Below are positions 1 through 64,000 of a stretch of DNA of 64,000 nucleotides, piece by piece. Below the pieces are notes generated by a model, which was not told where the DNA came from, searched no databases, and saw only the letters and a program-made list of their open reading frames with translations. The stretch is from Brachybacterium vulturis (GTDB lineage Bacteria; Actinomycetota; Actinomycetes; Actinomycetales; Dermabacteraceae), in the NCBI RefSeq assembly GCF_002407185.1, contig NZ_CP023563.1, forward strand, positions 3,472,001 through 3,536,000. Reading direction: 5' to 3'. The translations under genes were made by a program, and so were the position numbers. Within the stretch, counting starts at the first letter, position 1; each line of letters starts with the position of its first letter.

Positions 1-2
1 TC

Positions 3-938
3 AAGGAGTTCCTCCACGAGCCGGTCACCCATTCCGCGGATCCGGCCACGAGCGCGGTCGGCACCATGGAGCACCACGTGCTCGAGGTCTCCCCCGCCAC
101 CCGCTTCGACGTGCTCCGCGACCTGGCCGCCGCGCCGGGCCGCACCATCATGTTCACCCGCACCAAGTACGGCGCGAAGAACCTGGCCCGCAAGCTCTCC
201 GCCCGTGGCGTGGACGCGGTGGACCTGCACGGCAACCTCTCCCAGAACGCCCGCACCCGGAACCTCGAGGCCTTCGGCTCCGGCACCGCGACGACGATGG
301 TCTGCACCGACATCGCCGCCCGCGGCATCCATGTGGACGAGGTGGCCCTGGTGGTCCACGCCGATCCGCCCGTCGAGCACAAGGCGTACCTGCACCGCTC
401 GGGCCGCACCGCCCGCGCCGGTGAGTCCGGCACCGTGATCACCGTGCAGATCCCGGAGCAGAAGCGCGACGTCAGCGATCTGATGCGCAAGGCCGGGATC
501 CGGCCCACCCACCACGCCTCGGTGACGGCCACCAGCCCCGTCCTCGTCGAGCTCGCCCCCGGTGAGCGGGTCGAGACCCATGAGCCGCGCCAGCCCGAGC
601 CGCCCGTGGACCAGGCGCGCCTGAACGGCGAGCGCGGCGGCGGCCGCGGTCGTGGTGGCCGTGGCGGTCGCCCGGCCGGTCAGGGTCGTGGTGACGGCGG
701 CGCCTCGCGCGGCGAGGGCCAGGGCTCCCGCGGCGGTCGTCGCGGTGGCCAGGACGGACAGTCGGGTCGGCGCGAGCAGGTCGGTGCCGGCAGCGGCTCC
801 CGCTCCGGCGGTCGCGGGCGCTCCGGCCAGGGTCGCTCCGGCGGCCGTCAGGGCGGCTCCTCGACCACCTACTCCACCTCGAGCGGGGAGCGCGGCTCCG
901 GCGGGCTCGCCTCCTTCTCCTCCGGCCGCGGCCGCTGA
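3..938 (+). CDS. DEAD/DEAH-box RNA helicase, C-terminal part (5' end outside window)
   Basis: The gene starts before the window; 311 codons are visible. They form the second RecA-like domain of an ATP-dependent RNA helicase: a motif IV-like MFTRTK, motif V around TDIAARGIHVDEV, and motif VI HRSGRTARAG, which supplies the arginine finger. From about visible residue 210 the chain turns into a roughly 100-residue Gly/Arg-rich tail with RGG and RGRGG units, typical of disordered non-specific RNA-binding tails. By family the enzyme should remodel structured RNA in the cytoplasm (ribosome assembly, mRNA turnover, cold adaptation); the exact role is not visible. It ends at a hairpin shared with the convergent acyl-CoA synthetase gene. 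Confidence 0.93.
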   Translation, partial: KEFLHEPVTHSADPATSAVGTMEHHVLEVSPATRFDVLRDLAAAPGRTIMFTRTKYGAKNLARKLSARGVDAVDLHGNLSQNARTRNLEAFGSGTATTMVCTDIAARGIHVDEVALVVHADPPVEHKAYLHRSGRTARAGESGTVITVQIPEQKRDVSDLMRKAGIRPTHHASVTATSPVLVELAPGERVETHEPRQPEPPVDQARLNGERGGGRGRGGRGGRPAGQGRGDGGASRGEGQGSRGGRRGGQDGQSGRREQVGAGSGSRSGGRGRSGQGRSGGRQGGSSTTYSTSSGERGSGGLASFSSGRGR

Positions 939-960
939 GCAGGCCCCTCCGGTCTCGATC

Positions 961-1003
961 GGACCCCGGCAGACCTCCCTCGCGGGACGGTCCGCCGGGG
1001 TCC
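961..1003. terminator. Bidirectional terminator hairpin between convergent genes
   Basis: A perfect 10-bp stem, GGACCCCGGC (961-970) with GCCGGGGTCC (994-1003), lies between two convergent stop codons. There is no long T-run, as is common for high-GC actinobacterial terminators. Confidence 0.7.
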
Positions 1004-1008
1004 TGTCG

Positions 1009-2565
1009 TCAGCGCAGCTCGCGCTTGAGGATCTTGCCGGTGGAGGTCATCGGCAGCTCCTCGTCGATGACGATCTCCCGCGGGTACTTGAAGTCCGCCA
1101 TCTGCTCCTTGGCCCAGTCCCGCAGCTGCTCAGGAGTGATCGTGGCGCCCTGCTCGAGGATCACGTGGGCCTTGATCTCCTCGCCGAGGCGCTCATGCGG
1201 CACTCCGATCACGGCGACGAGGGAGACCTGCTCATGGCTGAGCAGCACCTCCTCCACCTCCCGCGGATAGACGTTGTACCCACCGCGCACGATCATGTCC
1301 TTGGCCCGGTCCACGATGAAGTAGAAGCCCTCCTCGTCCCGTCGGCCCAGGTCCCCGGTGCGGAACCAGCCGTCCCGGATCGCCGCGGCGGTCTCCTCGG
1401 GGCGGCGCAGGTAGCCGGTCATGATGTTGTGCCCGCGCACCACGATCTCACCGATCGCGTCGGGCTCGCTGACGCGGGCCCAGTCCGGGTCGGCGGGATC
1501 GATGAGCGCCATCTCCACTCCCCACACGGGCAGCCCGATCGACCCCGGGCGCGGACGATCCGCGAGGGAGAAGCTGGCCACCGGTGACGTCTCGGAGAGG
1601 CCGTAGCCCTCCATGATCGAGATGCCGAGCTTCTCCTGGACGCCGCGCAGGATCTCCACCGGCAGCGCGGAGCCGCCGGAGACCCCGAGACGCAGGTGCT
1701 CGGCGAGGTCCCCGACCTCGGCCTCGCCGTCGGTCAGCAGGCGCAGCAGGGCCCACCACATGGTGGGGACGCCGGCGAAGATCGTCACGCGATGGGCCAG
1801 CAGCAGATCCAGTGCCTGACGGGGTTCGAAACGGGGCAGCAGCACCAGCGTGGCACCCGTGGAGAAGCCGGCGTTGAGGTTCACCGTGGCCCCGAAGGTG
1901 TGGAACAGCGGCAGGGCGACCAGGTGCACGTCCTCGCCGGGCACGGAGCCGAACAGCCGGTTGCAGGTCAGGGCGTTCATCAGCTGGTTGGAGTGGCTGA
2001 GCTCGGCGCCCTTGGGATGCCCGGTGGTGCCGGAGGTGTAGAGCACCACGGCGGTGTCGGTCTCACGGCGCTGGACCGTCTCGAAGCGGTCGGGGAGCTC
2101 CGCGACCGCCCGGGCGAGGGTGGGCACCCCCTCGTAGGGGCTCTCGGCCTGCGGGTCGGCGGTCATGAGCACCACCTGCGGGGGTCGGGCAGCAGCCTTC
2201 GCGCCCTCGACGACGGAGCGGCCGATGGGCAGCTCCTCGCTGCCCTCGAACGCGAGGACGACCGAGGCCTCGGCGTCGTCGAGGTAGTAGGTCACCTCAC
2301 GGGACTTGTTCAGCACGTTCAGCGGCACCACCACCGCCCCGACCTTGAGGATCCCGAAGTAGACGATCGGGAACTGCGGCAGGTTCGGGCAGCTCAGCGC
2401 GACCCGGTCCCCGGGCTCCACACCGAGGGAGACGAGCAGGTGCGCGACCTGATTGGCGGCGGCGTCCACCTGGGCGTAGGTCAGGGACGTCCCGCCGAGC
2501 ACGAGGGCGGGCCGATCGGGGACGGTGCGGGCGCTGTCCTCCAGCACCACGGCGAGGTTGTACAT
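1009..2565 (-). CDS. Long-chain-fatty-acid-CoA ligase / acyl-CoA synthetase (ANL superfamily)
   Basis: A 518-residue AMP-forming ligase of the ANL superfamily, a normal length. The P-loop-like motif YTSGTTGHPKGAELSH is near residue 175, the aromatic/acidic motif GYGLSETSP follows, then GWFRTGDLGRRDEEGFYF and the hinge region VDRAKDMIVRGGYNVYPREV. The C-terminal catalytic lysine lies in TSTGKILKREL. It should activate a fatty or other carboxylic acid to acyl-AMP and then to the CoA thioester, in the cytoplasm or at the membrane. The chain-length preference cannot be read from sequence. An AAAGGA ribosome-binding site stands 6 nt before the ATG. It is divergent from the ArsR operon, and nothing nearby suggests a dedicated pathway. 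Confidence 0.93.
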   Translation of the reverse strand: MYNLAVVLEDSARTVPDRPALVLGGTSLTYAQVDAAANQVAHLLVSLGVEPGDRVALSCPNLPQFPIVYFGILKVGAVVVPLNVLNKSREVTYYLDDAEASVVLAFEGSEELPIGRSVVEGAKAAARPPQVVLMTADPQAESPYEGVPTLARAVAELPDRFETVQRRETDTAVVLYTSGTTGHPKGAELSHSNQLMNALTCNRLFGSVPGEDVHLVALPLFHTFGATVNLNAGFSTGATLVLLPRFEPRQALDLLLAHRVTIFAGVPTMWWALLRLLTDGEAEVGDLAEHLRLGVSGGSALPVEILRGVQEKLGISIMEGYGLSETSPVASFSLADRPRPGSIGLPVWGVEMALIDPADPDWARVSEPDAIGEIVVRGHNIMTGYLRRPEETAAAIRDGWFRTGDLGRRDEEGFYFIVDRAKDMIVRGGYNVYPREVEEVLLSHEQVSLVAVIGVPHERLGEEIKAHVILEQGATITPEQLRDWAKEQMADFKYPREIVIDEELPMTSTGKILKRELR

Positions 2566-2663
2566 ACCAGTCCTTTCCGGACGACGGTGTCACGGAGCCA
2601 CAGCATAGAGCCGCCCGACCCCGAGGTACCTGGTACTGCGCACCCGAGACACCGCATCGACAC

Positions 2664-2687
2664 TTCGTCGATTGCGTGAGTGACGAA
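2664..2687. promoter_or_regulatory. Candidate ArsR operator (inverted repeat)
   Basis: TTCGTC (2664-2669) and GACGAA (2682-2687) form a perfect 6-bp inverted repeat with a 12-nt spacer, just upstream of the ArsR start. Its position suits an autoregulatory operator. The sequence does not match a known ArsR consensus that I can recall, so this is an inference from symmetry and position. Confidence 0.35.
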
Positions 2688-2707
2688 CTGTGGGAGAGGA
2701 TGGCCTC

Positions 2708-3079
2708 ATGACTGCTCCGTCCGCCCCGCCCGCTCCGCCGCCCACCGAACCACAGCTCGCCGCCGCGGCGGACACCTTCGCGATGCTCGCCAGCCCCGCC
2801 CGGCTGCAGCTGGTGTGGCTGATGAGCTCGGGACGCTTCGACGTGGGTGAGCTGGCCGCACGGGTGGGGCTCAGCCTGCCCACCACCAGCCAGCACCTGC
2901 GCAAGCTCCGCCTGACGGGCATCGTCTCCGCGACCCGCGAGGGTCGGCACAGCTACTACACGGTCGAGGACCCGCACGTGGTCGAGCTGGTGGAGCAGAT
3001 CTTCGAGCACATCGCCCCCGATGGCTCCCTCGCTCCCGATCCGCCCGCACCCTCCCCCACCAGGGACTCCCGCGCATGA
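2708..3079 (+). CDS. ArsR/SmtB-family metal-responsive repressor
   Basis: A 123-residue winged-helix protein with the ArsR core (MLASPARLQLVWLM, then the recognition helix in LSLPTTSQHLRKLRLTGIV). The CxC site of arsenic/cadmium sensors is absent. Instead the C-terminal alpha-5 helix has D88-x-H90 and H101 spaced as in the Zn/Co/Ni sensors CzrA and NmtR; the fourth CzrA ligand position is Pro104. I infer a zinc-, cobalt- or nickel-responsive repressor with a modified alpha-5 site. The ATG at 2708 is preferred over an upstream in-frame GTG at 2690 because GGAGAGG lies 8 nt before it. It overlaps the CDF exporter gene by ATGA, so it probably represses that operon. Confidence 0.88.
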   Translation: MTAPSAPPAPPPTEPQLAAAADTFAMLASPARLQLVWLMSSGRFDVGELAARVGLSLPTTSQHLRKLRLTGIVSATREGRHSYYTVEDPHVVELVEQIFEHIAPDGSLAPDPPAPSPTRDSRA

Positions 3080-4062
3080 CCTCCCCGGCCCCGACCACGC
3101 CCGACGCCCGTGCGCGCATCGATCTGCGCAGGTACGCGTGGCTGTCGATCGTCGTCGCGATCCTCACCATCGTCCTGAAGACGAGCGCCTGGGCGATGAC
3201 GGACTCCGTCGGGCTGCTCTCCGACGCCGCCGAGTCGACCGTGAACCTGGTCGCCGCGGTGGTCGCGCTGATCGCCCTGACCGTCGCCGCACGGCCCGCG
3301 ACCGAGCGCTTCCTCTACGGGCGCGCGAAGGCCGAGTACTTCTCCGCCGCGCTCGAGGGGCTGATGATCTTCGTGGCCGCCGCGGTCATCATGGTCACCG
3401 CCGTCGAACGCTTCATCAATCCCCGACCGCTCGAGAACCTCGGCGTGGGACTGCTCATCGTCGTGATCGCCTCTCTGCTCAACGGCGGCGTGGCGCTGGT
3501 GCTGCTGCGCGTCGGGAGGACCCATAACTCGATCACCCTGCGGGCCGACGGCAAGCATCTGATGACCGACGTCGTCACCAGCGCCGGGATCCTCCTCGGG
3601 GTGGGGCTGGTGGCGCTGACCGGCTGGGAGCGGCTCGATGCCGTCGTCGCCTTCGCCGTCGGCGTGAACATCATCATCACCGGCATCGGACTGCTCCGGG
3701 AGTCCCTCTCCGGCCTGCTGGACAAGGCACTGCCGGACGAGGACCACGAGATCATCACCGAGGTGCTGCGCCGCCGCACCGACGCCACCCTCACCTTCCA
3801 CGGTCTGCAGACCCGCGAGGCCGGACAGCAGAAGTTCATGAACGTGCACGTGCTGGTGCCGGACGAGTGGACGGTCAAGCAGGGCCACGACTACATCGAG
3901 GGCCTCGAGGACGAGCTGCGCGGGTGCCTGCCGGACCTCACCGTGCTCACCCACCTCGAGCCGATCTCCGACCCGGCCTCCTACGAGGACATCCCCGCCC
4001 AGCACGTGCCGATCCACGGCGACGACCATGATCCGACCCGGCCGCCCGAGGAGTCTCCATGA
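3076..4062 (+). CDS. Cation diffusion facilitator (CDF) family metal exporter
   Basis: A 328-residue inner-membrane metal/proton antiporter with about six membrane helices and a cytoplasmic C-terminal domain (from about residue 225) that resembles the CDF dimerisation domain. In TM5 the metal-site pair H161/D165 (GKHLMTD) is canonical. In TM2 the usual D or H...D pair is replaced by E53/N57 (SDAAESTVN). Site A would therefore be Glu/Asn/His/Asp, which may alter metal choice. Translational coupling to an ArsR sensor supports export of a divalent cation such as Zn2+ or Co2+. It also overlaps the downstream dehydrogenase by ATGA. Confidence 0.9.
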   Translation: MTSPAPTTPDARARIDLRRYAWLSIVVAILTIVLKTSAWAMTDSVGLLSDAAESTVNLVAAVVALIALTVAARPATERFLYGRAKAEYFSAALEGLMIFVAAAVIMVTAVERFINPRPLENLGVGLLIVVIASLLNGGVALVLLRVGRTHNSITLRADGKHLMTDVVTSAGILLGVGLVALTGWERLDAVVAFAVGVNIIITGIGLLRESLSGLLDKALPDEDHEIITEVLRRRTDATLTFHGLQTREAGQQKFMNVHVLVPDEWTVKQGHDYIEGLEDELRGCLPDLTVLTHLEPISDPASYEDIPAQHVPIHGDDHDPTRPPEESP

Positions 4063-5498
4063 ACCGCACCGATCCGACCTCCCTCGAGACCCTCACCGCC
4101 CGCCTGCGCGAGGCGCTCGGCGAGGACGCCGTCATCGCCGCGCCCGAGTCGCGCTACCACGGGGACCGGGCGGAGCCCGGCGCCGCGGACGCCCGGTTCC
4201 TGCTGGTGCTCCCCCACGACGTCGAGGGCGTGCAGGCCACCCTCCGTCTCGCCCACGAGACGGGCACCCCGGTGGTGTCGCGCGGCGCCGGCTCCGGCCT
4301 CTCCGGGGGAACGGTCGCGATCGACGGCGGGATGGTGCTGAGCCTGGAGCGGCTGCACACGATCCGCGAGATCGACCCCCTGGACGAGGTCGCGGTGGTC
4401 GACGCAGGGGTGATCACCGCCGATCTCTCCGAGGCCCTGGCGCCCCTGGGCTTCTTCTACGCCCCGGATCCTGCGAGCGTCGCGATCTCGACGATCGGCG
4501 GCAACATCGCGACCAACGCGGGCGGGCTGCACTGCGCGAAGTACGGCGTGACCCGTGAGTCCGTGCTGGCGCTCGAGGTCGTGCTGGCCGACGGCACCCT
4601 GCTGCGCACCGGCCACCGCTCGCTCAAGGGCGTCACCGGGCTGGACCTCACCCAGCTGCTGATCGGCTCCGAGGGCACCCTGGCCGTGGTGGTCGCCGCG
4701 ACCGTGCGGATCCGGCCCGTCCCGGTGGCGCGTCGCACCGTGCTGGCCCGCTTCTCGACCACCGCGCACGCCGCCGACGGGGTGAACGCGATCTCCCGCT
4801 CCCCGGTGCGTCCGGCGGCGACCGAGCTGCTGGACTCCGGCGCGGTGGCGGACATCGACGCGCACAACGGCTCCCGCCTGGGCGCCGACCCGGCCGCTGA
4901 GGCGATCGGCACCCACCACCCGGACGGCCCGAGGAGCTCCGGGGGTGCGGTGCTGCTGCTCGAGCTCGATGGCTACGGCATCCGGGAGCAGACTGCGGAT
5001 CTCGTCGACATCCTCACCGGGGCGGGCGGGAGCGTACAGGTCATCGAGGACGAGGCGGAGGCCGAGCACCTGTGGGAGCTGCGCCGGACCAGCCATGCCG
5101 CCGGCGGTGGTCGCAGACGGCTGAACGAGGATGTGGCGGTGCCGAAGTCCCGCCTGGCCCAGATGCTGACCGCGCTGGAGGAGATCGGCCACCGCCACGG
5201 AGTGGCCACCTCGGCCATCGCCCATGCCGGCGACGGCAACCTCCACCCCTCGCTCTCCCTGCCCGGCGTCCCCGAGGATCCCTCCGCCGCGCTGCCGGCC
5301 CCGATCCTCGCGGCGGCCGATGAGGTGGTGCGGACGGCCCTGGAGCTGGGCGGCACCATCAGCGGGGAGCACGGCATCGGGACCGCCAAGCAGCGCTGGC
5401 TGGACCTCGAGCTCTCCCCCACCTCACGGAGCCTCCAGCACCGCCTGAAGCAGGCCTTCGATCCGCGCGGCCTGCTCAACCCCGGCAAGGCCCTCTGA
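4059..5498 (+). CDS. FAD-linked 2-hydroxyacid dehydrogenase (GlcD / D-lactate dehydrogenase type)
   Basis: A 479-residue flavoprotein of the VAO/PCMH fold. The N-terminal FAD-binding domain shows SRGAGSGLSGG and the pyrophosphate-binding STIGGNIATNAGG; the C-terminal FAD-oxidase domain shows HAGDGNLH and GEHGIG. The two His of HAGDGNLH and the Glu of GEHGIG match residues that hold a divalent metal in the D-2-hydroxyglutarate/D-lactate dehydrogenase group. The reaction is oxidation of a D-2-hydroxyacid (glycolate, D-lactate or 2-hydroxyglutarate) to the 2-oxoacid. It is the third gene of an ATGA-coupled operon with a metal sensor and metal exporter, an odd partnership unless metal supply to this enzyme is the link. 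The substrate is not assignable. Confidence 0.9.
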   Translation: MNRTDPTSLETLTARLREALGEDAVIAAPESRYHGDRAEPGAADARFLLVLPHDVEGVQATLRLAHETGTPVVSRGAGSGLSGGTVAIDGGMVLSLERLHTIREIDPLDEVAVVDAGVITADLSEALAPLGFFYAPDPASVAISTIGGNIATNAGGLHCAKYGVTRESVLALEVVLADGTLLRTGHRSLKGVTGLDLTQLLIGSEGTLAVVVAATVRIRPVPVARRTVLARFSTTAHAADGVNAISRSPVRPAATELLDSGAVADIDAHNGSRLGADPAAEAIGTHHPDGPRSSGGAVLLLELDGYGIREQTADLVDILTGAGGSVQVIEDEAEAEHLWELRRTSHAAGGGRRRLNEDVAVPKSRLAQMLTALEEIGHRHGVATSAIAHAGDGNLHPSLSLPGVPEDPSAALPAPILAAADEVVRTALELGGTISGEHGIGTAKQRWLDLELSPTSRSLQHRLKQAFDPRGLLNPGKAL

Positions 5499-5558
5499 GG
5501 GCGGTCCCTCGTGACCGAAAGCCGTGCGAGAAGAGCACCACGATGACATGATGCCCCC

Positions 5559-6380
5559 ATGGTGACCCAGGCCACATCCGCATCCGTCCGAGTCTCCGCC
5601 CGCCCGCTGCTGCTGAACAACCTCGTCGCGGCCCTCATCGCCAGCGCCGTCATGATCTTCCTGCACGAGTCGGCCCACCTGGTGGCGGGCCTCGCCCTCG
5701 GCCATCCTTCGGTCCTGTTCTCCTTCGGGGTGGACCATCTGGGGTCCCCGTCGGAATCCGATCAGGTCGTGATGAACCTCGCCGGCCCCGCCTTCAGCCT
5801 GGTCATGGGCGTGCTGATGCAGCTATGGACCCCGCTGCGCAGGCGCGCCGATTTCCTGCACCTGGTGTGGCTGTGGCTGGCCTTCGCCTCGGTCCAGGAG
5901 GGCATCGCCTATCTGTGCCTGACCCCGTTCGGTGCGGGCGATACCGGAGCGGCCGCCCAGCTGCTCGGTCTTCCGGTGGCGCTGCAGCTCCTCGCCCTCG
6001 CCGTCGGCATCGGCGGGATGTTCCTCAATGCTCGGGCCTTCGCGCCGCATATGGCGCGCCACGCCGGGGACGATCCGCGCCGGCGCAATGCGATGACGCT
6101 GTTCCCCTGGCTGTACGGGATGATCGTCTCGGTGCTGTTGAGCATCCTGTACCTCGCGATCAGCCCGGCCGATCCGCCGGCCTCCGCCCAGCTCGCGATC
6201 CTCGCCGCCGGGACGGCGATCCTGGTCTTCGCCCCGATGGCGCACCTCTTCGCCCGCGGCGTCGCCGAGGTGCCCTATGAGCCGCTGCGGCTGCGGACGG
6301 TCCCCGTCGGCGGCCTGGTGGCCCTGGCGGTGCTGGTGCTCGGGAACATCCTGCTCAGCCTCGGGGTCCAGGTCGGCTGA
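5559..6380 (+). CDS. Polytopic membrane protein with M50-like HExxH motif
   Basis: A 273-residue integral-membrane protein with about six to seven hydrophobic segments. The sequence IFLHESAHLVAG gives an HExxH zinc motif at residues 36-40 inside the first membrane segment, and MNLAGP follows near residue 72-77. That layout resembles site-2 (M50) intramembrane metalloproteases, but I see no LDG motif for the third zinc ligand, so proteolytic activity is unproven. No substrate or partner is evident from the neighbours. A CATGAT box 6 nt before the ATG and the lack of a Shine-Dalgarno sequence suggest a leaderless mRNA. Confidence 0.7.
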   Translation: MVTQATSASVRVSARPLLLNNLVAALIASAVMIFLHESAHLVAGLALGHPSVLFSFGVDHLGSPSESDQVVMNLAGPAFSLVMGVLMQLWTPLRRRADFLHLVWLWLAFASVQEGIAYLCLTPFGAGDTGAAAQLLGLPVALQLLALAVGIGGMFLNARAFAPHMARHAGDDPRRRNAMTLFPWLYGMIVSVLLSILYLAISPADPPASAQLAILAAGTAILVFAPMAHLFARGVAEVPYEPLRLRTVPVGGLVALAVLVLGNILLSLGVQVG

Positions 6381-6475
6381 GCGCCCGCCGAACGCCGCAG
6401 GGCACAGGGATCTTCCCGGGATCGAGGTCGACAAGCTCTCACTCCGCCCCGGGCCCCACAGCGGGCGCCCGTGGA

Positions 6476-6481
6476 TAGCCT
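6476..6481 (+). promoter_or_regulatory. -10 box of leaderless promoter (LLM oxidoreductase)
   Basis: TAGCCT fits TANNNT and is followed by exactly 7 nt before the ATG at 6489; no Shine-Dalgarno sequence is present. Confidence 0.5.
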
Positions 6482-6488
6482 GAGCTGT

Positions 6489-7520
6489 ATGAACGCTCCT
6501 CATGTGCCGCTGTCGATCCTCGATCTCGTCCCCATCTCCGAAGGCATGACCACCCGGGAGGCGATCAACGCCTCGATGGAGGGGGCGAGGGTCGCCGATC
6601 GCCTCGGATACGAGCGGCTCTGGTACGCCGAGCACCACAACACGAACGCCCTCGCCGCGAGCGCGACCTCGCTGCTGATCGACCGGGCGGCCTCGCTGAC
6701 CGAGCGGATCCGCGTCGGCTCCGGCGGGATCATGCTCCCCAACCACTCCCCGCTCGCCGTCATCGAGCAGTTCGGCTCCCTGGTCCAGTTCCACGGGGAC
6801 CGCATCGACCTGGGGCTGGGCCGCGCGCCGGGCACCGATCAGCTCACCGCGCAGCTGCTGGCCCGCACCTCCGCGGAGCCGGCCGCGTTCCTCGCCGCCG
6901 TCGAGCAGATGCGGGACTGGTCCCGCCAGGAGTCCAGCGGCTCCTCACCCATCACGGCGGAGGTCGCCCGCGGCACCGAGGTGCCGATGTGGATCCTGGG
7001 CTCGACCGCCAATGGTGCTCGTCTCGCCGCCCAGCTGGGCATGCCGTTCTCCGTCGCCTCCCACTTCGCCCCCTTCCAGTACCTGCACGCGCTGGACGTC
7101 TACCGCGACAACTTCGACCCCGACGCCGGCACCGCACAGATCGCGGCGCCGCGCACCATGGTCGGGGTGAACCTGGTGGTCTCCGAGACCGACGAGGAGG
7201 CGCAGCGGCAGTTCACGACCCTCCAGCAGATGTTCCTGGGGATCGTGACCGGGCAGCGGCAGAAGATCCAGCCGCCGCGCCCGATCGAGGACGTCGCAGC
7301 GGGGCATCTCCTCTCCCAGATCGATCAGACCCTGTCGATCAGGGCGGTCGGCTCCCCCGCCACCGTGGTGCGCCGGCTGGAGGAGATCGTGGCCGCCACC
7401 GGCGCCGACGAGCTCATCCTCACCGCCTACCACTTCGACCCGGCCGATCGCCTGCACGCCCTCGAGCTGCTGGCCGAGGCCTGGGGTCTCGACGGCGCCG
7501 CGGCGCACCCCGCTCCCTGA
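6489..7520 (+). CDS. LLM-class flavin-dependent oxidoreductase (bacterial luciferase-like)
   Basis: A 343-residue TIM-barrel protein of the luciferase-like monooxygenase family. It begins with the typical PLSILDLVPISEG strand and carries WYAEHHNTNALAASATS (the conserved AEHH segment), RVGSGGIMLPNHSPL and a C-terminal LAEAWG. Such proteins use FMNH2 or F420 and are often annotated as alkanal-monooxygenase-like. The true substrate is usually unknown, and nothing nearby gives it away. I chose the ATG at 6489 over an in-frame GTG at 6471 because family members start at about this point and a -10 box precedes it by 7 nt. Confidence 0.9.
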   Translation: MNAPHVPLSILDLVPISEGMTTREAINASMEGARVADRLGYERLWYAEHHNTNALAASATSLLIDRAASLTERIRVGSGGIMLPNHSPLAVIEQFGSLVQFHGDRIDLGLGRAPGTDQLTAQLLARTSAEPAAFLAAVEQMRDWSRQESSGSSPITAEVARGTEVPMWILGSTANGARLAAQLGMPFSVASHFAPFQYLHALDVYRDNFDPDAGTAQIAAPRTMVGVNLVVSETDEEAQRQFTTLQQMFLGIVTGQRQKIQPPRPIEDVAAGHLLSQIDQTLSIRAVGSPATVVRRLEEIVAATGADELILTAYHFDPADRLHALELLAEAWGLDGAAAHPAP

Positions 7521-7560
7521 TCCGGGCGCGGCGACCGCCCCACCCTGGCATGCTGGGGCC

Positions 7561-8391
7561 ATGGCGATGCCGCCTCCTGCCCCGGACCCTGCTCCCCTGC
7601 CCACCACACCGCGGATCGGCCTGCTGCCGGCCGCCGGCGTGTCGGCCTCCGCATATCTGCTGTTCGGGCTGCAGCTCGGGGGGTGGGGGCATGGACTCCT
7701 CGCCCTCAGCCTGCTCGGCGCGCTCCTGGTCTCCCGCGAGCTCGCCAAGGACCTGCTCCTCATCGGGCTCGGGATCACGATCGTCTCCACCACCTCGGTG
7801 AAGGCGGATGTGGACTGGGATCGGTTCTTCACGATCGGCACCGTGCTGCTGCTCGCCGTGGCCGTGCCGCTGCTGGTGGACCGGCTGGTCCTGCGACGGC
7901 GCACGATCCGCTTCCCCTGGCTCTCCGGACGGCGCTGGAACCGCTGGCAGTGGGGGTACATCGTCGCCGTCCCGCTGCTGGGATGGCTGCTGCTGCCGTT
8001 CTACTTCATCACCTCGGGCGCGTACCAGAACTGGCCCCACATCACCGACGCCGGAGAGCTGGGACGCTTCCTGGTGGGCGTGAACTTCGTGGGCACCTGG
8101 GACGAGCTGTTCTTCATCTGCACCTGCTTCGCGCTCCTGCGGCGCCACGTCGGGCTCTGGCCGGCGAACATCCTGCAGGCGATCATCTTCGTGTCGTTCC
8201 TGTGGGAGCTGGGCTACCAGGAATGGGGGCCGCTGCTCACCGCTCCGTTCGCGCTGCTGCAGGGCTGGCTGTTCACGCGCACCGGCTCCCTGCTGTATGT
8301 CCTGATCGTGCATCTGCTCTTCGACGTGGTCGTCTTCCTCGCGATCGTCCATGCCCACAATCCTGGGATGATCCCGATCTTCCTGGTCTGA
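7561..8391 (+). CDS. CPBP-like intramembrane protease homologue (degenerate motifs)
   Basis: A 276-residue membrane protein with about seven hydrophobic segments. The second half resembles the CPBP/Rce1 glutamic-protease family: TWDELFFICTCFALLRR is in the place of the EExxxR motif, and IVHLLFDVV is in the place of the C-terminal HxxxD/N motif. The first Glu of the EE pair is Asp here, so catalysis could be altered or lost. The family includes bacteriocin-immunity proteins and prenyl-protease relatives; no substrate is suggested by the neighbours. A CATGCT box 6 nt before the ATG suggests a leaderless start. Confidence 0.72.
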   Translation: MAMPPPAPDPAPLPTTPRIGLLPAAGVSASAYLLFGLQLGGWGHGLLALSLLGALLVSRELAKDLLLIGLGITIVSTTSVKADVDWDRFFTIGTVLLLAVAVPLLVDRLVLRRRTIRFPWLSGRRWNRWQWGYIVAVPLLGWLLLPFYFITSGAYQNWPHITDAGELGRFLVGVNFVGTWDELFFICTCFALLRRHVGLWPANILQAIIFVSFLWELGYQEWGPLLTAPFALLQGWLFTRTGSLLYVLIVHLLFDVVVFLAIVHAHNPGMIPIFLV

Positions 8392-8497
8392 GCCGTCGTC
8401 GCCGACGTTCTCCCCGTCCCCTGAATGCGGGTCTCACCAGCCCTTCTGCCGCCTCCATAGCGGAGCCGCGGGAAGTCCTCGAGACCCTGCCCCGTGC

Positions 8498-8503
8498 TAG
8501 ATT
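8498..8503 (+). promoter_or_regulatory. -10 box of leaderless promoter (ROK regulator)
   Basis: TAGATT fits TANNNT and lies 7 nt before the ATG at 8511; there is no Shine-Dalgarno sequence. Confidence 0.55.
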
Positions 8504-8510
8504 GTGACGA

Positions 8511-9728
8511 ATGGCGACGCGGCGAGGAATTCCCCCCAGAGGAACCCCCTTCGAGGTCGTCCGCACCCTCCTGGAGGAGGGTGGGATGCATCGCGCCGAG
8601 CTCGCCCGTCACCTGCAGACGTCCCGGCCGACCATCACCAACACCGTCACCACCCTGCTCGATCAGGGCATGCTCGAGCCCGAGAGCCTCACCGGCGAGA
8701 CCGCGGCCGGGGAGGGCAAGGCTCCGCTCAAGGAGAAGCTGGTCCTGGCCCGCCGTGCCGGGATCATCGGTGCCGCGATCCACCAGGACGACTCCACGAT
8801 CGTCGGTCTCGGCGAGGTGGACGGCCGTGTGATCTCCACCCGTTCCCTCCCCTGCTCCTCCGACGCCACCGGGCCCGAGCGGATCAGCAGCGCGCTGACC
8901 GCCCTGCGGGAGCTCCTCGCTGAGCTCCCGGCGCCCCATCCGCAGCTCCATGGCGTGCACGTGGCGCCGAACACGCTGGTGAACCGCTATACCGGTGAGG
9001 TGCTCGGCGGCGCGACGTCCACCCGATGGAGCAAGGTCAACATCCGTGACGAGTACGAGGAGGGGCTCGGCACTGCGGTCGTGCTCGAGAACCTCGCCCG
9101 CCACGCCGCCTACGCCCAGTACGGAGCCCTGGAGGGTCCCCCGCCCCGGAACCTCCTGCACGTGAGCCTGTCCTTCGGCGTCGCGCTCGGCCAGGTCTTC
9201 GACGGGCGGATCATCTCCGGTGCGCACGGCGGCGCCGGGGAGCTGGGGCATGTGAGCATCGACAGCAACGGCCCCATCTGCCGGTGCTCCCACCGCGGAT
9301 GCCTGTTCAACTACGCCGGCGCCGAGAACGTGCTGGAGGAGAGCCGGATCGTCACCGGCACCGCACTGAGCCTGGACGAGGCGATCGATCTCGCCCTGGC
9401 CGGGGACGACCGCCTGGTCTCGATCTTCTCACGGGCCGGTGCCGCCGTCGGCATGGCCCTGAACTCGGTCTGCAACCTGATGGATCCCGATCTGATCCTC
9501 ATCGGCGGCCGGCTGTCCCGCGCCGGGGACGTGGTCCTCGACCCGCTGCGGGATGCCCTGTTCCGCAATGCACTGCCGCTGTTCGGCCGCGACCTGCGGA
9601 TCGAGCCGGCGGCGACGCTGACCGACCAGGCTCTCGTGCACGCCTCGCTGCGCGCCCTGCGCCTGGATGTCGATCTCGCCGCCGCGGTGCTGGCGGCGCA
9701 CGACCCCGCCACGGTCGCCGCCTCCTGA
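8511..9728 (+). CDS. ROK-family transcriptional regulator
   Basis: A 405-residue protein with an N-terminal winged helix (residues about 12-60, MHRAELARHLQTSRPTITN) joined to a ROK sugar-kinase-like domain. The zinc site expected in ROK proteins is present: GELGH, then CRCSHRGC. The remnant nucleotide/sugar region is at VVLENLARHAAYAQYG, where the usual catalytic Asp-containing END(A) motif reads ENLA, so it is a sensor rather than a kinase. By family it represses a sugar-uptake or catabolic gene and is released by a sugar ligand. No sugar genes adjoin it, so the target is unknown. The gene appears leaderless. Confidence 0.9.
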   Translation: MATRRGIPPRGTPFEVVRTLLEEGGMHRAELARHLQTSRPTITNTVTTLLDQGMLEPESLTGETAAGEGKAPLKEKLVLARRAGIIGAAIHQDDSTIVGLGEVDGRVISTRSLPCSSDATGPERISSALTALRELLAELPAPHPQLHGVHVAPNTLVNRYTGEVLGGATSTRWSKVNIRDEYEEGLGTAVVLENLARHAAYAQYGALEGPPPRNLLHVSLSFGVALGQVFDGRIISGAHGGAGELGHVSIDSNGPICRCSHRGCLFNYAGAENVLEESRIVTGTALSLDEAIDLALAGDDRLVSIFSRAGAAVGMALNSVCNLMDPDLILIGGRLSRAGDVVLDPLRDALFRNALPLFGRDLRIEPAATLTDQALVHASLRALRLDVDLAAAVLAAHDPATVAAS

Positions 9729-10032
9729 GCGGCGCGCGCCCGCGCATCCTCCCACCGCCGGCGACGGATCCTCGGCGAAGTACATTCACACCCACATTCA
9801 ACGAAGACAACCGTCGGCACCCACCGATAAGCAATACCAGCGGTCCTGACTCGATTTCACGGCAAGCGCCGCAATTCTCCTCAGGGAACACCGCGAAGGA
9901 ATTCTGACGGCAACCTCGGAGTCGGTCGACCCTTCCGTTCCGGGGCGAAGTCACAGCCACGTCGGGCCCTCCGAACACGCCATATGACGGACAGACCCCG
10001 CCGGCCGCAGCCGGGGAACGGATACTCCGTCC
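9729..10032. other. Intergenic region with locally lower GC and a potential multi-branched RNA fold
   Basis: No gene is seen in these 304 bases. The middle part (about 9780-9910) is noticeably AT-richer than its surroundings. It contains nested complementarities: GGTC..GACTC (9842-9852) with GAGTC..GACC (9919-9931), a CGGC-AAGC-GCCG hairpin (9860-9871) and AATTC/GAATT (9873-9877 with 9899-9903). A -10-like GATACT sits 6 nt before the next start codon, which would leave this fold outside the mRNA unless a second promoter exists upstream. Confidence 0.4.
10021..10026 (+). promoter_or_regulatory. -10 box of leaderless promoter (SAM hydrolase/ECF operon)
   Basis: GATACT lies 6 nt before the ATG at 10033, and no Shine-Dalgarno sequence is present. 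Confidence 0.45.
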
Positions 10033-10872
10033 ATGACCTCTCTCGTGCTGCAGTCGGATTTCGGCCTCGATGACGGTGCCGTCAGCGCCATGTACGGCGT
10101 GGCCGTCGGCGTGGATCCCGCGCTGCGGATCCACGACGTCACCCACAACATCCCTCCGTACGACATCTGGGAGGGCTCCTACCGCCTCGCCCAGGTGCTG
10201 ACCTACTGGCCCGAGGGCACCGTGTTCGTCTCCGTGGTGGATCCCGGGGTGGGCACGGAGCGGCTGTCGATCGTGGCCCGTACCAGCACCGGGCACGTCG
10301 TCGTCACGCCGGACAACGGCACCCTCACTCATCTCGAGGCGATCTTCGGCATCGACGAGATCCGCGAGATCGACGAGACCCGCAATCGCCGTCCGGGCTC
10401 CGAGGAGTCCTACACCTTCCACGGCCGGGACATCTACGCCTTCACCGGCGCGCGCCTCGCCTCCGGCGCCACCAGCTTCGACGAGGTCGGCCCGCTCATC
10501 GACCCTGCCGCGATGGTGAAGCTGCCAGCGAATACTCCCGCCCTGCAGGGCAGCTCGGTCGTCGGCATCATCGACACCCACGACGTGCGCTATGGATCGC
10601 TGTGGACCTCGATCCCTCGCACCCTGTTCCACGAGCTCAGGATCGCCCACGGCGAGCGCGTCGCCGTACGGATCCACCATCAAGGATCGGTGGTGCACGC
10701 CGCTCAGCTCACCTACGCCCACAGCTTCGCCGCCGTCGAGGTGGGCGAGTCCCTGTTGTACGTGAACTCGCTGGACCGCATGGCCATCGCGATCAACCGC
10801 GGTCACTACGCACGCGCATTCTCCCTGGGCAGCGGTGCCTCCTGGCGCGTCACCCTCGACGCCGCACGCTGA
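10033..10872 (+). CDS. SAM hydroxide adenosyltransferase (DUF62 / SAM hydrolase family)
   Basis: A 279-residue enzyme of the fluorinase/chlorinase/DUF62 family. Family hallmarks are LQSDFGLDDG at the start, VVDPGVGTER (D70, R77), TPDNGTLT and TFHGRDIYAF (H130). The Asp-Arg-His triad marks the hydrolase branch, which splits S-adenosylmethionine with water into adenosine and methionine, rather than the halogenases. It begins an operon with a complete ECF importer: 33 nt separate it from the S component. That association, known for this family, suggests adenosine, methionine or a related compound as the shared metabolite, but which one is not readable from sequence. Confidence 0.9.
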   Translation: MTSLVLQSDFGLDDGAVSAMYGVAVGVDPALRIHDVTHNIPPYDIWEGSYRLAQVLTYWPEGTVFVSVVDPGVGTERLSIVARTSTGHVVVTPDNGTLTHLEAIFGIDEIREIDETRNRRPGSEESYTFHGRDIYAFTGARLASGATSFDEVGPLIDPAAMVKLPANTPALQGSSVVGIIDTHDVRYGSLWTSIPRTLFHELRIAHGERVAVRIHHQGSVVHAAQLTYAHSFAAVEVGESLLYVNSLDRMAIAINRGHYARAFSLGSGASWRVTLDAAR

Positions 10873-10905
10873 CCCCCACCTCCCGCTACGACCGAAGGAT
10901 CCGCT

Positions 10906-11460
10906 GTGAATCGCACCCCCTCCCCCGTGACCCAGGTGGTCGCCATCGGCATCGGTGCCGCTCTGTTCTTCGTGCTGGGCCGCTTCGTCGCCATCCCCAC
11001 CCCGATCCCGAACACCTCGATCAGCATCCAGTACGCGATCCTCGCAGTGTTCGCGGTGCTCTACGGCCCCGTGGTGGGGGCTCTGGCCGGCTTCATCGGC
11101 CACCTGCTCATCGACGCCACCGGGTACGGAATCTGGATCAGCTGGGAGCTCGCCTCTGGCGTCTTCGGCCTGATCGTCGGCGTGCTGCTGCTGCGCAACG
11201 CGGTCGCGGAGGGCGAGTTCGGCAGGCCTCTCGCTGTGCGCTTCTCCGTCGCCGTGGTGCTCGCCAATGCCCTGGCCTGGCTGGTGGTCGCGCCGCTGGG
11301 TGACGTGCTGTTCTACTCCGAGCCGGCGAACAAGGTGTGGGTGCAGGGCTCTCTCGCCTTCGTATCCAACTCGATCACCGCCGTCGTGCTCGGCCTGCTG
11401 GTGCTCTCCCTCTACGCCCGCACCCGCACCAGGACCGGTTCGCTGAGCCACGACCGGTGA
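10906..11460 (+). CDS. ECF transporter S component (substrate-binding membrane subunit)
   Basis: A 184-residue protein with about five to six membrane helices. The segment PIPNTSISIQYAILAVFAVL and the next helix, GPVVGALAGFIGHLLIDATG, match the COG4720 (ECF riboflavin-like S component) family. It would bind the substrate with high affinity and toggle in the membrane on the EcfA-EcfA'-EcfT motor encoded directly downstream. The start is set by a GTG 33 nt after the SAM hydrolase stop with GAAGGA upstream. Its stop overlaps the ATPase start (TGATG), so expression is coupled. The substrate is unknown; a riboflavin label for this family is only a default. Confidence 0.85.
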   Translation: MNRTPSPVTQVVAIGIGAALFFVLGRFVAIPTPIPNTSISIQYAILAVFAVLYGPVVGALAGFIGHLLIDATGYGIWISWELASGVFGLIVGVLLLRNAVAEGEFGRPLAVRFSVAVVLANALAWLVVAPLGDVLFYSEPANKVWVQGSLAFVSNSITAVVLGLLVLSLYARTRTRTGSLSHDR

Positions 11461-13241
11461 TGGCTTCCGCCTCTCGCAGCTCGCGGGGCGACCCGCTCAT
11501 CGAGCTGTCCGGATACTCGTTCCAGTACCGGGCGCAGTCCGCGCCGACCCTTCACGACATCGACCTGCTGGTGCGCCGGGGGGAGAAGATCGCGATCGTC
11601 GGTGCCTCCGGCTCCGGGAAGTCGACGCTGATCAGTGCGATCAACGGCCTGATCCCCCACCACCATCGCGGCACCGCGCACGGCACTCTCCGGGTGCTCG
11701 GGAAGGACCCGGCGCAGGTGCAGCTGGTGGAGACCGCGAGCGCAGTGGGCACCGTGCTGCAGGACAGCAACAGCCAGTTCGTGGGACTGACGGTCGCGGA
11801 GGACATCGCCTTCAGCCTCGAGAATCAGCAGGTGCCCCACGGTGAGATGCCCGCCCGGATCACCCGCGCCGCCGAGCTCGCCGGGATCGACGATCACCTC
11901 ACACAGTCCCCGCACGACCTCTCCGGCGGGCAGAAGCAGCGGGTGGCGATCGCCGGAGTGCTGGTCGACGACGTCGAGGTGCTGCTGCTGGACGAGCCGC
12001 TCGCGAACCTCGATCCTGCGACCGGGCGCGCTACGGTCCAGCTCCTGGATGCGCTGCACCGCGACCATGACCGGACGATCCTGATCGTCGAGCATCGCCT
12101 CGAGGAGGTGCTGCATCACGACGTGGACCGGATCGTGCTGATGGACGAGGGTCGCATCGTGGCGGATGCCGCTCCGGACGAGATCATCGCCTCCGGCCTC
12201 CTCGAACAGCACGGGATCCGGCCCCCGTTGCACGTCGCCGCCCTGCGCTACGCCGGCACCCCTGTGCAGGCCCGGCAACGTCCCTCCCGCAGCATGGACA
12301 TCGCCCTGACCCCTCAGCAGATCGAAGCGGTCCGAGCCTGGGTCGGGAGCCCTGCGAGCGAGGGGACGGAGGCGGACGCGGGGCTCCCGGCCCCGTCGCC
12401 TGCGCCTGCACTCGAGCTGAGCTCGGTGCGCAGCGAGCTCCTCGTCGGCCCCGCACGCACCGCCCTCGTCCTGGACGGGATCGACGCGCGGGTCGAGCAG
12501 GGCGAGATGATCGGGGTCCTCGGCTCCAACGGGGCCGGCAAGTCGACCCTCGCCCGGGTGATCTGCGGGTTCGAGAAAGCGACGGGTGGAACGGTGCGGA
12601 TCGGCGGCGTCGACGCCTCCGGGTGGAGCCTCGCCGAGCGCGGTGAGCGGGTCGGTTTCGTGCTCCAGGAGCCGGGGCAGATGCTCTCCCAACCCCGGGT
12701 GATCGATGAGATCACGCTGGGACTGCGCGTTCGCGGCATTGCGGAGGAGGAGCGCGAGCAGCGCCTCGCCTCTGTGCTCGAGGTGTGCGGGCTGCGCCCC
12801 TTCCGCTCCTGGCCGCTCTCCGCCCTCAGCCACGGGCAGAAGAAGCGGGTCAGCATCGCCTCCGTCCTCGCCCTCGAGCCCGAGGTGCTGCTCCTGGACG
12901 AGCCCACCGCCGGGCAGGATTTCGCCCACTACACGGAGTTCATGGAGTTCCTTCGCCAGGTCAACGGCTCCGGCACCACGGTCGTGCTCATCACCCATGA
13001 CATGCACCTCGCCCTCGAGTACACCGATCGGGTGCTGGTCCTCTCCGGTGGGATGCTGCTCGCTGACGCCGACCCGGCCGTCGTGCTCACCGATCCCGAG
13101 CTCACCCGTCGGGCCGATCTGGTGACCACCGGGCTGTACGATCTCGCGCGGCGCTGCGGCATCACGGATCCCCACGCTCTCGTCCACCGCTTCGTCGCAG
13201 CGGACCGGCAGTCTCGCCGGACACCGGAGGAGTCCCGATGA
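11460..13241 (+). CDS. ECF transporter fused ATPase (EcfA-EcfA')
   Basis: A 593-residue protein with two ABC ATPase domains in one chain. Domain 1 (about residues 15-260) has Walker A GASGSGKST, signature LSGGQKQR and Walker B VLLLDEP. Domain 2 (about 320-560) has Walker A GSNGAGKST, a variant signature LSHGQKKR and VLLLDEPTAG. The two halves form the energising dimer of a group II or dedicated ECF importer. The ATG at 11460 overlaps the S-component stop; an upstream extension in this frame lies inside that gene and was rejected. The gene ends with an ATGA overlap onto ecfT. Confidence 0.93.
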   Translation: MASASRSSRGDPLIELSGYSFQYRAQSAPTLHDIDLLVRRGEKIAIVGASGSGKSTLISAINGLIPHHHRGTAHGTLRVLGKDPAQVQLVETASAVGTVLQDSNSQFVGLTVAEDIAFSLENQQVPHGEMPARITRAAELAGIDDHLTQSPHDLSGGQKQRVAIAGVLVDDVEVLLLDEPLANLDPATGRATVQLLDALHRDHDRTILIVEHRLEEVLHHDVDRIVLMDEGRIVADAAPDEIIASGLLEQHGIRPPLHVAALRYAGTPVQARQRPSRSMDIALTPQQIEAVRAWVGSPASEGTEADAGLPAPSPAPALELSSVRSELLVGPARTALVLDGIDARVEQGEMIGVLGSNGAGKSTLARVICGFEKATGGTVRIGGVDASGWSLAERGERVGFVLQEPGQMLSQPRVIDEITLGLRVRGIAEEEREQRLASVLEVCGLRPFRSWPLSALSHGQKKRVSIASVLALEPEVLLLDEPTAGQDFAHYTEFMEFLRQVNGSGTTVVLITHDMHLALEYTDRVLVLSGGMLLADADPAVVLTDPELTRRADLVTTGLYDLARRCGITDPHALVHRFVAADRQSRRTPEESR

Positions 13242-14068
13242 CCACCCCCGTCCTCGGATACATCGATCGGCCCGGCCCGCTGCACGCCCTCTCCGGGGTC
13301 TCGAAGCTGGTGCTCGTGCTCGGCGTGGTGCTGGGTGCGATGATCGGTTTCGACGTGCGCTATCTCGCCGTGGTGTCTCTCGGCTCGCTCGTGCTGTGGG
13401 GACTGTCCCGGGTGCGGCCGCGGGACCTCGCGGTGGTGCTGTGGCTGATCCTCGTCTTCATGATCCTGAACAACATCGGGATCTTTCTGTTCGCTCCCGG
13501 CTACGGCAGCGAACTGTTCGGCACCCGGCACCTGCTGCTGGACGGCCCGTGGCACTGGGACGTCACCGTCGAACAGCTCTTCTACCAGCTCGCCGTGACG
13601 CTGAAGTACTTCGCCGTCCTGCCCGCCGTGCTGCTGTTCGTGGCCACCACCCGCTCCCCGGAGTTCGCCTCGTCGCTGGCGAGGATCGGGGTGCCGTACC
13701 GGATGGCGTACGCCGTCTCGCTCGCGCTGCGCTACATTCCCGACGTACAGCGCGAGTTCCGCACGATCTCCCAGGCACAGCAGGCGCGCGGGCTCGACAC
13801 CACGCGACGCACCGCGCTCCGCACCCGGGCCCGGAACCTCACCTCGGTGCTGATGCCCCTGCTGCTGGGAACCTTCGACCGCATCGAGGCGGTCTCCGCC
13901 GCGATGGAGCTGCGTGGTTTCGGGCGCGGGAAGGGCCGCACCTGGCTGGTGCGCTCGTCGCTCCGCGGCGCGGACCTTCTGCTGATGGTGATCGCAGCGA
14001 CGCTGGTGATGGTGCCGATCGTGCTGCTGATGCTCAACGGCGGGCGATTCTGGAATCCCTTCGCCTGA
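13238..14068 (+). CDS. ecfT: ECF transporter transmembrane coupling subunit EcfT
   Basis: A 276-residue membrane protein with about five to six helices, matching the EcfT/CbiQ family. The cytoplasmic coupling helices carry the Ala-Arg-Gly signatures expected of T components: QAQQARGLD and the second motif MELRGFGRGKGR. It links the ATPases to the S component. It is the last gene of the SAM hydrolase - S - AA' - T operon, ATGA-coupled to the ATPase gene, and is followed by a strong terminator shared with groEL from the opposite side. Confidence 0.93.
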   Translation: MTTPVLGYIDRPGPLHALSGVSKLVLVLGVVLGAMIGFDVRYLAVVSLGSLVLWGLSRVRPRDLAVVLWLILVFMILNNIGIFLFAPGYGSELFGTRHLLLDGPWHWDVTVEQLFYQLAVTLKYFAVLPAVLLFVATTRSPEFASSLARIGVPYRMAYAVSLALRYIPDVQREFRTISQAQQARGLDTTRRTALRTRARNLTSVLMPLLLGTFDRIEAVSAAMELRGFGRGKGRTWLVRSSLRGADLLLMVIAATLVMVPIVLLMLNGGRFWNPFA

Positions 14069-14148
14069 GCCCGTCGCGGCGCTGATCGAGCCGCGCGTCC
14101 GCCTCCGCGATGCCCGCCTGCCCGGCTGGGGCCCGGTCCGGATATGCG

Positions 14149-14183
14149 CGGGCCCCGACCCTCCGGAAGAGGATCGGGGCCCG
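14149..14183. terminator. Bidirectional terminator between ecfT and groEL
   Basis: A perfect 10-bp stem, CGGGCCCCGA (14149-14158) with TCGGGGCCCG (14174-14183), is extended inward by CCTC/GAGG. It lies between two convergent genes. Confidence 0.75.
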
Positions 14184-14228
14184 TCGAGCGCTCGGGTGCG
14201 AGCGGCAGGATTCAGCCGTGAGGCTGGA

Positions 14229-16019
<1,791 letters not shown>

Positions 16020-16056
16020 TCATGCCATCGGGAGCGTGAGCGCGGCGCGCAGGGCG

Positions 16057-16083
16057 CTGTCACTCTCGTTGCCCGAGTGCCAG
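16057..16083. promoter_or_regulatory. Second, degenerate CIRCE-like operator
   Basis: CTGTCACTC-N9-GAGTGCCAG matches the CIRCE consensus (TTAGCACTC-N9-GAGTGCTAA) at 6 of 9 and 7 of 9 positions with exactly the right spacer. Its centre is 34 bp from the stronger site. Confidence 0.5.
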
Positions 16084-16090
16084 CTCATCA

Positions 16091-16117
16091 TAAGCACTCG
16101 GAGGCCGAGAGTGCTAA
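16091..16117. promoter_or_regulatory. CIRCE operator (HrcA-binding) upstream of groEL
   Basis: TAAGCACTC-N9-GAGTGCTAA matches the CIRCE consensus with one mismatch in 18 bases. HrcA binding here would repress groEL until heat stress. The distance to the groEL start is about 220 nt, leaving room for a long 5' leader. Confidence 0.92.
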
Positions 16118-16149
16118 CTCTGCGCTCCGGGCGGACAGCCGCGAGGCGC

Positions 16150-16746
16150 TCAGCCCTCGTCGCCGCCCTCGTCGCCCTCACCGGGCATCTCGACCGCCAG
16201 GTACGTCACCGGGGCGCTGTACTCGTCGCTCTGGCGGGCCTCACCGGCACCGACCTCCGCGGCGAGGGCCTGTGCGGTCTCCGCATCCTCCTCGTCGCGG
16301 TAGAAGACCACCGGCTCCTCCTGGAAGTTGTCCGCCGTGGCGACGCTCACATCTTCCCAGCCGTCGTCCTCGAGGGTGTCCCGCCAGGTGCCGGCCAGAC
16401 CGCCCTGCCCGCCGGCATTGACCACGAGCAGCGGGGTGGACTTGTCGGCCTCCGGGGCCGGCTCCTCCGTGGGCTCGCCCTCAGCCTCCTCGGAGGAGGT
16501 CTCGGCCGCCTCGCTCTCGGAGGCGGCAGCGGTGGGGTCATCGGCGCGATCGTCGCCGTTGCCCCCCATGCTCCCGATGAAGAAGAGCAGCACCACCAGC
16601 AGCACCACCGCGGCGCCGATGATGATGATGTACAGCAGGTTCTCCCGCCAGAAGGGCAGCTCGGCGCGGTGGGCGCCGTGGAAGGACACGGCGTCCGCCT
16701 CATCGTCGAATCGGTCCGGGGGGTACGGATACTGGGAATCAGCCAC
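16150..16746 (-). CDS. LytR C-terminal-domain membrane protein
   Basis: A 198-residue protein with a short cytoplasmic N-terminus (SQYPYPPDRFDD), one transmembrane helix near residues 35-58, an acidic Glu/Ala/Ser/Pro linker and a C-terminal domain of about 80 residues. That domain fits the LytR_C fold (VVNAGGQGGLAGTWRDTL...DDGWEDVSVATADNF) found alone or attached to LCP-family cell-wall ligases. It should face the cell exterior; a cell-wall role is inferred from family only. I chose the GTG at 16746 because a TTTAAT box lies 6 nt upstream, the leaderless pattern seen elsewhere here; another in-frame GTG exists at 16788. Confidence 0.8.
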   Translation of the reverse strand: MADSQYPYPPDRFDDEADAVSFHGAHRAELPFWRENLLYIIIIGAAVVLLVVLLFFIGSMGGNGDDRADDPTAAASESEAAETSSEEAEGEPTEEPAPEADKSTPLLVVNAGGQGGLAGTWRDTLEDDGWEDVSVATADNFQEEPVVFYRDEEDAETAQALAAEVGAGEARQSDEYSAPVTYLAVEMPGEGDEGGDEG

Positions 16747-16752
16747 GGGCCC

Positions 16753-16758
16753 ATTAAA
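16753..16758 (-). promoter_or_regulatory. -10 box of leaderless promoter (LytR_C protein)
   Basis: On the minus strand TTTAAT is followed by GGGCCC and then the GTG start codon at 16746. Confidence 0.5.
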
Positions 16759-16807
16759 CCTGCTCGGCAGGATCTGGGTGGAGAGCACACGCCCAGGAAC
16801 CGGGTGC

Positions 16808-17149
16808 TCAGGCCACGCGGTGCTCCCCGCCGGCCGTCGAGCCGCCGGATCCGGAGGTGCGGCGACCGCGCAGCCGGTGCACCAGGGACGGGGCGGCGCG
16901 CAGCGCGGCCGGCTCGTCGAGCAGGGCGTTCAGCCGCACGTAGTAGGCGACCTTGGAGATGCCGACCTCCTCGCGGATGGCGCGTTCCTTGGCACCGACG
17001 TAGCGGAAGGTGCGGCCCTCCAGGGCGAGGATCAGGCGGTCGCGCTCGCTGAGGTCGCCCGGCGCGGCGACGCCCGGGCGCTCGGTCGCTCCTGCGGGCG
17101 CCTCCTCGCGCGGGGCGCGGGCAGCGGAGGAGTCAGGACCGAGGGGCAT
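16808..17149 (-). CDS. DUF3263 family small DNA-binding-like protein
   Basis: A 113-residue protein whose second half matches DUF3263: [18 protein letters not shown], then [20 protein letters not shown] and [18 protein letters not shown]. The pattern is a helix-turn-helix in which a short GAKE segment precedes a resolvase-like recognition helix. The family is confined to Actinobacteria and usually lies beside a LytR_C gene, as here. Its target is not known. The ATG at 17149 was chosen because everything upstream in frame is low-complexity Arg/Pro/Gly. Confidence 0.82.
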
Positions 17150-17291
17150 GCCTCGAGGGTACGGGGGCCCGGAGCCGCCCCGTCCGCGGCGCGCCGCCCC
17201 TCGGGCGCCGCGGGGAGCCGGGTCACGCACGGGAGCGGGGAGCGGGGAGCTCGGCGCGGAGGGACGTCGGCGCGGGTGGAAGACTGAGGCC

Positions 17292-17969
17292 ATGCCGCAC
17301 CTGCCGACCGAGACTCTCGCCGCCGACTGGGCCCGGGCCCTGGCCCCCGTCGGGGACCGCCTCGCCGGGGTCGAGGAGTTCCTCCGCGCGGAGGCTGCGG
17401 CGGGGCGGGGCTGCCTGCCCGCTCGTGAGCAGGTGCTGCGTGCATTCTCCCGCCCGCTCTCCGAGGTGCGGGTGCTGATCGTCGGCCAGGACCCCTATCC
17501 CACCCCCGGCCACCCGATCGGGCTCTCCTTCGCGGTGGAGCGCGACGTGCGCCCGCTCCCCCGCTCGCTCGGCAACATCTTCACCGAGCTCGAGAGCGAC
17601 CTCGGCATCCCCCGCGCCGCGCACGGGGACCTCAGCGCCTGGCAGGACCAGGGCGTGCTGCTGCTGAACCGGGTGCTCACGGTCGCCCCCGGGGAGCCGG
17701 GCTCGCACCGTCGGCGCGGCTGGGAGGAGATCACCGACCACGCCCTGCGGGCGCTGGCCTCGCGCGGCGGCCCCCTGGTGGCGATCCTGTGGGGCCGCGA
17801 CGCGCAGTCGCTGATCCCGCTGCTGGGCGAGGTCCCGTACCTCGCGAGCTCCCACCCCAGCCCGCTGTCCGCCTCCCGCGGGTTCTTCGGCTCCCGGCCG
17901 TTCTCGGGCGCGAACGCGCTGCTCGAGCAGCAGGGCGGGGCCCCGATCGACTGGCGACTGCCCGACTGA
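17292..17969 (+). CDS. ung: Uracil-DNA glycosylase (family 1)
   Basis: A 225-residue enzyme of normal length. Motif A is GQDPYP (catalytic Asp67) and motif B is [13 protein letters not shown] (His188), with the uracil-contacting region [10 protein letters not shown] between them. It excises uracil from DNA as the first step of base-excision repair. The ATG at 17292 follows AAGACT by 6 nt with no Shine-Dalgarno sequence, so the transcript may be leaderless; upstream in-frame sequence is low-complexity and overlaps the divergent DUF3263 gene. Confidence 0.96.
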
Positions 17970-18172
17970 TCCCGGGCCTGCCCGGGGCGGGCCATGCGGC
18001 GTGACCGGAGCACGGTCTCCGTGAGATGCCTCCGCTGCCACCGCCCAGCGAACCGCTCGCGGGCCCGATGTGTCATTCTCGGGGGTCTGCAGTCGCCCCG
18101 GGCCCGAGACCCCGGCTCGACGCGCCGACGGGAGGGAACCCCGCCGGCGGCACATGACGAAGGGAGACCCCG

Positions 18173-19426
18173 GTGGCAGAGCCCCGCTCAGCAGCCCAGG
18201 AGGCCGGCGATCCGAGCACCAGCCCAGAACGCCTCCTCGAGCTCACCGAGAAGCATCCTCAGCTCCACCGGCTGATCGTGCTGAACCCGTCATGCCCCGA
18301 GGTGGCGCGGCGATGGATCCTGGCGACGAACCCGTGGGCCAAGAGCGCCCACGACGAGACCCACGGGGAGCACCCCGCCGAGGCGGGCGAGGAGCCGGGC
18401 TCCGCGGACACCGGCACCGAGGACACCGGCACCGAGGCTCCTGAGGCCGGGGAGCCCGGCGCCGAGGAGCACGACGAGGGCTCCGTCTGGGGCGATCTCG
18501 GCACGAGCTCCGTCGCCGCCACCGGGGCCGACACCGCCCCGCAGGAGATCCCGGAGCCGGCCCCGACCTCCACGGTGCGGATCGCCGAGGACTCCGCCGT
18601 GGTCCCGCTCGGCCCGCCGACCGGGACGCCCGCCGCCCCGGTCGAGGTCCCGGGCCGCCAGCAGTCCCCGACGGCCGGGACCCCGCCACCGGCCTCCCCC
18701 GGCACCGGAGCCGCCGCTGGAGCCGCCGCCTCCGCCCCCTGGACCTATGACGCCCCACCCGCCCCGGGAGCGCATCCACCCACCGCCGCCCCGATCGTCG
18801 GCGCCCCGCCCACGGAGAGCGCGCCGCCCACGGAGAGCGCTCCGGACCAGGACGACGGCTCCCGCAGCGGGCGACGCGCCTGGTACGCCTGCGGCGGCTG
18901 CCTGCTGCTCGCGCTGGTGCTGGTGCTCGTCCTGGCACTGGTGGGCCGTGCCTGGCTCGCCGGCGATGACGAGGAGTATCAGCGGGACAGCTCGACCACC
19001 GCGGCGGAGGAGTCCCCCTCCGCGCAGCCGACGGAGGAACCCACGCAGGAGGAGTCCACCCCGGATCCCGTCTCCCCCGCCCCCGAGGACGCGCGCGAGA
19101 TGACCGAGCTGCGCTCCCCCACCGGGAACATCTCCTGCCTGCTGGAGAAGGACTCGGTGTCCTGCTCCGTCCTCGAGCACGACTACAGCGGCAGCGGCGT
19201 CGAGGGCTGCGAGGCCGGGCCCTTCTCGATCACGGTCGCCGAGGGCGATCCCACCCGCGCCTGCGGCTCGTCCTTCCTCAGCGAGGAGGGCGCGACCCTC
19301 GAGTACGACGACAGCGCGACCTACGGGAATATGGCCTGCACCAGCCGCTTCGACGGCATGACCTGCTGGAACACCCTCACCGGCAAGGGCTTCATGGTGA
19401 ACCGGGCGACGTACGAGACGTTCTGA
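18173..19426 (+). CDS. Membrane protein with N-terminal variant leucine-rich repeat and Cys-rich exterior domain
   Basis: A 417-residue protein in four parts. Residues about 1-55 resemble the actinobacterial leucine-rich-repeat-variant domain (DPSTSPERLLELTEKHPQL, then VARRWILATNPW). Next come about 180 residues of Ala/Pro/Glu-rich linker, then one transmembrane helix (GGCLLLALVLVLVLALVG, about 240-262). The exterior part is an acidic linker plus a roughly 100-residue domain with several Cys (NISCLLEKDSVSCSVLEHDY, then GCEAG, RACGS, NMACTS, MTCWN) likely to form disulfides. The start is a GTG with GGGAG upstream. The function is not known; the layout suits a sensor or scaffold that joins a cytoplasmic repeat to a secreted domain. 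A strong hairpin follows. Confidence 0.75.
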   Translation: MAEPRSAAQEAGDPSTSPERLLELTEKHPQLHRLIVLNPSCPEVARRWILATNPWAKSAHDETHGEHPAEAGEEPGSADTGTEDTGTEAPEAGEPGAEEHDEGSVWGDLGTSSVAATGADTAPQEIPEPAPTSTVRIAEDSAVVPLGPPTGTPAAPVEVPGRQQSPTAGTPPPASPGTGAAAGAAASAPWTYDAPPAPGAHPPTAAPIVGAPPTESAPPTESAPDQDDGSRSGRRAWYACGGCLLLALVLVLVLALVGRAWLAGDDEEYQRDSSTTAAEESPSAQPTEEPTQEESTPDPVSPAPEDAREMTELRSPTGNISCLLEKDSVSCSVLEHDYSGSGVEGCEAGPFSITVAEGDPTRACGSSFLSEEGATLEYDDSATYGNMACTSRFDGMTCWNTLTGKGFMVNRATYETF

Positions 19427-19471
19427 CCCCGGCTGACGTCGACATCGTCGTCAGTGCCCGCTGCGACGCAG

Positions 19472-19528
19472 AACAGCCCCTCCCCGGGAGGGCATCGTTA
19501 CCGATGCCCTCCCAGGTGAGGGGCTGTT
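19472..19528. terminator. Strong bidirectional terminator hairpin
   Basis: The outer 11-bp stem (19472-19482 with 19518-19528) and inner 12-bp stem (19486-19497 with 19502-19513) are both perfect and close on a TTAC tetraloop. A CTGTTTCTTC tail follows on the plus strand. It serves the LRV gene on one strand and tRNA-Thr, only 6 nt away, on the other. Confidence 0.88.
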
Positions 19529-19534
19529 TCTTCG

Positions 19535-19606
19535 AGCTGGAGACGGGAATCGAACCCGCAACCACCTGTTTACAAGACAGGTGCGCTACCGTTGCGCCAC
19601 TCCAGC
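19535..19606 (-). tRNA. tRNA-Thr (anticodon TGT)
   Basis: A 72-nt cloverleaf. The acceptor stem GCTGGAG/CTCCAGC is perfect, the D-arm GCGC/GCGC and T-arm GCGGG-TTCGATT-CCCGT are intact, and the anticodon stem CCTGT/ACAGG holds the loop CTTGTAA with anticodon TGT, reading ACA. CCA is not encoded. The gene ends directly in front of the terminator hairpin. Confidence 0.95.
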
Positions 19607-19650
19607 GGGCGGGGCCGGCCGACGGATCGGCCGGCCCCGGCAAGTGTAGG

Positions 19651-20472
19651 TCAGCCCTCGCCGCCGTCGGACGCGCCTCCGCCGTCGGACGGCGCCGCAC
19701 CGCCGGCGGCCAGCACGGCCTCCCGCAGCGCCCCGGGCCGGCTCCAGACCTCGGGCTCGATGGGAGTGCCGTCGATCTCGACGTACGGGGTGCCGCCGCC
19801 GTTCTCGGCGCCGTAGGGGTCGGCCACCTGCTTCACCCACGGCTCGTACGTGCCCGCGCTCATGCACGACTGGACCGACTCGGAGGCACCGGCCTCCTGC
19901 GCGTACCCCCAGATCTCCTCGTCCGTGAGCCCGGCGGAGCCCTCGGCGGGCTGGTTGGCGAACATCAGCTTCTGGAAGGCCATGACGTTGTCGGGGTCGT
20001 CCTCGTAGACGCACACCATGGCGGCGGCCGCCCGGGTGGAGTAGTCGCCCGTGGTGGACTGGGGATCCAGGAAGTTGCGCGGCACCAGGTGCAGCGTCAT
20101 CTCCTCCGCGTCGACCATCGTCGCGAGATCCTCACCGTTGATCTCCTCGAACTGCCCGCAGAAGGGGCACATGAAGTCCAGGTGGACCTCCACCACGGGC
20201 TTCCCGGAGTCCTCGGGAGCCCCGAGCACGAGATACGGCTGGTCCGCGCTCATGCCCTCGGGCACCGCGACCGGGCCCGCGGGTCTCGTCGCCTGGTACA
20301 CGAAGTACCCGGCGGTGGCGACGATCGCCACCGCGACCACGGTGATGGCGGCGATCACGACGGTGCGCACGGTGCGCTGGCGGGAGAGCTCGGCCTGGCG
20401 CTGCGAGCGCAGCGCCTCCCGCTGCGCTTCACGGCGCTCCTGCGGTGATGGGGACGGACCGGACGCGGCCAT
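19651..20472 (-). CDS. DsbA-family thiol:disulfide oxidoreductase, membrane-anchored
   Basis: A 273-residue protein with a charged cytoplasmic N-terminus, one transmembrane helix (about 38-60) and an exterior thioredoxin-fold domain. The active site is CPFC (C102-C105) in HLDFMCPFCGQF, and the cis-Pro loop is GGGTPYVEID. It should introduce or exchange disulfides in secreted proteins. GAGGAG precedes the ATG at 20472, which decides against a longer upstream start. The adjacent LRV protein has a Cys-rich exterior domain, but that is only a positional association. A Ser/Asp/Gly-rich tail ends the protein. Confidence 0.9.
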   Translation of the reverse strand: MAASGPSPSPQERREAQREALRSQRQAELSRQRTVRTVVIAAITVVAVAIVATAGYFVYQATRPAGPVAVPEGMSADQPYLVLGAPEDSGKPVVEVHLDFMCPFCGQFEEINGEDLATMVDAEEMTLHLVPRNFLDPQSTTGDYSTRAAAAMVCVYEDDPDNVMAFQKLMFANQPAEGSAGLTDEEIWGYAQEAGASESVQSCMSAGTYEPWVKQVADPYGAENGGGTPYVEIDGTPIEPEVWSRPGALREAVLAAGGAAPSDGGGASDGGEG

Positions 20473-20583
20473 GGAATCTCCTCGCCCCGGAAGGGCTGCG
20501 GTGGGTGACGGGTCGGGGATGAGTTTAACGGCCCTCACCTGAATGGCAGCGGGTGTGATCGAGCACTCCGGGCGCTCGAGGGC

Positions 20584-22629
20584 TCAGCCTCTCCAGACCG
20601 CGATGTCGTCGAGCCGTGGTCCGTGGGGGAAGGGGAAGTAGTCGACCATCCCCTCGCGAGCCAGCACCGTGGTGAGCACGGCGCCCAGCAGCAGGAGCAG
20701 GAGCCCCAGCACCACGGCGCTCCAGAGCCGGTCCGGTGCGGCGGCGTCCAGCATCCGGTGCGCTCCGTTGCGGGTGGTGAGACTGCCCAGACCCACCCAG
20801 GTGATCAGCAGCGTGATCGCCATCGCGAGGGCGAAGGCGACCCCGTCCGGCGGGGCGATCCCGCGCAGCAGGGTCCAGCCCGCATCGAAGGCGATGCCCA
20901 CCAGCCCCCCGAGGAGCAGCGGGAGCAGCGCCTGCAGCGCGATCTCCCACAGCGCGATCACGGCCCGGAAGGGACTGGCCAGACCAGCCCGCCAGCTCGG
21001 ACCGGCGCCGGCGGCGCCCCGTATCCGCTGCCTGCTCACGCTCTGGTGCGAGCGCTCCCACGTCCGCGCCATCGCGCCCAGCACCAGCAGCACGGCGAGG
21101 GACATGTAGGGGGCGACCGCGGCGAGGGACACGATGAGCAGGTGCCCGAGCCATACCAGCAGAGGTCTGCGCGGGGGCGGCTCCGGCCAGGCCCCGGGGT
21201 ACAGCGGCTGGCCGCCGAGGGGACCGGGGTGTCCGGGAGCCTGCTGCGGGGGCGCGACCATCGACTGCCGGCCGGGGAGCATCGGGTCCGCGCCGGCGGG
21301 CGGCGGGACGACGGGCAGCGCCCTGGTGGGAGCGCCCATGACCGGCAGCGCCTCGGTGACCGGCTCCTCGGGCGTGGTGACGCGCGGCAGCGCCTCGGTG
21401 GGCTGCGCAGCGGGCTGTTCAGCGGGCTGCGCAGCGGGCTGCTCGGGGCGCTGGACGGCGTGCCGTGCGGTGGGGGGCGGGGCCCCGGCCGGAGCGGCCG
21501 GGGTCGACTGTGCGGTGGGGGCACCGAGCGTCGGCAGCACCGTGGTGCGCTCGGCATCGTCCGCGACCGGCAGCGCGTCGGTCTCCGGCTCCGCGCCCTC
21601 CGGGCGCTGCGCGTCGCTCTCCCGCGCGGCGTCGACGGTGCCTGCCCCGGCCGCCCCGGCGGCACCGGCGGCGGGAGCTGCCACCGGGAGCACAGAGGTG
21701 CGCGCACCGGCCTGGAGGAGATCCGTGTCTCCGGGGTCGTCGTACCGGGTCAGGTCGAGCGCGGCCAGCCGCTCCAGCAGCTGTGCGGGCTCGGGCCGCT
21801 GCGCGGGATCGGACTGCAGCGCCGAGCGCAGCCACTGGGCGAGCTCCGTGGGGACGCCGTCGATGTCGATCTCCCCGCGTTCGGCGCGCAGGAACACCAG
21901 GTCGGCGCGGCCGCTGCCGTAGGGCTCCCGGCCGGTGGCCGCGAAGGCCAGCAGTGCTGCCCAGGCCCACCAGTCCCCCGCCTCGCCGGAGTGGTCCGTG
22001 CGGATCACCTCGGGGTCGAGGTACGCGGCCGTGCCCATCACCAGTCCGGTCGAGGTCAGCCGCGACTCCTCGGCGGCGATCGCGATCCCGAAATCGATGA
22101 TCACCGGATCCAGCCGGTCGCCCTCGGGATCGAAGCCGGCGAGGTCGGCCTCGGTGGCGCCGCGCAGCATGACGTTGCCGGGCTTGAGGTCGCGGTGGAT
22201 CACGCCGGCGCCGTGGATGGCCCGCAGGGTCTCCCCCATCACCAGAGCGATCTCGCGCACCGCCTCGGGGTGCAGACCGCCATGGGTGCGCACCGCGTCC
22301 TCGAGGGTGGGCCCCGGGATGAACTCGGTGACCACGAAGGCCTCCGGGGAGTCGAGCTCGGCGTCGAGGATCCGCACGATGTTGTCATTGCGCACCAGCT
22401 TCTGCGCCGTCACCTCGCGGGCCAGCCGTTCGCGGGCGCGCACGTCCTCGGAGATCTCGTGGCGCAGCAGCTTGAGCGCCACGTCGTTGCCGTCGGCGTC
22501 GTGCGCCCGGTAGACGATCCCCATCCCGCCCGTGCCGATCTTCCCGAGGATCTCGTAGCCGGACTCCTCGGCGAGCGCGGTCAGCCGGGGGTCATGGGCT
22601 GCGCGGCGGGGCGTGCGGGACGGAGGCAT
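20584..22629 (-). CDS. Ser/Thr protein kinase with polytopic C-terminal membrane domain
   Basis: A 681-residue protein. The N-terminal Hanks-type kinase (about residues 20-285) is complete: GTGGMGIVY glycine loop, VALKLL lysine, catalytic HRDLKPGN, IIDFGIA metal-binding loop and GTAAYLDPE activation segment. A 200-residue Pro/Ala/Gln-rich linker with AAQPAEQP units follows. The last 190 residues hold about five hydrophobic helices instead of the single helix plus PASTA or other sensor seen in PknB-type kinases. It probably phosphorylates cytoplasmic proteins in response to a membrane signal. I prefer the ATG at 22629 because TAGCAT precedes it by 7 nt; an in-frame ATG exists at 22638. Confidence 0.88.
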   Translation of the reverse strand: MPPSRTPRRAAHDPRLTALAEESGYEILGKIGTGGMGIVYRAHDADGNDVALKLLRHEISEDVRARERLAREVTAQKLVRNDNIVRILDAELDSPEAFVVTEFIPGPTLEDAVRTHGGLHPEAVREIALVMGETLRAIHGAGVIHRDLKPGNVMLRGATEADLAGFDPEGDRLDPVIIDFGIAIAAEESRLTSTGLVMGTAAYLDPEVIRTDHSGEAGDWWAWAALLAFAATGREPYGSGRADLVFLRAERGEIDIDGVPTELAQWLRSALQSDPAQRPEPAQLLERLAALDLTRYDDPGDTDLLQAGARTSVLPVAAPAAGAAGAAGAGTVDAARESDAQRPEGAEPETDALPVADDAERTTVLPTLGAPTAQSTPAAPAGAPPPTARHAVQRPEQPAAQPAEQPAAQPTEALPRVTTPEEPVTEALPVMGAPTRALPVVPPPAGADPMLPGRQSMVAPPQQAPGHPGPLGGQPLYPGAWPEPPPRRPLLVWLGHLLIVSLAAVAPYMSLAVLLVLGAMARTWERSHQSVSRQRIRGAAGAGPSWRAGLASPFRAVIALWEIALQALLPLLLGGLVGIAFDAGWTLLRGIAPPDGVAFALAMAITLLITWVGLGSLTTRNGAHRMLDAAAPDRLWSAVVLGLLLLLLGAVLTTVLAREGMVDYFPFPHGPRLDDIAVWRG

Positions 22630-22636
22630 GCCCGCC

Positions 22637-22642
22637 ATGCTA
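22637..22642 (-). promoter_or_regulatory. -10 box of leaderless promoter (Ser/Thr kinase)
   Basis: On the minus strand TAGCAT is followed by 7 nt and the ATG at 22629. The box overlaps the alternative upstream ATG. Confidence 0.45.
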
Positions 22643-22827
22643 CGAGGCGCAGGGCGCCGATCGCTCCTGCTTCACCGCACCCCCACAGGGCCCGCACGCG
22701 GTGGACCTGCTCGGGGGCCTCGCCGGGCCCCCACCCGCCGTGAGACGATCAGCGCGCGGCGCGGTGGGCGCCGTGATGCCGCTGCCCCGCAGCACGGCAT
22801 CGACGAGCGAGGGAAGGCACAGCCGCC

Positions 22828-23505
22828 ATGCGATCGAACCTCTTCGACGCGTCCAACCAGGAGCGTCAGACCACCGAACGGTGGGCGCTGCAGTCCAGCA
22901 AGCTGCTGCGCTGCTCCCTGAACCCGCAGGCGCCCGAGATCGTCTCCGCCTCCGGCGCGATGGTCGCCTACCAGGGGCAGATGGACTTCTCGTACCAGGG
23001 CTCCGGCGGCGGCATGAAGCTGCTGAAGAAGATGGCCACCGGCGAGGGTGGCGACATGATGCGCACCCGCGGTCAGGGCGAGATCTTCTACGCCCGCCAG
23101 TCGAACGAGATCTTCCTGATCCAGCTCGAGGGCGAGGCACTCACCCTGAACACCAGGAACATGCTCGCCTTCGACAGCACCATCCAGTGGGACATCAAGT
23201 CCCTCGGCGGTGCGGGATTCATGGCCGGCGGCCTGTTCAACCTGGTCCTCCAGGGCCAGGGCATGGTCGCGGTGACCTCCGACGGCCCGCCGATGCTGCT
23301 GGACTGCTCCCAGCAGCCCACCTACGTGGACCCGCAGGCGGCGGTGTGCTGGTCGGCGAACCTCCAGCCGCAGATCAAGAACGACTTCAAGATGAGCTCG
23401 CTGGTCGGGCGCGGCTCCGGCGAGTCCTTCCAGCTCGGCTTCCACGGCCCGGGCTTCGTGGTGGTGCAGCCCTCCGAGGGGATCCCGGCCGCCACCTCGT
23501 CCTGA
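22828..23505 (+). CDS. AIM24 family protein
   Basis: A 225-residue beta-rich protein of the AIM24/TIGR00266-like family: VSASGAMVAYQGQMDF, a glycine-rich turn, then RTRGQGEIFYARQSNEIF and QGQGMVAVTSDGPPMLLDC. Bacterial members are of unknown function; fungal Aim24 acts in mitochondrial membrane organisation. There is no signal peptide or transmembrane segment. It is 35 nt upstream of the ATP-grasp/alpha-E fusion and in the same direction, so it probably belongs to that operon, though the next gene also seems to have its own -10 box. GAGGGAAGG lies upstream of the ATG. Confidence 0.85.
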   Translation: MRSNLFDASNQERQTTERWALQSSKLLRCSLNPQAPEIVSASGAMVAYQGQMDFSYQGSGGGMKLLKKMATGEGGDMMRTRGQGEIFYARQSNEIFLIQLEGEALTLNTRNMLAFDSTIQWDIKSLGGAGFMAGGLFNLVLQGQGMVAVTSDGPPMLLDCSQQPTYVDPQAAVCWSANLQPQIKNDFKMSSLVGRGSGESFQLGFHGPGFVVVQPSEGIPAATSS

Positions 23506-23528
23506 GCCCCCGCCCGCCGCGGCGCCTC

Positions 23529-23534
23529 TACCAT
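23529..23534 (+). promoter_or_regulatory. -10 box of leaderless promoter (ATP-grasp/alpha-E gene)
   Basis: TACCAT fits TANNNT and is followed by 6 nt and the GTG at 23541, inside the AIM24-ATP-grasp gap. Confidence 0.45.
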
Positions 23535-23540
23535 GATCCA

Positions 23541-25802
23541 GTGACCTCCACACCTCCGCAGGCCCTGGTCGACGAGCTCGCCGCTCTCGGCCCCCGAGGT
23601 CGACAGCGGGCGGCGACCTCGGCGGCGAGCATGTTCGCCGCCGACGTCCCCTCGTCGGCGCCCGTCGTCGATCCCGTCCCGGCGATCCTGGACGCCGAGG
23701 ACTGGTCGCAGCTCTCGGCCGGCCTCGTCCAGCGCATGCGCCTGCTCGACGCGCTCCACGCGGACCTCTACGGTCCGCGCACGGTGCTCGCCGCGGACGT
23801 CGCCCCGGTCGCGCAGCTGCTGCAGGACCCCGCCTATCTCCGCACCGCGACCGGGATCCCGTCCCGCGGCAACCACTCCCTGTTCGCGCTGACCACCACG
23901 GTGGCCCGTACGACCGACGGGTCCTGGGTGGTGCTCGAGGACGCGGTGGACGTGCCCGACGGCGCCGGCACCACCCTCGAGCTGCGTCGGGTGCTCTCCC
24001 GCTGCGCGCCCACGCTGTACCGCTCCACGCCGCTGCGTCGGCTGCATCCCTTCTTCGACACCATCCGCACCTCGCTGCACCAGCGCACGCGCTCCGAGGG
24101 ACGGGCCGGCCGCACCGTGGTCCTCACCGAGGACTCCGAGGATCCGATGCGCGGCTTCGACCACAGCTGGCTGGCGAACCTGCTGGGGGCGCCGATGGTC
24201 TCCGTCGGTGACCTCCGCACCGGCTCGGGCACCCTGACGCTGCGGCTGCCCGGACTGGACTCGGACCCCGGGGACGCGGTCGACGCGCTGCTGCGACTGG
24301 TGCCCTCCCGCCTGCTGGATCCCCTGGACCTGGGGCCGACCCCGCTGGGCGGCGTGACCGGCCTGGTCGAGGCCGCCCGCTGCGGGGACGTGGAGATCTT
24401 CAACCCGCTCGGCGCGGGGCTGCTGGAGAACCCGGACCTGCGGGCCGCCCTGCCCGACCTGTGCCGGCAGCTGTTCCACGAGGACCTGCTGCTGCGGCCC
24501 GCCGAGCCGGGCCTCGAGCAGGCCGGCTGGCTCAGCATGGATCCCGCCGGCGGGGACGAGCTCATCGAGCGCCCGCTGGTGCTCCGTCTGCTGGTGATGG
24601 GCACCGAGGACGGCTACGAGGTGCTGCCCGGCGGGGTCGGGATCACCGCCGACGACGGGCCCGAGGCGCTCAAGGACGTGTGGGTGACCGTGCCCGAGAC
24701 CTCGGCCGTCCCCGCCGAGGGCGAACCGGAGCCGGGAACCGCGGACCAGGCACCGGCCGCTGCTCGCGGCGTGCTGACCGCCTACCCGGCGATGACCCGC
24801 TCGATCGGCTCGGACCTGTTCTGGTTCGGCCGTTATCTCGAGCGGGTGGACTCCACCGCCCGACTGCTGCGCGCGGTGCTGGACACCGTCAACGATCTCG
24901 ACGCGGAGCGCGGTCCCGGGGCCCGGACCGCCCAGGCCGTCCTGCTGGGCGCGGTCACCGACGTGACCACCACCTATCCGGGGTTCCGCGGGCTGGACCT
25001 GGACTCCCACGAGGCGGTGAGCGGGGAGATCGAGTCCCTGCTGACCAGCCGCGGCAGGCCCGGCACGCTCGCGCAGTCCTATGCCGCGCTCACCCACACC
25101 ACCCGCACCCTGCGAGATCTGATCTCGGACGACATCTGGCCGGTGATCGCCCGGATGAACCAGCGCCTGCGCGCCCTCGGCGGGCAGGACACCCAGCCCG
25201 TCGAGCAGCGGCTGACGGACATCGTCGACGGCTGTCTGACCCTCTCCGGCGCCGTCGCCGACTCGATGCCCCGCAACCTGGGCTGGGACCTCACCGAGGC
25301 CGGCCGCAAGATCGAACGCACCATGGGGCTGCTGGCCCTGCTCCGAGCCGTCCTCGGCCACCGGCGCACCCGCGCCGCCGAGGCCCGGATCGCCGGTGCG
25401 GTCGCGCTGGTCACGGAGAGCGGTGCCTCGTACCGGCGCGCCTATCACGCCGCGATCCAGCCGGAGCTGCTGCTGGAGCTGCTGCTGACCGACACCACCC
25501 TGCCGCGCTCGATCGCCTTCCAGCTGGAGCGGCTGGGCCTGGCACTGGACCGGCTGCCGGACGTGGCCCCCTCCCCGGAGCTGCGTGCCCCGCTGATCGC
25601 GCTGCGCTCGCGCCTGGGCGGCTGGGAGGCGCGGGAGCTGCTCCACCCGTTGGGCGGGGAGGCGGCCGACGGCGCCCCGACCGCGCTCCTGGAGGAGGTC
25701 GACGCCGCGATGGACACCCTGCGGGAGCTGGCCACCGCGCTCGAGAACCGCTTCTTCCACCCCTCGGAGTCCACCTCGAGATGGGGGATCGACGATGTCT
25801 GA
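23541..25802 (+). CDS. Fused circularly permuted ATP-grasp-like / alpha-E domain protein
   Basis: A 753-residue fusion of two proteins that are usually separate. Residues about 1-410 match the circularly permuted type 2 ATP-grasp family (COG2308): DAEDWSQLSAGLVQRMRLL, DLYGPRTVLA, WVVLEDAVDVPDG, and later LPGGVGI and ALKDVWVTVPE. Residues about 417-750 are the alpha-E helical domain (COG2307): SDLFWFGRYLERVDSTARLL, then SYAALTHTTRTLRDLISDDI. In the first half the expected segment with the ATP-binding Lys and Gly-rich loop (a K-P-x-x-G-x-G-G-like stretch) is absent: only about 40 residues separate LLENPDLRAALPDLCRQL from RPLVLRLLVMG. Family knowledge predicts a peptide or amide ligase; this copy may be inactive. 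It overlaps the transglutaminase gene. Confidence 0.88.
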   Translation: MTSTPPQALVDELAALGPRGRQRAATSAASMFAADVPSSAPVVDPVPAILDAEDWSQLSAGLVQRMRLLDALHADLYGPRTVLAADVAPVAQLLQDPAYLRTATGIPSRGNHSLFALTTTVARTTDGSWVVLEDAVDVPDGAGTTLELRRVLSRCAPTLYRSTPLRRLHPFFDTIRTSLHQRTRSEGRAGRTVVLTEDSEDPMRGFDHSWLANLLGAPMVSVGDLRTGSGTLTLRLPGLDSDPGDAVDALLRLVPSRLLDPLDLGPTPLGGVTGLVEAARCGDVEIFNPLGAGLLENPDLRAALPDLCRQLFHEDLLLRPAEPGLEQAGWLSMDPAGGDELIERPLVLRLLVMGTEDGYEVLPGGVGITADDGPEALKDVWVTVPETSAVPAEGEPEPGTADQAPAAARGVLTAYPAMTRSIGSDLFWFGRYLERVDSTARLLRAVLDTVNDLDAERGPGARTAQAVLLGAVTDVTTTYPGFRGLDLDSHEAVSGEIESLLTSRGRPGTLAQSYAALTHTTRTLRDLISDDIWPVIARMNQRLRALGGQDTQPVEQRLTDIVDGCLTLSGAVADSMPRNLGWDLTEAGRKIERTMGLLALLRAVLGHRRTRAAEARIAGAVALVTESGASYRRAYHAAIQPELLLELLLTDTTLPRSIAFQLERLGLALDRLPDVAPSPELRAPLIALRSRLGGWEARELLHPLGGEAADGAPTALLEEVDAAMDTLRELATALENRFFHPSESTSRWGIDDV

Positions 25803-26823
25803 GCACACTCACCACGCACCTGCCGCGGGGGCGAGCGCCTCGAGCAGGTCGCGCCGGCGCCCGCTGCTGCCGCTGCGGGAGGAGGAGGGGACCGCGGTCG
25901 AGCCGATGCTCTACCGCGTCCACCACCTCACCTCCTACCACTACGCGAAACCGGTCTCGCGAAACTACGGCCGCGCGCACATCGAACCGCGGGCCACGCC
26001 GCACCAGCGGGTGCTCTCGCACGACGTGGTGGTCGACCCCGCGCCGGCCCGACTCACGGCGCACACCGACTTCTACGGGAACTCCTCGACCTATCTGCTG
26101 GTCGACTCCCCGCACACGCAGCTCGACGTCCACTCCCATGCCCGGGTCACGGTCGCCGAGCGCCGCTACCCGCTGGAGCCCATGTCCCGCCCCTGGGAGC
26201 AGTGCCTGCCCGAGCACTGGGGATCGCTGCTGCCCGAGGCGAGCCTGGACTTCGTCCACCCCTCGCCGCGGATCCCCGCCGGCACCGCGGCCCGGGAGAT
26301 CTCCGCCGAGGTGTTCACCCCCGGGCGTGCGATCGGCGAATGCCTCGCCGACCTCACCGCCCTGATCCACACCGACTTCACCTACGACTCCGCGGCGACC
26401 ACCGTCTCCTCGACCCTCGAGGAGGTGCTCGCCGCCCGGCACGGGGTCTGCCAGGACTTCTCGCATGTGGGCGTCGCCGCGGTGCGCGCCGCCGGACTCG
26501 CGGCCCGGTACGTCTCCGGCTACCTGCGCACCGCCCCGTCGGCCGAGGGCGCGCTGGGCACCGCCCCGGTCGGGGAGATGATCGGCTCGGCCGCCTCCCA
26601 CGCCTGGCTGAGCGTGCTGGTCCCGGGCACCGGCTGGGTGGACATCGATCCCACCAACCGCGCCTTCGTGGACCAGCGCTTCGTGACCACCGCCTGGGGG
26701 CGGGACTATGCGGATGTGCCTCCGCTGAAGGGCATCGTCGTCGGCCCGCCGGGAGCGACCAGCACCCTGGACGTCTCCGTCGGCGTGGTGCCCGAGCCGC
26801 CCGCCGGCAGCAGCCCGGGATGA
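25795..26823 (+). CDS. Transglutaminase-like cysteine peptidase/amidase (COG1305)
   Basis: A 342-residue protein. An N-terminal bacterial transglutaminase-associated beta domain (YRVHHLTSYHYAKPVSRNYG) precedes the transglutaminase-like fold with the catalytic triad visible: Cys in HGVCQDFSHV, His in ASHAWLSVLV and Asp in GWVDIDPTN. The fold in bacteria acts more often as a peptidase or amidase than as a cross-linker. The start overlaps the ATP-grasp/alpha-E stop by 8 nt; because relatives start at MLYRVHH, the Met at about residue 38 (25906) is a possible alternative. The three-gene grouping fits the predicted peptide-synthesis/hydrolysis systems described for COG2308-COG2307-COG1305. Confidence 0.9.
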   Translation: MSEHTHHAPAAGASASSRSRRRPLLPLREEEGTAVEPMLYRVHHLTSYHYAKPVSRNYGRAHIEPRATPHQRVLSHDVVVDPAPARLTAHTDFYGNSSTYLLVDSPHTQLDVHSHARVTVAERRYPLEPMSRPWEQCLPEHWGSLLPEASLDFVHPSPRIPAGTAAREISAEVFTPGRAIGECLADLTALIHTDFTYDSAATTVSSTLEEVLAARHGVCQDFSHVGVAAVRAAGLAARYVSGYLRTAPSAEGALGTAPVGEMIGSAASHAWLSVLVPGTGWVDIDPTNRAFVDQRFVTTAWGRDYADVPPLKGIVVGPPGATSTLDVSVGVVPEPPAGSSPG

Positions 26824-27045
26824 GTGAGGCGCGGGTCCCGCCCGCCGTGATCGCTCTCGCCGCGCTCGCCGCCCCGGCCGTTCGCCGCTCGCGCCCACGT
26901 CGGCCAGCTCACAGTGGCCGGGGTCGTGCCGAATTTCGCATATAGAGTGGTGCGGAAATCCGTGCAGAGCGGAGCGCGGCGCGTGGACCGCAGCCGCCCC
27001 GACCCGCATCCGACCCGGCGCGACGCGCCACGAGACCGAGGTGAG

Positions 27046-28512
27046 ATGTCCTCCTCCCAGCAGCCCTTCCGTCTGGCCGTGATCGGCTCCGGCCCCGCCG
27101 GCGTGTACGCCGCCGATACCCTGCTGCGCAACAAGCAGGTGAAGAACGGGGAGCTCGAGGTCTCGATCGATCTGCTCGACCGCCTCCCGGCACCCTTCGG
27201 CCTGATCCGCTACGGGGTCGCCCCCGATCACCCGCGCATCAAGGGGATCATCACCGCGCTGCACCGCATCCTGGGTCGCGGTGACATCCGCTTCCTCGGC
27301 GATGTCGAGTTCGGCACCGATCTGACCCTCGAGGACCTGCGCCGCCACTACGACGCGGTCATCTTCGCCACCGGCGCGCTGAAGGATGCGGAGCTGGCGG
27401 TCCCCGGCATCGAGCTGGCGGGCTCCCACGGAGCTGCCGACTTCGTGGCCTGGTACGACGGCAACCCGGACTATCCCCGCAGCTGGGAGCTGGACGCCGA
27501 ACAGGTCGCCGTGATCGGCAACGGCAACGTCGCGCTCGACGTGGCACGGGTGCTGTCCAAGGGCGCCGACGAGCTGCTGCGCACCGAGATCCCCGCCAAC
27601 GTGTACGCGGGCCTGCAGGCCGCGGCGACCACCGATGTGCACGTCTTCGGCCGCCGCGGCCCCGCCCAGACCAAGTTCTCCCCGCTCGAGGCCCGCGAGC
27701 TCGCCCACCCCCAGGGCCTGCAGGTCGTGATGGACCCGCGCGATCTGGAGCAGATCACCGAGGCCGAGTGGGAGGCCATCCGGGCCGACAAGCGCACCGA
27801 CCAGCTGGTGCAGATCTTCGCGGGCTGGCTCGAGGAGCAGCAGCGCCGGGAGGCCGCCGGCGAGGAGCCGACGGATCGCGAGGGCGGCCCGGTGCACCGC
27901 CGCCTCCACATGCACTTCTGGCACCGCCCCGTCGAGGTCCTCGGCGAGGACGGGCAGGTCACCGGCATGCGCTTCGAGCGCACCCGGCTGGATCCCGAGG
28001 GCAACGTCGAGGGCACGGGCGAGATGGTCGACTACGACCTCGGTGCCGTCTACCGCGCCGTCGGCTACCACGGCTCCGAGCTGCCGGGCGTCCCCTACGA
28101 CGCCCGCCGCGGCGTGATCACCAATGCGGCCGGCCGCGTCACCGGGGCCGACGGCGCCGTGATCCCCGGCCTGTACGCCAACGGCTGGATCAAGCGCGGT
28201 CCGGTGGGCCTGATCGGCGCGACCAAGTCCGACGCCCTCGAGACCATCGCCAGCCTGGTCGAGGACATCGAGTCCGGCGCTCTGGCCTCCGCTGTCGAGC
28301 GGGACGGCGACGCGATCCTGCGCCTGCTCGAGGACCGCGACGTGCCGTACACGACCTGGGACGGCTGGATGGCGCTGGACGAGCACGAGAAGGCCCTCGG
28401 CGCCGCCGCGCTCGACGCCGACGGCGAGCCCCGCACCCGCATCAAGGTCGTCGAGCGCGAGGAGATGGTCCGCGTCTCCCGCGACGCGGTGCACCAGCCC
28501 TCCCCCGCCTGA
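27046..28512 (+). CDS. fprA: Ferredoxin-NADP+ reductase, FprA/adrenodoxin-reductase type
   Basis: A 488-residue flavoenzyme of the mitochondrial adrenodoxin-reductase type common in actinobacteria. The N-terminal FAD site is LAVIGSGPAGVYAADTLL, followed by PAPFGLIRYGVAPDH; the NADP site is VAVIGNGNVALDVARVL with FGRRGPAQTKF; near the C-terminus GLYANGWIKRGPVGLIG closes the FAD pocket. It passes electrons between NADPH and ferredoxin in the cytoplasm. No ferredoxin gene is nearby. The ATG at 27046 is preceded by GAGGTGAG; in-frame sequence further upstream does not resemble the family. Confidence 0.95.
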   Translation: MSSSQQPFRLAVIGSGPAGVYAADTLLRNKQVKNGELEVSIDLLDRLPAPFGLIRYGVAPDHPRIKGIITALHRILGRGDIRFLGDVEFGTDLTLEDLRRHYDAVIFATGALKDAELAVPGIELAGSHGAADFVAWYDGNPDYPRSWELDAEQVAVIGNGNVALDVARVLSKGADELLRTEIPANVYAGLQAAATTDVHVFGRRGPAQTKFSPLEARELAHPQGLQVVMDPRDLEQITEAEWEAIRADKRTDQLVQIFAGWLEEQQRREAAGEEPTDREGGPVHRRLHMHFWHRPVEVLGEDGQVTGMRFERTRLDPEGNVEGTGEMVDYDLGAVYRAVGYHGSELPGVPYDARRGVITNAAGRVTGADGAVIPGLYANGWIKRGPVGLIGATKSDALETIASLVEDIESGALASAVERDGDAILRLLEDRDVPYTTWDGWMALDEHEKALGAAALDADGEPRTRIKVVEREEMVRVSRDAVHQPSPA

Positions 28513-28551
28513 GGCCCCGCCTCGCGCACCTCCTGCGCCTCGGACGACGTC

Positions 28552-28606
28552 GATCGTCAGGTTCTGCACCGGTTCCGGGCCCGGAACGGTACGGGACCTG
28601 ACGATC
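28552..28606. terminator. Large inverted repeat between convergent fprA and alaT
   Basis: The outer stem GATCGTCAGGT/ACCTGACGATC (28552-28562 with 28596-28606) is perfect over 11 bp. Inside it, GTTCCGGG and CCCGGAAC (28572-28587) form a continuous palindrome. There is no T-run; the position between convergent genes supports bidirectional termination. Confidence 0.72.
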
Positions 28607-28656
28607 CCTGCGGCGTCGGCGAGGTGCGGCGTCGCCGAGCCGGCCGGCGCGCCCGC

Positions 28657-29868
28657 TCAGCGGCGGATGGTGCCGAGGAAGTCGCCGATCCGGTCGATCG
28701 CGTCGGTCAGCACCTCGACCGACGGCAGGGTGACCAGCCGGAAGTGGTCGTGGGTGGCGAGGTTGAAGCCGGTGCCCTGGGTGATCAGCAGCTTGTGGGC
28801 CCGCAGCAGGTCGTAGGCGAACTGCTCGTCGGTGTCGATGCGGTACATCTCCCGATCGATCCTGGGGAACATGTACAGCGCGCCCTGCGCCTTCTGGACG
28901 CTGATCCCCGGGATCGAGGTCAGTCCCTCGAAGGCCACGTCCCGCTGTTCCCGCAGCCGCCCGCCGGGCAGGATGAGCTGGTCGATCGACTGCTTCCCGC
29001 CCAGGGCGGTGGCCACGATGTGCTGGGCGGGCACGTTGGGGCACAGCCGCATGTTGGAGAGCACGTCCAGACCCTCGATGAAGCTCTCGGCGTCGTCCTT
29101 CGGGCCGTGCAGCGCCATCCAGCCGGCGCGGAAGCCGGCCACCCGGTACGACTTCGACAGCCCGTTGAAGGTGATCGAGAACAGGTCCGGGGCCAGGGAG
29201 GCGATCGGGATGTGGACCGCGTCGTCGTAGAGGATCTTGTCGTAGATCTCGTCGGCCAGGATCATCAGGCCGTGCGTGCGGGCGACCTCGACGATGTCGC
29301 GCAGCACGTGCTCGGGATACACCGCTCCGGTGGGGTTGTTGGGGTTGATCACCACGATCGCCTTGGTGCGCTCGGTGATCCGGTCGGCGATGTCGGTGAC
29401 GTCCGGCCACCAGTGCTCCTCCTCATCGCACCGGTAGTGCACGGCGCGGCCGCCCGCGAGGGAGACCGAGGCGGTCCACAGAGGGTAGTCCGGCTGCGGG
29501 ACCAGCACCTCGTCCCCGTCGTCGACGAGGGCCTGGCACACCATCTGGATCAGCTCGGAGACCCCGTTGCCGAGGTAGACGTCCTGGAGCCCGATCCCGG
29601 GCAGGCCGCGCATCTGGTAGTACTGCGCCACCGCCCGACGGGCGGAGGGGATGCCCCGGGAGTCCGAGTAGCCCTGCGCGGTGGGCAGGTTCTTGATCAT
29701 GTCCACGAGGAGCTCGTCGGGCGCCTCGAAGCCGAAGGGTGCGGGGTTGCCGATGTTGAGCTTGATGATCTTGTGCCCCTCGGCCTCCATCCGGGCGGCC
29801 TCTGCGGGCACCGGTCCTCGGATCTCGTAGCACACGTCGCGCAGCTTCGAGGACTGGGTGAAGATCAT
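28657..29868 (-). CDS. alaT: Alanine aminotransferase-like PLP enzyme (AlaA/AlaT type)
   Basis: A 403-residue fold-type I aminotransferase that closely follows E. coli AlaA along its length: RDVCYEIRGPV, KLNIGNPAPFGFEAPDELL, GNGVSELIQM, DYPLWTASVSLAGG, VINPNNPTGAVY, LADEIYDKILYDD and the PLP-lysine motif SITFNGLSKSYRVAGFR. It should interconvert pyruvate/glutamate and alanine/2-oxoglutarate. AGGAG stands 7 nt upstream of the ATG. It is divergent from the sugar ABC operon. Confidence 0.93.
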   Translation of the reverse strand: MIFTQSSKLRDVCYEIRGPVPAEAARMEAEGHKIIKLNIGNPAPFGFEAPDELLVDMIKNLPTAQGYSDSRGIPSARRAVAQYYQMRGLPGIGLQDVYLGNGVSELIQMVCQALVDDGDEVLVPQPDYPLWTASVSLAGGRAVHYRCDEEEHWWPDVTDIADRITERTKAIVVINPNNPTGAVYPEHVLRDIVEVARTHGLMILADEIYDKILYDDAVHIPIASLAPDLFSITFNGLSKSYRVAGFRAGWMALHGPKDDAESFIEGLDVLSNMRLCPNVPAQHIVATALGGKQSIDQLILPGGRLREQRDVAFEGLTSIPGISVQKAQGALYMFPRIDREMYRIDTDEQFAYDLLRAHKLLITQGTGFNLATHDHFRLVTLPSVEVLTDAIDRIGDFLGTIRR

Positions 29869-29957
29869 TCTGGGGCTCCTGGCCTGGTCGGGTAGAGGGT
29901 CACACTATCGGGACCGCCCTCCCTCCTGCATCGAAGCGATCGACGGCGAGACGGCGC

Positions 29958-29985
29958 TTGACGAAAGCGCTATTACTTTCATACT
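29958..29985 (+). promoter_or_regulatory. Promoter of the sugar ABC operon
   Basis: TTGACG (29958-29963) and CATACT (29980-29985) are near-consensus -35 and -10 boxes with a 16-nt spacer, in the only AT-rich stretch of the region. Confidence 0.6.
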
Positions 29986-29993
29986 TTTAGTAA
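29973..29993. promoter_or_regulatory. Candidate repressor operator over the -10 box
   Basis: TTACT (29973-29977) and AGTAA (29989-29993) form an inverted repeat with an 11-nt AT-rich spacer that covers the -10 box. Repression by the ROK regulator encoded at the end of this operon is the likeliest use; the match to any ROK consensus is untested. Confidence 0.45.
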
Positions 29994-30236
29994 GAGGAGG
30001 GCATCGTCGCCCTTCGTCACTTGCCGCTCCCAGCCCCGGAGGTCCTCGTTCTCTCCTCGTCGGCCCCCGTCGTTCCCTGCTCCACCGCGCCACGAACGGG
30101 GATCGCGGCCCCGAGCACGCAGGCGCTCCGACAGAGGCGGTGCAGGGCCTGCAGCTCTCCGTCCTCCCTGATCCCGACCCGACAGCCACGCGCTGACCGG
30201 CACCACCCGTCCCCTCCCCACCGAAAGTAGGAAGCC

Positions 30237-31151
30237 ATGCCCACCGCGACGACGTCGACGCGGTCGGCCCCCACGAGGCCCCGCCGGAAGGACGACACCA
30301 AGCTCGCGCTGCTGTTCATCGCGCCCGCGACTGTCGGCCTGCTGGTATTCCTCGTCTGGCCGCTGCTGACCGGCATCTACTACTCATTCACGGAATACAC
30401 GACGCTGACCCCGCCCCAATGGGTGGGGCTGGCCAACTACCGAGACCTGCTGTCCGACCCGATCTTCTGGACATCCCTGCGCGTGACGATCCTGTACGTC
30501 GCCATCAACATCGGGGTGCAGACGGTGGTGGCGCTGGTGATCGCCGTGCTCATGCAGCGCCTGACCCAGTCGACCCTGCTGCGCTCGCTGGTGCTGGCCC
30601 CGTACCTGGTCTCCAACGTGGTGGCGGCGATCGTGTTCCTGTGGATCCTGGACACCCAGCTCGGCATCTTCAACATCTTCCTGCAGTGGGTCGGCTTCGA
30701 CCCGGTCTCCTTCTGGGCCAATGAGACGTGGGTGATCCCCACGATCGCCCTGGTGAACGTGTGGCGGCACATGGGCTACACGGCGCTGCTGCTGTTCGCG
30801 GGCCTCCAGTCGATCCCCACGCATCTCTACGAGGCGGCCCGCACCGAGGGAGCGGGCGAGATCACGCAGTTCCGCCGCATCACGCTGCCACTGCTGCGGC
30901 CGATCCTGGCCCTCGTGCTGATCATGACGATCATCGGCTCGTTCCAGGTGTTCGACACCGTCTCGGTGACCACGCAGGGCGGTCCGGCCGACGCCTCGCG
31001 TGTGCTCCAGATGTACATCTACCAGAACGCCTTCGCGGAGTACGAGTTCGGCTATGCCTCTGCGCTGTCCGTCGCGCTGCTACTCATCCTCATGGTCGTC
31101 ACCTTCACGCAGTACTGGCTGAGCCGAGCCGGCCACTCGGACCTGGACTGA
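30237..31151 (+). CDS. Carbohydrate ABC transporter permease (MalF/UgpA type)
   Basis: A 304-residue membrane subunit with six helices. The cytoplasmic EAA loop, which contacts the ATPase, reads EAARTEGAGEITQFRRITLP. The family (CUT1) imports oligosaccharides or glycerol-phosphate-like compounds. GTAGGAAG lies upstream of the ATG. It is the first gene of a permease-permease-binding protein operon that lacks its own ATPase, so a shared MsiK-type ATPase encoded elsewhere probably drives it. The specific sugar cannot be read from the sequence. Confidence 0.93.
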   Translation: MPTATTSTRSAPTRPRRKDDTKLALLFIAPATVGLLVFLVWPLLTGIYYSFTEYTTLTPPQWVGLANYRDLLSDPIFWTSLRVTILYVAINIGVQTVVALVIAVLMQRLTQSTLLRSLVLAPYLVSNVVAAIVFLWILDTQLGIFNIFLQWVGFDPVSFWANETWVIPTIALVNVWRHMGYTALLLFAGLQSIPTHLYEAARTEGAGEITQFRRITLPLLRPILALVLIMTIIGSFQVFDTVSVTTQGGPADASRVLQMYIYQNAFAEYEFGYASALSVALLLILMVVTFTQYWLSRAGHSDLD

Positions 31152-31165
31152 GCGGAGAGGACACC

Positions 31166-32104
31166 ATGACCACCACGACACACCCCGTCACCGAGACCAC
31201 CCAGCGCCCCGCCATCCACACCCCCCACCGCCCCGTGCCCTGGGGCAAGATCGCGGCCTGGGCCGTGATGGTGATCTTCCTGCTGATCACCCTGTTCCCC
31301 TTCTACTGGATGCTGCGCACGGCGCTGTCCAGCAACAACGCCCTGGCCACCGACCCGAGCAGCTTGCTCCCGGTGGGACTGAACACCGGCGGCTTCGAAC
31401 GCGTCTTCGGGATGCAGGACGTGGAGACCGCGATCGCCCAGGGCGGCAGCGGCGCCTCCATCAACTTCTGGCGCTACCTGCTGAACTCCGTGATCGTCGC
31501 GACCTCGATCACCATCGTGCAGACCTTCTCCTGCGCGATGGCGGCCTATGCGTTCTCCCGGCTGCGCTGGCGCGGCCGGGAGACCGTGTTCCTGATCTTC
31601 CTGGGTTCGCTGATGATCCCGCAGATCTTCACCCTGCTGCCCAACTTCATCCTGATCAAGAACCTGCACCTGGTCGATACGCTGCTGGGGATCATGCTCC
31701 CCACGCTGTTCATCTCGAGCTTCGCGATCTTCTTCCTCCGCCAGTTCTTCAACAACATCTCCCGCGAGGTCGAGGAGGCCGCTCTCATCGACGGCGCCAG
31801 CAAGGTGCGAGTGTTCTTCACCCTCGTGCTGCCGCTGTCCACCGCGCCCCTGGCGACCCTCGCCCTGCTGACCTACATGACGGCGTGGAACGAGTACTTC
31901 TGGGCACTGATGGTCTCCTACACCGACCAGTCCCGCGTGCTCACCGTCGCCCTCGGCGTCTTCCGTGCCCAGGCCCCCGGCACCGGTCCCGACTGGTCCG
32001 GTCTGATGGCCGCCACCCTGGTCGCGGCCGCCCCCATGCTGCTCCTCTTCGCGCTGTTCGCGAAGAAGATCGTCAACTCCATCGGCTTCAGCGGGATCAA
32101 GTGA
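31166..32104 (+). CDS. Carbohydrate ABC transporter permease (MalG/UgpE type)
   Basis: A 312-residue membrane subunit with six helices and the EAA loop EEAALIDGASKVRVFFTLVLP. It pairs with the MalF-type subunit encoded 14 nt upstream to form the import channel. The C-terminus KKIVNSIGFSGIK is typical of CUT1 MalG-type permeases. GGAGAGG lies upstream of the ATG at 31166; sequence in frame further upstream is inside the first permease gene. Confidence 0.93.
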   Translation: MTTTTHPVTETTQRPAIHTPHRPVPWGKIAAWAVMVIFLLITLFPFYWMLRTALSSNNALATDPSSLLPVGLNTGGFERVFGMQDVETAIAQGGSGASINFWRYLLNSVIVATSITIVQTFSCAMAAYAFSRLRWRGRETVFLIFLGSLMIPQIFTLLPNFILIKNLHLVDTLLGIMLPTLFISSFAIFFLRQFFNNISREVEEAALIDGASKVRVFFTLVLPLSTAPLATLALLTYMTAWNEYFWALMVSYTDQSRVLTVALGVFRAQAPGTGPDWSGLMAATLVAAAPMLLLFALFAKKIVNSIGFSGIK

Positions 32105-32114
32105 GGTGCCCCAG

Positions 32115-33530
32115 ATGAACACTCCGCTCCACCGAGCACGTGATGCTCGCACCGCTGCGTACCCGCTCCCGGGGACCGCCCTGTCCCGCCGTCGCCTCCT
32201 GCAAGGCTCCGCGGTCCTCGCGGGGACCGTCGGGACCGCGACCCTCGCCTCGTGCGGCGGGAGCTCCGCCCCTGCCGGGGCGACCCAGATCGACTACTGG
32301 CTGTGGGACGCCAACCAGCTGCCCGCCTACTCCGCCGCCATCGACCTGTTCATGCAGAAGAACCCCGACGTCTTCGTACGGATCACCCAGCTGGGCTGGG
32401 ACGACTACTGGACGAAGCTGACAGCCAGCTTCGTCGCCGAGGCCGGGCCGGACGCCTTCACGGACCACCTTGCGCGCTATCCCGAGTTCCTGCAGCTCGG
32501 AGTGATCTCTCCGCTGGACGGCCTGGGCCAGCTCGACGGGATCCCGGCCGAGCACTTCCAGGAGGGCCTCCAGGAGCTGTGGACCGGCCAGGACGGCCAG
32601 CGCTACGGCATCCCCAAGGACTACGACACCATCGCGGTGATGTACGACAAGAACATGCTCGAGGAGGAAGGGCTGACACCCGAGGATCTCCAGGATCTCG
32701 ACTGGAATCCCGAGGACGGCGGCAGTTTCGAGAGAATGCTCGCCCGGCTCAGCATCGATGCGAACGGAGTGCGGGGCGACGAGGACGGGTTCGACCCGGC
32801 GAACGTGGCCCGCTACGGCATGGCCGGCGGCGGCGAGATCGATTACGTCGGACAGTCGAGCTGGTCGCCCTTCGCCCTGTCGACCGGTTGGACGTTCACC
32901 GATGCCGAGACCTGGGGCACGCACTTCAACTACGACGACGAGCGGTTCGCCGCGACCATGGACTGGTACTTCGGCCTGGTCGACAAGGGCTTCTTCCCGC
33001 CGTTCGGCATGTTCGGGGAGTCCAGCCCCGCGCAGACCCAGGTGCAGTCCGGCATCGCGGCGCTGGCCCTGGCAGGCTCCTGGATGATCACCACGTTCAA
33101 CAACATGGAAGGCATGGATCTGGGAATCGCCCCGTTGCCGTCCGGCCCCGTGGGTCACCCGGTCTCGATGTTCAACGGCCTGGGCGATTCGATCTCCGCG
33201 CAGTCGGAGAAGAAGGAGGAGGCGGCCCGGCTGATCGGCTTCCTCGCCTCGGACGAGGCGCAGCGGCTGATCGGCGAGCGCGCCCCGTTCTTCCCCTCGA
33301 CCGATGCGGGGACGGAGGCCGCGATCGAGTCGTACGCCGCGGAAGGCCTGGATGTCACACCGTTCACCGACCGGGTCGCCAACGGCGAGACCGGGTTGTT
33401 CCCCCTGGTGGAGAATTCCGCCTCGATCATGACGATCATGCAGCGAGCGTTCGACCGGTGCTGGATGCGGGAGATCGACGGGGCGGACTTCGCCGCGTAC
33501 AACGAACGGGTCAACGCGTTGTTCGAGTGA
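32115..33530 (+). CDS. Extracellular sugar-binding lipoprotein of the ABC importer
   Basis: A 471-residue CUT1-type solute-binding protein. The signal region has twin arginines (ALSRRRLLQGSAVLAG) and a lipobox TLASC with the lipid-attachment Cys at residue 47, so it should be exported (possibly by Tat) and anchored outside the membrane. DYWLWDANQLPAY opens the mature fold. It delivers the sugar to the two permeases encoded just upstream. The ATG at 32115 is preferred over a GTG at 32106 because GAGG lies 8 nt before it. It is convergent with the ROK gene. Confidence 0.92.
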   Translation: MNTPLHRARDARTAAYPLPGTALSRRRLLQGSAVLAGTVGTATLASCGGSSAPAGATQIDYWLWDANQLPAYSAAIDLFMQKNPDVFVRITQLGWDDYWTKLTASFVAEAGPDAFTDHLARYPEFLQLGVISPLDGLGQLDGIPAEHFQEGLQELWTGQDGQRYGIPKDYDTIAVMYDKNMLEEEGLTPEDLQDLDWNPEDGGSFERMLARLSIDANGVRGDEDGFDPANVARYGMAGGGEIDYVGQSSWSPFALSTGWTFTDAETWGTHFNYDDERFAATMDWYFGLVDKGFFPPFGMFGESSPAQTQVQSGIAALALAGSWMITTFNNMEGMDLGIAPLPSGPVGHPVSMFNGLGDSISAQSEKKEEAARLIGFLASDEAQRLIGERAPFFPSTDAGTEAAIESYAAEGLDVTPFTDRVANGETGLFPLVENSASIMTIMQRAFDRCWMREIDGADFAAYNERVNALFE

Positions 33531-33561
33531 GCTCTCCGGGACGTCGGGGCGGGGGCACGCC

Positions 33562-34722
33562 TCAGGTCCCGGCCCCGGCGAACTCCTGGATCGCGATCAC
33601 GGCGACCCCGCGCGCCCACTCGTCGAAGTCGCCGCTGAGCGTGCGCACCACGAGGTCCCGCTGCCCTTCGGCCGATCCCTGGCGCAGGGCCTCCTCGAAG
33701 GCACCGAAGGCGGCGCGCACGAGGTCCACGTTCTCGCCGCCGAGCACGATCGCCTCGGGGTCCATCACGGCGACCAGGCCGACAGCCGCCGCGGCGAGCG
33801 CGCGCGCCATCTCCGCCGCGATCGCGAGCGCTCCGGCGTCCCCGACTGCGACCAGGCCGCGCAGCTTCTCGATGCCGCCGGCGGGACCGAGCACTGCCTG
33901 TTCGCGGGCACGACGGACCACCGCGGCGGTGCTGGCCAGCTCGCGGATCGCGACCGGTGCACGCTGCGGCCCGATCCCGACGGGGAAGCGGCCGGTGAGC
34001 CCTGCCATGTGGTGGCGGCCGCGGACCACCCGCCCGTCGATCACGGCGGCGATCCCGACCCCTGCACCGACGGTGAGCACCGCGAAGGAGTCGTACCCGC
34101 GCCCGATCCCGAACCAGTGCAGACCGTCGACCATCGCCACCAGGTCGTTCTCGACGACCACCGGGACCGACACCCGCGCCTCGAGCGCGGCGCAGAGCTC
34201 GACGGGCCGCTGCCAGCCCAGCAGGTGGGAGGAGAGCACGGTGCGACGCTCCGCCACCAGCCCACCCAGGCCCACCCCGATCCCGACCACCTTCGGGTGT
34301 GCGGCGATCATCGCCTCGACCGCGACCAGGATGGTCGCCTGCAGCGGCTCCGGGGCGGTGCTCTGAAGCGGCAGCACCAGCTCCTCGAGGACGGTGGCCC
34401 GCACCGTGGTCACCACGGCATGGACCTCGTCGGCGGTGACCTTGACCCCGATGAACCGGGGGCCGCGGTCCTCCTCGATGTCCAGCGGTTCGTGGGGACG
34501 CCCCTTGGCACGCGGCACGGCGGTGAGCGGGCGGAGCAGCTCGCGCTCGAGCAGGTCCCGGCTGACCCGGGTGACGGTGGGTGCCGACAGCCGCAGCCGC
34601 TGGGACAGCTCGCTGCGGGATCGGGGTCCGAACCGCAGCAGGTCCCGATAGACCGCGCGCGTGCTCTCGCCCCCGAGATCGCCCACCGCGGGATCACCCG
34701 CTGCCGCGACGTCGGAGCCCAT
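33562..34722 (-). CDS. ROK-family transcriptional regulator lacking the zinc motif
   Basis: A 386-residue protein with an N-terminal winged helix (RSELSQRLRLSAPTVTRVSRD) and a ROK domain (VGVGLGGLV-like and VVVENDLVAM). The CxCGxxGC zinc cluster and its partner His in GE(I/L)GH are missing: the corresponding stretch reads RHHMAGLTGRFPVG. ROK repressors lacking zinc exist but are the minority. It probably controls the convergent sugar ABC operon, through the operator at 29973-29993. The ATG at 34722 has CAGGGGGA 7 nt upstream; two earlier in-frame ATGs lack one. Confidence 0.87.
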   Translation of the reverse strand: MGSDVAAAGDPAVGDLGGESTRAVYRDLLRFGPRSRSELSQRLRLSAPTVTRVSRDLLERELLRPLTAVPRAKGRPHEPLDIEEDRGPRFIGVKVTADEVHAVVTTVRATVLEELVLPLQSTAPEPLQATILVAVEAMIAAHPKVVGIGVGLGGLVAERRTVLSSHLLGWQRPVELCAALEARVSVPVVVENDLVAMVDGLHWFGIGRGYDSFAVLTVGAGVGIAAVIDGRVVRGRHHMAGLTGRFPVGIGPQRAPVAIRELASTAAVVRRAREQAVLGPAGGIEKLRGLVAVGDAGALAIAAEMARALAAAAVGLVAVMDPEAIVLGGENVDLVRAAFGAFEEALRQGSAEGQRDLVVRTLSGDFDEWARGVAVIAIQEFAGAGT

Positions 34723-34922
34723 GTGTTCGTCCCCCTGCATGCTGCGAGCATATCCGCGCCGTCGGGTCGGCGGCGGGCCGCATCCCGCCCGTCCACTGCG
34801 GCGGAACCCGTCCACTGCGACGGGGCGGCGCTGGAGCGACCGGCCCGTTTCTGCCATGCTTCCGGGGACACGCCATCCGGTCGACGTGAGAGTCGGCCGG
34901 ACCACGCCTTCCAGGGGGATTC

Positions 34923-35612
34923 ATGAGCGAGAGCACGGCCGCGGCCACGGACGAGCAGGTCACGATCTACACCGCGTACGAGATCGATTTCATGCTCGGC
35001 CTGCGCGACACGGAGAACGGACGGATCACCCGCGAGCAGATCGGGCTGCGCAGCGCCCCCGAGGAGGCGCACGAGTTCGTCACCGCGGCGGTCACCTCCG
35101 GGCTCCGCGCGCGGGGGAAGGTGGAGCGCTCCGAGGACGGCCAGTGGCTGCTCGGCGAGGAAGGCCAGGTCATCGCGACCACGCTGACCGCCGCTGACCG
35201 CTGGCTGGGCATCGCCCTGGCCGAGGGCGAGGCGATGCGCATGGCCTTCATCATCAAGGCCCACGAGGCCATCATCATGCTCACGCAGGACGAGCTGGAC
35301 TCCTTCGTGGTCACCGCGCTGCCCGGTCCGGAGCAGGTGCCCGCCTCGGTCGCCGACATCGTCCTGGCCTTCCTCGAGGGCGGCAACGAGCGCACCGTCT
35401 CGCTGCGCCGCACGGACGTCGCCGCCCCGCAGGACGCGGTCCCGCTGATGTTCCATGTGGAGGCGGACGGCAGCTGGAAGTCCGGCCACCTCCCGCTCGA
35501 CGAGGACGGGGTGCTGAGCGTCACCGACGTCGACGCCGAGTCCGTGACCGAGGCGGCCCGCGTGCTGTGGGAGGACGGAGCCAGCCGTGCTCCGGGCGGC
35601 GCCACCGCCTGA
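34923..35612 (+). CDS. Hypothetical protein, 229 residues
   Basis: I do not recognise a family. The protein is acidic and soluble-looking, without signal peptide or membrane helices. It starts VTIYTAYEIDFMLGLRDTENG and continues with a mixed helix/strand pattern, including hydrophobic stretches at AMRMAFIIKAHEAIIMLTQ. The fold is loosely reminiscent of EspG-type ESX chaperones, but no other ESX gene is in the window, so I do not assign it. An AGGGGGATTC sequence precedes the ATG. It ends 3 nt from the convergent PH-domain-like gene. Confidence 0.7.
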   Translation: MSESTAAATDEQVTIYTAYEIDFMLGLRDTENGRITREQIGLRSAPEEAHEFVTAAVTSGLRARGKVERSEDGQWLLGEEGQVIATTLTAADRWLGIALAEGEAMRMAFIIKAHEAIIMLTQDELDSFVVTALPGPEQVPASVADIVLAFLEGGNERTVSLRRTDVAAPQDAVPLMFHVEADGSWKSGHLPLDEDGVLSVTDVDAESVTEAARVLWEDGASRAPGGATA

Positions 35613-35615
35613 CGC

Positions 35616-36272
35616 TCAGACCCGGCGACCCGCGGCCTGCTCCCGTCGGCGCAGCTCGATGCGCAGGGCCCGGATGTCCTCGCCGGAGGGCTGGGAGTAG
35701 GTCCAGACGTGCCGGTCGAAGGCGGGCATCACCACCCGGGAGCCGTCGCGCAGCCGCAGAGCTGCGGTGAGCCAGTGCACCGGATGCACCACACGGGACT
35801 CCACCCCGACGATGTCGCGCCGCTCGACCCGCCGGGAGCCGAGCGCCCCGACCACATGCAGCGCGTCCTCCGAGATCTCGACCCGGGAGCGGACGGTGCC
35901 CAGTGCGACGACGCCGAAGCGGAGGCCGAGCAGCAGCAGGATCACTGCGAGCGCGCCCAGGGCGAGCAGCAGCATCAGCAGCCCGACCCCCGGCGAGCGC
36001 CCCTCCTCGAGCGCGGTCAGCAGCAGCACCATCACGATGCCGGCGATCACGGCACCGCCGAGCAGCACCGCGGAGACCGCCGCGCGCAGCGCCGTGTCCC
36101 GGGTGGGGGCGGCGGGGAACAGGGCCCGCACCGTGCCGGTCGATCCGCCCTTCGATCCGGGGACGCCGCGCAGCTCGGAGACCATGCGCTCGACCGTGGC
36201 GCTGCTGCGGCGGTAATCGGGCAGGGCCGTGCGGGGCCCGGTCTCGGGGCCGATCTGCCGGGGGATCGTCAT
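35616..36272 (-). CDS. Membrane protein with bacterial PH-like domain
   Basis: A 218-residue protein. Two adjacent hydrophobic helices (about 68-90 and 97-125) are followed by a beta-rich C-terminal domain that resembles bPH2 domains (RVEISEDALHVVGALGSRRV, then ALRLRDGSRVVMPAF). Such proteins are common, uncharacterised membrane proteins. TACCCT lies 6 nt before the ATG at 36272 and there is no Shine-Dalgarno sequence. It is divergent from the next gene by only 49 nt, with both -10 boxes inside that gap. Confidence 0.75.
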   Translation of the reverse strand: MTIPRQIGPETGPRTALPDYRRSSATVERMVSELRGVPGSKGGSTGTVRALFPAAPTRDTALRAAVSAVLLGGAVIAGIVMVLLLTALEEGRSPGVGLLMLLLALGALAVILLLLGLRFGVVALGTVRSRVEISEDALHVVGALGSRRVERRDIVGVESRVVHPVHWLTAALRLRDGSRVVMPAFDRHVWTYSQPSGEDIRALRIELRRREQAAGRRV

Positions 36273-36278
36273 GGGCCC

Positions 36279-36284
36279 AGGGTA
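36279..36284 (-). promoter_or_regulatory. -10 box of leaderless promoter (PH-like protein)
   Basis: On the minus strand TACCCT is followed by GGGCCC and the ATG at 36272. Confidence 0.5.
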
Positions 36285-36308
36285 GTGCGGCGGTCCAGGG
36301 ACGGCGCG

Positions 36309-36314
36309 TAGTGT
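36309..36314 (+). promoter_or_regulatory. -10 box of leaderless promoter (208-residue hypothetical)
   Basis: TAGTGT is followed by 7 nt and the ATG at 36322. It faces the divergent box at 36279-36284. Confidence 0.5.
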
Positions 36315-36321
36315 GCGGAGC

Positions 36322-36948
36322 ATGTCCCCGCACGGCTCGTCCGCTCCCCGCTTCCGCCGTCCCGCCCCGCTGTACGCCTCAGTCGCCGAGGCCATCCCGG
36401 GCGAGCCGGATCCCGCCGCCTCCTCCGATCTCGCGCACGATTCCGCCCGAGCCCTGCTCGACGGGGTCTTCCACAGCTCGGATGCCGAGGTGGTCGAGCG
36501 GGTCGTCGCCCTCGCCGCCGAGGACGGGCTGACGGACCTCGCGGCACTGTGGTCCGGAGCCCCCGCCACCTCCCTGCCGGGTGCGCTGTGGCGGCTGTAC
36601 GTGCTGCACACCTGGTCGCAGACCAGCGGCGACGACATGGTGCGCCGCTATCGAGCGGGGTCGCGCACCGTGCCCGGGCTGCGCTACCTCTCCGGCTTCG
36701 CGGAGCCGCCGGACGTCGACCAGGTCCATCGCTCCATGGACGAGATCCTGCGCGGGGCGTTCACCGGGGATCTCGGCCTGGCGCTGCGGCGCGCCGGTGC
36801 GGTGGCCATGATCGTGGCGCACGGCACCGCGCACCTGGCCGACGAGGACGCCGACGACGACCGCACCCTGCAGGCCGAGCGTCTGCTCAGCACCGGTGAG
36901 GACCTGACCGCTGCCGGCCGCCATGCGGAGGCGGGACAGCTGGACTGA
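36322..36948 (+). CDS. Hypothetical protein, 208 residues
   Basis: I do not recognise the family. It is an alpha-helical, acidic, apparently cytoplasmic protein: RALLDGVFHSSDAEVVERVV, GALWRLYVLHTWSQTSGDDM and a C-terminal TAAGRHAEAGQLD. The repeated helical pattern and VAHGTAHLADEDADD look like a small regulatory or structural protein. The start is set by the leaderless -10 box. It is followed by a terminator-like hairpin and then the IS110 element. Confidence 0.72.
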   Translation: MSPHGSSAPRFRRPAPLYASVAEAIPGEPDPAASSDLAHDSARALLDGVFHSSDAEVVERVVALAAEDGLTDLAALWSGAPATSLPGALWRLYVLHTWSQTSGDDMVRRYRAGSRTVPGLRYLSGFAEPPDVDQVHRSMDEILRGAFTGDLGLALRRAGAVAMIVAHGTAHLADEDADDDRTLQAERLLSTGEDLTAAGRHAEAGQLD

Positions 36949-37245
36949 TATGTAGGTGTTTCTGTCAAGGGGGCGGAGTGAAGCGGGGGCATCCACTGGC
37001 CGGTGGGTGCCCCCGCTTCGGCGTTCGCGGGGTGCTTCTCGGGTGCCGCGTGTCTGGTCGACGCGTGGTCAGTCTGATATGCGCGGGTCGGGTGCCGCAT
37101 GACGCTGTTTTCGGTGGGAGGGGCGGAGCTTGTCTGAGCTCGAGCGTGGCCCTGTTGCCGGGGCTGCTCACAGTCCAAGCGCTGGTCTCCTCCTCACGCT
37201 GCGTCCCGAGAGGCTCTGGATCGCCCGTGAACGCGGTCTATAGGG
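36949..37245. other. Intergenic region between a backbone gene and the IS110 transposase
   Basis: I find no gene in these 297 bases. The stretch includes the terminator at 36979-37018, an AGGGGCGGAG-like 10-mer that occurs twice (near 36964-36977 and 37118-37130), and the presumed right end of the IS element, whose exact limit I cannot place. The lower GC of 37060-37115 suggests foreign or decayed DNA. Confidence 0.35.
36979..37018. terminator. Terminator hairpin after the 208-residue gene
   Basis: GAAGCGGGGGCA pairs with TGCCCCCGCTTC, and after a small internal loop CCAC pairs with GTGG. This is a strong GC-rich stem. Confidence 0.7.
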
Positions 37246-38352
37246 TTATTCCTCCATGGTGGCCAGGGACCAGCACCAGCCGGCCAGTTCGCGGGCGATC
37301 GCGGTATTCGCGATGGCGTGGCGTTTGCGGCGCGCTTCCAGCACCATCCAGCGGTGATGGAGACGTCGGTTCCCGCGGTCGGCGCGTTCGGCGATCACGG
37401 CCGGGACCTTCGCCCAGTCCTGTCGCAGGGTCTTGCCGGGGTAGTAGCCGGGTTTGTGGTGCCAGGCCGACTCGATCAGGAACCGGCGGGCGTGGGAGTT
37501 GCCGGTCTTGGTGATCCCGCCCAGAGACCTCGTCTGTCCAGAGGAGTGCTCGGAGGGGACCAGTCCGAGGTAGGCCGCGATCGTCGAGCCGGTGAACCGG
37601 TCCCAGTCCCCGATCTCCACCGCCAGACCGAACGCGGTCAGAGTGGAGATCCCTCGCAGGCAGGCCAGGCGGTGGGTGATCTCGGTGAATTCGCTGTCCT
37701 CGGCCAGGTTCAAGATCGTTACATCAAGGCGATCGCGGCGGGCGAGAGTGTGGGTGACGGCGTCGTAGGCGTCATCGAACGCGGCCACGGTCCCGGAACC
37801 ATATTCGGCCAAGTGGTCACGGCGGATGGCCCGCAGCCAGGCGTCATGCTCCCGGCCCCAGGTCGTCTTGCCGGGGAAGACGTGACCGCGGCGCAGCACC
37901 AGCTTCCCGAGCCGGTGCCGGGCACTCATCAAGTCGCGGCGGGCATCGTCCCGGGAACGGACCAGATCTCGGGCGGACTCCTCCGCGAGCGTGGGGACCC
38001 GCACCGCGACGATGTCATCGTTGCGCGCCAGACGGGCCAGCAGCATCGCATCGCGCCGATCGGTCTTGACTCGCTCACCCGTTGGTCGCAACAGCTTCGA
38101 CGGGGCCGCGACCTGGACGGAATGTCCAGCATCGAGCAGGAACCGGGCAAGCGTGAAGCCGGTGGGGCCGGCCTCGTAGGTGATCCGCAAGGGACCGTGG
38201 CCACGGGCGAGGTCCTCGACGAACTCGCTGATAGCGACCAGATCATTCGGCAGGGACTTCTCGATCACCTCGCCGGTGGAGCAGTCGATCGCAGCGGCAT
38301 TGACGCTACGGGCATGGACATCCAATCCCAGGCTTGTAGTCTCGGTGAACAC
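37246..38352 (-). CDS. IS110-family transposase (DEDD recombinase)
   Basis: A 368-residue, apparently intact recombinase. The N-terminal RuvC-like domain carries D11 (SLGLDVHA), E60 (ITYEAG), D98 and D101 (VKTDRRDAM), the DEDD tetrad. The C-terminal Tnp domain has YLGLVPSEHSSGQTRSLGGI with the conserved Ser region at 270-272, followed by KTGNSHARRFLIESAW. These enzymes perform recombination guided by an element-encoded bridge RNA. It starts at a GTG with AGGAGG upstream; both lie in a predicted hairpin that could hide them. Nothing indicates a frameshift. Confidence 0.95.
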   Translation of the reverse strand: MFTETTSLGLDVHARSVNAAAIDCSTGEVIEKSLPNDLVAISEFVEDLARGHGPLRITYEAGPTGFTLARFLLDAGHSVQVAAPSKLLRPTGERVKTDRRDAMLLARLARNDDIVAVRVPTLAEESARDLVRSRDDARRDLMSARHRLGKLVLRRGHVFPGKTTWGREHDAWLRAIRRDHLAEYGSGTVAAFDDAYDAVTHTLARRDRLDVTILNLAEDSEFTEITHRLACLRGISTLTAFGLAVEIGDWDRFTGSTIAAYLGLVPSEHSSGQTRSLGGITKTGNSHARRFLIESAWHHKPGYYPGKTLRQDWAKVPAVIAERADRGNRRLHHRWMVLEARRKRHAIANTAIARELAGWCWSLATMEE

Positions 38353-38470
38353 CAGGGCCTCCTATGAATGTGTGCACCCCGGCCGCCCATCGACCAGGGT
38401 GATCCACGAGTCTTCATAGCGAGGCCCTGGGCCACAAGACCCAGCCGGTAACCCCGCCACCCTCATAGCG
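38352..38470 (-). ncRNA. Candidate bridge RNA / structured leader of the IS110 element
   Basis: On the transposase strand CCAGGGCCTC (38430-38421) pairs with GAGGCCCTGG (38361-38352), then after one bulged G CTATGAA (38419-38413) pairs with TTCATAG (38368-38362): 17 bp. Inside is an 11-nt/6-nt internal loop and an upper stem CACCCTGG/CCGGGGTG closed by an 11-nt loop. A hairpin CTGGG/CCCAG (38444-38427) lies 5' of it and competes for the same bases. Stem, internal loop and upper stem is the architecture of bridge-RNA guide loops in the IS110 group, and the location upstream of the transposase is right. I could not assign guides to target or donor. Confidence 0.4.
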
Positions 38471-38727
38471 TCTGAGGCCCGCAGCGGCCGCGATGAGGCC
38501 CGTGCCATGACGTCGCGGTCCCGGCTTGCGTCCACCGTCCCCACGTGTTCTACGATGGGGGCGCGTCGGGCCGCGGTTGCCCCGGGCTCCAACATTTGCC
38601 GCTTCGAGCGGCCTTCGCGCCGACAGGCGCATCCCGGTCCGGCGCCCCAGCATCGTGAACCAGTCCGCCCTCGCCCCACCGGCACCAGCGGCGTGAGGCG
38701 CCCGGCGGCGCGGGGAGGCGGCCTGAG
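38353..38727. other. IS110 left end and upstream region of the phosphate genes
   Basis: The 375 bases hold no gene. The part next to the transposase is the structured RNA region. A short motif (C)TCATAG recurs at about 50-nt spacing (near 38364 inverted, 38414 and 38463). Beyond about 38530 the sequence appears to be chromosomal again, with a possible -10 box TACGAT at 38551-38556 for the DUF47-PiT operon. Confidence 0.4.
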
Positions 38728-39363
38728 ATGGCGCAGTTCCTCGCCCGGTTCTTCCCCCAGCGCAGCGAGCGTCCCCTGTACGACCTCTTCGCGGAGCTCG
38801 CCGAGCTGCTGGTCCAGTCGGCCGACACCCACTCGAAGCTGCTCGGCCACGGCGTGCGCGAGCGCACCCGCCTCGCACCCCGGCTGCACGAGCAGTCGAC
38901 GGTCGCCGAGGAGCTGTGCCGTCGCATCGCCCAGCGGCTCGCCCACTCCCTGATCACGCCCTACGAGGCGGAGCTGCTCTACGACTTCGCCCTGACCCTC
39001 TCCGACACCCTGGACTCCCTGGAGCACACGGCCGAGCTGCTGGTCATCTCCCAGGTGGGTGCCCTGCCCACGGCGCTGCTGGAGGCCGCCGAGGGCATCG
39101 AGCGGGCGGCGGAGCTCACCGTCGCGGTCACCTGGCAGCTCTCACGGGTGCGGGATCTGGGCGACCACTACGAGCAGGTCCGCAAGCTCAAGCGGCAGGG
39201 CGACCGGCTGGTGCGCCGCGCCCTCGGCGAGCTCTACACGCGCGGCGGCTCGGCACAGGAGCTGCTGCCCCAGCACGATGTCGCCGAATCGATCCGCCAG
39301 ACCATCACCCTGCAGGAGCGCAGCGCACGGATCGCCGATCTGCTGCGGGTCAAGGACTCCTGA
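38728..39363 (+). CDS. DUF47 (PhoU-like) Pit accessory protein
   Basis: A 211-residue all-helical protein of the DUF47/COG1392 family, related to PhoU: LARFFPQRSERPLYDLFAEL, then LEHTAELLVISQVGALPTAL. DUF47 genes are nearly always next to PiT-type phosphate transporters and are thought to gate or regulate them; here the transporter gene starts at the base after this stop codon. GGGAGG lies about 10 nt before the ATG. The IS110 insertion is just upstream, but a candidate promoter remains between. Confidence 0.92.
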   Translation: MAQFLARFFPQRSERPLYDLFAELAELLVQSADTHSKLLGHGVRERTRLAPRLHEQSTVAEELCRRIAQRLAHSLITPYEAELLYDFALTLSDTLDSLEHTAELLVISQVGALPTALLEAAEGIERAAELTVAVTWQLSRVRDLGDHYEQVRKLKRQGDRLVRRALGELYTRGGSAQELLPQHDVAESIRQTITLQERSARIADLLRVKDS

Positions 39364-40380
39364 GTGACCCCGACCCTGCTGCTGCTGGTCGTCCTCACGG
39401 CACTGGCGATGGCCTACATGAACGGCTTCCACGACGCCTCCAACGCCGTCTCCACCACGATCGCCACCCGGACCCTGCGGGAGTCGACGGCGCTGGCCAT
39501 GGCCGCGCTGCTGAATCTGCTCGGGGCACTGCTGGGGATGGCCCTGCTCGTGGTCACGGCGGAGTGGGCGGTGCGCCTGCTGGGGATGACCCCCCTCACC
39601 GAGGCGACCGCCGACAGTCCCGACCGGCTCGGCCTGGCGCTGCTCGCGATCATGCTCACGACCATCGGCTGGGACCTGCTGACCTGGCGGCTGGGGATGC
39701 CGGCCTCCACCTGGCACGCCTTCCTCGGTGCCACCCTCGGCGTCACCCTCGTGATCGGCGCGACCGCGGCCTGGGGGCAGCTCGGGGCCGTCCTCGCCGT
39801 CTCCCTGGTGGGTCCGGTGCTGTCGGCGGGGCTCGCCTTCGCCCTGATGCACGGCCTGCTCCGTCTGGGGCGGCACGAGCGGCTGCAGCGCGGTCATCTC
39901 CGCTTCGCCCAGACCCTCTCCGCCGGGGCGGTCGCCACCGGGCACGGGATCAACGACTCCCGGCTGCCGTTGGCGGTGGTCGTGGTCGCGGCCACGGCGA
40001 CCGGCTCCACGCCGATGGGGATGCTGGGGATCATGGTCGCGATCGCGGTCGCGGTGGGTGCCGGCACGCTGGGGGGAGGCCACCGGATCATCCGCACCCT
40101 GGGGCGTCGTCTCACCGATCTGACGGTCGCCCAGGGGCTCGCGGCGGAGATCTCCGCGGCGACGACCATGTCGCTGAGCCTGTTCGGGGTCAGCTCCCCC
40201 ATCTCCACCTCCCATGCCCTCGCCTCCAGCGTGGTCGGGGCGGGCGCCGCCGAGGGCCTGCGCAACGTGCGCTGGCGGGTGGCGCGGAACATCGTGCTGA
40301 CCTGGCTGGCCACACCGCTGGCCTCGGCCCTCGTCGGCGCCGCCCTGATCGGGGTCGCGCTGGAGTTCACCACCTCCTGA
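39364..40380 (+). CDS. Low-affinity inorganic phosphate transporter, PiT family
   Basis: A 338-residue membrane protein with about ten helices and the duplicated PiT signature: GFHDASNAVSTTIATRTL near the start and GHGINDSRLPLAVVVVA in the second half. In the second copy the usual family residues are slightly altered (GINDSR rather than G.ND..). It imports phosphate, probably as a metal-phosphate complex, with protons. The GTG start directly follows the DUF47 stop (TGAGTG), so the two are translationally coupled. Confidence 0.93.
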   Translation: MTPTLLLLVVLTALAMAYMNGFHDASNAVSTTIATRTLRESTALAMAALLNLLGALLGMALLVVTAEWAVRLLGMTPLTEATADSPDRLGLALLAIMLTTIGWDLLTWRLGMPASTWHAFLGATLGVTLVIGATAAWGQLGAVLAVSLVGPVLSAGLAFALMHGLLRLGRHERLQRGHLRFAQTLSAGAVATGHGINDSRLPLAVVVVAATATGSTPMGMLGIMVAIAVAVGAGTLGGGHRIIRTLGRRLTDLTVAQGLAAEISAATTMSLSLFGVSSPISTSHALASSVVGAGAAEGLRNVRWRVARNIVLTWLATPLASALVGAALIGVALEFTTS

Positions 40381-40438
40381 GCGCGGCGGCGCGCGAGGTC
40401 CCGACGCGGCTGTCCGGGATCCTCGGAGGAACGGCCAC

Positions 40439-40444
40439 TACGCT
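40439..40444 (+). promoter_or_regulatory. -10 box upstream of the YGGPP-repeat membrane protein
   Basis: TACGCT fits TANNNT; AAGGAG and the ATG at 40474 follow about 20-30 nt later. Confidence 0.4.
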
Positions 40445-40473
40445 GAGGGGATCCGAATCGCGAAGGAGTCCTG

Positions 40474-41277
40474 ATGTCCGACGGTGAGTCCCCGACGCCC
40501 GCCCCGCGCAGGCGTCCCAGCTACGGACTGCCGGGGCCGAGCTCCCCCGCTCCCGGCGCCGCACCGTCCTACGGGCACTCGTCCTATGGGGACTCGCCCT
40601 ACGGCGGCCCGCCCTACGGCGGCCCGCCCTACGGCGCTCCGTCGGACCCCGCCCCCGGCGCGCATCACGGATATGACGCACCCGCCGGCGTCGGTGCGAC
40701 GTCGTACGGGCCGCAGACGGGACCGCTGCCCGCCTCCGGTGCCCCCGGCCCCGCCCCTCGCCGCCGGCGCGGGCTGCTGCCGCTGATCATCGGTCTGGTG
40801 CTGCTGCTCGTGGTCGGTCCCGCCGCGACCATCGGCGGCATCGTGTGGTCCGTGGGCTCCCTCACCGGGGACGCCGCGTCCGGGCCGACGGTGATCGACG
40901 GGGCGAGCGGCGAGGTCGACGTCTCCGCGAACGAGATGCTCATCGTGTACGTGCCCCAGGAGGATGCCGCCGGCGCCGAGTGCAGCGCCGAGGGGTCCGA
41001 ACCCGGCGTGGTGAGCGTGGTGCCCAGCACCTCCTCGGTCACCTTCGGGGACGGTTCCCGGTACGAGCAGAAGATCGGGGTCGCCGTCCTCGAGGACACC
41101 ACGGTGACGATCTCCTGCACCGGCACCGACGCTCCCGCCTATCTCGGCCCGTACAGCCTGCTCGGGATGGCGGCGCCGCTGCTGATCGGCCCGATCATCG
41201 GCCTCGTCTCCGGGCTGATCGGACTGGTCCTCACGATCGTCGGGATCGTGCTGCTGGTGCGCTCGCGCCGGTCCTGA
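40474..41277 (+). CDS. Membrane protein with Pro/Tyr/Gly-rich N-terminus
   Basis: A 267-residue protein. The first 95 residues are low-complexity (SYG and YGGPP units). A transmembrane helix follows (LLPLIIGLVLLLVVGP), then an exterior domain of about 110 residues containing two Cys (AECSAEG and ISCTGT), and a second helix at the C-terminus (LVSGLIGLVLTIVGIVLLV) ending in basic residues. This layout is common among uncharacterised actinobacterial membrane proteins. AAGGAG precedes the ATG. No function is assigned. Confidence 0.75.
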   Translation: MSDGESPTPAPRRRPSYGLPGPSSPAPGAAPSYGHSSYGDSPYGGPPYGGPPYGAPSDPAPGAHHGYDAPAGVGATSYGPQTGPLPASGAPGPAPRRRRGLLPLIIGLVLLLVVGPAATIGGIVWSVGSLTGDAASGPTVIDGASGEVDVSANEMLIVYVPQEDAAGAECSAEGSEPGVVSVVPSTSSVTFGDGSRYEQKIGVAVLEDTTVTISCTGTDAPAYLGPYSLLGMAAPLLIGPIIGLVSGLIGLVLTIVGIVLLVRSRRS

Positions 41278-41341
41278 GGCGCGCCTGCACCCGTCGTCTC
41301 AGCAGGCAGGCGCAGCTCCGCCTCGAGGTCCCACCCTGACC

Positions 41342-41347
41342 TAGAGT
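41342..41347 (+). promoter_or_regulatory. -10 box of the pgm promoter
   Basis: TAGAGT fits TANNNT and lies about 40 nt upstream of the pgm start, compatible with a short leader carrying GGAG. Confidence 0.45.
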
Positions 41348-41383
41348 GTGGGGCAGAACCACGACCCTCGAGGATGGAGCGGC

Positions 41384-43024
41384 ATGATGCACCCCCGTGC
41401 AGGCCAGAAGGCGCTGGAGGAGGATCTCGTCGACGTCGACGCGCTCCTCGACGCGTACCACGACAACCATCCGGATCCCGCAGACCCCGACCAGGCCGTC
41501 GCCTTCGGCACCTCGGGGCATCGCGGCTCCTCCCTCGATGTGGCCTTCAACGAGGACCACATCGCCGCGACCACGCAGGCGATCGTCGAGTACCGCGCGG
41601 CGCAGGGGATCAGAGGGCCGCTGTTCATCGGCCGTGACACCCACGCGCTCTCCCGCCCCGCCTTCGACACGGCGCTCGAGGTGCTGGCCGCCAACGACGT
41701 CGCCGCCCAGGTGGATTCGCTGGACGGCTTCACCCCCACCCCGGCGATCTCCCACGCGATCCTGACCCACAACCGGGGCCGGTCGGCGAACAGCCCCGGG
41801 CGGGCCGACGGCATCGTGGTCACCCCGAGCCACAACCCTCCCCGTGACGGCGGCTTCAAGTACAACCCGCCCCACGGCGGCCCGGCGGACACCGATGCGA
41901 CCTCCTGGATCGCGGACCGTGCGAACGAGCTGCTCGCCGCCGGTCTGCGCGGCGTGCGCCGCCACGGCCGGCAGAAGGCGCTGCAGGACGCCGAGCGCTA
42001 CGACTACCTCCACACCTATGTGCAGGACCTCTCCAGCGTCATCGACATCGAGGCGATCCGCCGGGCCGGGGTGCGCATCGGCGCGGATCCGCTGGGCGGC
42101 GCGGCGGTCGACTACTGGGCGGAGATCGGGGAGATGCACGACCTCGATCTCACCGTGGTCAACCCCGAGGTGGACCCCCAATGGTCCTTCATGACCCTGG
42201 ATCGCGACGGCAAGATCCGCATGGACTGCTCGAGCCCGTGGGCGATGGCCTCGCTGCTCGAGAAGCGCGACGAGTACGACATCGCCACCGGCAACGACGC
42301 GGACGCGGACCGCCACGGCATCGTCACCCCCGACGCGGGACTGATGAACCCCAACCATTACCTCGCCACCGCGATCCGCTACCTGTTCGCTCACCGTCCC
42401 CACTGGCCCTCGACGGCCAAGGTGGGCAAGACGCTCGTCTCCTCCAGCCTGATCGACCGGGTCGTCAGCTCGCTCGGCCGGGAGCTGTACGAGGTGCCGG
42501 TGGGCTTCAAGTGGTTCGTGCCCGGGCTGATCGACTCCTCCGTCGGCTTCGGCGGCGAGGAGAGCGCCGGCGCCTCCTTCCTGCGCCACGACGGCTCGGT
42601 GTGGACCACGGACAAGGACGGCATCATCCTCGCGCTGCTGGCCTCGGAGATCCTCGCGGTCACCGGCCGCTCCCCCAGCACGCTGCACGCCGAGCTGGTC
42701 GAGGAGTTCGGCACCAGCGCCTATGCCCGCATGGACGCCCCCGCCAGCCGTGAGCAGAAGGCGAAGCTGAAGGCGCTCAGCGCCGATCAGGTCAGCGCGA
42801 CGCAGCTGGCCGGGGAACCGATCACCTCGGCGATCACCGAGGCGCCTGCCGGGGGCGTGATCGGTGGTCTGAAGGTGTCCACGGAGTCGGCCTGGTTCGC
42901 CGCCCGCCCCTCCGGCACCGAGGACATCTACAAGATCTACGCCGAGTCCTTCCAGGGCGAGGAGCATCTGGGACAGGTGCAGGACGCCGCGAAAGCCCTC
43001 GTGGACGAGGTCCTCGCCGACTGA
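41384..43024 (+). CDS. pgm: Phosphoglucomutase, alpha-D-glucose phosphate-specific
   Basis: A 546-residue enzyme that follows E. coli Pgm throughout: [11 protein letters not shown], the phosphoserine loop [24 protein letters not shown] for Mg2+ binding, [12 protein letters not shown] and [11 protein letters not shown] for sugar specificity, and [15 protein letters not shown] for phosphate binding. It interconverts glucose-1- and glucose-6-phosphate, linking glycolysis to glycogen and cell-wall sugar nucleotides. Two adjacent ATGs (41384 and 41387) are possible starts; the second has the better 7-nt spacing to GGAG. It ends at a strong hairpin. Confidence 0.97.
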
Positions 43025-43326
43025 CCCCACGACCACCCGGACGCCGGATCCTGTGAAACGGGATCCGGCGTCCGCATGCCCGGCGGCAGGTCGCGAAGAA
43101 CTGCATATGCACAGGTCGCTCGTAAAGCTTCGGTCAAATCAGGGTCAACATAACGTCCGTCACGTCAGCGTGGCGCCCTGCACAGCGCCCTTGCGCGGTC
43201 GATTACCCGGGTGAAACATGGGGTCGAAAGTAAAGTTTCCGTAGGGTATTGTGCTTCGTCGGACCCACGGGAGACACCGCCGACCGCAGCCGTCGAGCTC
43301 GCGACCAGGAGAGGGGGATCACGCCT
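43025..43326. other. Intergenic region upstream of the EPT-repeat surface protein
   Basis: The 302 bases hold the pgm terminator, then an AT-richer stretch (about 43120-43260) with direct GGTCAA repeats near 43133 and 43143 and a TATTGT/TAGGGT-like -10 region near 43240-43250. I see no gene. The AT-rich part is probably the promoter region of the surface-protein gene. Confidence 0.4.
43039..43073. terminator. Terminator hairpin after pgm
   Basis: A perfect 13-bp stem, GGACGCCGGATCC (43039-43051) with GGATCCGGCGTCC (43061-43073), closes on a 9-nt loop. Confidence 0.85.
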
Positions 43327-44505
43327 ATGCGTCTGCGCGCGCGCCTGTGCACGTATTCAGCAGCCATCGTCGTGACGGTTCCCTTCCTGGCGGCCCCCGC
43401 CATTGCCGAGATCCCCGGCAGCGATGCCGTGCCGTCCTCGCAGTCCACCTCGGACGATGCCCACGGCGGCGACGAGGCGGCGGGCAGGACGCCGTCCGCC
43501 GACTCCGGGAGCGATGCCGATCCCGTGCCCCGCTTGCTGCAGACGGCCCCCGCGCAGAACTGCGACGACGAGGGCGAGAACGGGGACAAGGACGAGGTCG
43601 AGAGCAGCGCACCGACGGAGAACTCGGAGCAGCCGACCGACGATCCCGCGGCCGAGCCGACCGAGCCGACCGAGCCGACCGAGCCGACCGAGCCGACCGA
43701 GCCGACCGAGCCGACCGAGCCGACCGTACAGCCCAGCACCGACCCCACGACCGAGCCCGCCGAGGTGCCGCCACAGCCTGCTCTCAGGCCAGAAGTCAGC
43801 GTCTCCCCCACGACCGACGCCGAGCAAGATCCGTCTCCGTCGGCCTCACCTGACGAGACGGACGAGGAGCCCCCGACCGAGGAGGATCAGACCGAGGAGC
43901 CCGTTCCCGAGGAGACCCCGGACGAGACCGGGACCTCGGATCCCGCCCCGCCGCCTCCGAGCCCGGAGGCTCCCACCACCGAGGATCCCGAGCCCCCCAC
44001 CGAGGCTCCCGAGCCCTCCGCTGAGCCGGAGTCCACGACCGCCGTGCCCGAGCCCACTGAGCCGGAGCCCACGACCGCCGTGCCCGAGCCCACTGAGCCC
44101 GAGCCCGCTGAGCCCGAGCCGACCGACCCTCAGCCGGCGGAGACCGAGCAGGCGGAACCGGTGGTGCCGCCGGAGACGACTCCCCCGACCCCGGAGGAGC
44201 TCCCTGCGGATCCCCCCTCCGCTCCGGAGGAGACCATCGCGGTGACCTCCACCAGCGCTGACGAGAGCAGCGAGGCCGGGGCCGCCGTGGAGGAGGAGCA
44301 GGACCCGCCCACGAGCCCTCCTCAGACCACGGCGACGACAGCGGAGAGCGGACCGGTGGTGCGCCTGTTCGACGCGATCTCCGAGAACGCCGACTCGACC
44401 GCCGGTCAGATGCGCCAGGTCATCCTGATCGTGCTGGGGATCGGCTTCCTCACCGCGGCCGGCTTCGTCGGCGCCACCGTGCTCAGCCGGCGCGGACCCC
44501 GCTGA
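43327..44505 (+). CDS. Secreted Pro/Thr/Glu-repeat surface protein
   Basis: A 392-residue protein with a signal peptide (cleavage probably after AAPAIA, residue about 27), a long acidic, disordered region of Pro, Thr, Glu and Ser, and one C-terminal transmembrane helix (VILIVLGIGFLTAAGFVGA) followed by RRGPR. There is no LPXTG sorting motif, so it is membrane-anchored rather than sortase-linked. Eight perfect EPT units lie near residues 110-133, and irregular PEPTEPEP repeats follow. The role is probably a wall-spanning stalk or surface protein; no adhesive domain is visible. GGAGAGGGGG precedes the ATG. Confidence 0.82.
   Translation: MRLRARLCTYSAAIVVTVPFLAAPAIAEIPGSDAVPSSQSTSDDAHGGDEAAGRTPSADSGSDADPVPRLLQTAPAQNCDDEGENGDKDEVESSAPTENSEQPTDDPAAEPTEPTEPTEPTEPTEPTEPTEPTVQPSTDPTTEPAEVPPQPALRPEVSVSPTTDAEQDPSPSASPDETDEEPPTEEDQTEEPVPEETPDETGTSDPAPPPPSPEAPTTEDPEPPTEAPEPSAEPESTTAVPEPTEPEPTTAVPEPTEPEPAEPEPTDPQPAETEQAEPVVPPETTPPTPEELPADPPSAPEETIAVTSTSADESSEAGAAVEEEQDPPTSPPQTTATTAESGPVVRLFDAISENADSTAGQMRQVILIVLGIGFLTAAGFVGATVLSRRGPR
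43654..43725 (+). repeat. Tandem repeat, 8 x 9 bp (GAGCCGACC)
   Basis: Eight identical in-frame copies of GAGCCGACC encode (Glu-Pro-Thr)8. Copy-number change would lengthen or shorten the protein by three residues per unit without a frameshift. Confidence 0.95.
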
Positions 44506-44542
44506 GCGGACCGGCTCGGCACGGGGCGCACGGCGCCGCAGA

Positions 44543-45061
44543 TCAGCGTTCGGCGAGCATCTCCTGCGCCCGGGCGATGATGCCGGGAACGCTCAGCCGC
44601 ATCTGGAGGATCGTCCTGTCGAAGGCTCCCTGACCCTCGTACCAGGGGTCCTCGACCGAGATCTCCGTCGGCAGCGCCTCGGGCGGGATACCGGGCTCGA
44701 AGCGCCGCCACATCCGGATCTCCGGGACGGAGGCCCCCGGCGGAGCCTGCTCCGCCGTCCGGCGCATCCGCTGGGCATGATCGGCGGACATCGGCAGCAC
44801 CAGGTCCCACGCCAGCAGCTCGGTGAGGTGGATGGTGCGTGCCACGTGCTCGAAGGGTCGGGCGTAGCCGGCATGCTCGAGGGCGAGCTCGGTGCGATCG
44901 TCCATAGGCATCCCCTCCGCCTCCCAGCTGGTGCCGGCCGAGCCCACCTCGATGCTCTCCGTCAGGCCCGCCTCCTCGACGGCGACGCGCAGCATCACGG
45001 CGGCGGCCGGGGAACGGCACACGTTGCCGGTGCAGACGGTCAGCAGACGAAGGGGCTCCAT
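44543..45061 (-). CDS. Low-molecular-weight protein tyrosine phosphatase
   Basis: A 172-residue phosphatase with the N-terminal P-loop VCTGNVCRSP (nucleophile Cys10, Arg16) and the general acid Asp138 in SVEDPWYEG. In bacteria such enzymes oppose tyrosine kinases of capsule and exopolysaccharide synthesis or act on arsenate-like substrates; no such genes are nearby. CACAAT 6 nt before the ATG at 45061 suggests a leaderless start. Sequence upstream in frame is unrelated. Confidence 0.92.
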   Translation of the reverse strand: MEPLRLLTVCTGNVCRSPAAAVMLRVAVEEAGLTESIEVGSAGTSWEAEGMPMDDRTELALEHAGYARPFEHVARTIHLTELLAWDLVLPMSADHAQRMRRTAEQAPPGASVPEIRMWRRFEPGIPPEALPTEISVEDPWYEGQGAFDRTILQMRLSVPGIIARAQEMLAER

Positions 45062-45114
45062 GGCCCCATTGTGCCAAGGTCCGCAGGAGGGGAGCGCCGA
45101 ACTGCTCGGGAACG

Positions 45115-45120
45115 TACACT
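45115..45120 (+). promoter_or_regulatory. -10 box upstream of the GNAT gene
   Basis: TACACT fits TANNNT, about 98 nt upstream of the ATG at 45218. Confidence 0.4.
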
Positions 45121-45217
45121 GGGGGCTGACTGCATGCGGTGCCTGCGGCAACGCGGAAGCAAGACCGCCCGGGCTTGATCGCCCGTGACCACGCAACGAC
45201 GGCTCAGGAGGACACCC

Positions 45218-45703
45218 ATGGCCGAAATCATCCGCGCCCACGACGACGACTGGTCGCTCGTGCGCGAGATCCGTCTCCGGTCCCTCAGCACGGACCCTGC
45301 CGCCTTCGGGCAGAGCTGGGACACGGAATCCACCTATGAGGACTCCGTCTGGGAGGAGCGGGTGCAGGATGCCGCCTGGTTCCTGGCCATCGACGACGGG
45401 CAGCCGGTCGCTGTCGTCGCCGCACGTCACGAACAGGACTCGCCCGCCAACGAGCGTGAGCTCCAGGCCATGTGGGTCACGCCGAAATCCCGCCACTCCG
45501 GGATCGCCGGCAAACTCGCCGAAGCGGTCTTCACCTGGGCCGGCGAGGACGGCGCCGACACCGTCACGCTGTACGTCGGCCCGGAGAACGAGGGCGCCCG
45601 CGCGCTCTACGAGGCACTGGGCTTCTCCGACACGGGCGACCGCTGGGAGATCGTCGAGGACGATCCCGACGGCGCCTGGCTGAAGATGGCCCGCGGCATC
45701 TGA
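45218..45703 (+). CDS. GNAT-family N-acetyltransferase
   Basis: A 161-residue acetyltransferase. Acetyl-CoA-binding motif A is visible as LQAMWVTPKSRHSGIAGKLA, a slightly altered version of the R-G-x-G-x-G/A loop, followed by TLYVGPENEGARALYEALGF, the typical C-terminal strand and helix. The acceptor is unknown. AGGAGG lies 6 nt before the ATG at 45218, which decides this start over a GTG at 45185. The App1-like phosphatase gene starts 5 nt after its stop. Confidence 0.9.
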   Translation: MAEIIRAHDDDWSLVREIRLRSLSTDPAAFGQSWDTESTYEDSVWEERVQDAAWFLAIDDGQPVAVVAARHEQDSPANERELQAMWVTPKSRHSGIAGKLAEAVFTWAGEDGADTVTLYVGPENEGARALYEALGFSDTGDRWEIVEDDPDGAWLKMARGI

Positions 45704-45708
45704 GACCG

Positions 45709-46815
45709 GTGGGCATCTCCTCCGGTCTCACCTCCGCCCGCGGTGCGCTGCGTGCCGTCGCCTCGCGCTCCCAGACCGACCGGCCGCACTGGGCGGCGCG
45801 GATCGAGGACGTCAAGAATGCGGTGATGGGCCGTGCTCTGCGCCGGCTCCACTGGGATCTGCGCCTGCAGCCGTTCCACGGCTTCGGCTCGGGTGCCCGG
45901 GTCCGGGTGCTGGCGAAGGTGCTCTACGCCTCCCCCGGCACCCCCGCGGACTTCCACGACCAGCCGGTCCATGACATGCGCACGATGGCGGTGCGCGGAT
46001 GGCGGAACTTCGCCGGCCAGGTCGCACCGCACCGCACCGTCCACGTGCTGCTCGGCGAGCAGCAGTTCACCGTCCGCGCCGACCGGTCCGGCATCGTCGA
46101 CGCGGATCTCGAGGTGGCTCTTCCCGCGGGGCACCACGAGGCGGTGCTGTGGACCGCCCCCGGCAACGAGGTGACCGCGGCCATCACCGTGGTCCCGGAC
46201 GAGGCCGAGGTGGGCCTGGTCAGCGACATCGATGACACCGTGATGGTGACCTGGCTGCCGCGCCCCCTGCTCGCCTTCTGGAACGCCTTCGTGGTCCATC
46301 AGTCCTCGCGCCAGGTGGTGCCCGGCATGCCGATGCTCTACCAGCGTCTGGCGCGCGAGCATCCCACGATGCCCGTCTTCTACCTCTCCACCGGGGCCTG
46401 GAACGTCTTCCCCGTGCTCGAGCGCTTCCTCTACCGCAACGGGTATCCCGACGGTCCGCTGCTGCTGACCGACTGGGGGCCCACCAACACCGGGTTCTTC
46501 CGCTCCGGTCCCGACCACAAGCACCGGGCCCTCGCCCGGCTCACGGCGGAGTTCCCGATGATGCGCTGGATCCTGGTCGGCGACGACGGCCAGCACGACC
46601 CCTCGATCTATGCGGAGTTCTCCCGGCGCCATCCGGACCAGGTCGACTCCGTGCTCATCCGCCAGCTCACCGAGCCCGAGCAGCTGCTCGCCCACGGCTC
46701 CCGGCGACCGCGCGAGCACGCCGCCCCCCTCCCCGCGACCCCGCTCACCCTGGAGGCGTCCGACGGCCACGGACTGCTCACCGAGCTGCAGCGCGCCGGG
46801 AAGATCTCCTCGTGA
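45709..46815 (+). CDS. App1/DUF2183-family phosphatidate phosphatase-like protein
   Basis: A 368-residue protein with the DUF2183 catalytic domain found in yeast App1. The HAD-like nucleophile motif is VSDIDDTVM (DxDxT), followed by FYLSTGAWNVFPVLERFL and the metal-binding GDDGQHDPSIYAEF. It should dephosphorylate phosphatidate or a similar lipid phosphate. The N-terminal 160 residues are a beta-rich extension (RVRVLAKVLYASPGTP, then LEVALPAGHHEAVLW). The GTG start at 45709 lies 5 nt after the GNAT stop and its own stop overlaps the next GNAT gene (GTGA), so the three genes form an operon. Confidence 0.88.
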   Translation: MGISSGLTSARGALRAVASRSQTDRPHWAARIEDVKNAVMGRALRRLHWDLRLQPFHGFGSGARVRVLAKVLYASPGTPADFHDQPVHDMRTMAVRGWRNFAGQVAPHRTVHVLLGEQQFTVRADRSGIVDADLEVALPAGHHEAVLWTAPGNEVTAAITVVPDEAEVGLVSDIDDTVMVTWLPRPLLAFWNAFVVHQSSRQVVPGMPMLYQRLAREHPTMPVFYLSTGAWNVFPVLERFLYRNGYPDGPLLLTDWGPTNTGFFRSGPDHKHRALARLTAEFPMMRWILVGDDGQHDPSIYAEFSRRHPDQVDSVLIRQLTEPEQLLAHGSRRPREHAAPLPATPLTLEASDGHGLLTELQRAGKISS

Positions 46816-47369
46816 CCGCTTCGCGGACCTTCGGGACCCGGCACGGCACCGAGTTCACGCTGCGTCCGGCGACCGCTGGGGATGTGCCCGAGCTCGTGGA
46901 TCTGGTGCAGGCGGCCTATCGGGGCGAGGGCGGCTGGACCACGGAGGTGCATCTCGTGGACGGGCATCGCACCGATGCCGGCGAGGTCCACGCCATGCTC
47001 GCCGATCCCCGGGTCACGCTGCTGGTGGCGGAGCTCGGCGATGATCTGGCCGGCTGCTGCTACACGCGCCGCGAGCCCGCGGACCCGCACGGGAGAGACC
47101 GGGCGGAGCTCGGCCTGTTCGCGGTGCGCCCCGCGGTCCAGTCCCGCGGGCTCGGCGGGCGGCTGCTCGAGGCCCAGGCCGAGCTGCTGCGGGCCGCCGG
47201 CGTGGGCGTGCTGATGATCCAGGTGCTGCAGGGTCGGCCGGAGCTGCAGGACTGGTACCGGCGCCACGGCTTCGCCGCCGTCGGCACGGCGGTGCCCTTC
47301 GCGGGCAACCCGGACTGGCTCAAGGTCGCCGGTCTCGGCATGGACGTCATGGAGCGCCCGCTGCGCTGA
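46812..47369 (+). CDS. GNAT-family N-acetyltransferase
   Basis: A 185-residue acetyltransferase: N-terminal LRPATAGDVPELVDLVQAAY, acetyl-CoA motif A with LFAVRPAVQSRGLGGRLLEA (the Q-S-R-G-L-G-G-R loop) and LQDWYRRHGFAAVGT. The acceptor is unknown. The GTG start overlaps the lipid-phosphatase stop, giving translational coupling. It ends before a long inverted repeat shared with ppc. Confidence 0.9.
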   Translation: MTASRTFGTRHGTEFTLRPATAGDVPELVDLVQAAYRGEGGWTTEVHLVDGHRTDAGEVHAMLADPRVTLLVAELGDDLAGCCYTRREPADPHGRDRAELGLFAVRPAVQSRGLGGRLLEAQAELLRAAGVGVLMIQVLQGRPELQDWYRRHGFAAVGTAVPFAGNPDWLKVAGLGMDVMERPLR

Positions 47370-47399
47370 CCGGGGCCACGCCTCCCCCACCGACGCCAC

Positions 47400-47455
47400 C
47401 GAGTCGTAGGTTCAGTGCCCCATGGTGCTCCCTGAGGGAATGAACCTACGACTCG
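47400..47455. terminator. 15-bp inverted repeat between convergent GNAT and ppc genes
   Basis: Fifteen perfect base pairs (47400-47414 with 47441-47455, core GAGTCGTAGGTTCA) flank a 26-nt loop. It is less GC-rich than the other terminators here and has no T-run. The convergent position supports termination. Confidence 0.6.
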
Positions 47456-47505
47456 ATGACCTGCTGCGCGTCGACCTGCGGCGCGTCACCGCGGGCGGGC
47501 GCGGA

Positions 47506-50334
47506 TCAGCCGGTGTTCTTCAGCCCCGCGGCGACGCCGTTGATGGTGGTCAGCAGCGCGCGCTGCAGCTCGGGCGAGAGCTCCTCGCCCCGCTCCGTGG
47601 CGGCCCGGGCCCGCTGCAGCATCGCGACCTGCATGTAGGAGATCGGATCCAGGTAGCGGTCGCGCACCGCCAGGGTGCGCTTGAGGATCGGCTGGTTGTC
47701 CAGCAGGCCCAGCACGCCGGTGAGCCGCTCGATCTCCGCGACCGAGAGCTCGTACTCCTCCCGGATCCGGTCGAAGAGGTACCACAGCCGCTCCGGCACC
47801 AGCGAGTGCACGTAGTGGGCGGCGATCTGCATGTCCGTCTTCGCCAGCGTCATCTCGACATTGCTGATCACGGTGCGGAAGAAGTGCCAGTTGCGGTACA
47901 TCTCGTGCAGGTCGGGCTCGAGCCCGGCCTCCCGCGCGGCCTTCAGCCCGGAGCCGGCGCCGAACCAGCCGGGCACGATCTGCCGCGACTGGGTCCAGCC
48001 GAACACCCACGGGATCGCCCGCAGGCCGTCCAGGCCCTTCTCCGAGGTGGCCCGCTTCGAGGGTCGCGAGCCGATGTTCAGATCGCCGAGCTGCTCCACC
48101 GGGGTGGCGGAGACGAAGTACTCCGGCAGGTTTTCGTCGTCGACCAGCGTGCGGTAGCGGGCGAAGGACGCATCGGAGACCGACTGCATGACCTCGCCGA
48201 AGCGGTCGAGGGTCTGCGCCGGGGTGCGGGGCGAGGTGTGCAGCGCCGAGCCCTCGAGCACCGCGGCCAGCGACAGGTCCAGGTTCTCCCGGGCCAGCGA
48301 GGGCAGCATGTACTTGTCGGAGATGACCTCGCCCTGCTCGGTGAACTTGATCTCGCCCTCGAGCACGCCGTACGGCTGGGCCAGGATCGCGTCGTAGGTG
48401 GGACCGCCGCCGCGGCCGACGGAACCGCCGCGACCGTGGAACAGCCGCAGGGTCACCCCGTGGCGGGCCGCCGCATCGCGCAGCGAGCGCTGCGCCTGGT
48501 GGATCTCCCACTGGCTGGTGATCACGCCGGCGTCCTTGTTGCCGTCGGAGTAGCCGAGCATGACCTCCTGGCGGTCGCCGCGCAGGCGCACGATCTTCCG
48601 GTAGGAGGGGTCGCTCAGCAGCTCGTCGAGGATCTCACCGGCGTGGCGCAGCTCCGAGACCTCCTCGAGCAGCGGCACGAAGCCGATATCGGCCCGGTGG
48701 TCCTCGCTGCCGGCGATGCTGATCAGCCCCGCCTCGCGGGCCAGCAGCGCGGCCGCGAGGACGTCGTCGGCGCCGTGGGTCATCGAGATGATGTAGGTCT
48801 CGATGGCGGAGGTGCCGTAGAGGCGGTGCGCGTCGCGGATCTCCCGGAACACGTTGTAGGTGATGCGGGTGGCGTCATCGAGGATCGACTCGTCCTCGGT
48901 GATCGCGGACCCCACCAGCGGCCGACGGCTGCCGAGCTCGCGGCCCAGCACCACGGTGCGCTCGGAGCGGCTGAGCTCCGTGTAGTGACGATCCAGCTCG
49001 CCCACCCGGTCGAACAGGCGGGCCAGCACCTCGTGATGCTTCTCGGAGTGCTCGCGCACGTCGAGGGTGGCGAGGTTGAGACCGGAGGCGGCGAGCACCT
49101 GCTGGGCGACGGCGAGGGCGCCGTCGGCGACGCGCTCTCCCCCGTGTCGGCGCAGCGCCCCGCGCAGCACCCGGAAATCGTCCTGGAGCTCGGCGCTGTC
49201 GCGGTAGTCGCGGCCGTGGACATGGCCGTCCCCGGAACGGATGCGCTCCTGGGTGGCGCGCAGCTTGGACCGCATCGCTCCCAGCTTGAGGCGGTAGGGC
49301 TCCTGGCGGTACAGCTCCTGCTGGACCGGGTCGACCTCGGTCCCGTGGGAGAGGTCCTCGCGCAGGCTCTCCAGCAGCTGCTCGTCCTCGCCGGTCAGCT
49401 CGCTGGAGACCGAGAGCTCGAGGATCAGATCGGAGATCACCTCGACGGCGAAGTCGATCGCCGTCTCGGCCTGCAGCTCCAGCACCTCGCGGGTGACCTG
49501 GGCGGTGACGAAGGGATTGCCGTCACGGTCGCCGCCGATCCACGAGCCGAAGCGCAGCGGCACCTGGTCGTCGCGCATGTCCGCGCCGTGCTCGTTCAGC
49601 TCCTCGCGCAGGTCGTCGAGCATCTCCGGCATGGTCTGGCGGAAGATCTCCCGCAGGTAGTAGAGGGCGTTGCGCGCCTCGTCCTGCGGGGTGGGACGGT
49701 GACGGCGCAGCTCATCGGTCTGCCACAGCGTCTCGATGAGCTCGGCGAGGTCGCGGTCCTGGCGCCGCCGCTCGACACTGCCGTCCTCGGTCTCGTCGCC
49801 GAGGATGTCCGAGATGCGGCGCAGCTTGGTCAGCACGGCCCGGCGGGAGGCCTCGGTGGGGTGCGCGGTGAAGACCAGGCGCACGTCGAGCGAGTCCACG
49901 GCCTGCTGCAGGCCGTCGGCGCCGAGCTCCTCATGGATGGCGCGCACGGTGCGCGGCACCCAGGACTCCGTCGAGGGCCGCTCGTCCAGCGCCCGCACCC
50001 GGTAGACCTGCTCCGCGGCGTTGGCCAGCAGGAAGTACTGCGAGAACGCACGGGTCAGCGTGGTGGCCTGCTCGATGGGCAGAGCGGCCAGACGGTTCTG
50101 GACGTCGAGGGCACTGGCCTCGGACTCGGAGGACTTCGCCTCCTTGGTGAGTTTGCGGACCTGCTCGACGAGGTCGAGCATCTCCTGACCGTGCTGGTCG
50201 GCGAGGGCGCCGCCCAGCAGGGTCGACAGGCGGCGAACGGTGGCTCGCAGGGGGGCGTCGATATGGGGGTCGTCGCCGATGACGGGGAACTCGCTCGTCA
50301 ACGTGGGGACGGCGATGGCGTCGGGATCTGGCAC
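47506..50334 (-). CDS. ppc: Phosphoenolpyruvate carboxylase
   Basis: A roughly 942-residue enzyme of standard length. The catalytic His motif is VFTAHPTEASRR, the glycine-rich loop FHGRGGSVGRGGGPTY is present, and the C-terminus ends GVAAGLKNTG as in PEPC proteins. It carboxylates PEP with bicarbonate to oxaloacetate, replenishing the TCA cycle. The GTG at 50334 has AGGAGG 4 nt upstream, a short spacing; an in-frame GTG at 50355 is the alternative. The body starts SEFPVIGDDPHIDAPL. Confidence 0.96.
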   Translation of the reverse strand: MPDPDAIAVPTLTSEFPVIGDDPHIDAPLRATVRRLSTLLGGALADQHGQEMLDLVEQVRKLTKEAKSSESEASALDVQNRLAALPIEQATTLTRAFSQYFLLANAAEQVYRVRALDERPSTESWVPRTVRAIHEELGADGLQQAVDSLDVRLVFTAHPTEASRRAVLTKLRRISDILGDETEDGSVERRRQDRDLAELIETLWQTDELRRHRPTPQDEARNALYYLREIFRQTMPEMLDDLREELNEHGADMRDDQVPLRFGSWIGGDRDGNPFVTAQVTREVLELQAETAIDFAVEVISDLILELSVSSELTGEDEQLLESLREDLSHGTEVDPVQQELYRQEPYRLKLGAMRSKLRATQERIRSGDGHVHGRDYRDSAELQDDFRVLRGALRRHGGERVADGALAVAQQVLAASGLNLATLDVREHSEKHHEVLARLFDRVGELDRHYTELSRSERTVVLGRELGSRRPLVGSAITEDESILDDATRITYNVFREIRDAHRLYGTSAIETYIISMTHGADDVLAAALLAREAGLISIAGSEDHRADIGFVPLLEEVSELRHAGEILDELLSDPSYRKIVRLRGDRQEVMLGYSDGNKDAGVITSQWEIHQAQRSLRDAAARHGVTLRLFHGRGGSVGRGGGPTYDAILAQPYGVLEGEIKFTEQGEVISDKYMLPSLARENLDLSLAAVLEGSALHTSPRTPAQTLDRFGEVMQSVSDASFARYRTLVDDENLPEYFVSATPVEQLGDLNIGSRPSKRATSEKGLDGLRAIPWVFGWTQSRQIVPGWFGAGSGLKAAREAGLEPDLHEMYRNWHFFRTVISNVEMTLAKTDMQIAAHYVHSLVPERLWYLFDRIREEYELSVAEIERLTGVLGLLDNQPILKRTLAVRDRYLDPISYMQVAMLQRARAATERGEELSPELQRALLTTINGVAAGLKNTG

Positions 50335-50477
50335 AGGGCCTCCTGGGGTCGGCACACCGGGCAGCGGCCGCCGACAGCACTCAGGGCGACCGCATCGGCG
50401 CGGAACGAACGGGGACAGACTACAGCGGGGGCCGCCGCCGCATCCGTCGGTGACAGTCGGCGGACAGCCTCACGCCG

Positions 50478-51275
50478 TCACAGCACAGCGCGCAGGAAGT
50501 CCTGGGTGCGCTGGTTCTCCGGCTCGCTGAAGATCTTGTCCGGCAGGCCCTCCTCGATGACGGAGCCCTCGTCGAACATCATCACGCGGTCGGAGACGTC
50601 CCGGGCGAACTGCATCTCGTGGGTCACGATCAGCATGGAGATGTCGGTCTCGGCGGCGATGTCCTTGAGCACCGCGAGCACCTCGCCCACCAGCTCCGGG
50701 TCCAGGGCCGAGGTGACCTCGTCCAGCAGCAGGATCTCCGGGTCCATGGCCAGGGCCCGCGCGATCGCGATGCGCTGCTGCTGGCCGCCGGAGAGCTCGT
50801 TGGGACGGGCATCCTTCTTCCACGCCATGCCCACCTTGTCCAGCAGGGCCTCGGCCTTGGCCTCCGCCTCGGCCTTCTTCAACCCCATCACGTTGACCGG
50901 GGCCTCGACGATGTTCTCCATCACCGTCATGTTCGGGAACAGGTTGAAGTGCTGGAAGACCATGCCGATGTCGGTGGTGGTGCGGCGGCGGCGCTTGTCC
51001 GGGATCCGCACGCGCTTGCCGCCCTGCTCCTGGTACTGCAGCGGCGTCCCACCGATGTGGATGAAGCCGCCGGTGAGCTCCTCGAGCGTCATCACCAGGC
51101 GCAGGATGGTCGTCTTGCCCGAGCCCGAGGGCCCGATCAGGGTGACGCGCTCACCCTTGGTGACCGTGAAGTTCAGGTCGTCCAGCACAGTGTTGTCGCC
51201 GAACTTCTTGACCACGTCGCGGAACTCGATGTGGGGCACGTCGGTCGTATCGGAAGGGGCTGTGTTCTCAGGCAA
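50478..51275 (-). CDS. ehuA: Ectoine/hydroxyectoine ABC importer, ATP-binding subunit
   Basis: A 265-residue ATPase of the polar-amino-acid importer family: Walker A GPSGSGKTT, signature NELSGGQQQR, Walker B ILLLDEVTSALDPELV. The sequence RLVMTLEELTGGFIHIGG and the long segment before GMVFQHFNLFPNMTVMENIV fit EhuA. It powers uptake of the osmoprotectants ectoine and hydroxyectoine. It is the last gene of ehuB-C-D-A, with its start overlapping the ehuD stop by 8 nt. The substrate call depends on the whole cluster, chiefly EhuB. Confidence 0.85.
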   Translation of the reverse strand: MPENTAPSDTTDVPHIEFRDVVKKFGDNTVLDDLNFTVTKGERVTLIGPSGSGKTTILRLVMTLEELTGGFIHIGGTPLQYQEQGGKRVRIPDKRRRRTTTDIGMVFQHFNLFPNMTVMENIVEAPVNVMGLKKAEAEAKAEALLDKVGMAWKKDARPNELSGGQQQRIAIARALAMDPEILLLDEVTSALDPELVGEVLAVLKDIAAETDISMLIVTHEMQFARDVSDRVMMFDEGSVIEEGLPDKIFSEPENQRTQDFLRAVL

Positions 51276-51927
51276 GTTTCTTCTCCAGTCGTCGGATCAG
51301 GAGGGAGGTGGGGTAGCTGGCGGCCAGGAAGATCAGTCCCGCCAGGGTGATCGCCTCGGTGTACCGGAAGTTGTGCGCGCCGTAGTTCTGTGCGACCCGC
51401 ACGAGCTCGGGGATGTAGATCACGACGAAGAACGGGGTCTCCTTGAACATGGAGATCGCGTAGTTGCCCAGCGCCGGCAGGGTGTTGCGGATCGCCTGCG
51501 GGACGACCACCGCCCGCCAGGTCCGCACCCGCGGCAGGGAGAGGGCCGTGGCCGCCTCCCACTGCCCGACGGGCACCGAATCGATGCCGGCGCGGTACAC
51601 CTCTGCCATGTAGGTCGTGTAGTGGATGCCCAGCACCCAGATGCCGATCGCGAGCGTCGAGTCGACGTACGGCGACAGCACGAGGTTCGCGAACACCAGC
51701 TGGACCACCAGCGGGGTCATCCGGATGAACTCGACCACCCAGGTGACCGGGGCGTTGATGATCGCCGGCGAGCTGCGCCGGACGATCGCGACGACCAGGC
51801 CCAGCACCAGGGCGATGAGGGTGCCCAGGACGGTGGCCAGGACGGTGATCTTGAAGCCGTCGAGAAGCAGCGAGGGCAGGACCGCCGCAGCGTGGTCCCA
51901 ATCCCACCAGGAGTTCGTCGGGGTCAT
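51268..51927 (-). CDS. ehuD: Ectoine/hydroxyectoine ABC importer, permease
   Basis: A 219-residue permease with five to six helices. The N-terminus WWDWDHAAAVLPSLLLDGFK and FIRMTPLVVQLVFANLVL match the EhuD type. The ATPase-contact loop contains SVPVGQWEAATALSLPRVRTW, the amino-acid-importer version of the EAA loop. It pairs with EhuC to form the channel. It overlaps ehuC by ATGA and ehuA by 8 nt, so the operon is tightly coupled. Confidence 0.85.
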   Translation of the reverse strand: MTPTNSWWDWDHAAAVLPSLLLDGFKITVLATVLGTLIALVLGLVVAIVRRSSPAIINAPVTWVVEFIRMTPLVVQLVFANLVLSPYVDSTLAIGIWVLGIHYTTYMAEVYRAGIDSVPVGQWEAATALSLPRVRTWRAVVVPQAIRNTLPALGNYAISMFKETPFFVVIYIPELVRVAQNYGAHNFRYTEAITLAGLIFLAASYPTSLLIRRLEKKLA

Positions 51928-52760
51928 GCCAGACCACCTTCTCCCGCGGTGCCCGCCTTGACGGCGGCCCGTTCACGGACGACGCGCGCCGTGCGCCCGC
52001 CTCCGGGGGTGCTGCCGGGTGCTCTGAAGAGCGAGCGCCACGATTCTTTCAGGGCCGGTCCGCGGCCGATCTGGTGCTTGGCCCGGATCTCCAGACCGTT
52101 CATGAGGATCACGATGAGCCAGGCGATCAGGTAGTAGGCCAGCAGGGCGAAGGAGTAGGCGAACCAGGTACCGGTCCGGTCACGCAGCTGCTCGACCTGG
52201 AAGAAGAGGTCGTACAGCGTCACCGTGCCGACGATGGCGCTGCCCTTGAGCAGCTGGATCCAGAGGTTCGACAGCGACGGGAGCATCAGGGCCCAGGCCT
52301 GGGGGATCACGATGCGGAACATGCCCCGGGCCGGGCTCAGGCTGAGCGCGCTGATCGCCTCGTACTGCCCCGTGGGCACCGAGCCGATCGAACCGCGCAC
52401 GACCTCCGCCGCATAGGCCCCGTAGTTCAGACCCAGGGCGAGCACGCCGACCAGCAGCGGATCGAGCTGGAAGCCCATGGGGTACGGCAGCTGTGGGAGC
52501 ACGAACGCCAGCCAGAACAGCTGGACCACGAGCGAGGTGCCGCGGAAGAACTCCACGAACACCCTCGCCACGCCGCGCACGAGCACGTTCTTCGCGAGCA
52601 GCGCGAGGCCGAAGACGAACGCGATCACCAGCGCGAGTGCGGCGCCGAGCACGCTGGCCAGGAGCGTGATGAAGACGCCGTCGAGGATCATCGGCATCCG
52701 GTCCAGCACCAGCTGGAGGTTCGGGCCGAGATCCTGGATGAAGCCGATCACTCCGTCCAT
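51924..52760 (-). CDS. ehuC: Ectoine/hydroxyectoine ABC importer, permease
   Basis: A 278-residue permease with five helices; the ATPase-contact loop is SVPTGQYEAISALSLSPARG. The C-terminal 55 residues are a basic, unstructured extension (GGGRTARVVRERAAVK) not expected in short relatives. It forms the translocation pore with EhuD. The ATG at 52760 is preceded by GAGAGGTGATTCCCCG. An 85-nt gap separates it from ehuB. Confidence 0.85.
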   Translation of the reverse strand: MDGVIGFIQDLGPNLQLVLDRMPMILDGVFITLLASVLGAALALVIAFVFGLALLAKNVLVRGVARVFVEFFRGTSLVVQLFWLAFVLPQLPYPMGFQLDPLLVGVLALGLNYGAYAAEVVRGSIGSVPTGQYEAISALSLSPARGMFRIVIPQAWALMLPSLSNLWIQLLKGSAIVGTVTLYDLFFQVEQLRDRTGTWFAYSFALLAYYLIAWLIVILMNGLEIRAKHQIGRGPALKESWRSLFRAPGSTPGGGRTARVVRERAAVKAGTAGEGGLA

Positions 52761-52845
52761 CGGGGAATCACCTCTCGGTCGACGAACGGCCCGGCACGGC
52801 CCGCGAGGGCTCGTGCCGGGACGACGTCATCGATGGAGCACGGGG

Positions 52846-53775
52846 TCACTGCAGGGCGGAGAGGTCACCGGAGCAGAGGATCTCGGTGGTCATCTCCTCG
52901 GGCGGCAGCTCCTCCTTGGTGAAGCCGAAGTCCCCGACGATCGAGAGGTAGCGCTCGGGATCGGCGATGATCTCGTCGAGCTTCTCGTTGTAGGCGTCCA
53001 GCAGGGAGGTGTCCTCCTTGCGGAACACGGTGGCGCCGGCGCCGAACTGCTTGACGCCGTTGATGTTCGCCACGAAGCTCTCGGTCACCTCGACGCCGTC
53101 GACGGTGTTGTCCGCCAGCCAGTTCAGCGAGATGGCGGTGAGCGCGAAGGCAGCGGCGTTGCCGGCCTTGAGCGCGTCCACGCCGTCCTGGGGACCGCCG
53201 ACCTCGATGCTGTCCAGCCCGAGGTCCTCCGCGTAGCTGGACTCGATCGCACCGGACATGGTGGCCACGGTCAGCCCGGAGTCCTCGAAGGAGTGCATGT
53301 CCTTCAGCCCCTTCGGGTTGCCCTCGGGGACCATCAGAGCGGTCGTGTACTGGAACTCGGGGTGGCTGAAGGCGGCCTGGGCACAGCGGTCCGGCAGGAT
53401 CGACATGCCGGCGCTGACCGCGTCGAACTGGCCCGCGTTCAGGCCCGGGATCAGCGAACCCCAGTCGGTGAGCTTGCCCTCGACGGTGTCGATGCCGAGC
53501 TCGCCGAAGATCTCGCGGTGCATGGCGACGGTCGCGCCCTTGAGCTCGCCGCCGTCCTCGAAGCTGTAGGGGGCCTCACCGGCGAAGCCGACGGTGATCT
53601 TCCCGGCGTCCTGGAGCTGGCTCAGGAGGTTGCCCCCGCCACCGCCGTCGCTGCTGTCGCTGCCACCGGTGTCACCGCCTCCGGTGCTGGTGCGGCTGCA
53701 GGCGGCGAGGCCGCCCAGTGCGGCGGCCGACAGGACGAGACCGCTCCCTCGGATGAAGCTGCGGCGGTTCTGCAT
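52846..53775 (-). CDS. ehuB: Ectoine/hydroxyectoine-binding lipoprotein
   Basis: A 309-residue solute-binding protein. The signal region RRSFIRGSGLVLSAAALGGL ends in lipobox LAAC (Cys26), giving a membrane-anchored exterior lipoprotein. The mature part follows the EhuB pattern: ITVGFAGEAPYSFEDGGELK, GSLIPGLNAGQFDAVSAGM, PDRCAQAAFSHPEF and FGFTKEELP. It captures ectoine or hydroxyectoine for osmoprotection or as nutrient. AAGGAG lies 7 nt before the ATG. It is divergent from the GntR regulator. The specific ligand should be treated as a family-level inference. Confidence 0.85.
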   Translation of the reverse strand: MQNRRSFIRGSGLVLSAAALGGLAACSRTSTGGGDTGGSDSSDGGGGGNLLSQLQDAGKITVGFAGEAPYSFEDGGELKGATVAMHREIFGELGIDTVEGKLTDWGSLIPGLNAGQFDAVSAGMSILPDRCAQAAFSHPEFQYTTALMVPEGNPKGLKDMHSFEDSGLTVATMSGAIESSYAEDLGLDSIEVGGPQDGVDALKAGNAAAFALTAISLNWLADNTVDGVEVTESFVANINGVKQFGAGATVFRKEDTSLLDAYNEKLDEIIADPERYLSIVGDFGFTKEELPPEEMTTEILCSGDLSALQ

Positions 53776-54093
53776 GTCAATGCTCCTTGGCTGTGTCTCG
53801 TGGTCTGCAGTATCGACGATGTCCTGAGACCATACAGGTGTCGGACAATCCGGCGATCTGCGGATCGGATCACCGCCCACGCTAATCCCACTGTCGGGCG
53901 GCCGCCCGACGCCGACAGTTTTCGTCATGGGATCGTGATCCACCGGAATCTGCCTCTGCCGCCTGCGAACACGCAGTCCGGACCGGCGGGATGTGACGGC
54001 GATGACGTCCTCCGGCGGCTCGCCCCGACACGCCGGGGACGGATGATTAGATGACGCCCCGCGCGCTCTTCGCGCACCAGCCAGGAGGAATCC
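53776..54093. promoter_or_regulatory. Divergent ehuB-GntR control region
   Basis: The 318 bases hold no gene. The motif TGTCGG/CCGACA recurs: TGTCGGACA (53839-53847, a 4-1-4 palindrome close to the GntR/FCD TNGTNNNACNA pattern), CTGTCGG (53891-53897) and CCGACAG (53912-53918). The last two form ACTGTCGG-N14-CCGACAGT around an 18-bp perfect palindrome (53893-53910). These are candidate operators for the divergent GntR protein. Confidence 0.45.
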
Positions 54094-54882
54094 ATGCGCC
54101 CTCGTCCCGAGACGGTCCAGCTGCCGATGATGCAGCCGATCCGTCGACCCTCGATCATCGATCAGGCCGAGCTCGAACTGCGCAATGCGATCTATTTCGG
54201 TGATCTCCGCCCCGGCGACACGATCCCCGAGGTCCAGGTCTCCAAGCAGATGGGCATCTCCCGCTCGTCCCTGCGTGAGGCCTGCCAGCGCCTGGTCCGC
54301 GACGGTCTGCTCACGCAGATCCCTGGGCGCGGCCTGTTCGTGACCAGGATGGATGCCGGGACGATGTCGGACTTCATCGACTACCGCCTGGGCATCGAGA
54401 TGCAGGCCGCCTCGATCGTGGCCGATCGGATCTCTGCGCTCCGCGCCGCCGACGACGACGCGGCCGCCGACGAGCTGCTGGCGCCGCTGCGGGACGCCCT
54501 GGAGCGGACCCGTCGGGCCCTCGCGGCCGAGGAGGTGATCGAGGCCGGCAATGCGGACCTCGATCTTCATCAGCTGCTCGCCGAGGTCGCCCGGAACCCC
54601 TTCCTGATCTCCGCCATGAGCACGATCGTGATCCTCACCCGGATGGGGAGCTTCTCGGATCCGCTCGGATTCGGCGTCCGCGCCGACATCACCGCCGCGC
54701 ACCAGAGGCTGCTGGACGCCCTGTCCGCGGGCGACGCCTCGCGGGCCCGCGCGGTGCTGCGCGAGACGCTGCAGGAGCTCGCCGCCCGGCTGCGCAGCGG
54801 AGAGCACACGCAGCAGGTGGTGCGGGATCCCGATCTGCTGGAGTCCGACGGGCCGGAGTGGACGGCGCTGAACGAGCAGTAG
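54094..54882 (+). CDS. GntR-family (FCD subfamily) transcriptional regulator
   Basis: A 262-residue regulator. The N-terminal winged helix (about 20-85) has IIDQAELELRNAIYFGDLRP, then VSKQMGISRSSLREACQRLVRDGLL and a wing GRGLFV. The C-terminal FCD domain has metal/ligand-binding features DLDLHQLLAEVARNPF and ADITAAHQRLLDAL (two His). It probably controls the divergent ehuBCDA operon; other ectoine clusters use the MocR-type EnuR instead, so this pairing is unusual. AGGAGG lies directly upstream of the ATG. No ectoine catabolic genes are linked. Confidence 0.92.
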   Translation: MRPRPETVQLPMMQPIRRPSIIDQAELELRNAIYFGDLRPGDTIPEVQVSKQMGISRSSLREACQRLVRDGLLTQIPGRGLFVTRMDAGTMSDFIDYRLGIEMQAASIVADRISALRAADDDAAADELLAPLRDALERTRRALAAEEVIEAGNADLDLHQLLAEVARNPFLISAMSTIVILTRMGSFSDPLGFGVRADITAAHQRLLDALSAGDASRARAVLRETLQELAARLRSGEHTQQVVRDPDLLESDGPEWTALNEQ

Positions 54883-54901
54883 CGAGCCGGGCGTGGCTCC
54901 G

Positions 54902-54937
54902 CCGCTCGGACCAAGGACGCCGCTCGGACCAGGGACG
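54902..54937 (+). repeat. 18-bp tandem duplication
   Basis: CCGCTCGGACCA(A/G)GGACG occurs twice back to back, identical at 17 of 18 positions, just after the GntR gene. Confidence 0.85.
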
Positions 54938-54941
54938 ACGA

Positions 54942-54978
54942 AAGGCCCCTCCCGCGGTATCACCGCAGGATGGGCCTT
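54942..54978. terminator. Terminator for tRNA-Ser and the GntR gene
   Basis: AAGGCCC (54942-54948) pairs with GGGCCTT (54972-54978), with GCGG/CCGC inside. On the minus strand the stem ends in GGCCTTTCGTC, a weak T-tail suiting the tRNA transcript. Confidence 0.7.
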
Positions 54979-54986
54979 GCTGTCGG

Positions 54987-55075
54987 CGGAGACGAGAGGA
55001 TTTGAACCTCCGAGGCGATTTTGGTCGCCTACTCCCTTAGCAGGGGAGCGCATTCGGCCGCTCTGCCACGTCTCC
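54987..55075 (-). tRNA. tRNA-Ser (anticodon GCT)
   Basis: An 89-nt tRNA with the long variable arm of class II. The acceptor GGAGACG/CGTCTCC is perfect, the anticodon stem CTCCC/GGGAG holds loop CTGCTAA (anticodon GCT, reading AGC/AGU), and the variable arm GGCGA..TCGCC is paired. CCA is not encoded. Confidence 0.95.
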
Positions 55076-55190
55076 TGGCGCCGCACTGGAGCGCGGCACG
55101 CCGAGCCAGCATACGGGAGCGGGCGGAGTGCTCCAAAGCGAGAGCACGCAGATCACGTCACATGTGCGGCGAGGCCCTCCGCCGCCGGCC

Positions 55191-55667
55191 TCACAGGCCG
55201 AGCTTCTCCTGCAGCAGCGCGATGTGCTTCGGGGTGCCGACGCGGTACTTCACGAACGTCAGCACGCCCTCGGCGTCGATCGCGAAGGTCGAGCGGATCG
55301 TGCCCTGGACCAGCTTCCCGTACATGTTCTTCTCGCCCCAGGCGCCGTACGCCTCCATCACCTGGTGGGACTCGTCCGAGGCGAGGGTGAACGGCAGGCC
55401 CTGCTCGGCGATGAAGCGATCCAGCTCCGCCACGGGATCCGGTGAGATCCCGATCACCCGATAGCCGGCGTCGAGGAACAGCTGATGGTTGTCGCGCAGG
55501 TCACAGGCCTGCGTGGTGCACAGCGAGGTGTTCGCCGCCGGGTAGAACCACAGCAGGGCCGGGGCGCCGGCCAGCGCGGCGAGATCCACCCTGCCGCCAC
55601 CGGCGGTGGGCAGGTCGAGGGCGGGGGCGGCATCCCCGACGGCGAGCTTCACGGGTGCGGGCGACAT
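55191..55667 (-). CDS. bcp: Thioredoxin-dependent peroxiredoxin (BCP/PrxQ type)
   Basis: A 158-residue peroxiredoxin: FYPAANTSLCTTQACDLRDN carries the peroxidatic Cys and, five residues later, a likely resolving Cys, as in bacterioferritin comigratory proteins. The usual Pro of the PxxxTxxC motif is altered (NTSLC). It reduces peroxides at the expense of thioredoxin. The ATG at 55667 is supported by family starts. It lies 34 nt downstream of the K+ channel gene on the same strand, so the two may be co-transcribed. Confidence 0.92.
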   Translation of the reverse strand: MSPAPVKLAVGDAAPALDLPTAGGGRVDLAALAGAPALLWFYPAANTSLCTTQACDLRDNHQLFLDAGYRVIGISPDPVAELDRFIAEQGLPFTLASDESHQVMEAYGAWGEKNMYGKLVQGTIRSTFAIDAEGVLTFVKYRVGTPKHIALLQEKLGL

Positions 55668-55701
55668 GGGTCTCCTGAGGGCGAGAGGGTGTGCCGCCAG
55701 C

Positions 55702-57447
55702 CTATCGTCGGCCCGGTCGTCGGCCCAGCCGGCGCCGCCCGAGGTAGGTCTCGCGGAAGCGGCGCTCGGCGTGCCGGTCACCGAGCAGCAGCAGCTTCCC
55801 GGGGGCCGAGGGGATGGACTCGGTGTCGTAGCCCAGGGTGCCGTCCTCGTCGAGGACGGCGACGATATGGCAGCCGGTGCGCCGGCGCACCTCGTCGTCG
55901 CGCACCGAGCGACGCGCCAGCGAGGCCGGCCGCGGCACCAGGAACAGCTCATTGCCCTCGGCGACCAGCACCCGGTGGCTGAGCCCGGCGCGGTTCCACA
56001 GGTCGGTCGCGCCGATGGTGGCGTAGGAGAGCACGCTGTCCGCCCCGGCGCGATAGAGCGTGGCGACGTTGCGCTCATAGGTGGCGCGCGAGACCATCTG
56101 CAGCTCGGGACGCAGCCGACGGCAGAACAGGGTGAGGTAGACGTTCAGATCGTCGTCACGCGGCGTGACCAGCACGGCCGAGGCGCTCTCGAGACCCGCC
56201 CGGCGCAGGATCCGCTGATCAGCGGCATCGCCTGTGACCACCGCGTAGCTCGCGGTCCCCTCGAGCACCGAGTAGGAGTTCTCGACGCGCCCGGGCTCCA
56301 GCTCGACGATCGTGTTGGGCACCCCCTCGTCGCTCAGCGCACGGGACGCGGCCCGCCCCACCCGGCCGCCGCCGAGGATCACCACCGGGGCCTCGGAGAC
56401 CGCACGGCTCTGGAACTGCGCGTCGTAGCGGGCGAGGTCATCCTCCTGGCCGGCGAGCACCAGCACGGTCGCGTCCGTGATCCGCAGATCGGGGGTCATC
56501 GCCCGCAGCCGCCCCTTGCGCATGATCGCCAGGATCCGCACCCGGGAGCGCAGCAGGGGCAGCGCCTCCCCCAGGGTCATGCCCACCAGGCCGGTGCCGC
56601 GGGCCGCGGCCTCGGCGATGATCGTGGAGCCGAAGCTGCCGATGGCGTGGAAGCGACCCGTCGAGCCCAGCACCCGGGAGGCCATCTCGCGTCCCAGCAC
56701 CTGGCCGAGCTCGAGCACGTGGTCGGCGCCGGCGAGATCGAGCACGTCGACGGAGACCGGCTTCGAGGCGGTCACCGCGACGGGCACCTTGGCGGCGGCC
56801 TGCCGCACGGTGAACGCGACGTTGGTGTTCGCAGTGTCGGAGAGGGTGGAGACCACCAGGCGCGCCCGAGCGGCCCCGGCGCTGCGGTACGTCATCGCGG
56901 AGTCGAGGGGGCCGACGACCACCTGCCGCCCCTGGTCGTGCAGCTCCCCGGCGAGCGCGATGTCCTCGAGGATCAGGACGGCCGGGACCTGGCAGCGCTC
57001 GGCCCGGGCGGCGAAGGCCTGGGTGACGGCATCGGAGCCCACCAGCAGCACGTGGTCCCGCAGCGTCGGCGCGACCCGCCGCGGCGTCCGGGCGGCGCGA
57101 CGCCGGTCCAGCCACGGCGTGACGACGTACTGGATCACGTAGAAGGGCAGCAGCACCAGGATGTAGACGATCCCGCTGAGCAGCACGCACATCGAGAACA
57201 GTCGGCCCAGGTCCGTGGTGAAGGTGATGTCGCCGTACCCCAGGGTGGACATGGTGGTGACGGTCCAGTACACGGCGGTGGCCCAGGAATGGTCCGCGAC
57301 CTCGTGCGCCATCAGGAGCTTGAACACCACGGAGTACACGACCACCATCAGCGCGCCGACCCCGAGGATCACCACGCCCGACTTCGAGCGGCGGCGGACG
57401 AACTGCAGTCGTTCGGCGCGCGGGCGCTCAGCTGTCGACAGACCCAT
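55702..57447 (-). CDS. Two-TM potassium channel with two RCK (TrkA-N/TrkA-C) domains
   Basis: A 581-residue channel. Two helices (about 24-46 and 80-102) flank a pore loop with selectivity filter TTMSTLGYGD (about 64-73). The cytoplasmic part holds two RCK units: the first NAD-like fold begins DHVLLVGSDAVTQAFA, the second VVILGGGRVGRAASRA (true GxGxxG); each is followed by a TrkA-C-like domain. The first Rossmann fold lacks the canonical glycine pattern. It should gate K+ flux in response to nucleotides or ions. GGAGAGGACAG precedes the ATG at 57447. It is upstream of, and probably co-transcribed with, bcp. Confidence 0.92.
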   Translation of the reverse strand: MGLSTAERPRAERLQFVRRRSKSGVVILGVGALMVVVYSVVFKLLMAHEVADHSWATAVYWTVTTMSTLGYGDITFTTDLGRLFSMCVLLSGIVYILVLLPFYVIQYVVTPWLDRRRAARTPRRVAPTLRDHVLLVGSDAVTQAFAARAERCQVPAVLILEDIALAGELHDQGRQVVVGPLDSAMTYRSAGAARARLVVSTLSDTANTNVAFTVRQAAAKVPVAVTASKPVSVDVLDLAGADHVLELGQVLGREMASRVLGSTGRFHAIGSFGSTIIAEAAARGTGLVGMTLGEALPLLRSRVRILAIMRKGRLRAMTPDLRITDATVLVLAGQEDDLARYDAQFQSRAVSEAPVVILGGGRVGRAASRALSDEGVPNTIVELEPGRVENSYSVLEGTASYAVVTGDAADQRILRRAGLESASAVLVTPRDDDLNVYLTLFCRRLRPELQMVSRATYERNVATLYRAGADSVLSYATIGATDLWNRAGLSHRVLVAEGNELFLVPRPASLARRSVRDDEVRRRTGCHIVAVLDEDGTLGYDTESIPSAPGKLLLLGDRHAERRFRETYLGRRRLGRRPGRR

Positions 57448-57579
57448 CGCTGTCCTCTCCACGACCGTCCGGGATCCGCTGACCGCCCGCGGGTGCGGGC
57501 CGGCTTCCGGGATCTCCCGGAGCACAGTAGGCCGCGACCGGGCGTCGATGCACCCGGCCCGGGCCGGGTGAGCGGAGGG

Positions 57580-58275
57580 TCACGGCGCGGCGCTGCCGGG
57601 ACGGTCGGTGCTGTCGGGGCCCTGCGCCCAGGCGTGCTCGACCAGCTCACGCAGCGTGCCGGGGTCGATCGCCGCGAGCGAGCGCACCCATACGCAACCG
57701 GCGCCGCGACGGTGCTTCCCGAGCCTCGCCAGCAGCTCCTCGGAGCGGGGGAAGCCCTGGAGACCGTAGAGCGCGAGCTCGCCCCTGCGCGGGCTGAAGC
57801 CGAGCTGGAAGGTTTCCCCCTCGCGCCCGGAGGCGTAGCGATAGTGCACCTCGCCATAGCCGATCATGCTGGGCCCCCACATGGTCGCGCTCGCTCCGGT
57901 GGCCGCGCCGAAGATCTCCAGCAGCGCCTCCCCGTCGCGACGGCGACGGGGCTCGAGCCCGGCCACGTACTCGGCCGGATCGGCGGCGGTGGCGTGGGTC
58001 TTCAGGTCGCTCGCGCCGGTCCCCGTCGCGCCCCGGGTGACCACGTCCCGGCGCGTCTGCGGGGCGGGCGGGTCCTGCATCGTGGCGCCGTGCTCGGCGA
58101 GCACCGCCTGCAGTCGGCGCCCGGCCGCGGGGCCGACGCCGTGCAGCTGCGCCAGGTCCGGCCAGTCGCGTCCCGCGAGGTCGCCGACGGTGTGCACCCC
58201 CTGGGCGGCCAGGGCACGGGCGGCCGGGCGGCCGACGCCGGGGACGAGACCGACCGGGGTGGTGAGAGCGCTCAT
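57580..58275 (-). CDS. Helix-hairpin-helix / DUF1801 protein
   Basis: A 231-residue two-domain protein. The N-terminal 50 residues contain two helix-hairpin-helix-like units (GLVPGVGRPAARALAAQGV and LAQLHGVGPAAGRRLQAVL), which usually bind DNA or serve as a protein-interaction module. From residue 90 on it matches DUF1801 (YVAGLEPRRRRDGEALLEIF, TMWGPSMIGYGEVHYRYA). DUF1801 proteins are uncharacterised, iron-chaperone-like folds. The start overlaps the upstream DUF6328 stop by ATGA. Confidence 0.82.
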   Translation of the reverse strand: MSALTTPVGLVPGVGRPAARALAAQGVHTVGDLAGRDWPDLAQLHGVGPAAGRRLQAVLAEHGATMQDPPAPQTRRDVVTRGATGTGASDLKTHATAADPAEYVAGLEPRRRRDGEALLEIFGAATGASATMWGPSMIGYGEVHYRYASGREGETFQLGFSPRRGELALYGLQGFPRSEELLARLGKHRRGAGCVWVRSLAAIDPGTLRELVEHAWAQGPDSTDRPGSAAP

Positions 58276-58817
58276 GGGAGGAGCGTAGGCGAGCTGGACC
58301 CCGCGCATCCTCTCTGGCGTCCGATCCGGGCGGGCAGCGCGACCAGCAGCAGCGCCATCATCGCCAGCAGCACCAGCCCCACCACCACTGCGTGGGAGCG
58401 GGTCAGCACGACGTCGACCACGAACACGGCCACACCGGTCAGCAGCACCCCGAGCAGCAGGATCGCCGTGCGCAGCAGCGTGTTGGCGACCCGGACCATC
58501 TCGTCCTTCACCCGCTGCCGGAAGAGCCGGCGGTGCATGCCCACCGGGGTGAGCAGCAGGGCGACGATCACCAGGGCGAGCAGCAGCAGTCCGAGGTACC
58601 AGCCCACCTGGAGCGCATCGAGCTGCTCGAAGCGGGCTTGGAAGGGCAGGACCATGAGGAAGGCAGCGAGGATCTGGGACCCCGTCTGCAGCACCCGGAT
58701 CTCCTGGAGCAGCTCGTTCCAGTTGCGATCCAGCCGTGCGGCGACGGACTCCTCGCTGCGGTCGTACCCCTCGGCGCTCTCGCCGGTGTCGTCGCTCGGC
58801 CCGTCGTCGGCGCTCAT
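58272..58817 (-). CDS. DUF6328 family membrane protein
   Basis: A 181-residue membrane protein. An acidic N-terminus is followed by LDRNWNELLQEIRVLQTGSQ, the hallmark of DUF6328, and four hydrophobic helices (ILAAFLMVLPFQARF, YLGLLLLALVIVALLL, ILLLGVLLTGVAVFV, VVVGLVLLAMMALLL). The function is unknown. TACACT 6 nt before the ATG at 58817 gives a leaderless promoter. It is coupled to the HhH/DUF1801 gene and divergent from the YdcF pair. Confidence 0.8.
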   Translation of the reverse strand: MSADDGPSDDTGESAEGYDRSEESVAARLDRNWNELLQEIRVLQTGSQILAAFLMVLPFQARFEQLDALQVGWYLGLLLLALVIVALLLTPVGMHRRLFRQRVKDEMVRVANTLLRTAILLLGVLLTGVAVFVVDVVLTRSHAVVVGLVLLAMMALLLVALPARIGRQRGCAGSSSPTLLP

Positions 58818-58823
58818 GGACCC

Positions 58824-58829
58824 AGTGTA
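58824..58829 (-). promoter_or_regulatory. -10 box of leaderless promoter (DUF6328)
   Basis: On the minus strand TACACT is followed by GGGTCC and the ATG at 58817. Confidence 0.5.
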
Positions 58830-58907
58830 GGTATCCCGTCCCGCGGTGCGGCGAGCGCCGCCGCCTGCCGTGACAGGATGGGACGTCGCCCGGGAGAGGA
58901 GCTGTGC

Positions 58908-59912
58908 ATGGTGGGGGTGGGGAGTGCGGCCGCCCTGTCGTGGACGGCGTATCTGCTGCTGTTCCGTCAGGATGCCCGCCGGCTGCGCACCGGGGTCGTC
59001 CTGCTGCTGGCGACCTTCTCGACCACCGCTCTCCTGGCCCGCCTCGTCCTGCGGGGGCGCCCGACGGGAGAGGTGCTCCTCCAGGTCGCGAGTGCACTCG
59101 GCCTGAGCGGGGCGCTCGCACTGGGCGCGACCGTGGTGGTCGGCTCGCTCGCCGTCTCCCGGGCCGAGAGCGGCCTCCCTGGCCGCGTGCTGTCGGGCCT
59201 GGGCGGGCTCGCCCTGCTCCTGTCCCCCTGGGTCGTGGCGGCCCTGGCCGGGGCCGGGAGCCCGCTCGGTCTCGGCGCGGCGGTGATCGCCGGGATGATC
59301 ACGATGACCCTGGGGCTCGCGTATCTGGTGTTCCTGGGCGCCACGGTCCCCTACCAGCTGTTCCCTCGACCCCGTGAGGGCACCGGGATCATCATCCTCG
59401 GCTCCACCCTGTACGACGGACGCGTCCCTCCCCTGCTGCGTCGGCGTCTGGAGCGCGCCGTCGCCGAGCGCGAACGTCTCCTCGACCTCGGGATCGATCC
59501 GCTGCTGGTGCCCTCCGGAGGCAAGGGAGACGCGGAGAACCCCGCCGAGAGCGAGGCGATGGCCGCCCATCTCACTGCGGTGCTCGGGGTGCCGTCCGAC
59601 AGGGTACGGGCCGAGACCGAGGCGCGCACCACCGAGGAGAACCTGATCCTCTCCCACCGGCTTCTCGATGACACCGGCCACCAGGGACCGTACATCGTCT
59701 CCACCAGCGGCTACCACGCGTTCCGGGCCGGGCTGCTGGCGCGCGGGCTGGGATTCGACGACGCGGTGATCGGGGGCCGGACCTCGCTGTCCTATCTCCC
59801 CACCGCGACGCTGCGGGAGTTCGTCCTGACCATGTCGTACCGCATGCGCTGGATCGCCGCGTCGCTCCCGGTGACGGCAGGGCTCGTCGTCCTGCTGCTG
59901 CGCGCCGCCTGA
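58908..59912 (+). CDS. YdcF-like (DUF218) membrane protein, copy 1
   Basis: A 334-residue protein with four to five N-terminal membrane helices and a C-terminal DUF218/YdcF domain: GIIILGSTLYDGRVPPLL, RLLDLGIDPLLVPSGGKG, DRVRAETEARTTEENLILSH and YIVSTSGYHAFRAGLLARGLG. The domain is related to SanA/YdcF and has been proposed to bind nucleotide-like compounds or influence envelope permeability. GAGAGGAG lies 7 nt before the ATG at 58908. The next gene is a clear paralogue, 60 nt downstream. Confidence 0.87.
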   Translation: MVGVGSAAALSWTAYLLLFRQDARRLRTGVVLLLATFSTTALLARLVLRGRPTGEVLLQVASALGLSGALALGATVVVGSLAVSRAESGLPGRVLSGLGGLALLLSPWVVAALAGAGSPLGLGAAVIAGMITMTLGLAYLVFLGATVPYQLFPRPREGTGIIILGSTLYDGRVPPLLRRRLERAVAERERLLDLGIDPLLVPSGGKGDAENPAESEAMAAHLTAVLGVPSDRVRAETEARTTEENLILSHRLLDDTGHQGPYIVSTSGYHAFRAGLLARGLGFDDAVIGGRTSLSYLPTATLREFVLTMSYRMRWIAASLPVTAGLVVLLLRAA

Positions 59913-59972
59913 TCGGTGCCGGGGCGCGGCGGCGTGTCAGGATGGGGCGCCGCACGAGACGAGGAGTCGTGG

Positions 59973-60989
59973 ATGCTGGGAGCACTGATCGGGGCCGCCT
60001 TCTGGTGGGGGCTGTATCTGCTGGTCTTCCACCGGGACCGGCGCCGGGTGCGCAACGGTGTGATGCTGCTGATCGCGCTGTATTCGAGCCTGTCCGCACT
60101 CGCCCTGCTGGTGGAGACGACTCTCCCGCTGGGCGACCTCTTGGTGCTCGGCGTCGTGCTGCTCGAGCTGCTGGGGGCGCTCGGGCTCGGGGTGTTCATG
60201 GTGTGGAACGGGCTGACCATGGTGCGCAGGGAGGGGCGATCCCTGGGGAACCTGCTCTCGGGCCTGGCGGGCCTCGCGCTGCTGGGTGCACCGGTGGCCG
60301 CAGCGGCGCTGCTGGCCACCCTCACCCCGCTCGGGCTGGGGGCGGGAGCGCTGCTGGCGCTGATCTCGCTGCACATGGGGCTCGCGTTCCTGGTGTTCCT
60401 GTGCGCGTCGGTCCCCTACCAGCTGTTCCCGAGGAAGCTGCCCACGGAGGGGGTCATCGTCCACGGCTCCGGCCTGGTCCGGGGACGGGTGAGCCGACTG
60501 CTGCGCAACCGGCTGGACCGCGCGGTCGCCGAGCGCGAGCGACTGCTCGGCCTCGGCCTCGACCCGCTGCTGGTGCCCTCGGGCGGCCAGGGCGCGGACG
60601 AGCCCCGGACGGAGGGCGCGGCGATGGCCCAGTACCTCGTCGAGGAGGCCGGGGTCCCCGAGGACCGGGTCCGGGCCGAGACCGCGTCCCGGACCACGGA
60701 GGAGAACCTCACCCTCTCCCACAGCATCCTCGAGGATGCCGGGATCGAGGGGCCGTACATCGTCACGACCAGCAGGTACCACGCGTTCCGTGCCGCGCTG
60801 CTGGCACGGTCGCTGGGCTACGAGGACGAGGCCGTGGGCGGCCCCACCACGTTCTACTACGTCCCCAGCGCCACCCTCAGGGAGTTCCTCGCGGTGCTGT
60901 CGTACCGCAGGGTGTGGCTCGCGGTCTCGTTCCTGCCGGCCCTGGGGGTCGTGGCCCTGCTGGTCCGCGCGGTGACGCTGTACGCCTGA
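59973..60989 (+). CDS. YdcF-like (DUF218) membrane protein, copy 2
   Basis: A 338-residue paralogue of the preceding gene with the same layout: N-terminal membrane helices, then GVIVHGSGLVRGRVSRLL, LLVPSGGQGADEPRTEGAAM, RAETASRTTEENLTLSHSIL and YIVTTSRYHAFRAALLARSL. Both copies share YQLFPR just before the DUF218 domain. The pair arose by tandem duplication and then diverged. GAGGAG precedes the ATG at 59973. The function is not known. Confidence 0.87.
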   Translation: MLGALIGAAFWWGLYLLVFHRDRRRVRNGVMLLIALYSSLSALALLVETTLPLGDLLVLGVVLLELLGALGLGVFMVWNGLTMVRREGRSLGNLLSGLAGLALLGAPVAAAALLATLTPLGLGAGALLALISLHMGLAFLVFLCASVPYQLFPRKLPTEGVIVHGSGLVRGRVSRLLRNRLDRAVAERERLLGLGLDPLLVPSGGQGADEPRTEGAAMAQYLVEEAGVPEDRVRAETASRTTEENLTLSHSILEDAGIEGPYIVTTSRYHAFRAALLARSLGYEDEAVGGPTTFYYVPSATLREFLAVLSYRRVWLAVSFLPALGVVALLVRAVTLYA

Positions 60990-61040
60990 GCGCTCAGCGA
61001 CGCCCGTGAAGGGCGTGCACCCGGTGCCCATCTCCGGGGG

Positions 61041-62522
61041 TCACAGCCGCGCCAGCTCCCCCAGCGCGGTGCGCGTCCACCACGCGCCGGTCTCCCGCCG
61101 CTCCTGCCCCGTGGCGTACCGGTACTCGAAGTAGCGCACCCGGATCCCCGTCGGCGCCGCACCGTCGAATGGATCGGTGCGCAGCAGCCGTCGCACCCCC
61201 GGGTCGCCCTGGCGCAGCTTCTCCAGCAGCGCCACGAACCAGGGCTCCGCCCCCGGGCGCAGGGCCAGAAACCACATCTGCCAGTCGAGCCGCAGATGGT
61301 AGGGAGCGAACTGCCGTGAGCGCCGTCGCACGTCCCCGGGCTTGCCGCGGAACTCGAACGGCAGCCACTCCGCCTCCGCGGCGGTGTCGGGGTCGGCGGC
61401 GCGGGTGCCCTCGATGATCACCTCGTAGCGCCGCTGGGTCATCGAGCCGAAGGCTCCGTAGGCGTTGACCAGGTGGAAGCGGTTGAAGCTGGCGTTCATC
61501 AGCTGGTGGGAGGAGAACAGGTTCCGCAGCGGCGCCCAGGAGAGGACCGCGAGCAGGGCGAACACGGCCAGGATCAGCAGCTGCCACCACAGCGGCGAGG
61601 CTCCGCCGGGAAGCGGCTCGCCGATGATCGGCCACCGCTGCCAGCCCCAGCCCGGCCACGGCCCGCCCCCGAGCCAGCGCAGGAACGAGTCGCTGATCGC
61701 GGAGAACGCCACCAGGATGGTGAGCCAGTTCAGCCAGGCGAAGTTGCCGGTGACCACCAGGAACAGCTGCGTGAGGATCACCGCCGCCGCGGCGATCGAG
61801 GCGATCGGCTGCGGGAGCAGGACCAGCCAGATCACCCCCAGCTGCACGGCGTGGCTGCCCAGCACCTCGAGCCGGTGCCACCAGTGCGGCGTGAGGTGCG
61901 CGCGGCGGCTGAGCGGGCCGGGCATGGGCTGGGTCTGGTGGTGATGGTCCATCGCGGTGAGGTCGCGCCAGGAGGAATCGCCCCGCAGCTTGATCATCCC
62001 GGCGCCGAACTCGAGGCGCAGCAGCATCCAGCGCAGGAAGAACAGGATCAGCAGCGGGGGCGCGACCGCATGGGAGCCCAGGAAGCCGACGAGGAACCCG
62101 CACTCCAGCAGCATCGACTCCCAGCCGAAGCCGTAGAAGATCTGGCCGACGGAGTGGATCGAGAGGTACAGGGCCCACATCGCCCCGAACACCACGATCG
62201 TGGTCCAGGCCGGTCCCTGCTGCGGCAGACCCAGCACCGTGAGGGCGCCGAGCAGCATCCCCGCCAGGCACATCACCCGCAGCAGACGGTCGCTGTACGG
62301 GGTGCGGCGCCAGCGGAAGAGCGTGGGCCCCGCCCGGTCACCGGCGCGCTCGAGGAAGTCGGGCGCCGGCAGCAGCCCGCGCTCGCCCAGCAGCACCGGG
62401 AACTGGTGGAAGGTGGAGAGGAAGGCGAGGAGGAACACCGCGGCGACGCCGCGCTGGATCACCTCCCGGGCGATCGTGAAGTCATGCCCGTCCAGCAGCC
62501 CCAGCCAGCTGCTCCAGTCCAC
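61041..62522 (-). CDS. Lipase maturation factor (LMF1)-like membrane protein
   Basis: A roughly 493-residue polytopic membrane protein of the lipase-maturation-factor family. Typical segments are FGWESMLLECGFLVGF, FGAGMIKLRGDSSW, MPGPLSRRAHLTPHW, then GNFAWLNWLTILV and a C-terminal APYHLRLDWQMWFLAL. Bacterial members are uncharacterised; the vertebrate homologue helps fold lipases in the ER. The GTG at 62522 has GGAGG 8 nt upstream; another GTG three codons earlier is too close to that site. Confidence 0.88.
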   Translation of the reverse strand: MDWSSWLGLLDGHDFTIAREVIQRGVAAVFLLAFLSTFHQFPVLLGERGLLPAPDFLERAGDRAGPTLFRWRRTPYSDRLLRVMCLAGMLLGALTVLGLPQQGPAWTTIVVFGAMWALYLSIHSVGQIFYGFGWESMLLECGFLVGFLGSHAVAPPLLILFFLRWMLLRLEFGAGMIKLRGDSSWRDLTAMDHHHQTQPMPGPLSRRAHLTPHWWHRLEVLGSHAVQLGVIWLVLLPQPIASIAAAAVILTQLFLVVTGNFAWLNWLTILVAFSAISDSFLRWLGGGPWPGWGWQRWPIIGEPLPGGASPLWWQLLILAVFALLAVLSWAPLRNLFSSHQLMNASFNRFHLVNAYGAFGSMTQRRYEVIIEGTRAADPDTAAEAEWLPFEFRGKPGDVRRRSRQFAPYHLRLDWQMWFLALRPGAEPWFVALLEKLRQGDPGVRRLLRTDPFDGAAPTGIRVRYFEYRYATGQERRETGAWWTRTALGELARL

Positions 62523-62602
62523 AGCGCTCACCTCCGACGGCTCGGTCCCTGCCCCCGATCATCCATCGGGGGCGCGGGCCTGTCACGCCCCGGCGCGCGA
62601 GC

Positions 62603-63319
62603 TCAGACCAGACGGAGCAGGTGCGGGGCCAGACCGGTCCAGGCCCACCAGGTGCAGGCCGCGAGCACCACGGCGAAGCTCAGCGTCCACACCCATCCCG
62701 GCAGCGGCGTCAGCGAGGCCAGCTGGGCGGGGTCATCGGTGCGGCCGCCGCCGCGGATGACGGTGCCGAGGTGCCGCCAGGCACCCAGCAGCAGGAACAC
62801 GCCGCCGGCGAGGGTGAGCACGGCGGTGAGCACCGGGCTCCCCCACCACCACAGCGCTCCCACCCCTGCGGCGGTGCCGAGCACGGCGGCCAGGGTGTGC
62901 AGGGAGCGGGTGAAGACCAGCGCGAGCACGAGCACCACCAGCGCGACGAACAGGGCGGTGGGCGCCCAGCCGTGCAGGGCGATCTGGGCCAGCACCGCGC
63001 CGATCAGTGCGGGCGCGGGATACCCGGCCCAGGTGGAGGCCACCCGGCCGAATCCGCGGCGGGGGCCGACGGTGACCGCGTGCCCGGACATGTCCGCGCT
63101 GACCACGAAGCCGGTGAAGCGGCGGCCCATCAGGATCCCGACGCCCGCATGGCCGAGCTCGTGGGCGATCGTCACCGCGAGCCGGGCGAGCCGCCAGGTG
63201 GGCAGCACCACCACCGCGAGCGCGACGAGCAGTGCTGTCGGCACCCACCAGCCGGTGGCGGGGGCGGCGTCGGGCAGCAGCCGCTGCACGATCTCGTGGC
63301 CGAGGGTGGGCAGGTCCAT
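62603..63319 (-). CDS. M50-like membrane metallopeptidase homologue
   Basis: A 238-residue membrane protein of about six helices. TIAHELGHAGVGILMG gives an HExxH zinc motif near residue 51-55 in a membrane helix, and the family usually starts its exterior loop with a GFV-VSADMSGH-like stretch, as here. It matches the M50B-like DUF family of actinobacteria; a third metal ligand motif is not obvious. The start ATG at 63319 has CACCAT 6 nt upstream. No substrate is suggested. Confidence 0.82.
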   Translation of the reverse strand: MDLPTLGHEIVQRLLPDAAPATGWWVPTALLVALAVVVLPTWRLARLAVTIAHELGHAGVGILMGRRFTGFVVSADMSGHAVTVGPRRGFGRVASTWAGYPAPALIGAVLAQIALHGWAPTALFVALVVLVLALVFTRSLHTLAAVLGTAAGVGALWWWGSPVLTAVLTLAGGVFLLLGAWRHLGTVIRGGGRTDDPAQLASLTPLPGWVWTLSFAVVLAACTWWAWTGLAPHLLRLV

Positions 63320-63397
63320 CCCGCCATGGTGACAGCACCGGCCCGGAACCGGCTGGGAGCCTGGGAGCACAGCTGCCACACGCGAGGACGCCCGCCT

Positions 63398-63417
63398 CCT
63401 CCGGCAGCTGCCGGAGG
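63398..63417. terminator. 20-bp palindrome downstream of cspA
   Basis: CCTCCGGCAG immediately followed by its reverse complement CTGCCGGAGG. It lies about 50 nt after the cspA stop codon, where a terminator is expected, though there is no T-run. Confidence 0.55.
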
Positions 63418-63465
63418 CGACGGGCGCCTACATCAAGCAGTCGCTGCGAGCAGCGACCGGAATGC

Positions 63466-63669
63466 TCAGATTCCGCGGATGTTCACTGCCTGCATGCCCT
63501 TGGGGCCCTGCTCGGTCTCGAACTCCACGCGCTGGTTCTCCTCGAGGTCGCGACGGCCGGTGCCGGCGATGGCGCTGAAGTGCGCGAACACATCGGCGGA
63601 GCCGTCCTCGGGGGCGATGAAGCCGTAGCCCTTGTCGGAGTTGAACCAGGTGACGATGCCAGTAGCCAT
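63466..63669 (-). CDS. cspA: Cold-shock protein (CspA family)
   Basis: A complete 67-residue cold-shock domain: RNP1 KGYGFI and RNP2 VFAHF on a five-stranded OB fold. It binds single-stranded nucleic acids and acts as an RNA chaperone in the cytoplasm. GAAGGA stands before the ATG. The 5' region upstream (63670-63940) has no other gene, which is consistent with the long leader often seen for csp genes. It ends at a 20-bp palindrome. Confidence 0.97.
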
Positions 63670-63943
63670 GGCGATATTCCTTCGTAGTCGTGAACCACAT
63701 TCGTGGCCCGGGTATCCGTGACGACGGCGCCGCCGCGGACGGGTTGCGACCGCGGGGGCCGCCTGAACCGCGGTCGACGACAGGACGTCGCCGATGCGGC
63801 CGATCTGGGGCCCGCAGGCCGTGGGGGACCCTCCGGCGAGCGCGGCGACGGATGCGTCGGCAGCGGCTCGGAGCCGAGAGGGGGAGGAGCGCTCAGCGGT
63901 GGCCGCGAGCGGGGTGTCGTACGTGGGCAGTGCGGAGGAGGTG

Positions 63944-64000
63944 ATGAATTCCCAATTTCTTCGGAGTGCTGCGCGACCGTCGTCGGTCGCCCCCGAGGGA
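63944..64000 (+). CDS. Start of an unidentified gene (truncated by window end)
   Basis: Nineteen codons are visible after GGAGGAGGTG and the ATG at 63944: [19 protein letters not shown]. There is no stop before the window end. Too little is visible to name it. A helicase is a possible neighbour of cspA, but that is only a guess. The other long reading frame through this gap (63690-63944) overlaps this start and looks like composition noise. Confidence 0.45.

Follow-up and report, generated by a model that had tools for sequence, protein, structure and literature searches.

The locus analysed here lies in a stretch of 64,000 nucleotides of Brachybacterium vulturis (NZ_CP023563.1, positions 3,472,001 to 3,536,000), referred to as the window, and comprises, as the earlier note had described, three adjacent plus-strand genes; each has Pfam matches. 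The first (22828..23505) encodes an AIM24-family protein of 225 aa, which matches PF01987 with 134 bits against a cut-off of 25.7, and reaches 38.4 against TIGR00266, below the cut-off of 96.6. After a gap of 35 nt follows a gene (23541..25802, with an inferred GTG start codon) for a 753-aa fusion of an ATP-grasp-derived (COG2308) half with an Alpha-E half, as assigned by PF14403 (215 bits), PF04174 (163.8 bits), PF04168 (183.8 bits) and homologue alignment. The third gene (25795..26823), whose reading frame overlaps that of the fusion by 8 nt, encodes a transglutaminase-like (TG) protein of 342 aa, which belongs to COG1305 through matches to PF08379 (79 bits) and PF01841 (66 bits); no NCBIfam model matched the fusion or the TG. 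A Ser/Thr kinase-like gene upstream (20584..22638, minus strand), placed outside the system by flank comparison, and a ferredoxin-NADP reductase-like gene downstream (27046..28512, plus strand, start assumed) served as boundary markers, both named from their translations.

The Alpha-E half (residues ~422-753; 24804..25799) covers positions 6-294 of the 294 in PF04168, carries the ER motif DLFWFGRYLER and is helical in the AlphaFold model; a search by sequence found no solved relative, and its best structural matches (cytochrome bd and others, Z ~8-10) are within noise for helical bundles. In the TG, the triad of Cys219, His269 and Asp285, which we take to be the catalytic residues, is intact, and the matching columns hold Cys in 78/78, His in 77/78 and Asp in 74/78 of the compared TG rows. 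This TG is the single PF08379 (Bact_transglu_N) match in the window genome, and each of the 27 same-genus genomes with a fused gene has one Bact_transglu_N gene, adjoining the fusion, that is, one TG of this kind per fused Brachybacterium genome by profile match. The TG of G022 is split into two overlapping pieces.

Loss of the ATP-grasp site in the fused branch

By profile and by fold, the N-terminal half of the fusion (residues ~1-383; 23541..24689) is a member of COG2308. Residues 1-384 of the AlphaFold model align with chain positions 10-472 of 3n6x, the Methylobacillus flagellatus ATP-grasp protein of the PF04174-PF14403 type (Z 37.4, 364 aligned residues, rmsd 2.6 Å), and about 270 of the 332 profile positions are common to both, so that the core fold is present and the nucleotide lid is not. 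What sets the fusion apart from COG2308 is its Alpha-E half and a series of losses: the lid segment, which carries the Lys and the Gly-rich loop, two of the Mg ligands (Asp and Asn), and the later Asn. The PF04174 match ends at position 271 of 332, having begun at 1, and between the flanking motifs a linker of 25 residues (24492..24566) replaces the segment of 83 residues, with LVVKPVDGSGGKG and WIAQP, of the intact copy in the same genome; the later Asn/Gly-loop region has 35 residues versus 43. These lengths bear out the earlier note, which had reported the segment as missing and had put about 40 residues where the family has about 100, a fair estimate. The Lys and Gly-rich loop (KPVDGSGGKG) that mark an active ligase are missing from the same-genus homologues as well.

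In the degenerate Mg-ligand region (23892..23951), the fusion reads TTTVART...VLEDAVD versus GIDLVRD...VLEDNVR in intact copies, the Asp being replaced by Thr and the Asn by Ala with the Glu retained, which gives T...E.A instead of the D...E.N set of active ATP-grasp amidoligases. The Mg-ligand roles are taken from correspondence with D330, E344 and N346 of trypanothione synthetase, as given in the covered part of that source (PMC3581523), and this correspondence is one of motif only; aligning the intact COG2308 proteins as a profile with E. coli gss gave a meaningless result (probability 0.1). The structural comparison of the nucleotide pocket suggested in the earlier note led us to reject a relocation of the lid segment elsewhere in the chain, since the model matches 3n6x on either side of the gap; neither alignment nor model contains an inserted domain that substitutes for the lid. 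A sequencing or assembly artefact was also rejected, since the segment is missing throughout the 27 same-genus genomes with the fusion, where the linker varies in length. Since neither the Lys, the Gly-rich loop nor the Mg-ligand Asp and Asn remain, and in Brachybacterium the entire lid is missing, the window fusion is predicted from its sequence not to bind Mg-ATP as ATP-grasp enzymes do.

The gutting of the site described in the earlier note is real, and it is not peculiar to this cluster but general in the fused branch as sampled. In the pan-bacterial set, which is a sample formed by the best 80 of 572 confirmed loci (hereafter the best-80 sample), the Mg-ligand Asn is lost from 78/78 fused homologues (kept in 0/78) and the Glu from 77/78 (kept in 1/78), and Asn217 is replaced by Arg in 63/78. 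Among order-level fused sequences the Asn is kept in 0/24 and the Glu in 1/24 (24 of 30 rows in the motif alignment, six duplicates being left out), and the Asn is missing from the same-genus fused rows (28 rows, 27 distinct), whereas the Asn and the whole D...E.N motif are present in 31/31 intact homologues, 23 from the order and 8 from the pan-bacterial loci. As a specificity control, a third, unfused and similarly low-scoring PF04174 class (203-318 bits) keeps the D, E, N, K and Gly pair in 17/17 proteins that could be read through the site. Many residues of the core, among them R65, R149, R252, D260 and N288, are nevertheless the same in all 35 fused sequences compared.

The lid itself is missing in Brachybacterium and in five Halomonadaceae (Halomonas, Vreelandella, Halovibrio), whereas most fused proteins of the best-80 sample still have the lid segment, though its loop is degraded. 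In a quick tree supported by SH-aLRT alone, starred branches separate the two lid-less groups, so that two losses are forced, and a possible third (L139) depends on an unresolved fork; the stem branches have lengths of 1.02 for Brachybacterium and 0.79 for Halomonadaceae. The dN/dS of the gutted half lies below 1, at 0.16-0.55, similar to the 0.09-0.63 of the Alpha-E half (12 comparisons). That the fused paralogue forms a widespread, apparently dead branch is well supported by these alignments.

The intact paralogue and the gene neighbourhoods

A second COG2308/Alpha-E pair with intact motifs lies in the same genome, 1.2 Mb from the fusion, and its COG2308 gene (L003:7381-9279) matches PF04174 over the whole profile (1-332) with 477.6 bits, the motifs being present. 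The system therefore retains a ligase, and the fusion would be a pseudoenzyme accompanied by a paralogue of predicted activity. Canonical genes with the four motifs intact were found in 20/20 further same-genus genomes fetched, and six Brachybacterium genomes with a completeness of 95% or more lack the canonical gene, the fusion and the TG all at once. In the pan-bacterial set, all 44 fused genomes tested (44 of the 80 loci in the best-80 sample) contain a full-length, unfused copy scoring in the canonical range, with motifs read where the copies lie within the loci (8 rows); at least 4 of the 44 coincide with genomes of other sets, as L100, L101, L103 and L117 lie in the order-set genomes G026, G009, G199 and G166, as judged by identical match positions or scores. 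The canonical gene is at most 5 kb from the fusion in 13/78 loci of the best-80 sample.

Across the order, a canonical copy occurs in 54/58 genomes with the fusion versus 80/239 without it (Fisher p 1.5e-17, uncorrected for phylogeny and ignoring shared ancestry). The underlying table of 297 genomes was assembled by hand, with 54 carrying both genes, 4 the fusion alone, 80 the canonical gene alone and 159 neither, the last class including 12 with third-class genes alone; G021, whose canonical gene has an apparent frameshift, is counted among the 54, and G073 and G083, apparently broken, among the canonical-alone genomes, and the second PF04174 match of G115, G127, G139, G167 and G190 was taken as third class, like those of their genus mates. 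The pairing thus has exceptions: G228, G255, G097 and G103 carry a degenerate fusion but no canonical gene.

The order of fusion then TG is common to 14/14 order loci and recurs across phyla in the best-80 sample, in which a TG lies within the fetched stretch in 75/78 loci and on the same strand in 74. At canonical loci, a TG was seen in 18/20 of those fetched across the order (one being that of G030, same genus), and none was found within the 6.5-7 kb fetched at 20/20 same-genus canonical loci from fused genomes. A TG downstream of a fused COG2308-Alpha-E gene is the arrangement of the DUF2126/fused/TG gene sets, with which the window shares domain order, loss of the Mg-ligand Asn and the downstream TG. 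In these sets a gene for a DUF2126 putative amidoligase stands beside the fused gene in 61/78 loci of the best-80 sample, whereas an upstream transglutaminase-DUF2126 putative amidoligase was not found at the Brachybacterium fused loci, mostly with 1.5-kb flanks; the query was one C-terminal part of DUF2126, and the DUF2126 protein scanned also bears a Bact_transglu_N domain.

Proposed role of the fusion and competing explanations

Based on these findings, we propose, with a probability of roughly 0.6, that the fusion is a catalytically dead paralogue working as a non-catalytic subunit or scaffold that links the TG to the intact ligase. As a pseudo-amidoligase paralogue of the COG2308/Alpha-E enzyme pair, retaining the rest of the ATP-grasp core plus the Alpha-E domain, it would join the adjacent TG to the ATP-grasp/Alpha-E ligase encoded elsewhere and, through contacts between the proteins that we infer, would organise the hand-over from ligase to TG. 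The substrate may be an amide- or peptide-tagged molecule, following the published prediction for the COG2308/Alpha-E/TG gene family, whose product is predicted, and not shown, in the passages covered. The founding paper of this family is reportedly that of Iyer et al. in 2009, which lay outside the coverage; searches on inactive ATP-grasp proteins and on the family names found no description of the fused protein as inactive in the passages that were covered.

For the pan-bacterial "circularly permuted ATP-grasp" branch as a whole, we give even odds to the proposal that a dead ligase was co-opted as a near-obligate non-catalytic subunit of a system that forms and cleaves amide bonds, with the lid excised repeatedly and the core and Alpha-E domain coupling a remote ligase to a local TG. 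The lid would have been excised cleanly more than once, in Brachybacterium, in Halomonadaceae and possibly in a Phycisphaerales lineage, because in a dead branch it would be functionless. The nearly constant pairing of a dead-looking copy with an intact one would then indicate which gene is the candidate for activity and which for a subunit, annotation by Pfam domains assigns ligase activity to proteins unlikely to have it, and the lid-less Brachybacterium and Halomonadaceae proteins would separate scaffold function from residual ATP binding.

Several known systems resemble the locus in part. The Anbu operon (ATP-grasp, Alpha-E, transglutaminase and Anbu) shares three of its four domain types with the window, according to the parts of the sources covered (PMC5666114, PMC6376114), but the window genome has no gene of the proteasome fold (no PF00227 match genome-wide, 0/1, with control rings in 10/14), which extends to the genome the earlier observation that no proteasome-like protease is linked; moreover, the window ATP-grasp site is destroyed and a second locus is intact. 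For the operon of Yersinia bercovieri, a pull-down study that used Anbu as the bait saw its proteins make no specific interactions with one another (PMC6376114), which counts against a partner role; the ATP-grasp protein of that species is reported in the same source to respond to ATP. Glutathionylspermidine, trypanothione and glutathione synthetases have the same fold by structure comparison (Z 25.1 for human GSH synthetase, 8fbz, and Z 20.3 for E. coli 2ioa) and share the D...E.N Mg-ligand motif with the intact homologues; unlike the window fusion, they are catalytically active and have their lid complete. The RloA/RloB/RloC operon of Pseudomonas aeruginosa likewise combines a transglutaminase-type protein with one of the ATP-grasp kind, the former described as inactive and membrane-bound and the latter not described as dead in the passages covered (PMC12239564), whereas in the window the ATP-grasp copy looks dead and the TG triad is intact.

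The earlier note had left the choice between a scaffold and a divergent ligase. A fusion still making amide bonds through another nucleotide or phosphoryl-donor site would agree with the retained core fold and the many core residues invariant across the 35 fused sequences; however, the nucleotide-holding lid is gone with no inserted domain in its place, the Mg-ligand motif is lost in the fused branch as sampled, and the similarly low-scoring third class (203-318 bits) keeps its motifs in 17/17, so that we hold such a ligase to be highly improbable, and the loss of the Mg-ligand Asp and Asn, of the Lys with the Gly-rich loop, and of the later Asn speaks for a non-catalytic protein. It is quite unlikely that the fusion is a decaying relic, carried along through its coupling to the TG as the sole selected product, although the 8-nt overlap with the TG, the long stem branches, the fused gene of G007 (L028) lacking most of Alpha-E, and the absence of the whole system from six Brachybacterium genomes that are 95% or more complete would be in line with decay; the stem branches and the Alpha-E loss would likewise be compatible with relaxed constraint. 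Against decay, the reading frame is uninterrupted in the same-genus genomes except G007 (no Alpha-E), G022 (frameshifts; the assembly is 85% complete) and G024 (truncated at contig ends), dN/dS is well under 1 in both halves, and a degenerate site with recurrent new residues such as Arg for Asn217 (63/78, best-80 sample) is kept across phyla and is therefore not expected of a decaying gene.

A private partnership of the fusion with the TG, or elsewhere with the DUF2126 amidoligase, that does not depend on the canonical ATP-grasp draws on the TG adjoining the fusion in the genus, on the TG (75/78, 74 on the same strand) and DUF2126 (61/78) counts of the best-80 sample, and on the four order genomes with the fused gene and no canonical copy; outside the genus, the DUF2126 amidoligase may indeed be the primary partner. 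We nevertheless consider the independence unlikely, given the canonical copy in 44/44 pan-bacterial (best-80 sample) and 54/58 order fused genomes, and given that the canonical pair of the genus has no adjoining TG while that of the fusion is retained. The proposed non-catalytic link between TG and remote ligase is the reading that we prefer.

The place of AIM24 in the cluster, which the earlier note had counted in, holds within the genus only. AIM24 lies directly upstream of the fusion in 26/27 same-genus fused loci, on the same strand and in the window 35 nt away, which would suit a functional fourth component. This role is nonetheless very doubtful, because AIM24 persists in 7/7 Brachybacterium genomes that lack the fusion and are 95% complete or more, was undetected in G019, which has the fusion, and was undetected in 78 pan-bacterial (best-80 sample) and 14 order-level fused loci, where it was queried with the window protein alone (tblastn, blastp), so that a distant AIM24 could escape. 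AIM24 is probably a bystander rather than part of the system; at one same-genus locus lacking fusion and TG (L092, G014), it is followed directly by the ferredoxin-NADP reductase-like gene.

The degenerate ATP-grasp site

The fusion gene (23541-25802, + strand) encodes a 753-aa protein with Pfam ATP-grasp and Alpha-E domains, the circularly permuted ATP-grasp (PF14403, PF04174) occupying residues 47-322 and Alpha-E (PF04168) residues 423-739. AIM24 (22828-23505, +) lies directly upstream, and the transglutaminase-like gene (TG; 25795-26823, +), which carries its triad in the window sequence, overlaps the fusion by 8 nt; the trio is flanked by a kinase-like gene on one side and a ferredoxin-NADP reductase-like gene on the other. 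The closest named loci among the matches listed, which place the genome in Brachybacterium, are those of B. squillarum and B. epidermidis, and they have the same AIM24-fusion-TG order.

The earlier note held that the ATP-grasp site is apparently gutted, and this was borne out: the PF04174 match stops at profile position 271 of 332, and in the alignment the following stretch of the intact homologue, bearing LVVKPVDGSGGKG and WIAQP, has no counterpart in the fusion. Across this lid, the segment holding the nucleotide-binding Lys and Gly-rich loop, the fusion has 25 residues versus 83 in the intact homologue, and in the later Asn/Gly-loop region 35 versus 43. Judged by its sequence, the fusion has no usable ATP-grasp site. 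The AlphaFold comparison proposed in the same note used an AlphaFold2 model whose input alignment contained 35 fused sequences (mean pLDDT 83.9, pTM 0.59). Model residues 1-384 matched 3n6x, a solved COG2308 protein (Z 37.4, 364 aligned, rmsd 2.6 Å), and since this match spans chain residues 10 to 472, the ATP-grasp core is retained on both sides of the missing lid. Glutathione, trypanothione and glutathionylspermidine synthetases were the next structural matches (Z about 20-25), and structure comparison gave no informative match for the Alpha-E half.

Motif degeneration and recurrent lid loss in the fused branch

Intact homologues carry a Mg-ligand-like motif, GIDLVRD...VLEDN. It resembles, by motif likeness only, three positions in the E. 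coli gss sequence that we take to be Mg ligands (D318/E330/N332). A likeness of the same kind, again of motif only, exists to the trypanothione synthetase set D330/E344/N346, as given in PMC3581523. The Asn is present in 31/31 intact homologues and in 0/78 pan-bacterial fused sequences among the matches listed (drawn from the best 80 of 572 confirmed loci), 0/24 order-level fused sequences and none of the same-genus ones (28 rows, 27 distinct). Glu is retained in one of those 78 and one of the 24, and often in Brachybacterium, where Asp is altered. In the branch as sampled, the Gly-rich loop is gone or scrambled, though Lys is often still there (51 of the 78 listed, with Arg instead in 18). 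The fused branch, where sampled, is thus degenerate at the ATP-grasp site as read from these sequences.

Low similarity alone is insufficient to explain this loss, because a third class of PF04174 proteins, not fused to Alpha-E and scoring about as low as the fused ones (203-318 bits), behaves differently: the 17 members read through the site (L203-L210, L212-L216, L218-L221) all retained D, E, N, K and the Gly pair. Two of these were scanned for domains: L203 has an N-terminal glutamate-cysteine ligase domain (GCS2), which suggests a bifunctional thiol-peptide synthetase, and no GCS2 was found in L216.

In a tree of 72 sequences (269 shared columns, quick method, SH-aLRT support), intact and fused branches split at 100. 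Two clades of lid-less sequences, both supported at 100 and both on long stems, are divided by starred branches: Brachybacterium (9 rows, stem 1.02) and Halomonadaceae (5 rows from Halomonas, Vreelandella and Halovibrio, stem 0.79). In the window fusion PF04174 is matched up to profile position 271, in Halomonadaceae up to 272-274. L139, a lid-less sequence from a Phycisphaerales MAG, adds a third change on the tree, but at an unresolved fork. On this topology, the lid is lost more than once in the fused branch.

Pairwise NG86 dN/dS of the window against 12 relatives, a crude measure for a GC-rich genome, spanned 0.16-0.55 in the gutted half and 0.09-0.63 in Alpha-E, compared with 0.10-0.38 in TG and 0.16-0.41 in AIM24. 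Constraint on the gutted half is about equal to that on Alpha-E, and both change faster than TG.

The fusion is real and unusual, and is best filed, from its sequence features, as a pseudoenzyme branch of COG2308 joined to Alpha-E with recurrent lid deletion. No literature describing the fused protein as inactive was found in a search that lay outside the founding paper of the gene family.

An intact copy and an apparently shared transglutaminase

The source genome, a single 3.8-Mb contig rated 100% complete, has a second, full COG2308 gene (477.6 bits, profile 1-332) some 1.2 Mb from the fusion, followed by Alpha-E as a gene of its own. The four motifs are intact in 20/20 further same-genus canonical genes fetched, that of G021 with an apparent frameshift (L189); apparent frameshifts were likewise seen in L211 and L222 (G073) and L217 (G083), and any of these may be a sequencing error. 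In all 44 named fused genomes tested, at least 4 of which recur in our numbered genome sets, an unfused copy of full length scores in the canonical range. In an order table of 297 genomes put together by hand from several searches, the canonical gene occurs in 54/58 genomes with the fusion versus 80/239 without (Fisher p 1.5e-17, shared ancestry ignored), the exceptions being G228, G255, G097 and G103. G103 has a degenerate fused-like gene (L223), no canonical copy, and the third-class motif-intact L216. In 13 of the 78 pan-bacterial loci among the matches listed, fusion and canonical gene are no more than 5 kb apart.

Among 37 same-genus genomes, 27 have the fusion, all with the canonical gene; G001 (74% complete) and G030 have the canonical gene only, and eight have neither. 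Six of these eight reach at least 95% completeness, and the other two, G004 and G005, are of lower assembly quality (TG is still seen in G005). The canonical ATP-grasp of G030 (L068) is only 60% identical to that of the source genome; in the tree it clusters with the copy of another family (support 93, not starred), which suggests a separate origin.

Each of the 27 same-genus fused genomes has one Bact_transglu_N gene, adjoining the fusion (in G022 in two overlapping pieces). TG adjoins the canonical pair in 18/20 canonical loci fetched across the order, G030 included, and in 0/20 canonical loci of same-genus fused genomes within 6.5-7 kb stretches; both TGs occur in G300, a member of the same family. 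In Brachybacterium, the intact ligase and its dead counterpart thus appear to have one TG in common, which is the main reason for treating the two loci as one system.

The gene set is predicted to act in peptide synthesis or tagging (PMC5666114, PMC6376114). The ATP-grasp encoded in the Anbu operon of Y. bercovieri released phosphate from ATP when assayed (PMC6376114). DUF2126, a putative amidoligase, is near the fused gene in 61 of the 78 pan-bacterial loci among the matches listed and in 2/14 order loci, and was not found near same-genus fused genes; since it is undetected in Brachybacterium, the canonical ATP-grasp would be the system's remaining ligase there. We propose that the fused protein serves as a non-catalytic subunit joining TG with this intact ligase. 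Of the alternatives offered earlier, a divergent ligase or a non-catalytic scaffold, the latter is favored, since no usable site is left.

AIM24 and variation of the locus

AIM24, which had been counted as an addition to the cluster, adjoins the fusion in 26/27 same-genus loci. It was not detected in fusion-bearing G019, and it is kept in 7/7 fusion-less same-genus genomes at least 95% complete. With the window's AIM24 protein as query, none was found in 78 pan-bacterial fused loci among the matches listed or in 14 order-level ones. AIM24 is probably a bystander, as judged from these neighborhoods. In G014 (L092), kinase, AIM24 and reductase are contiguous and fusion and TG absent, making a clean empty site. 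In G012, G029, G025, G030 and G016 (L086, L088-L091), AIM24 is there and kinase and reductase were undetected in the 1.5-kb flanks, so that its neighborhood seems different. In G007 (L028), little of the Alpha-E half is left and the reading frame is still open; AIM24 and TG flank a frame of 450 aa in which the lid-less ATP-grasp half persists.
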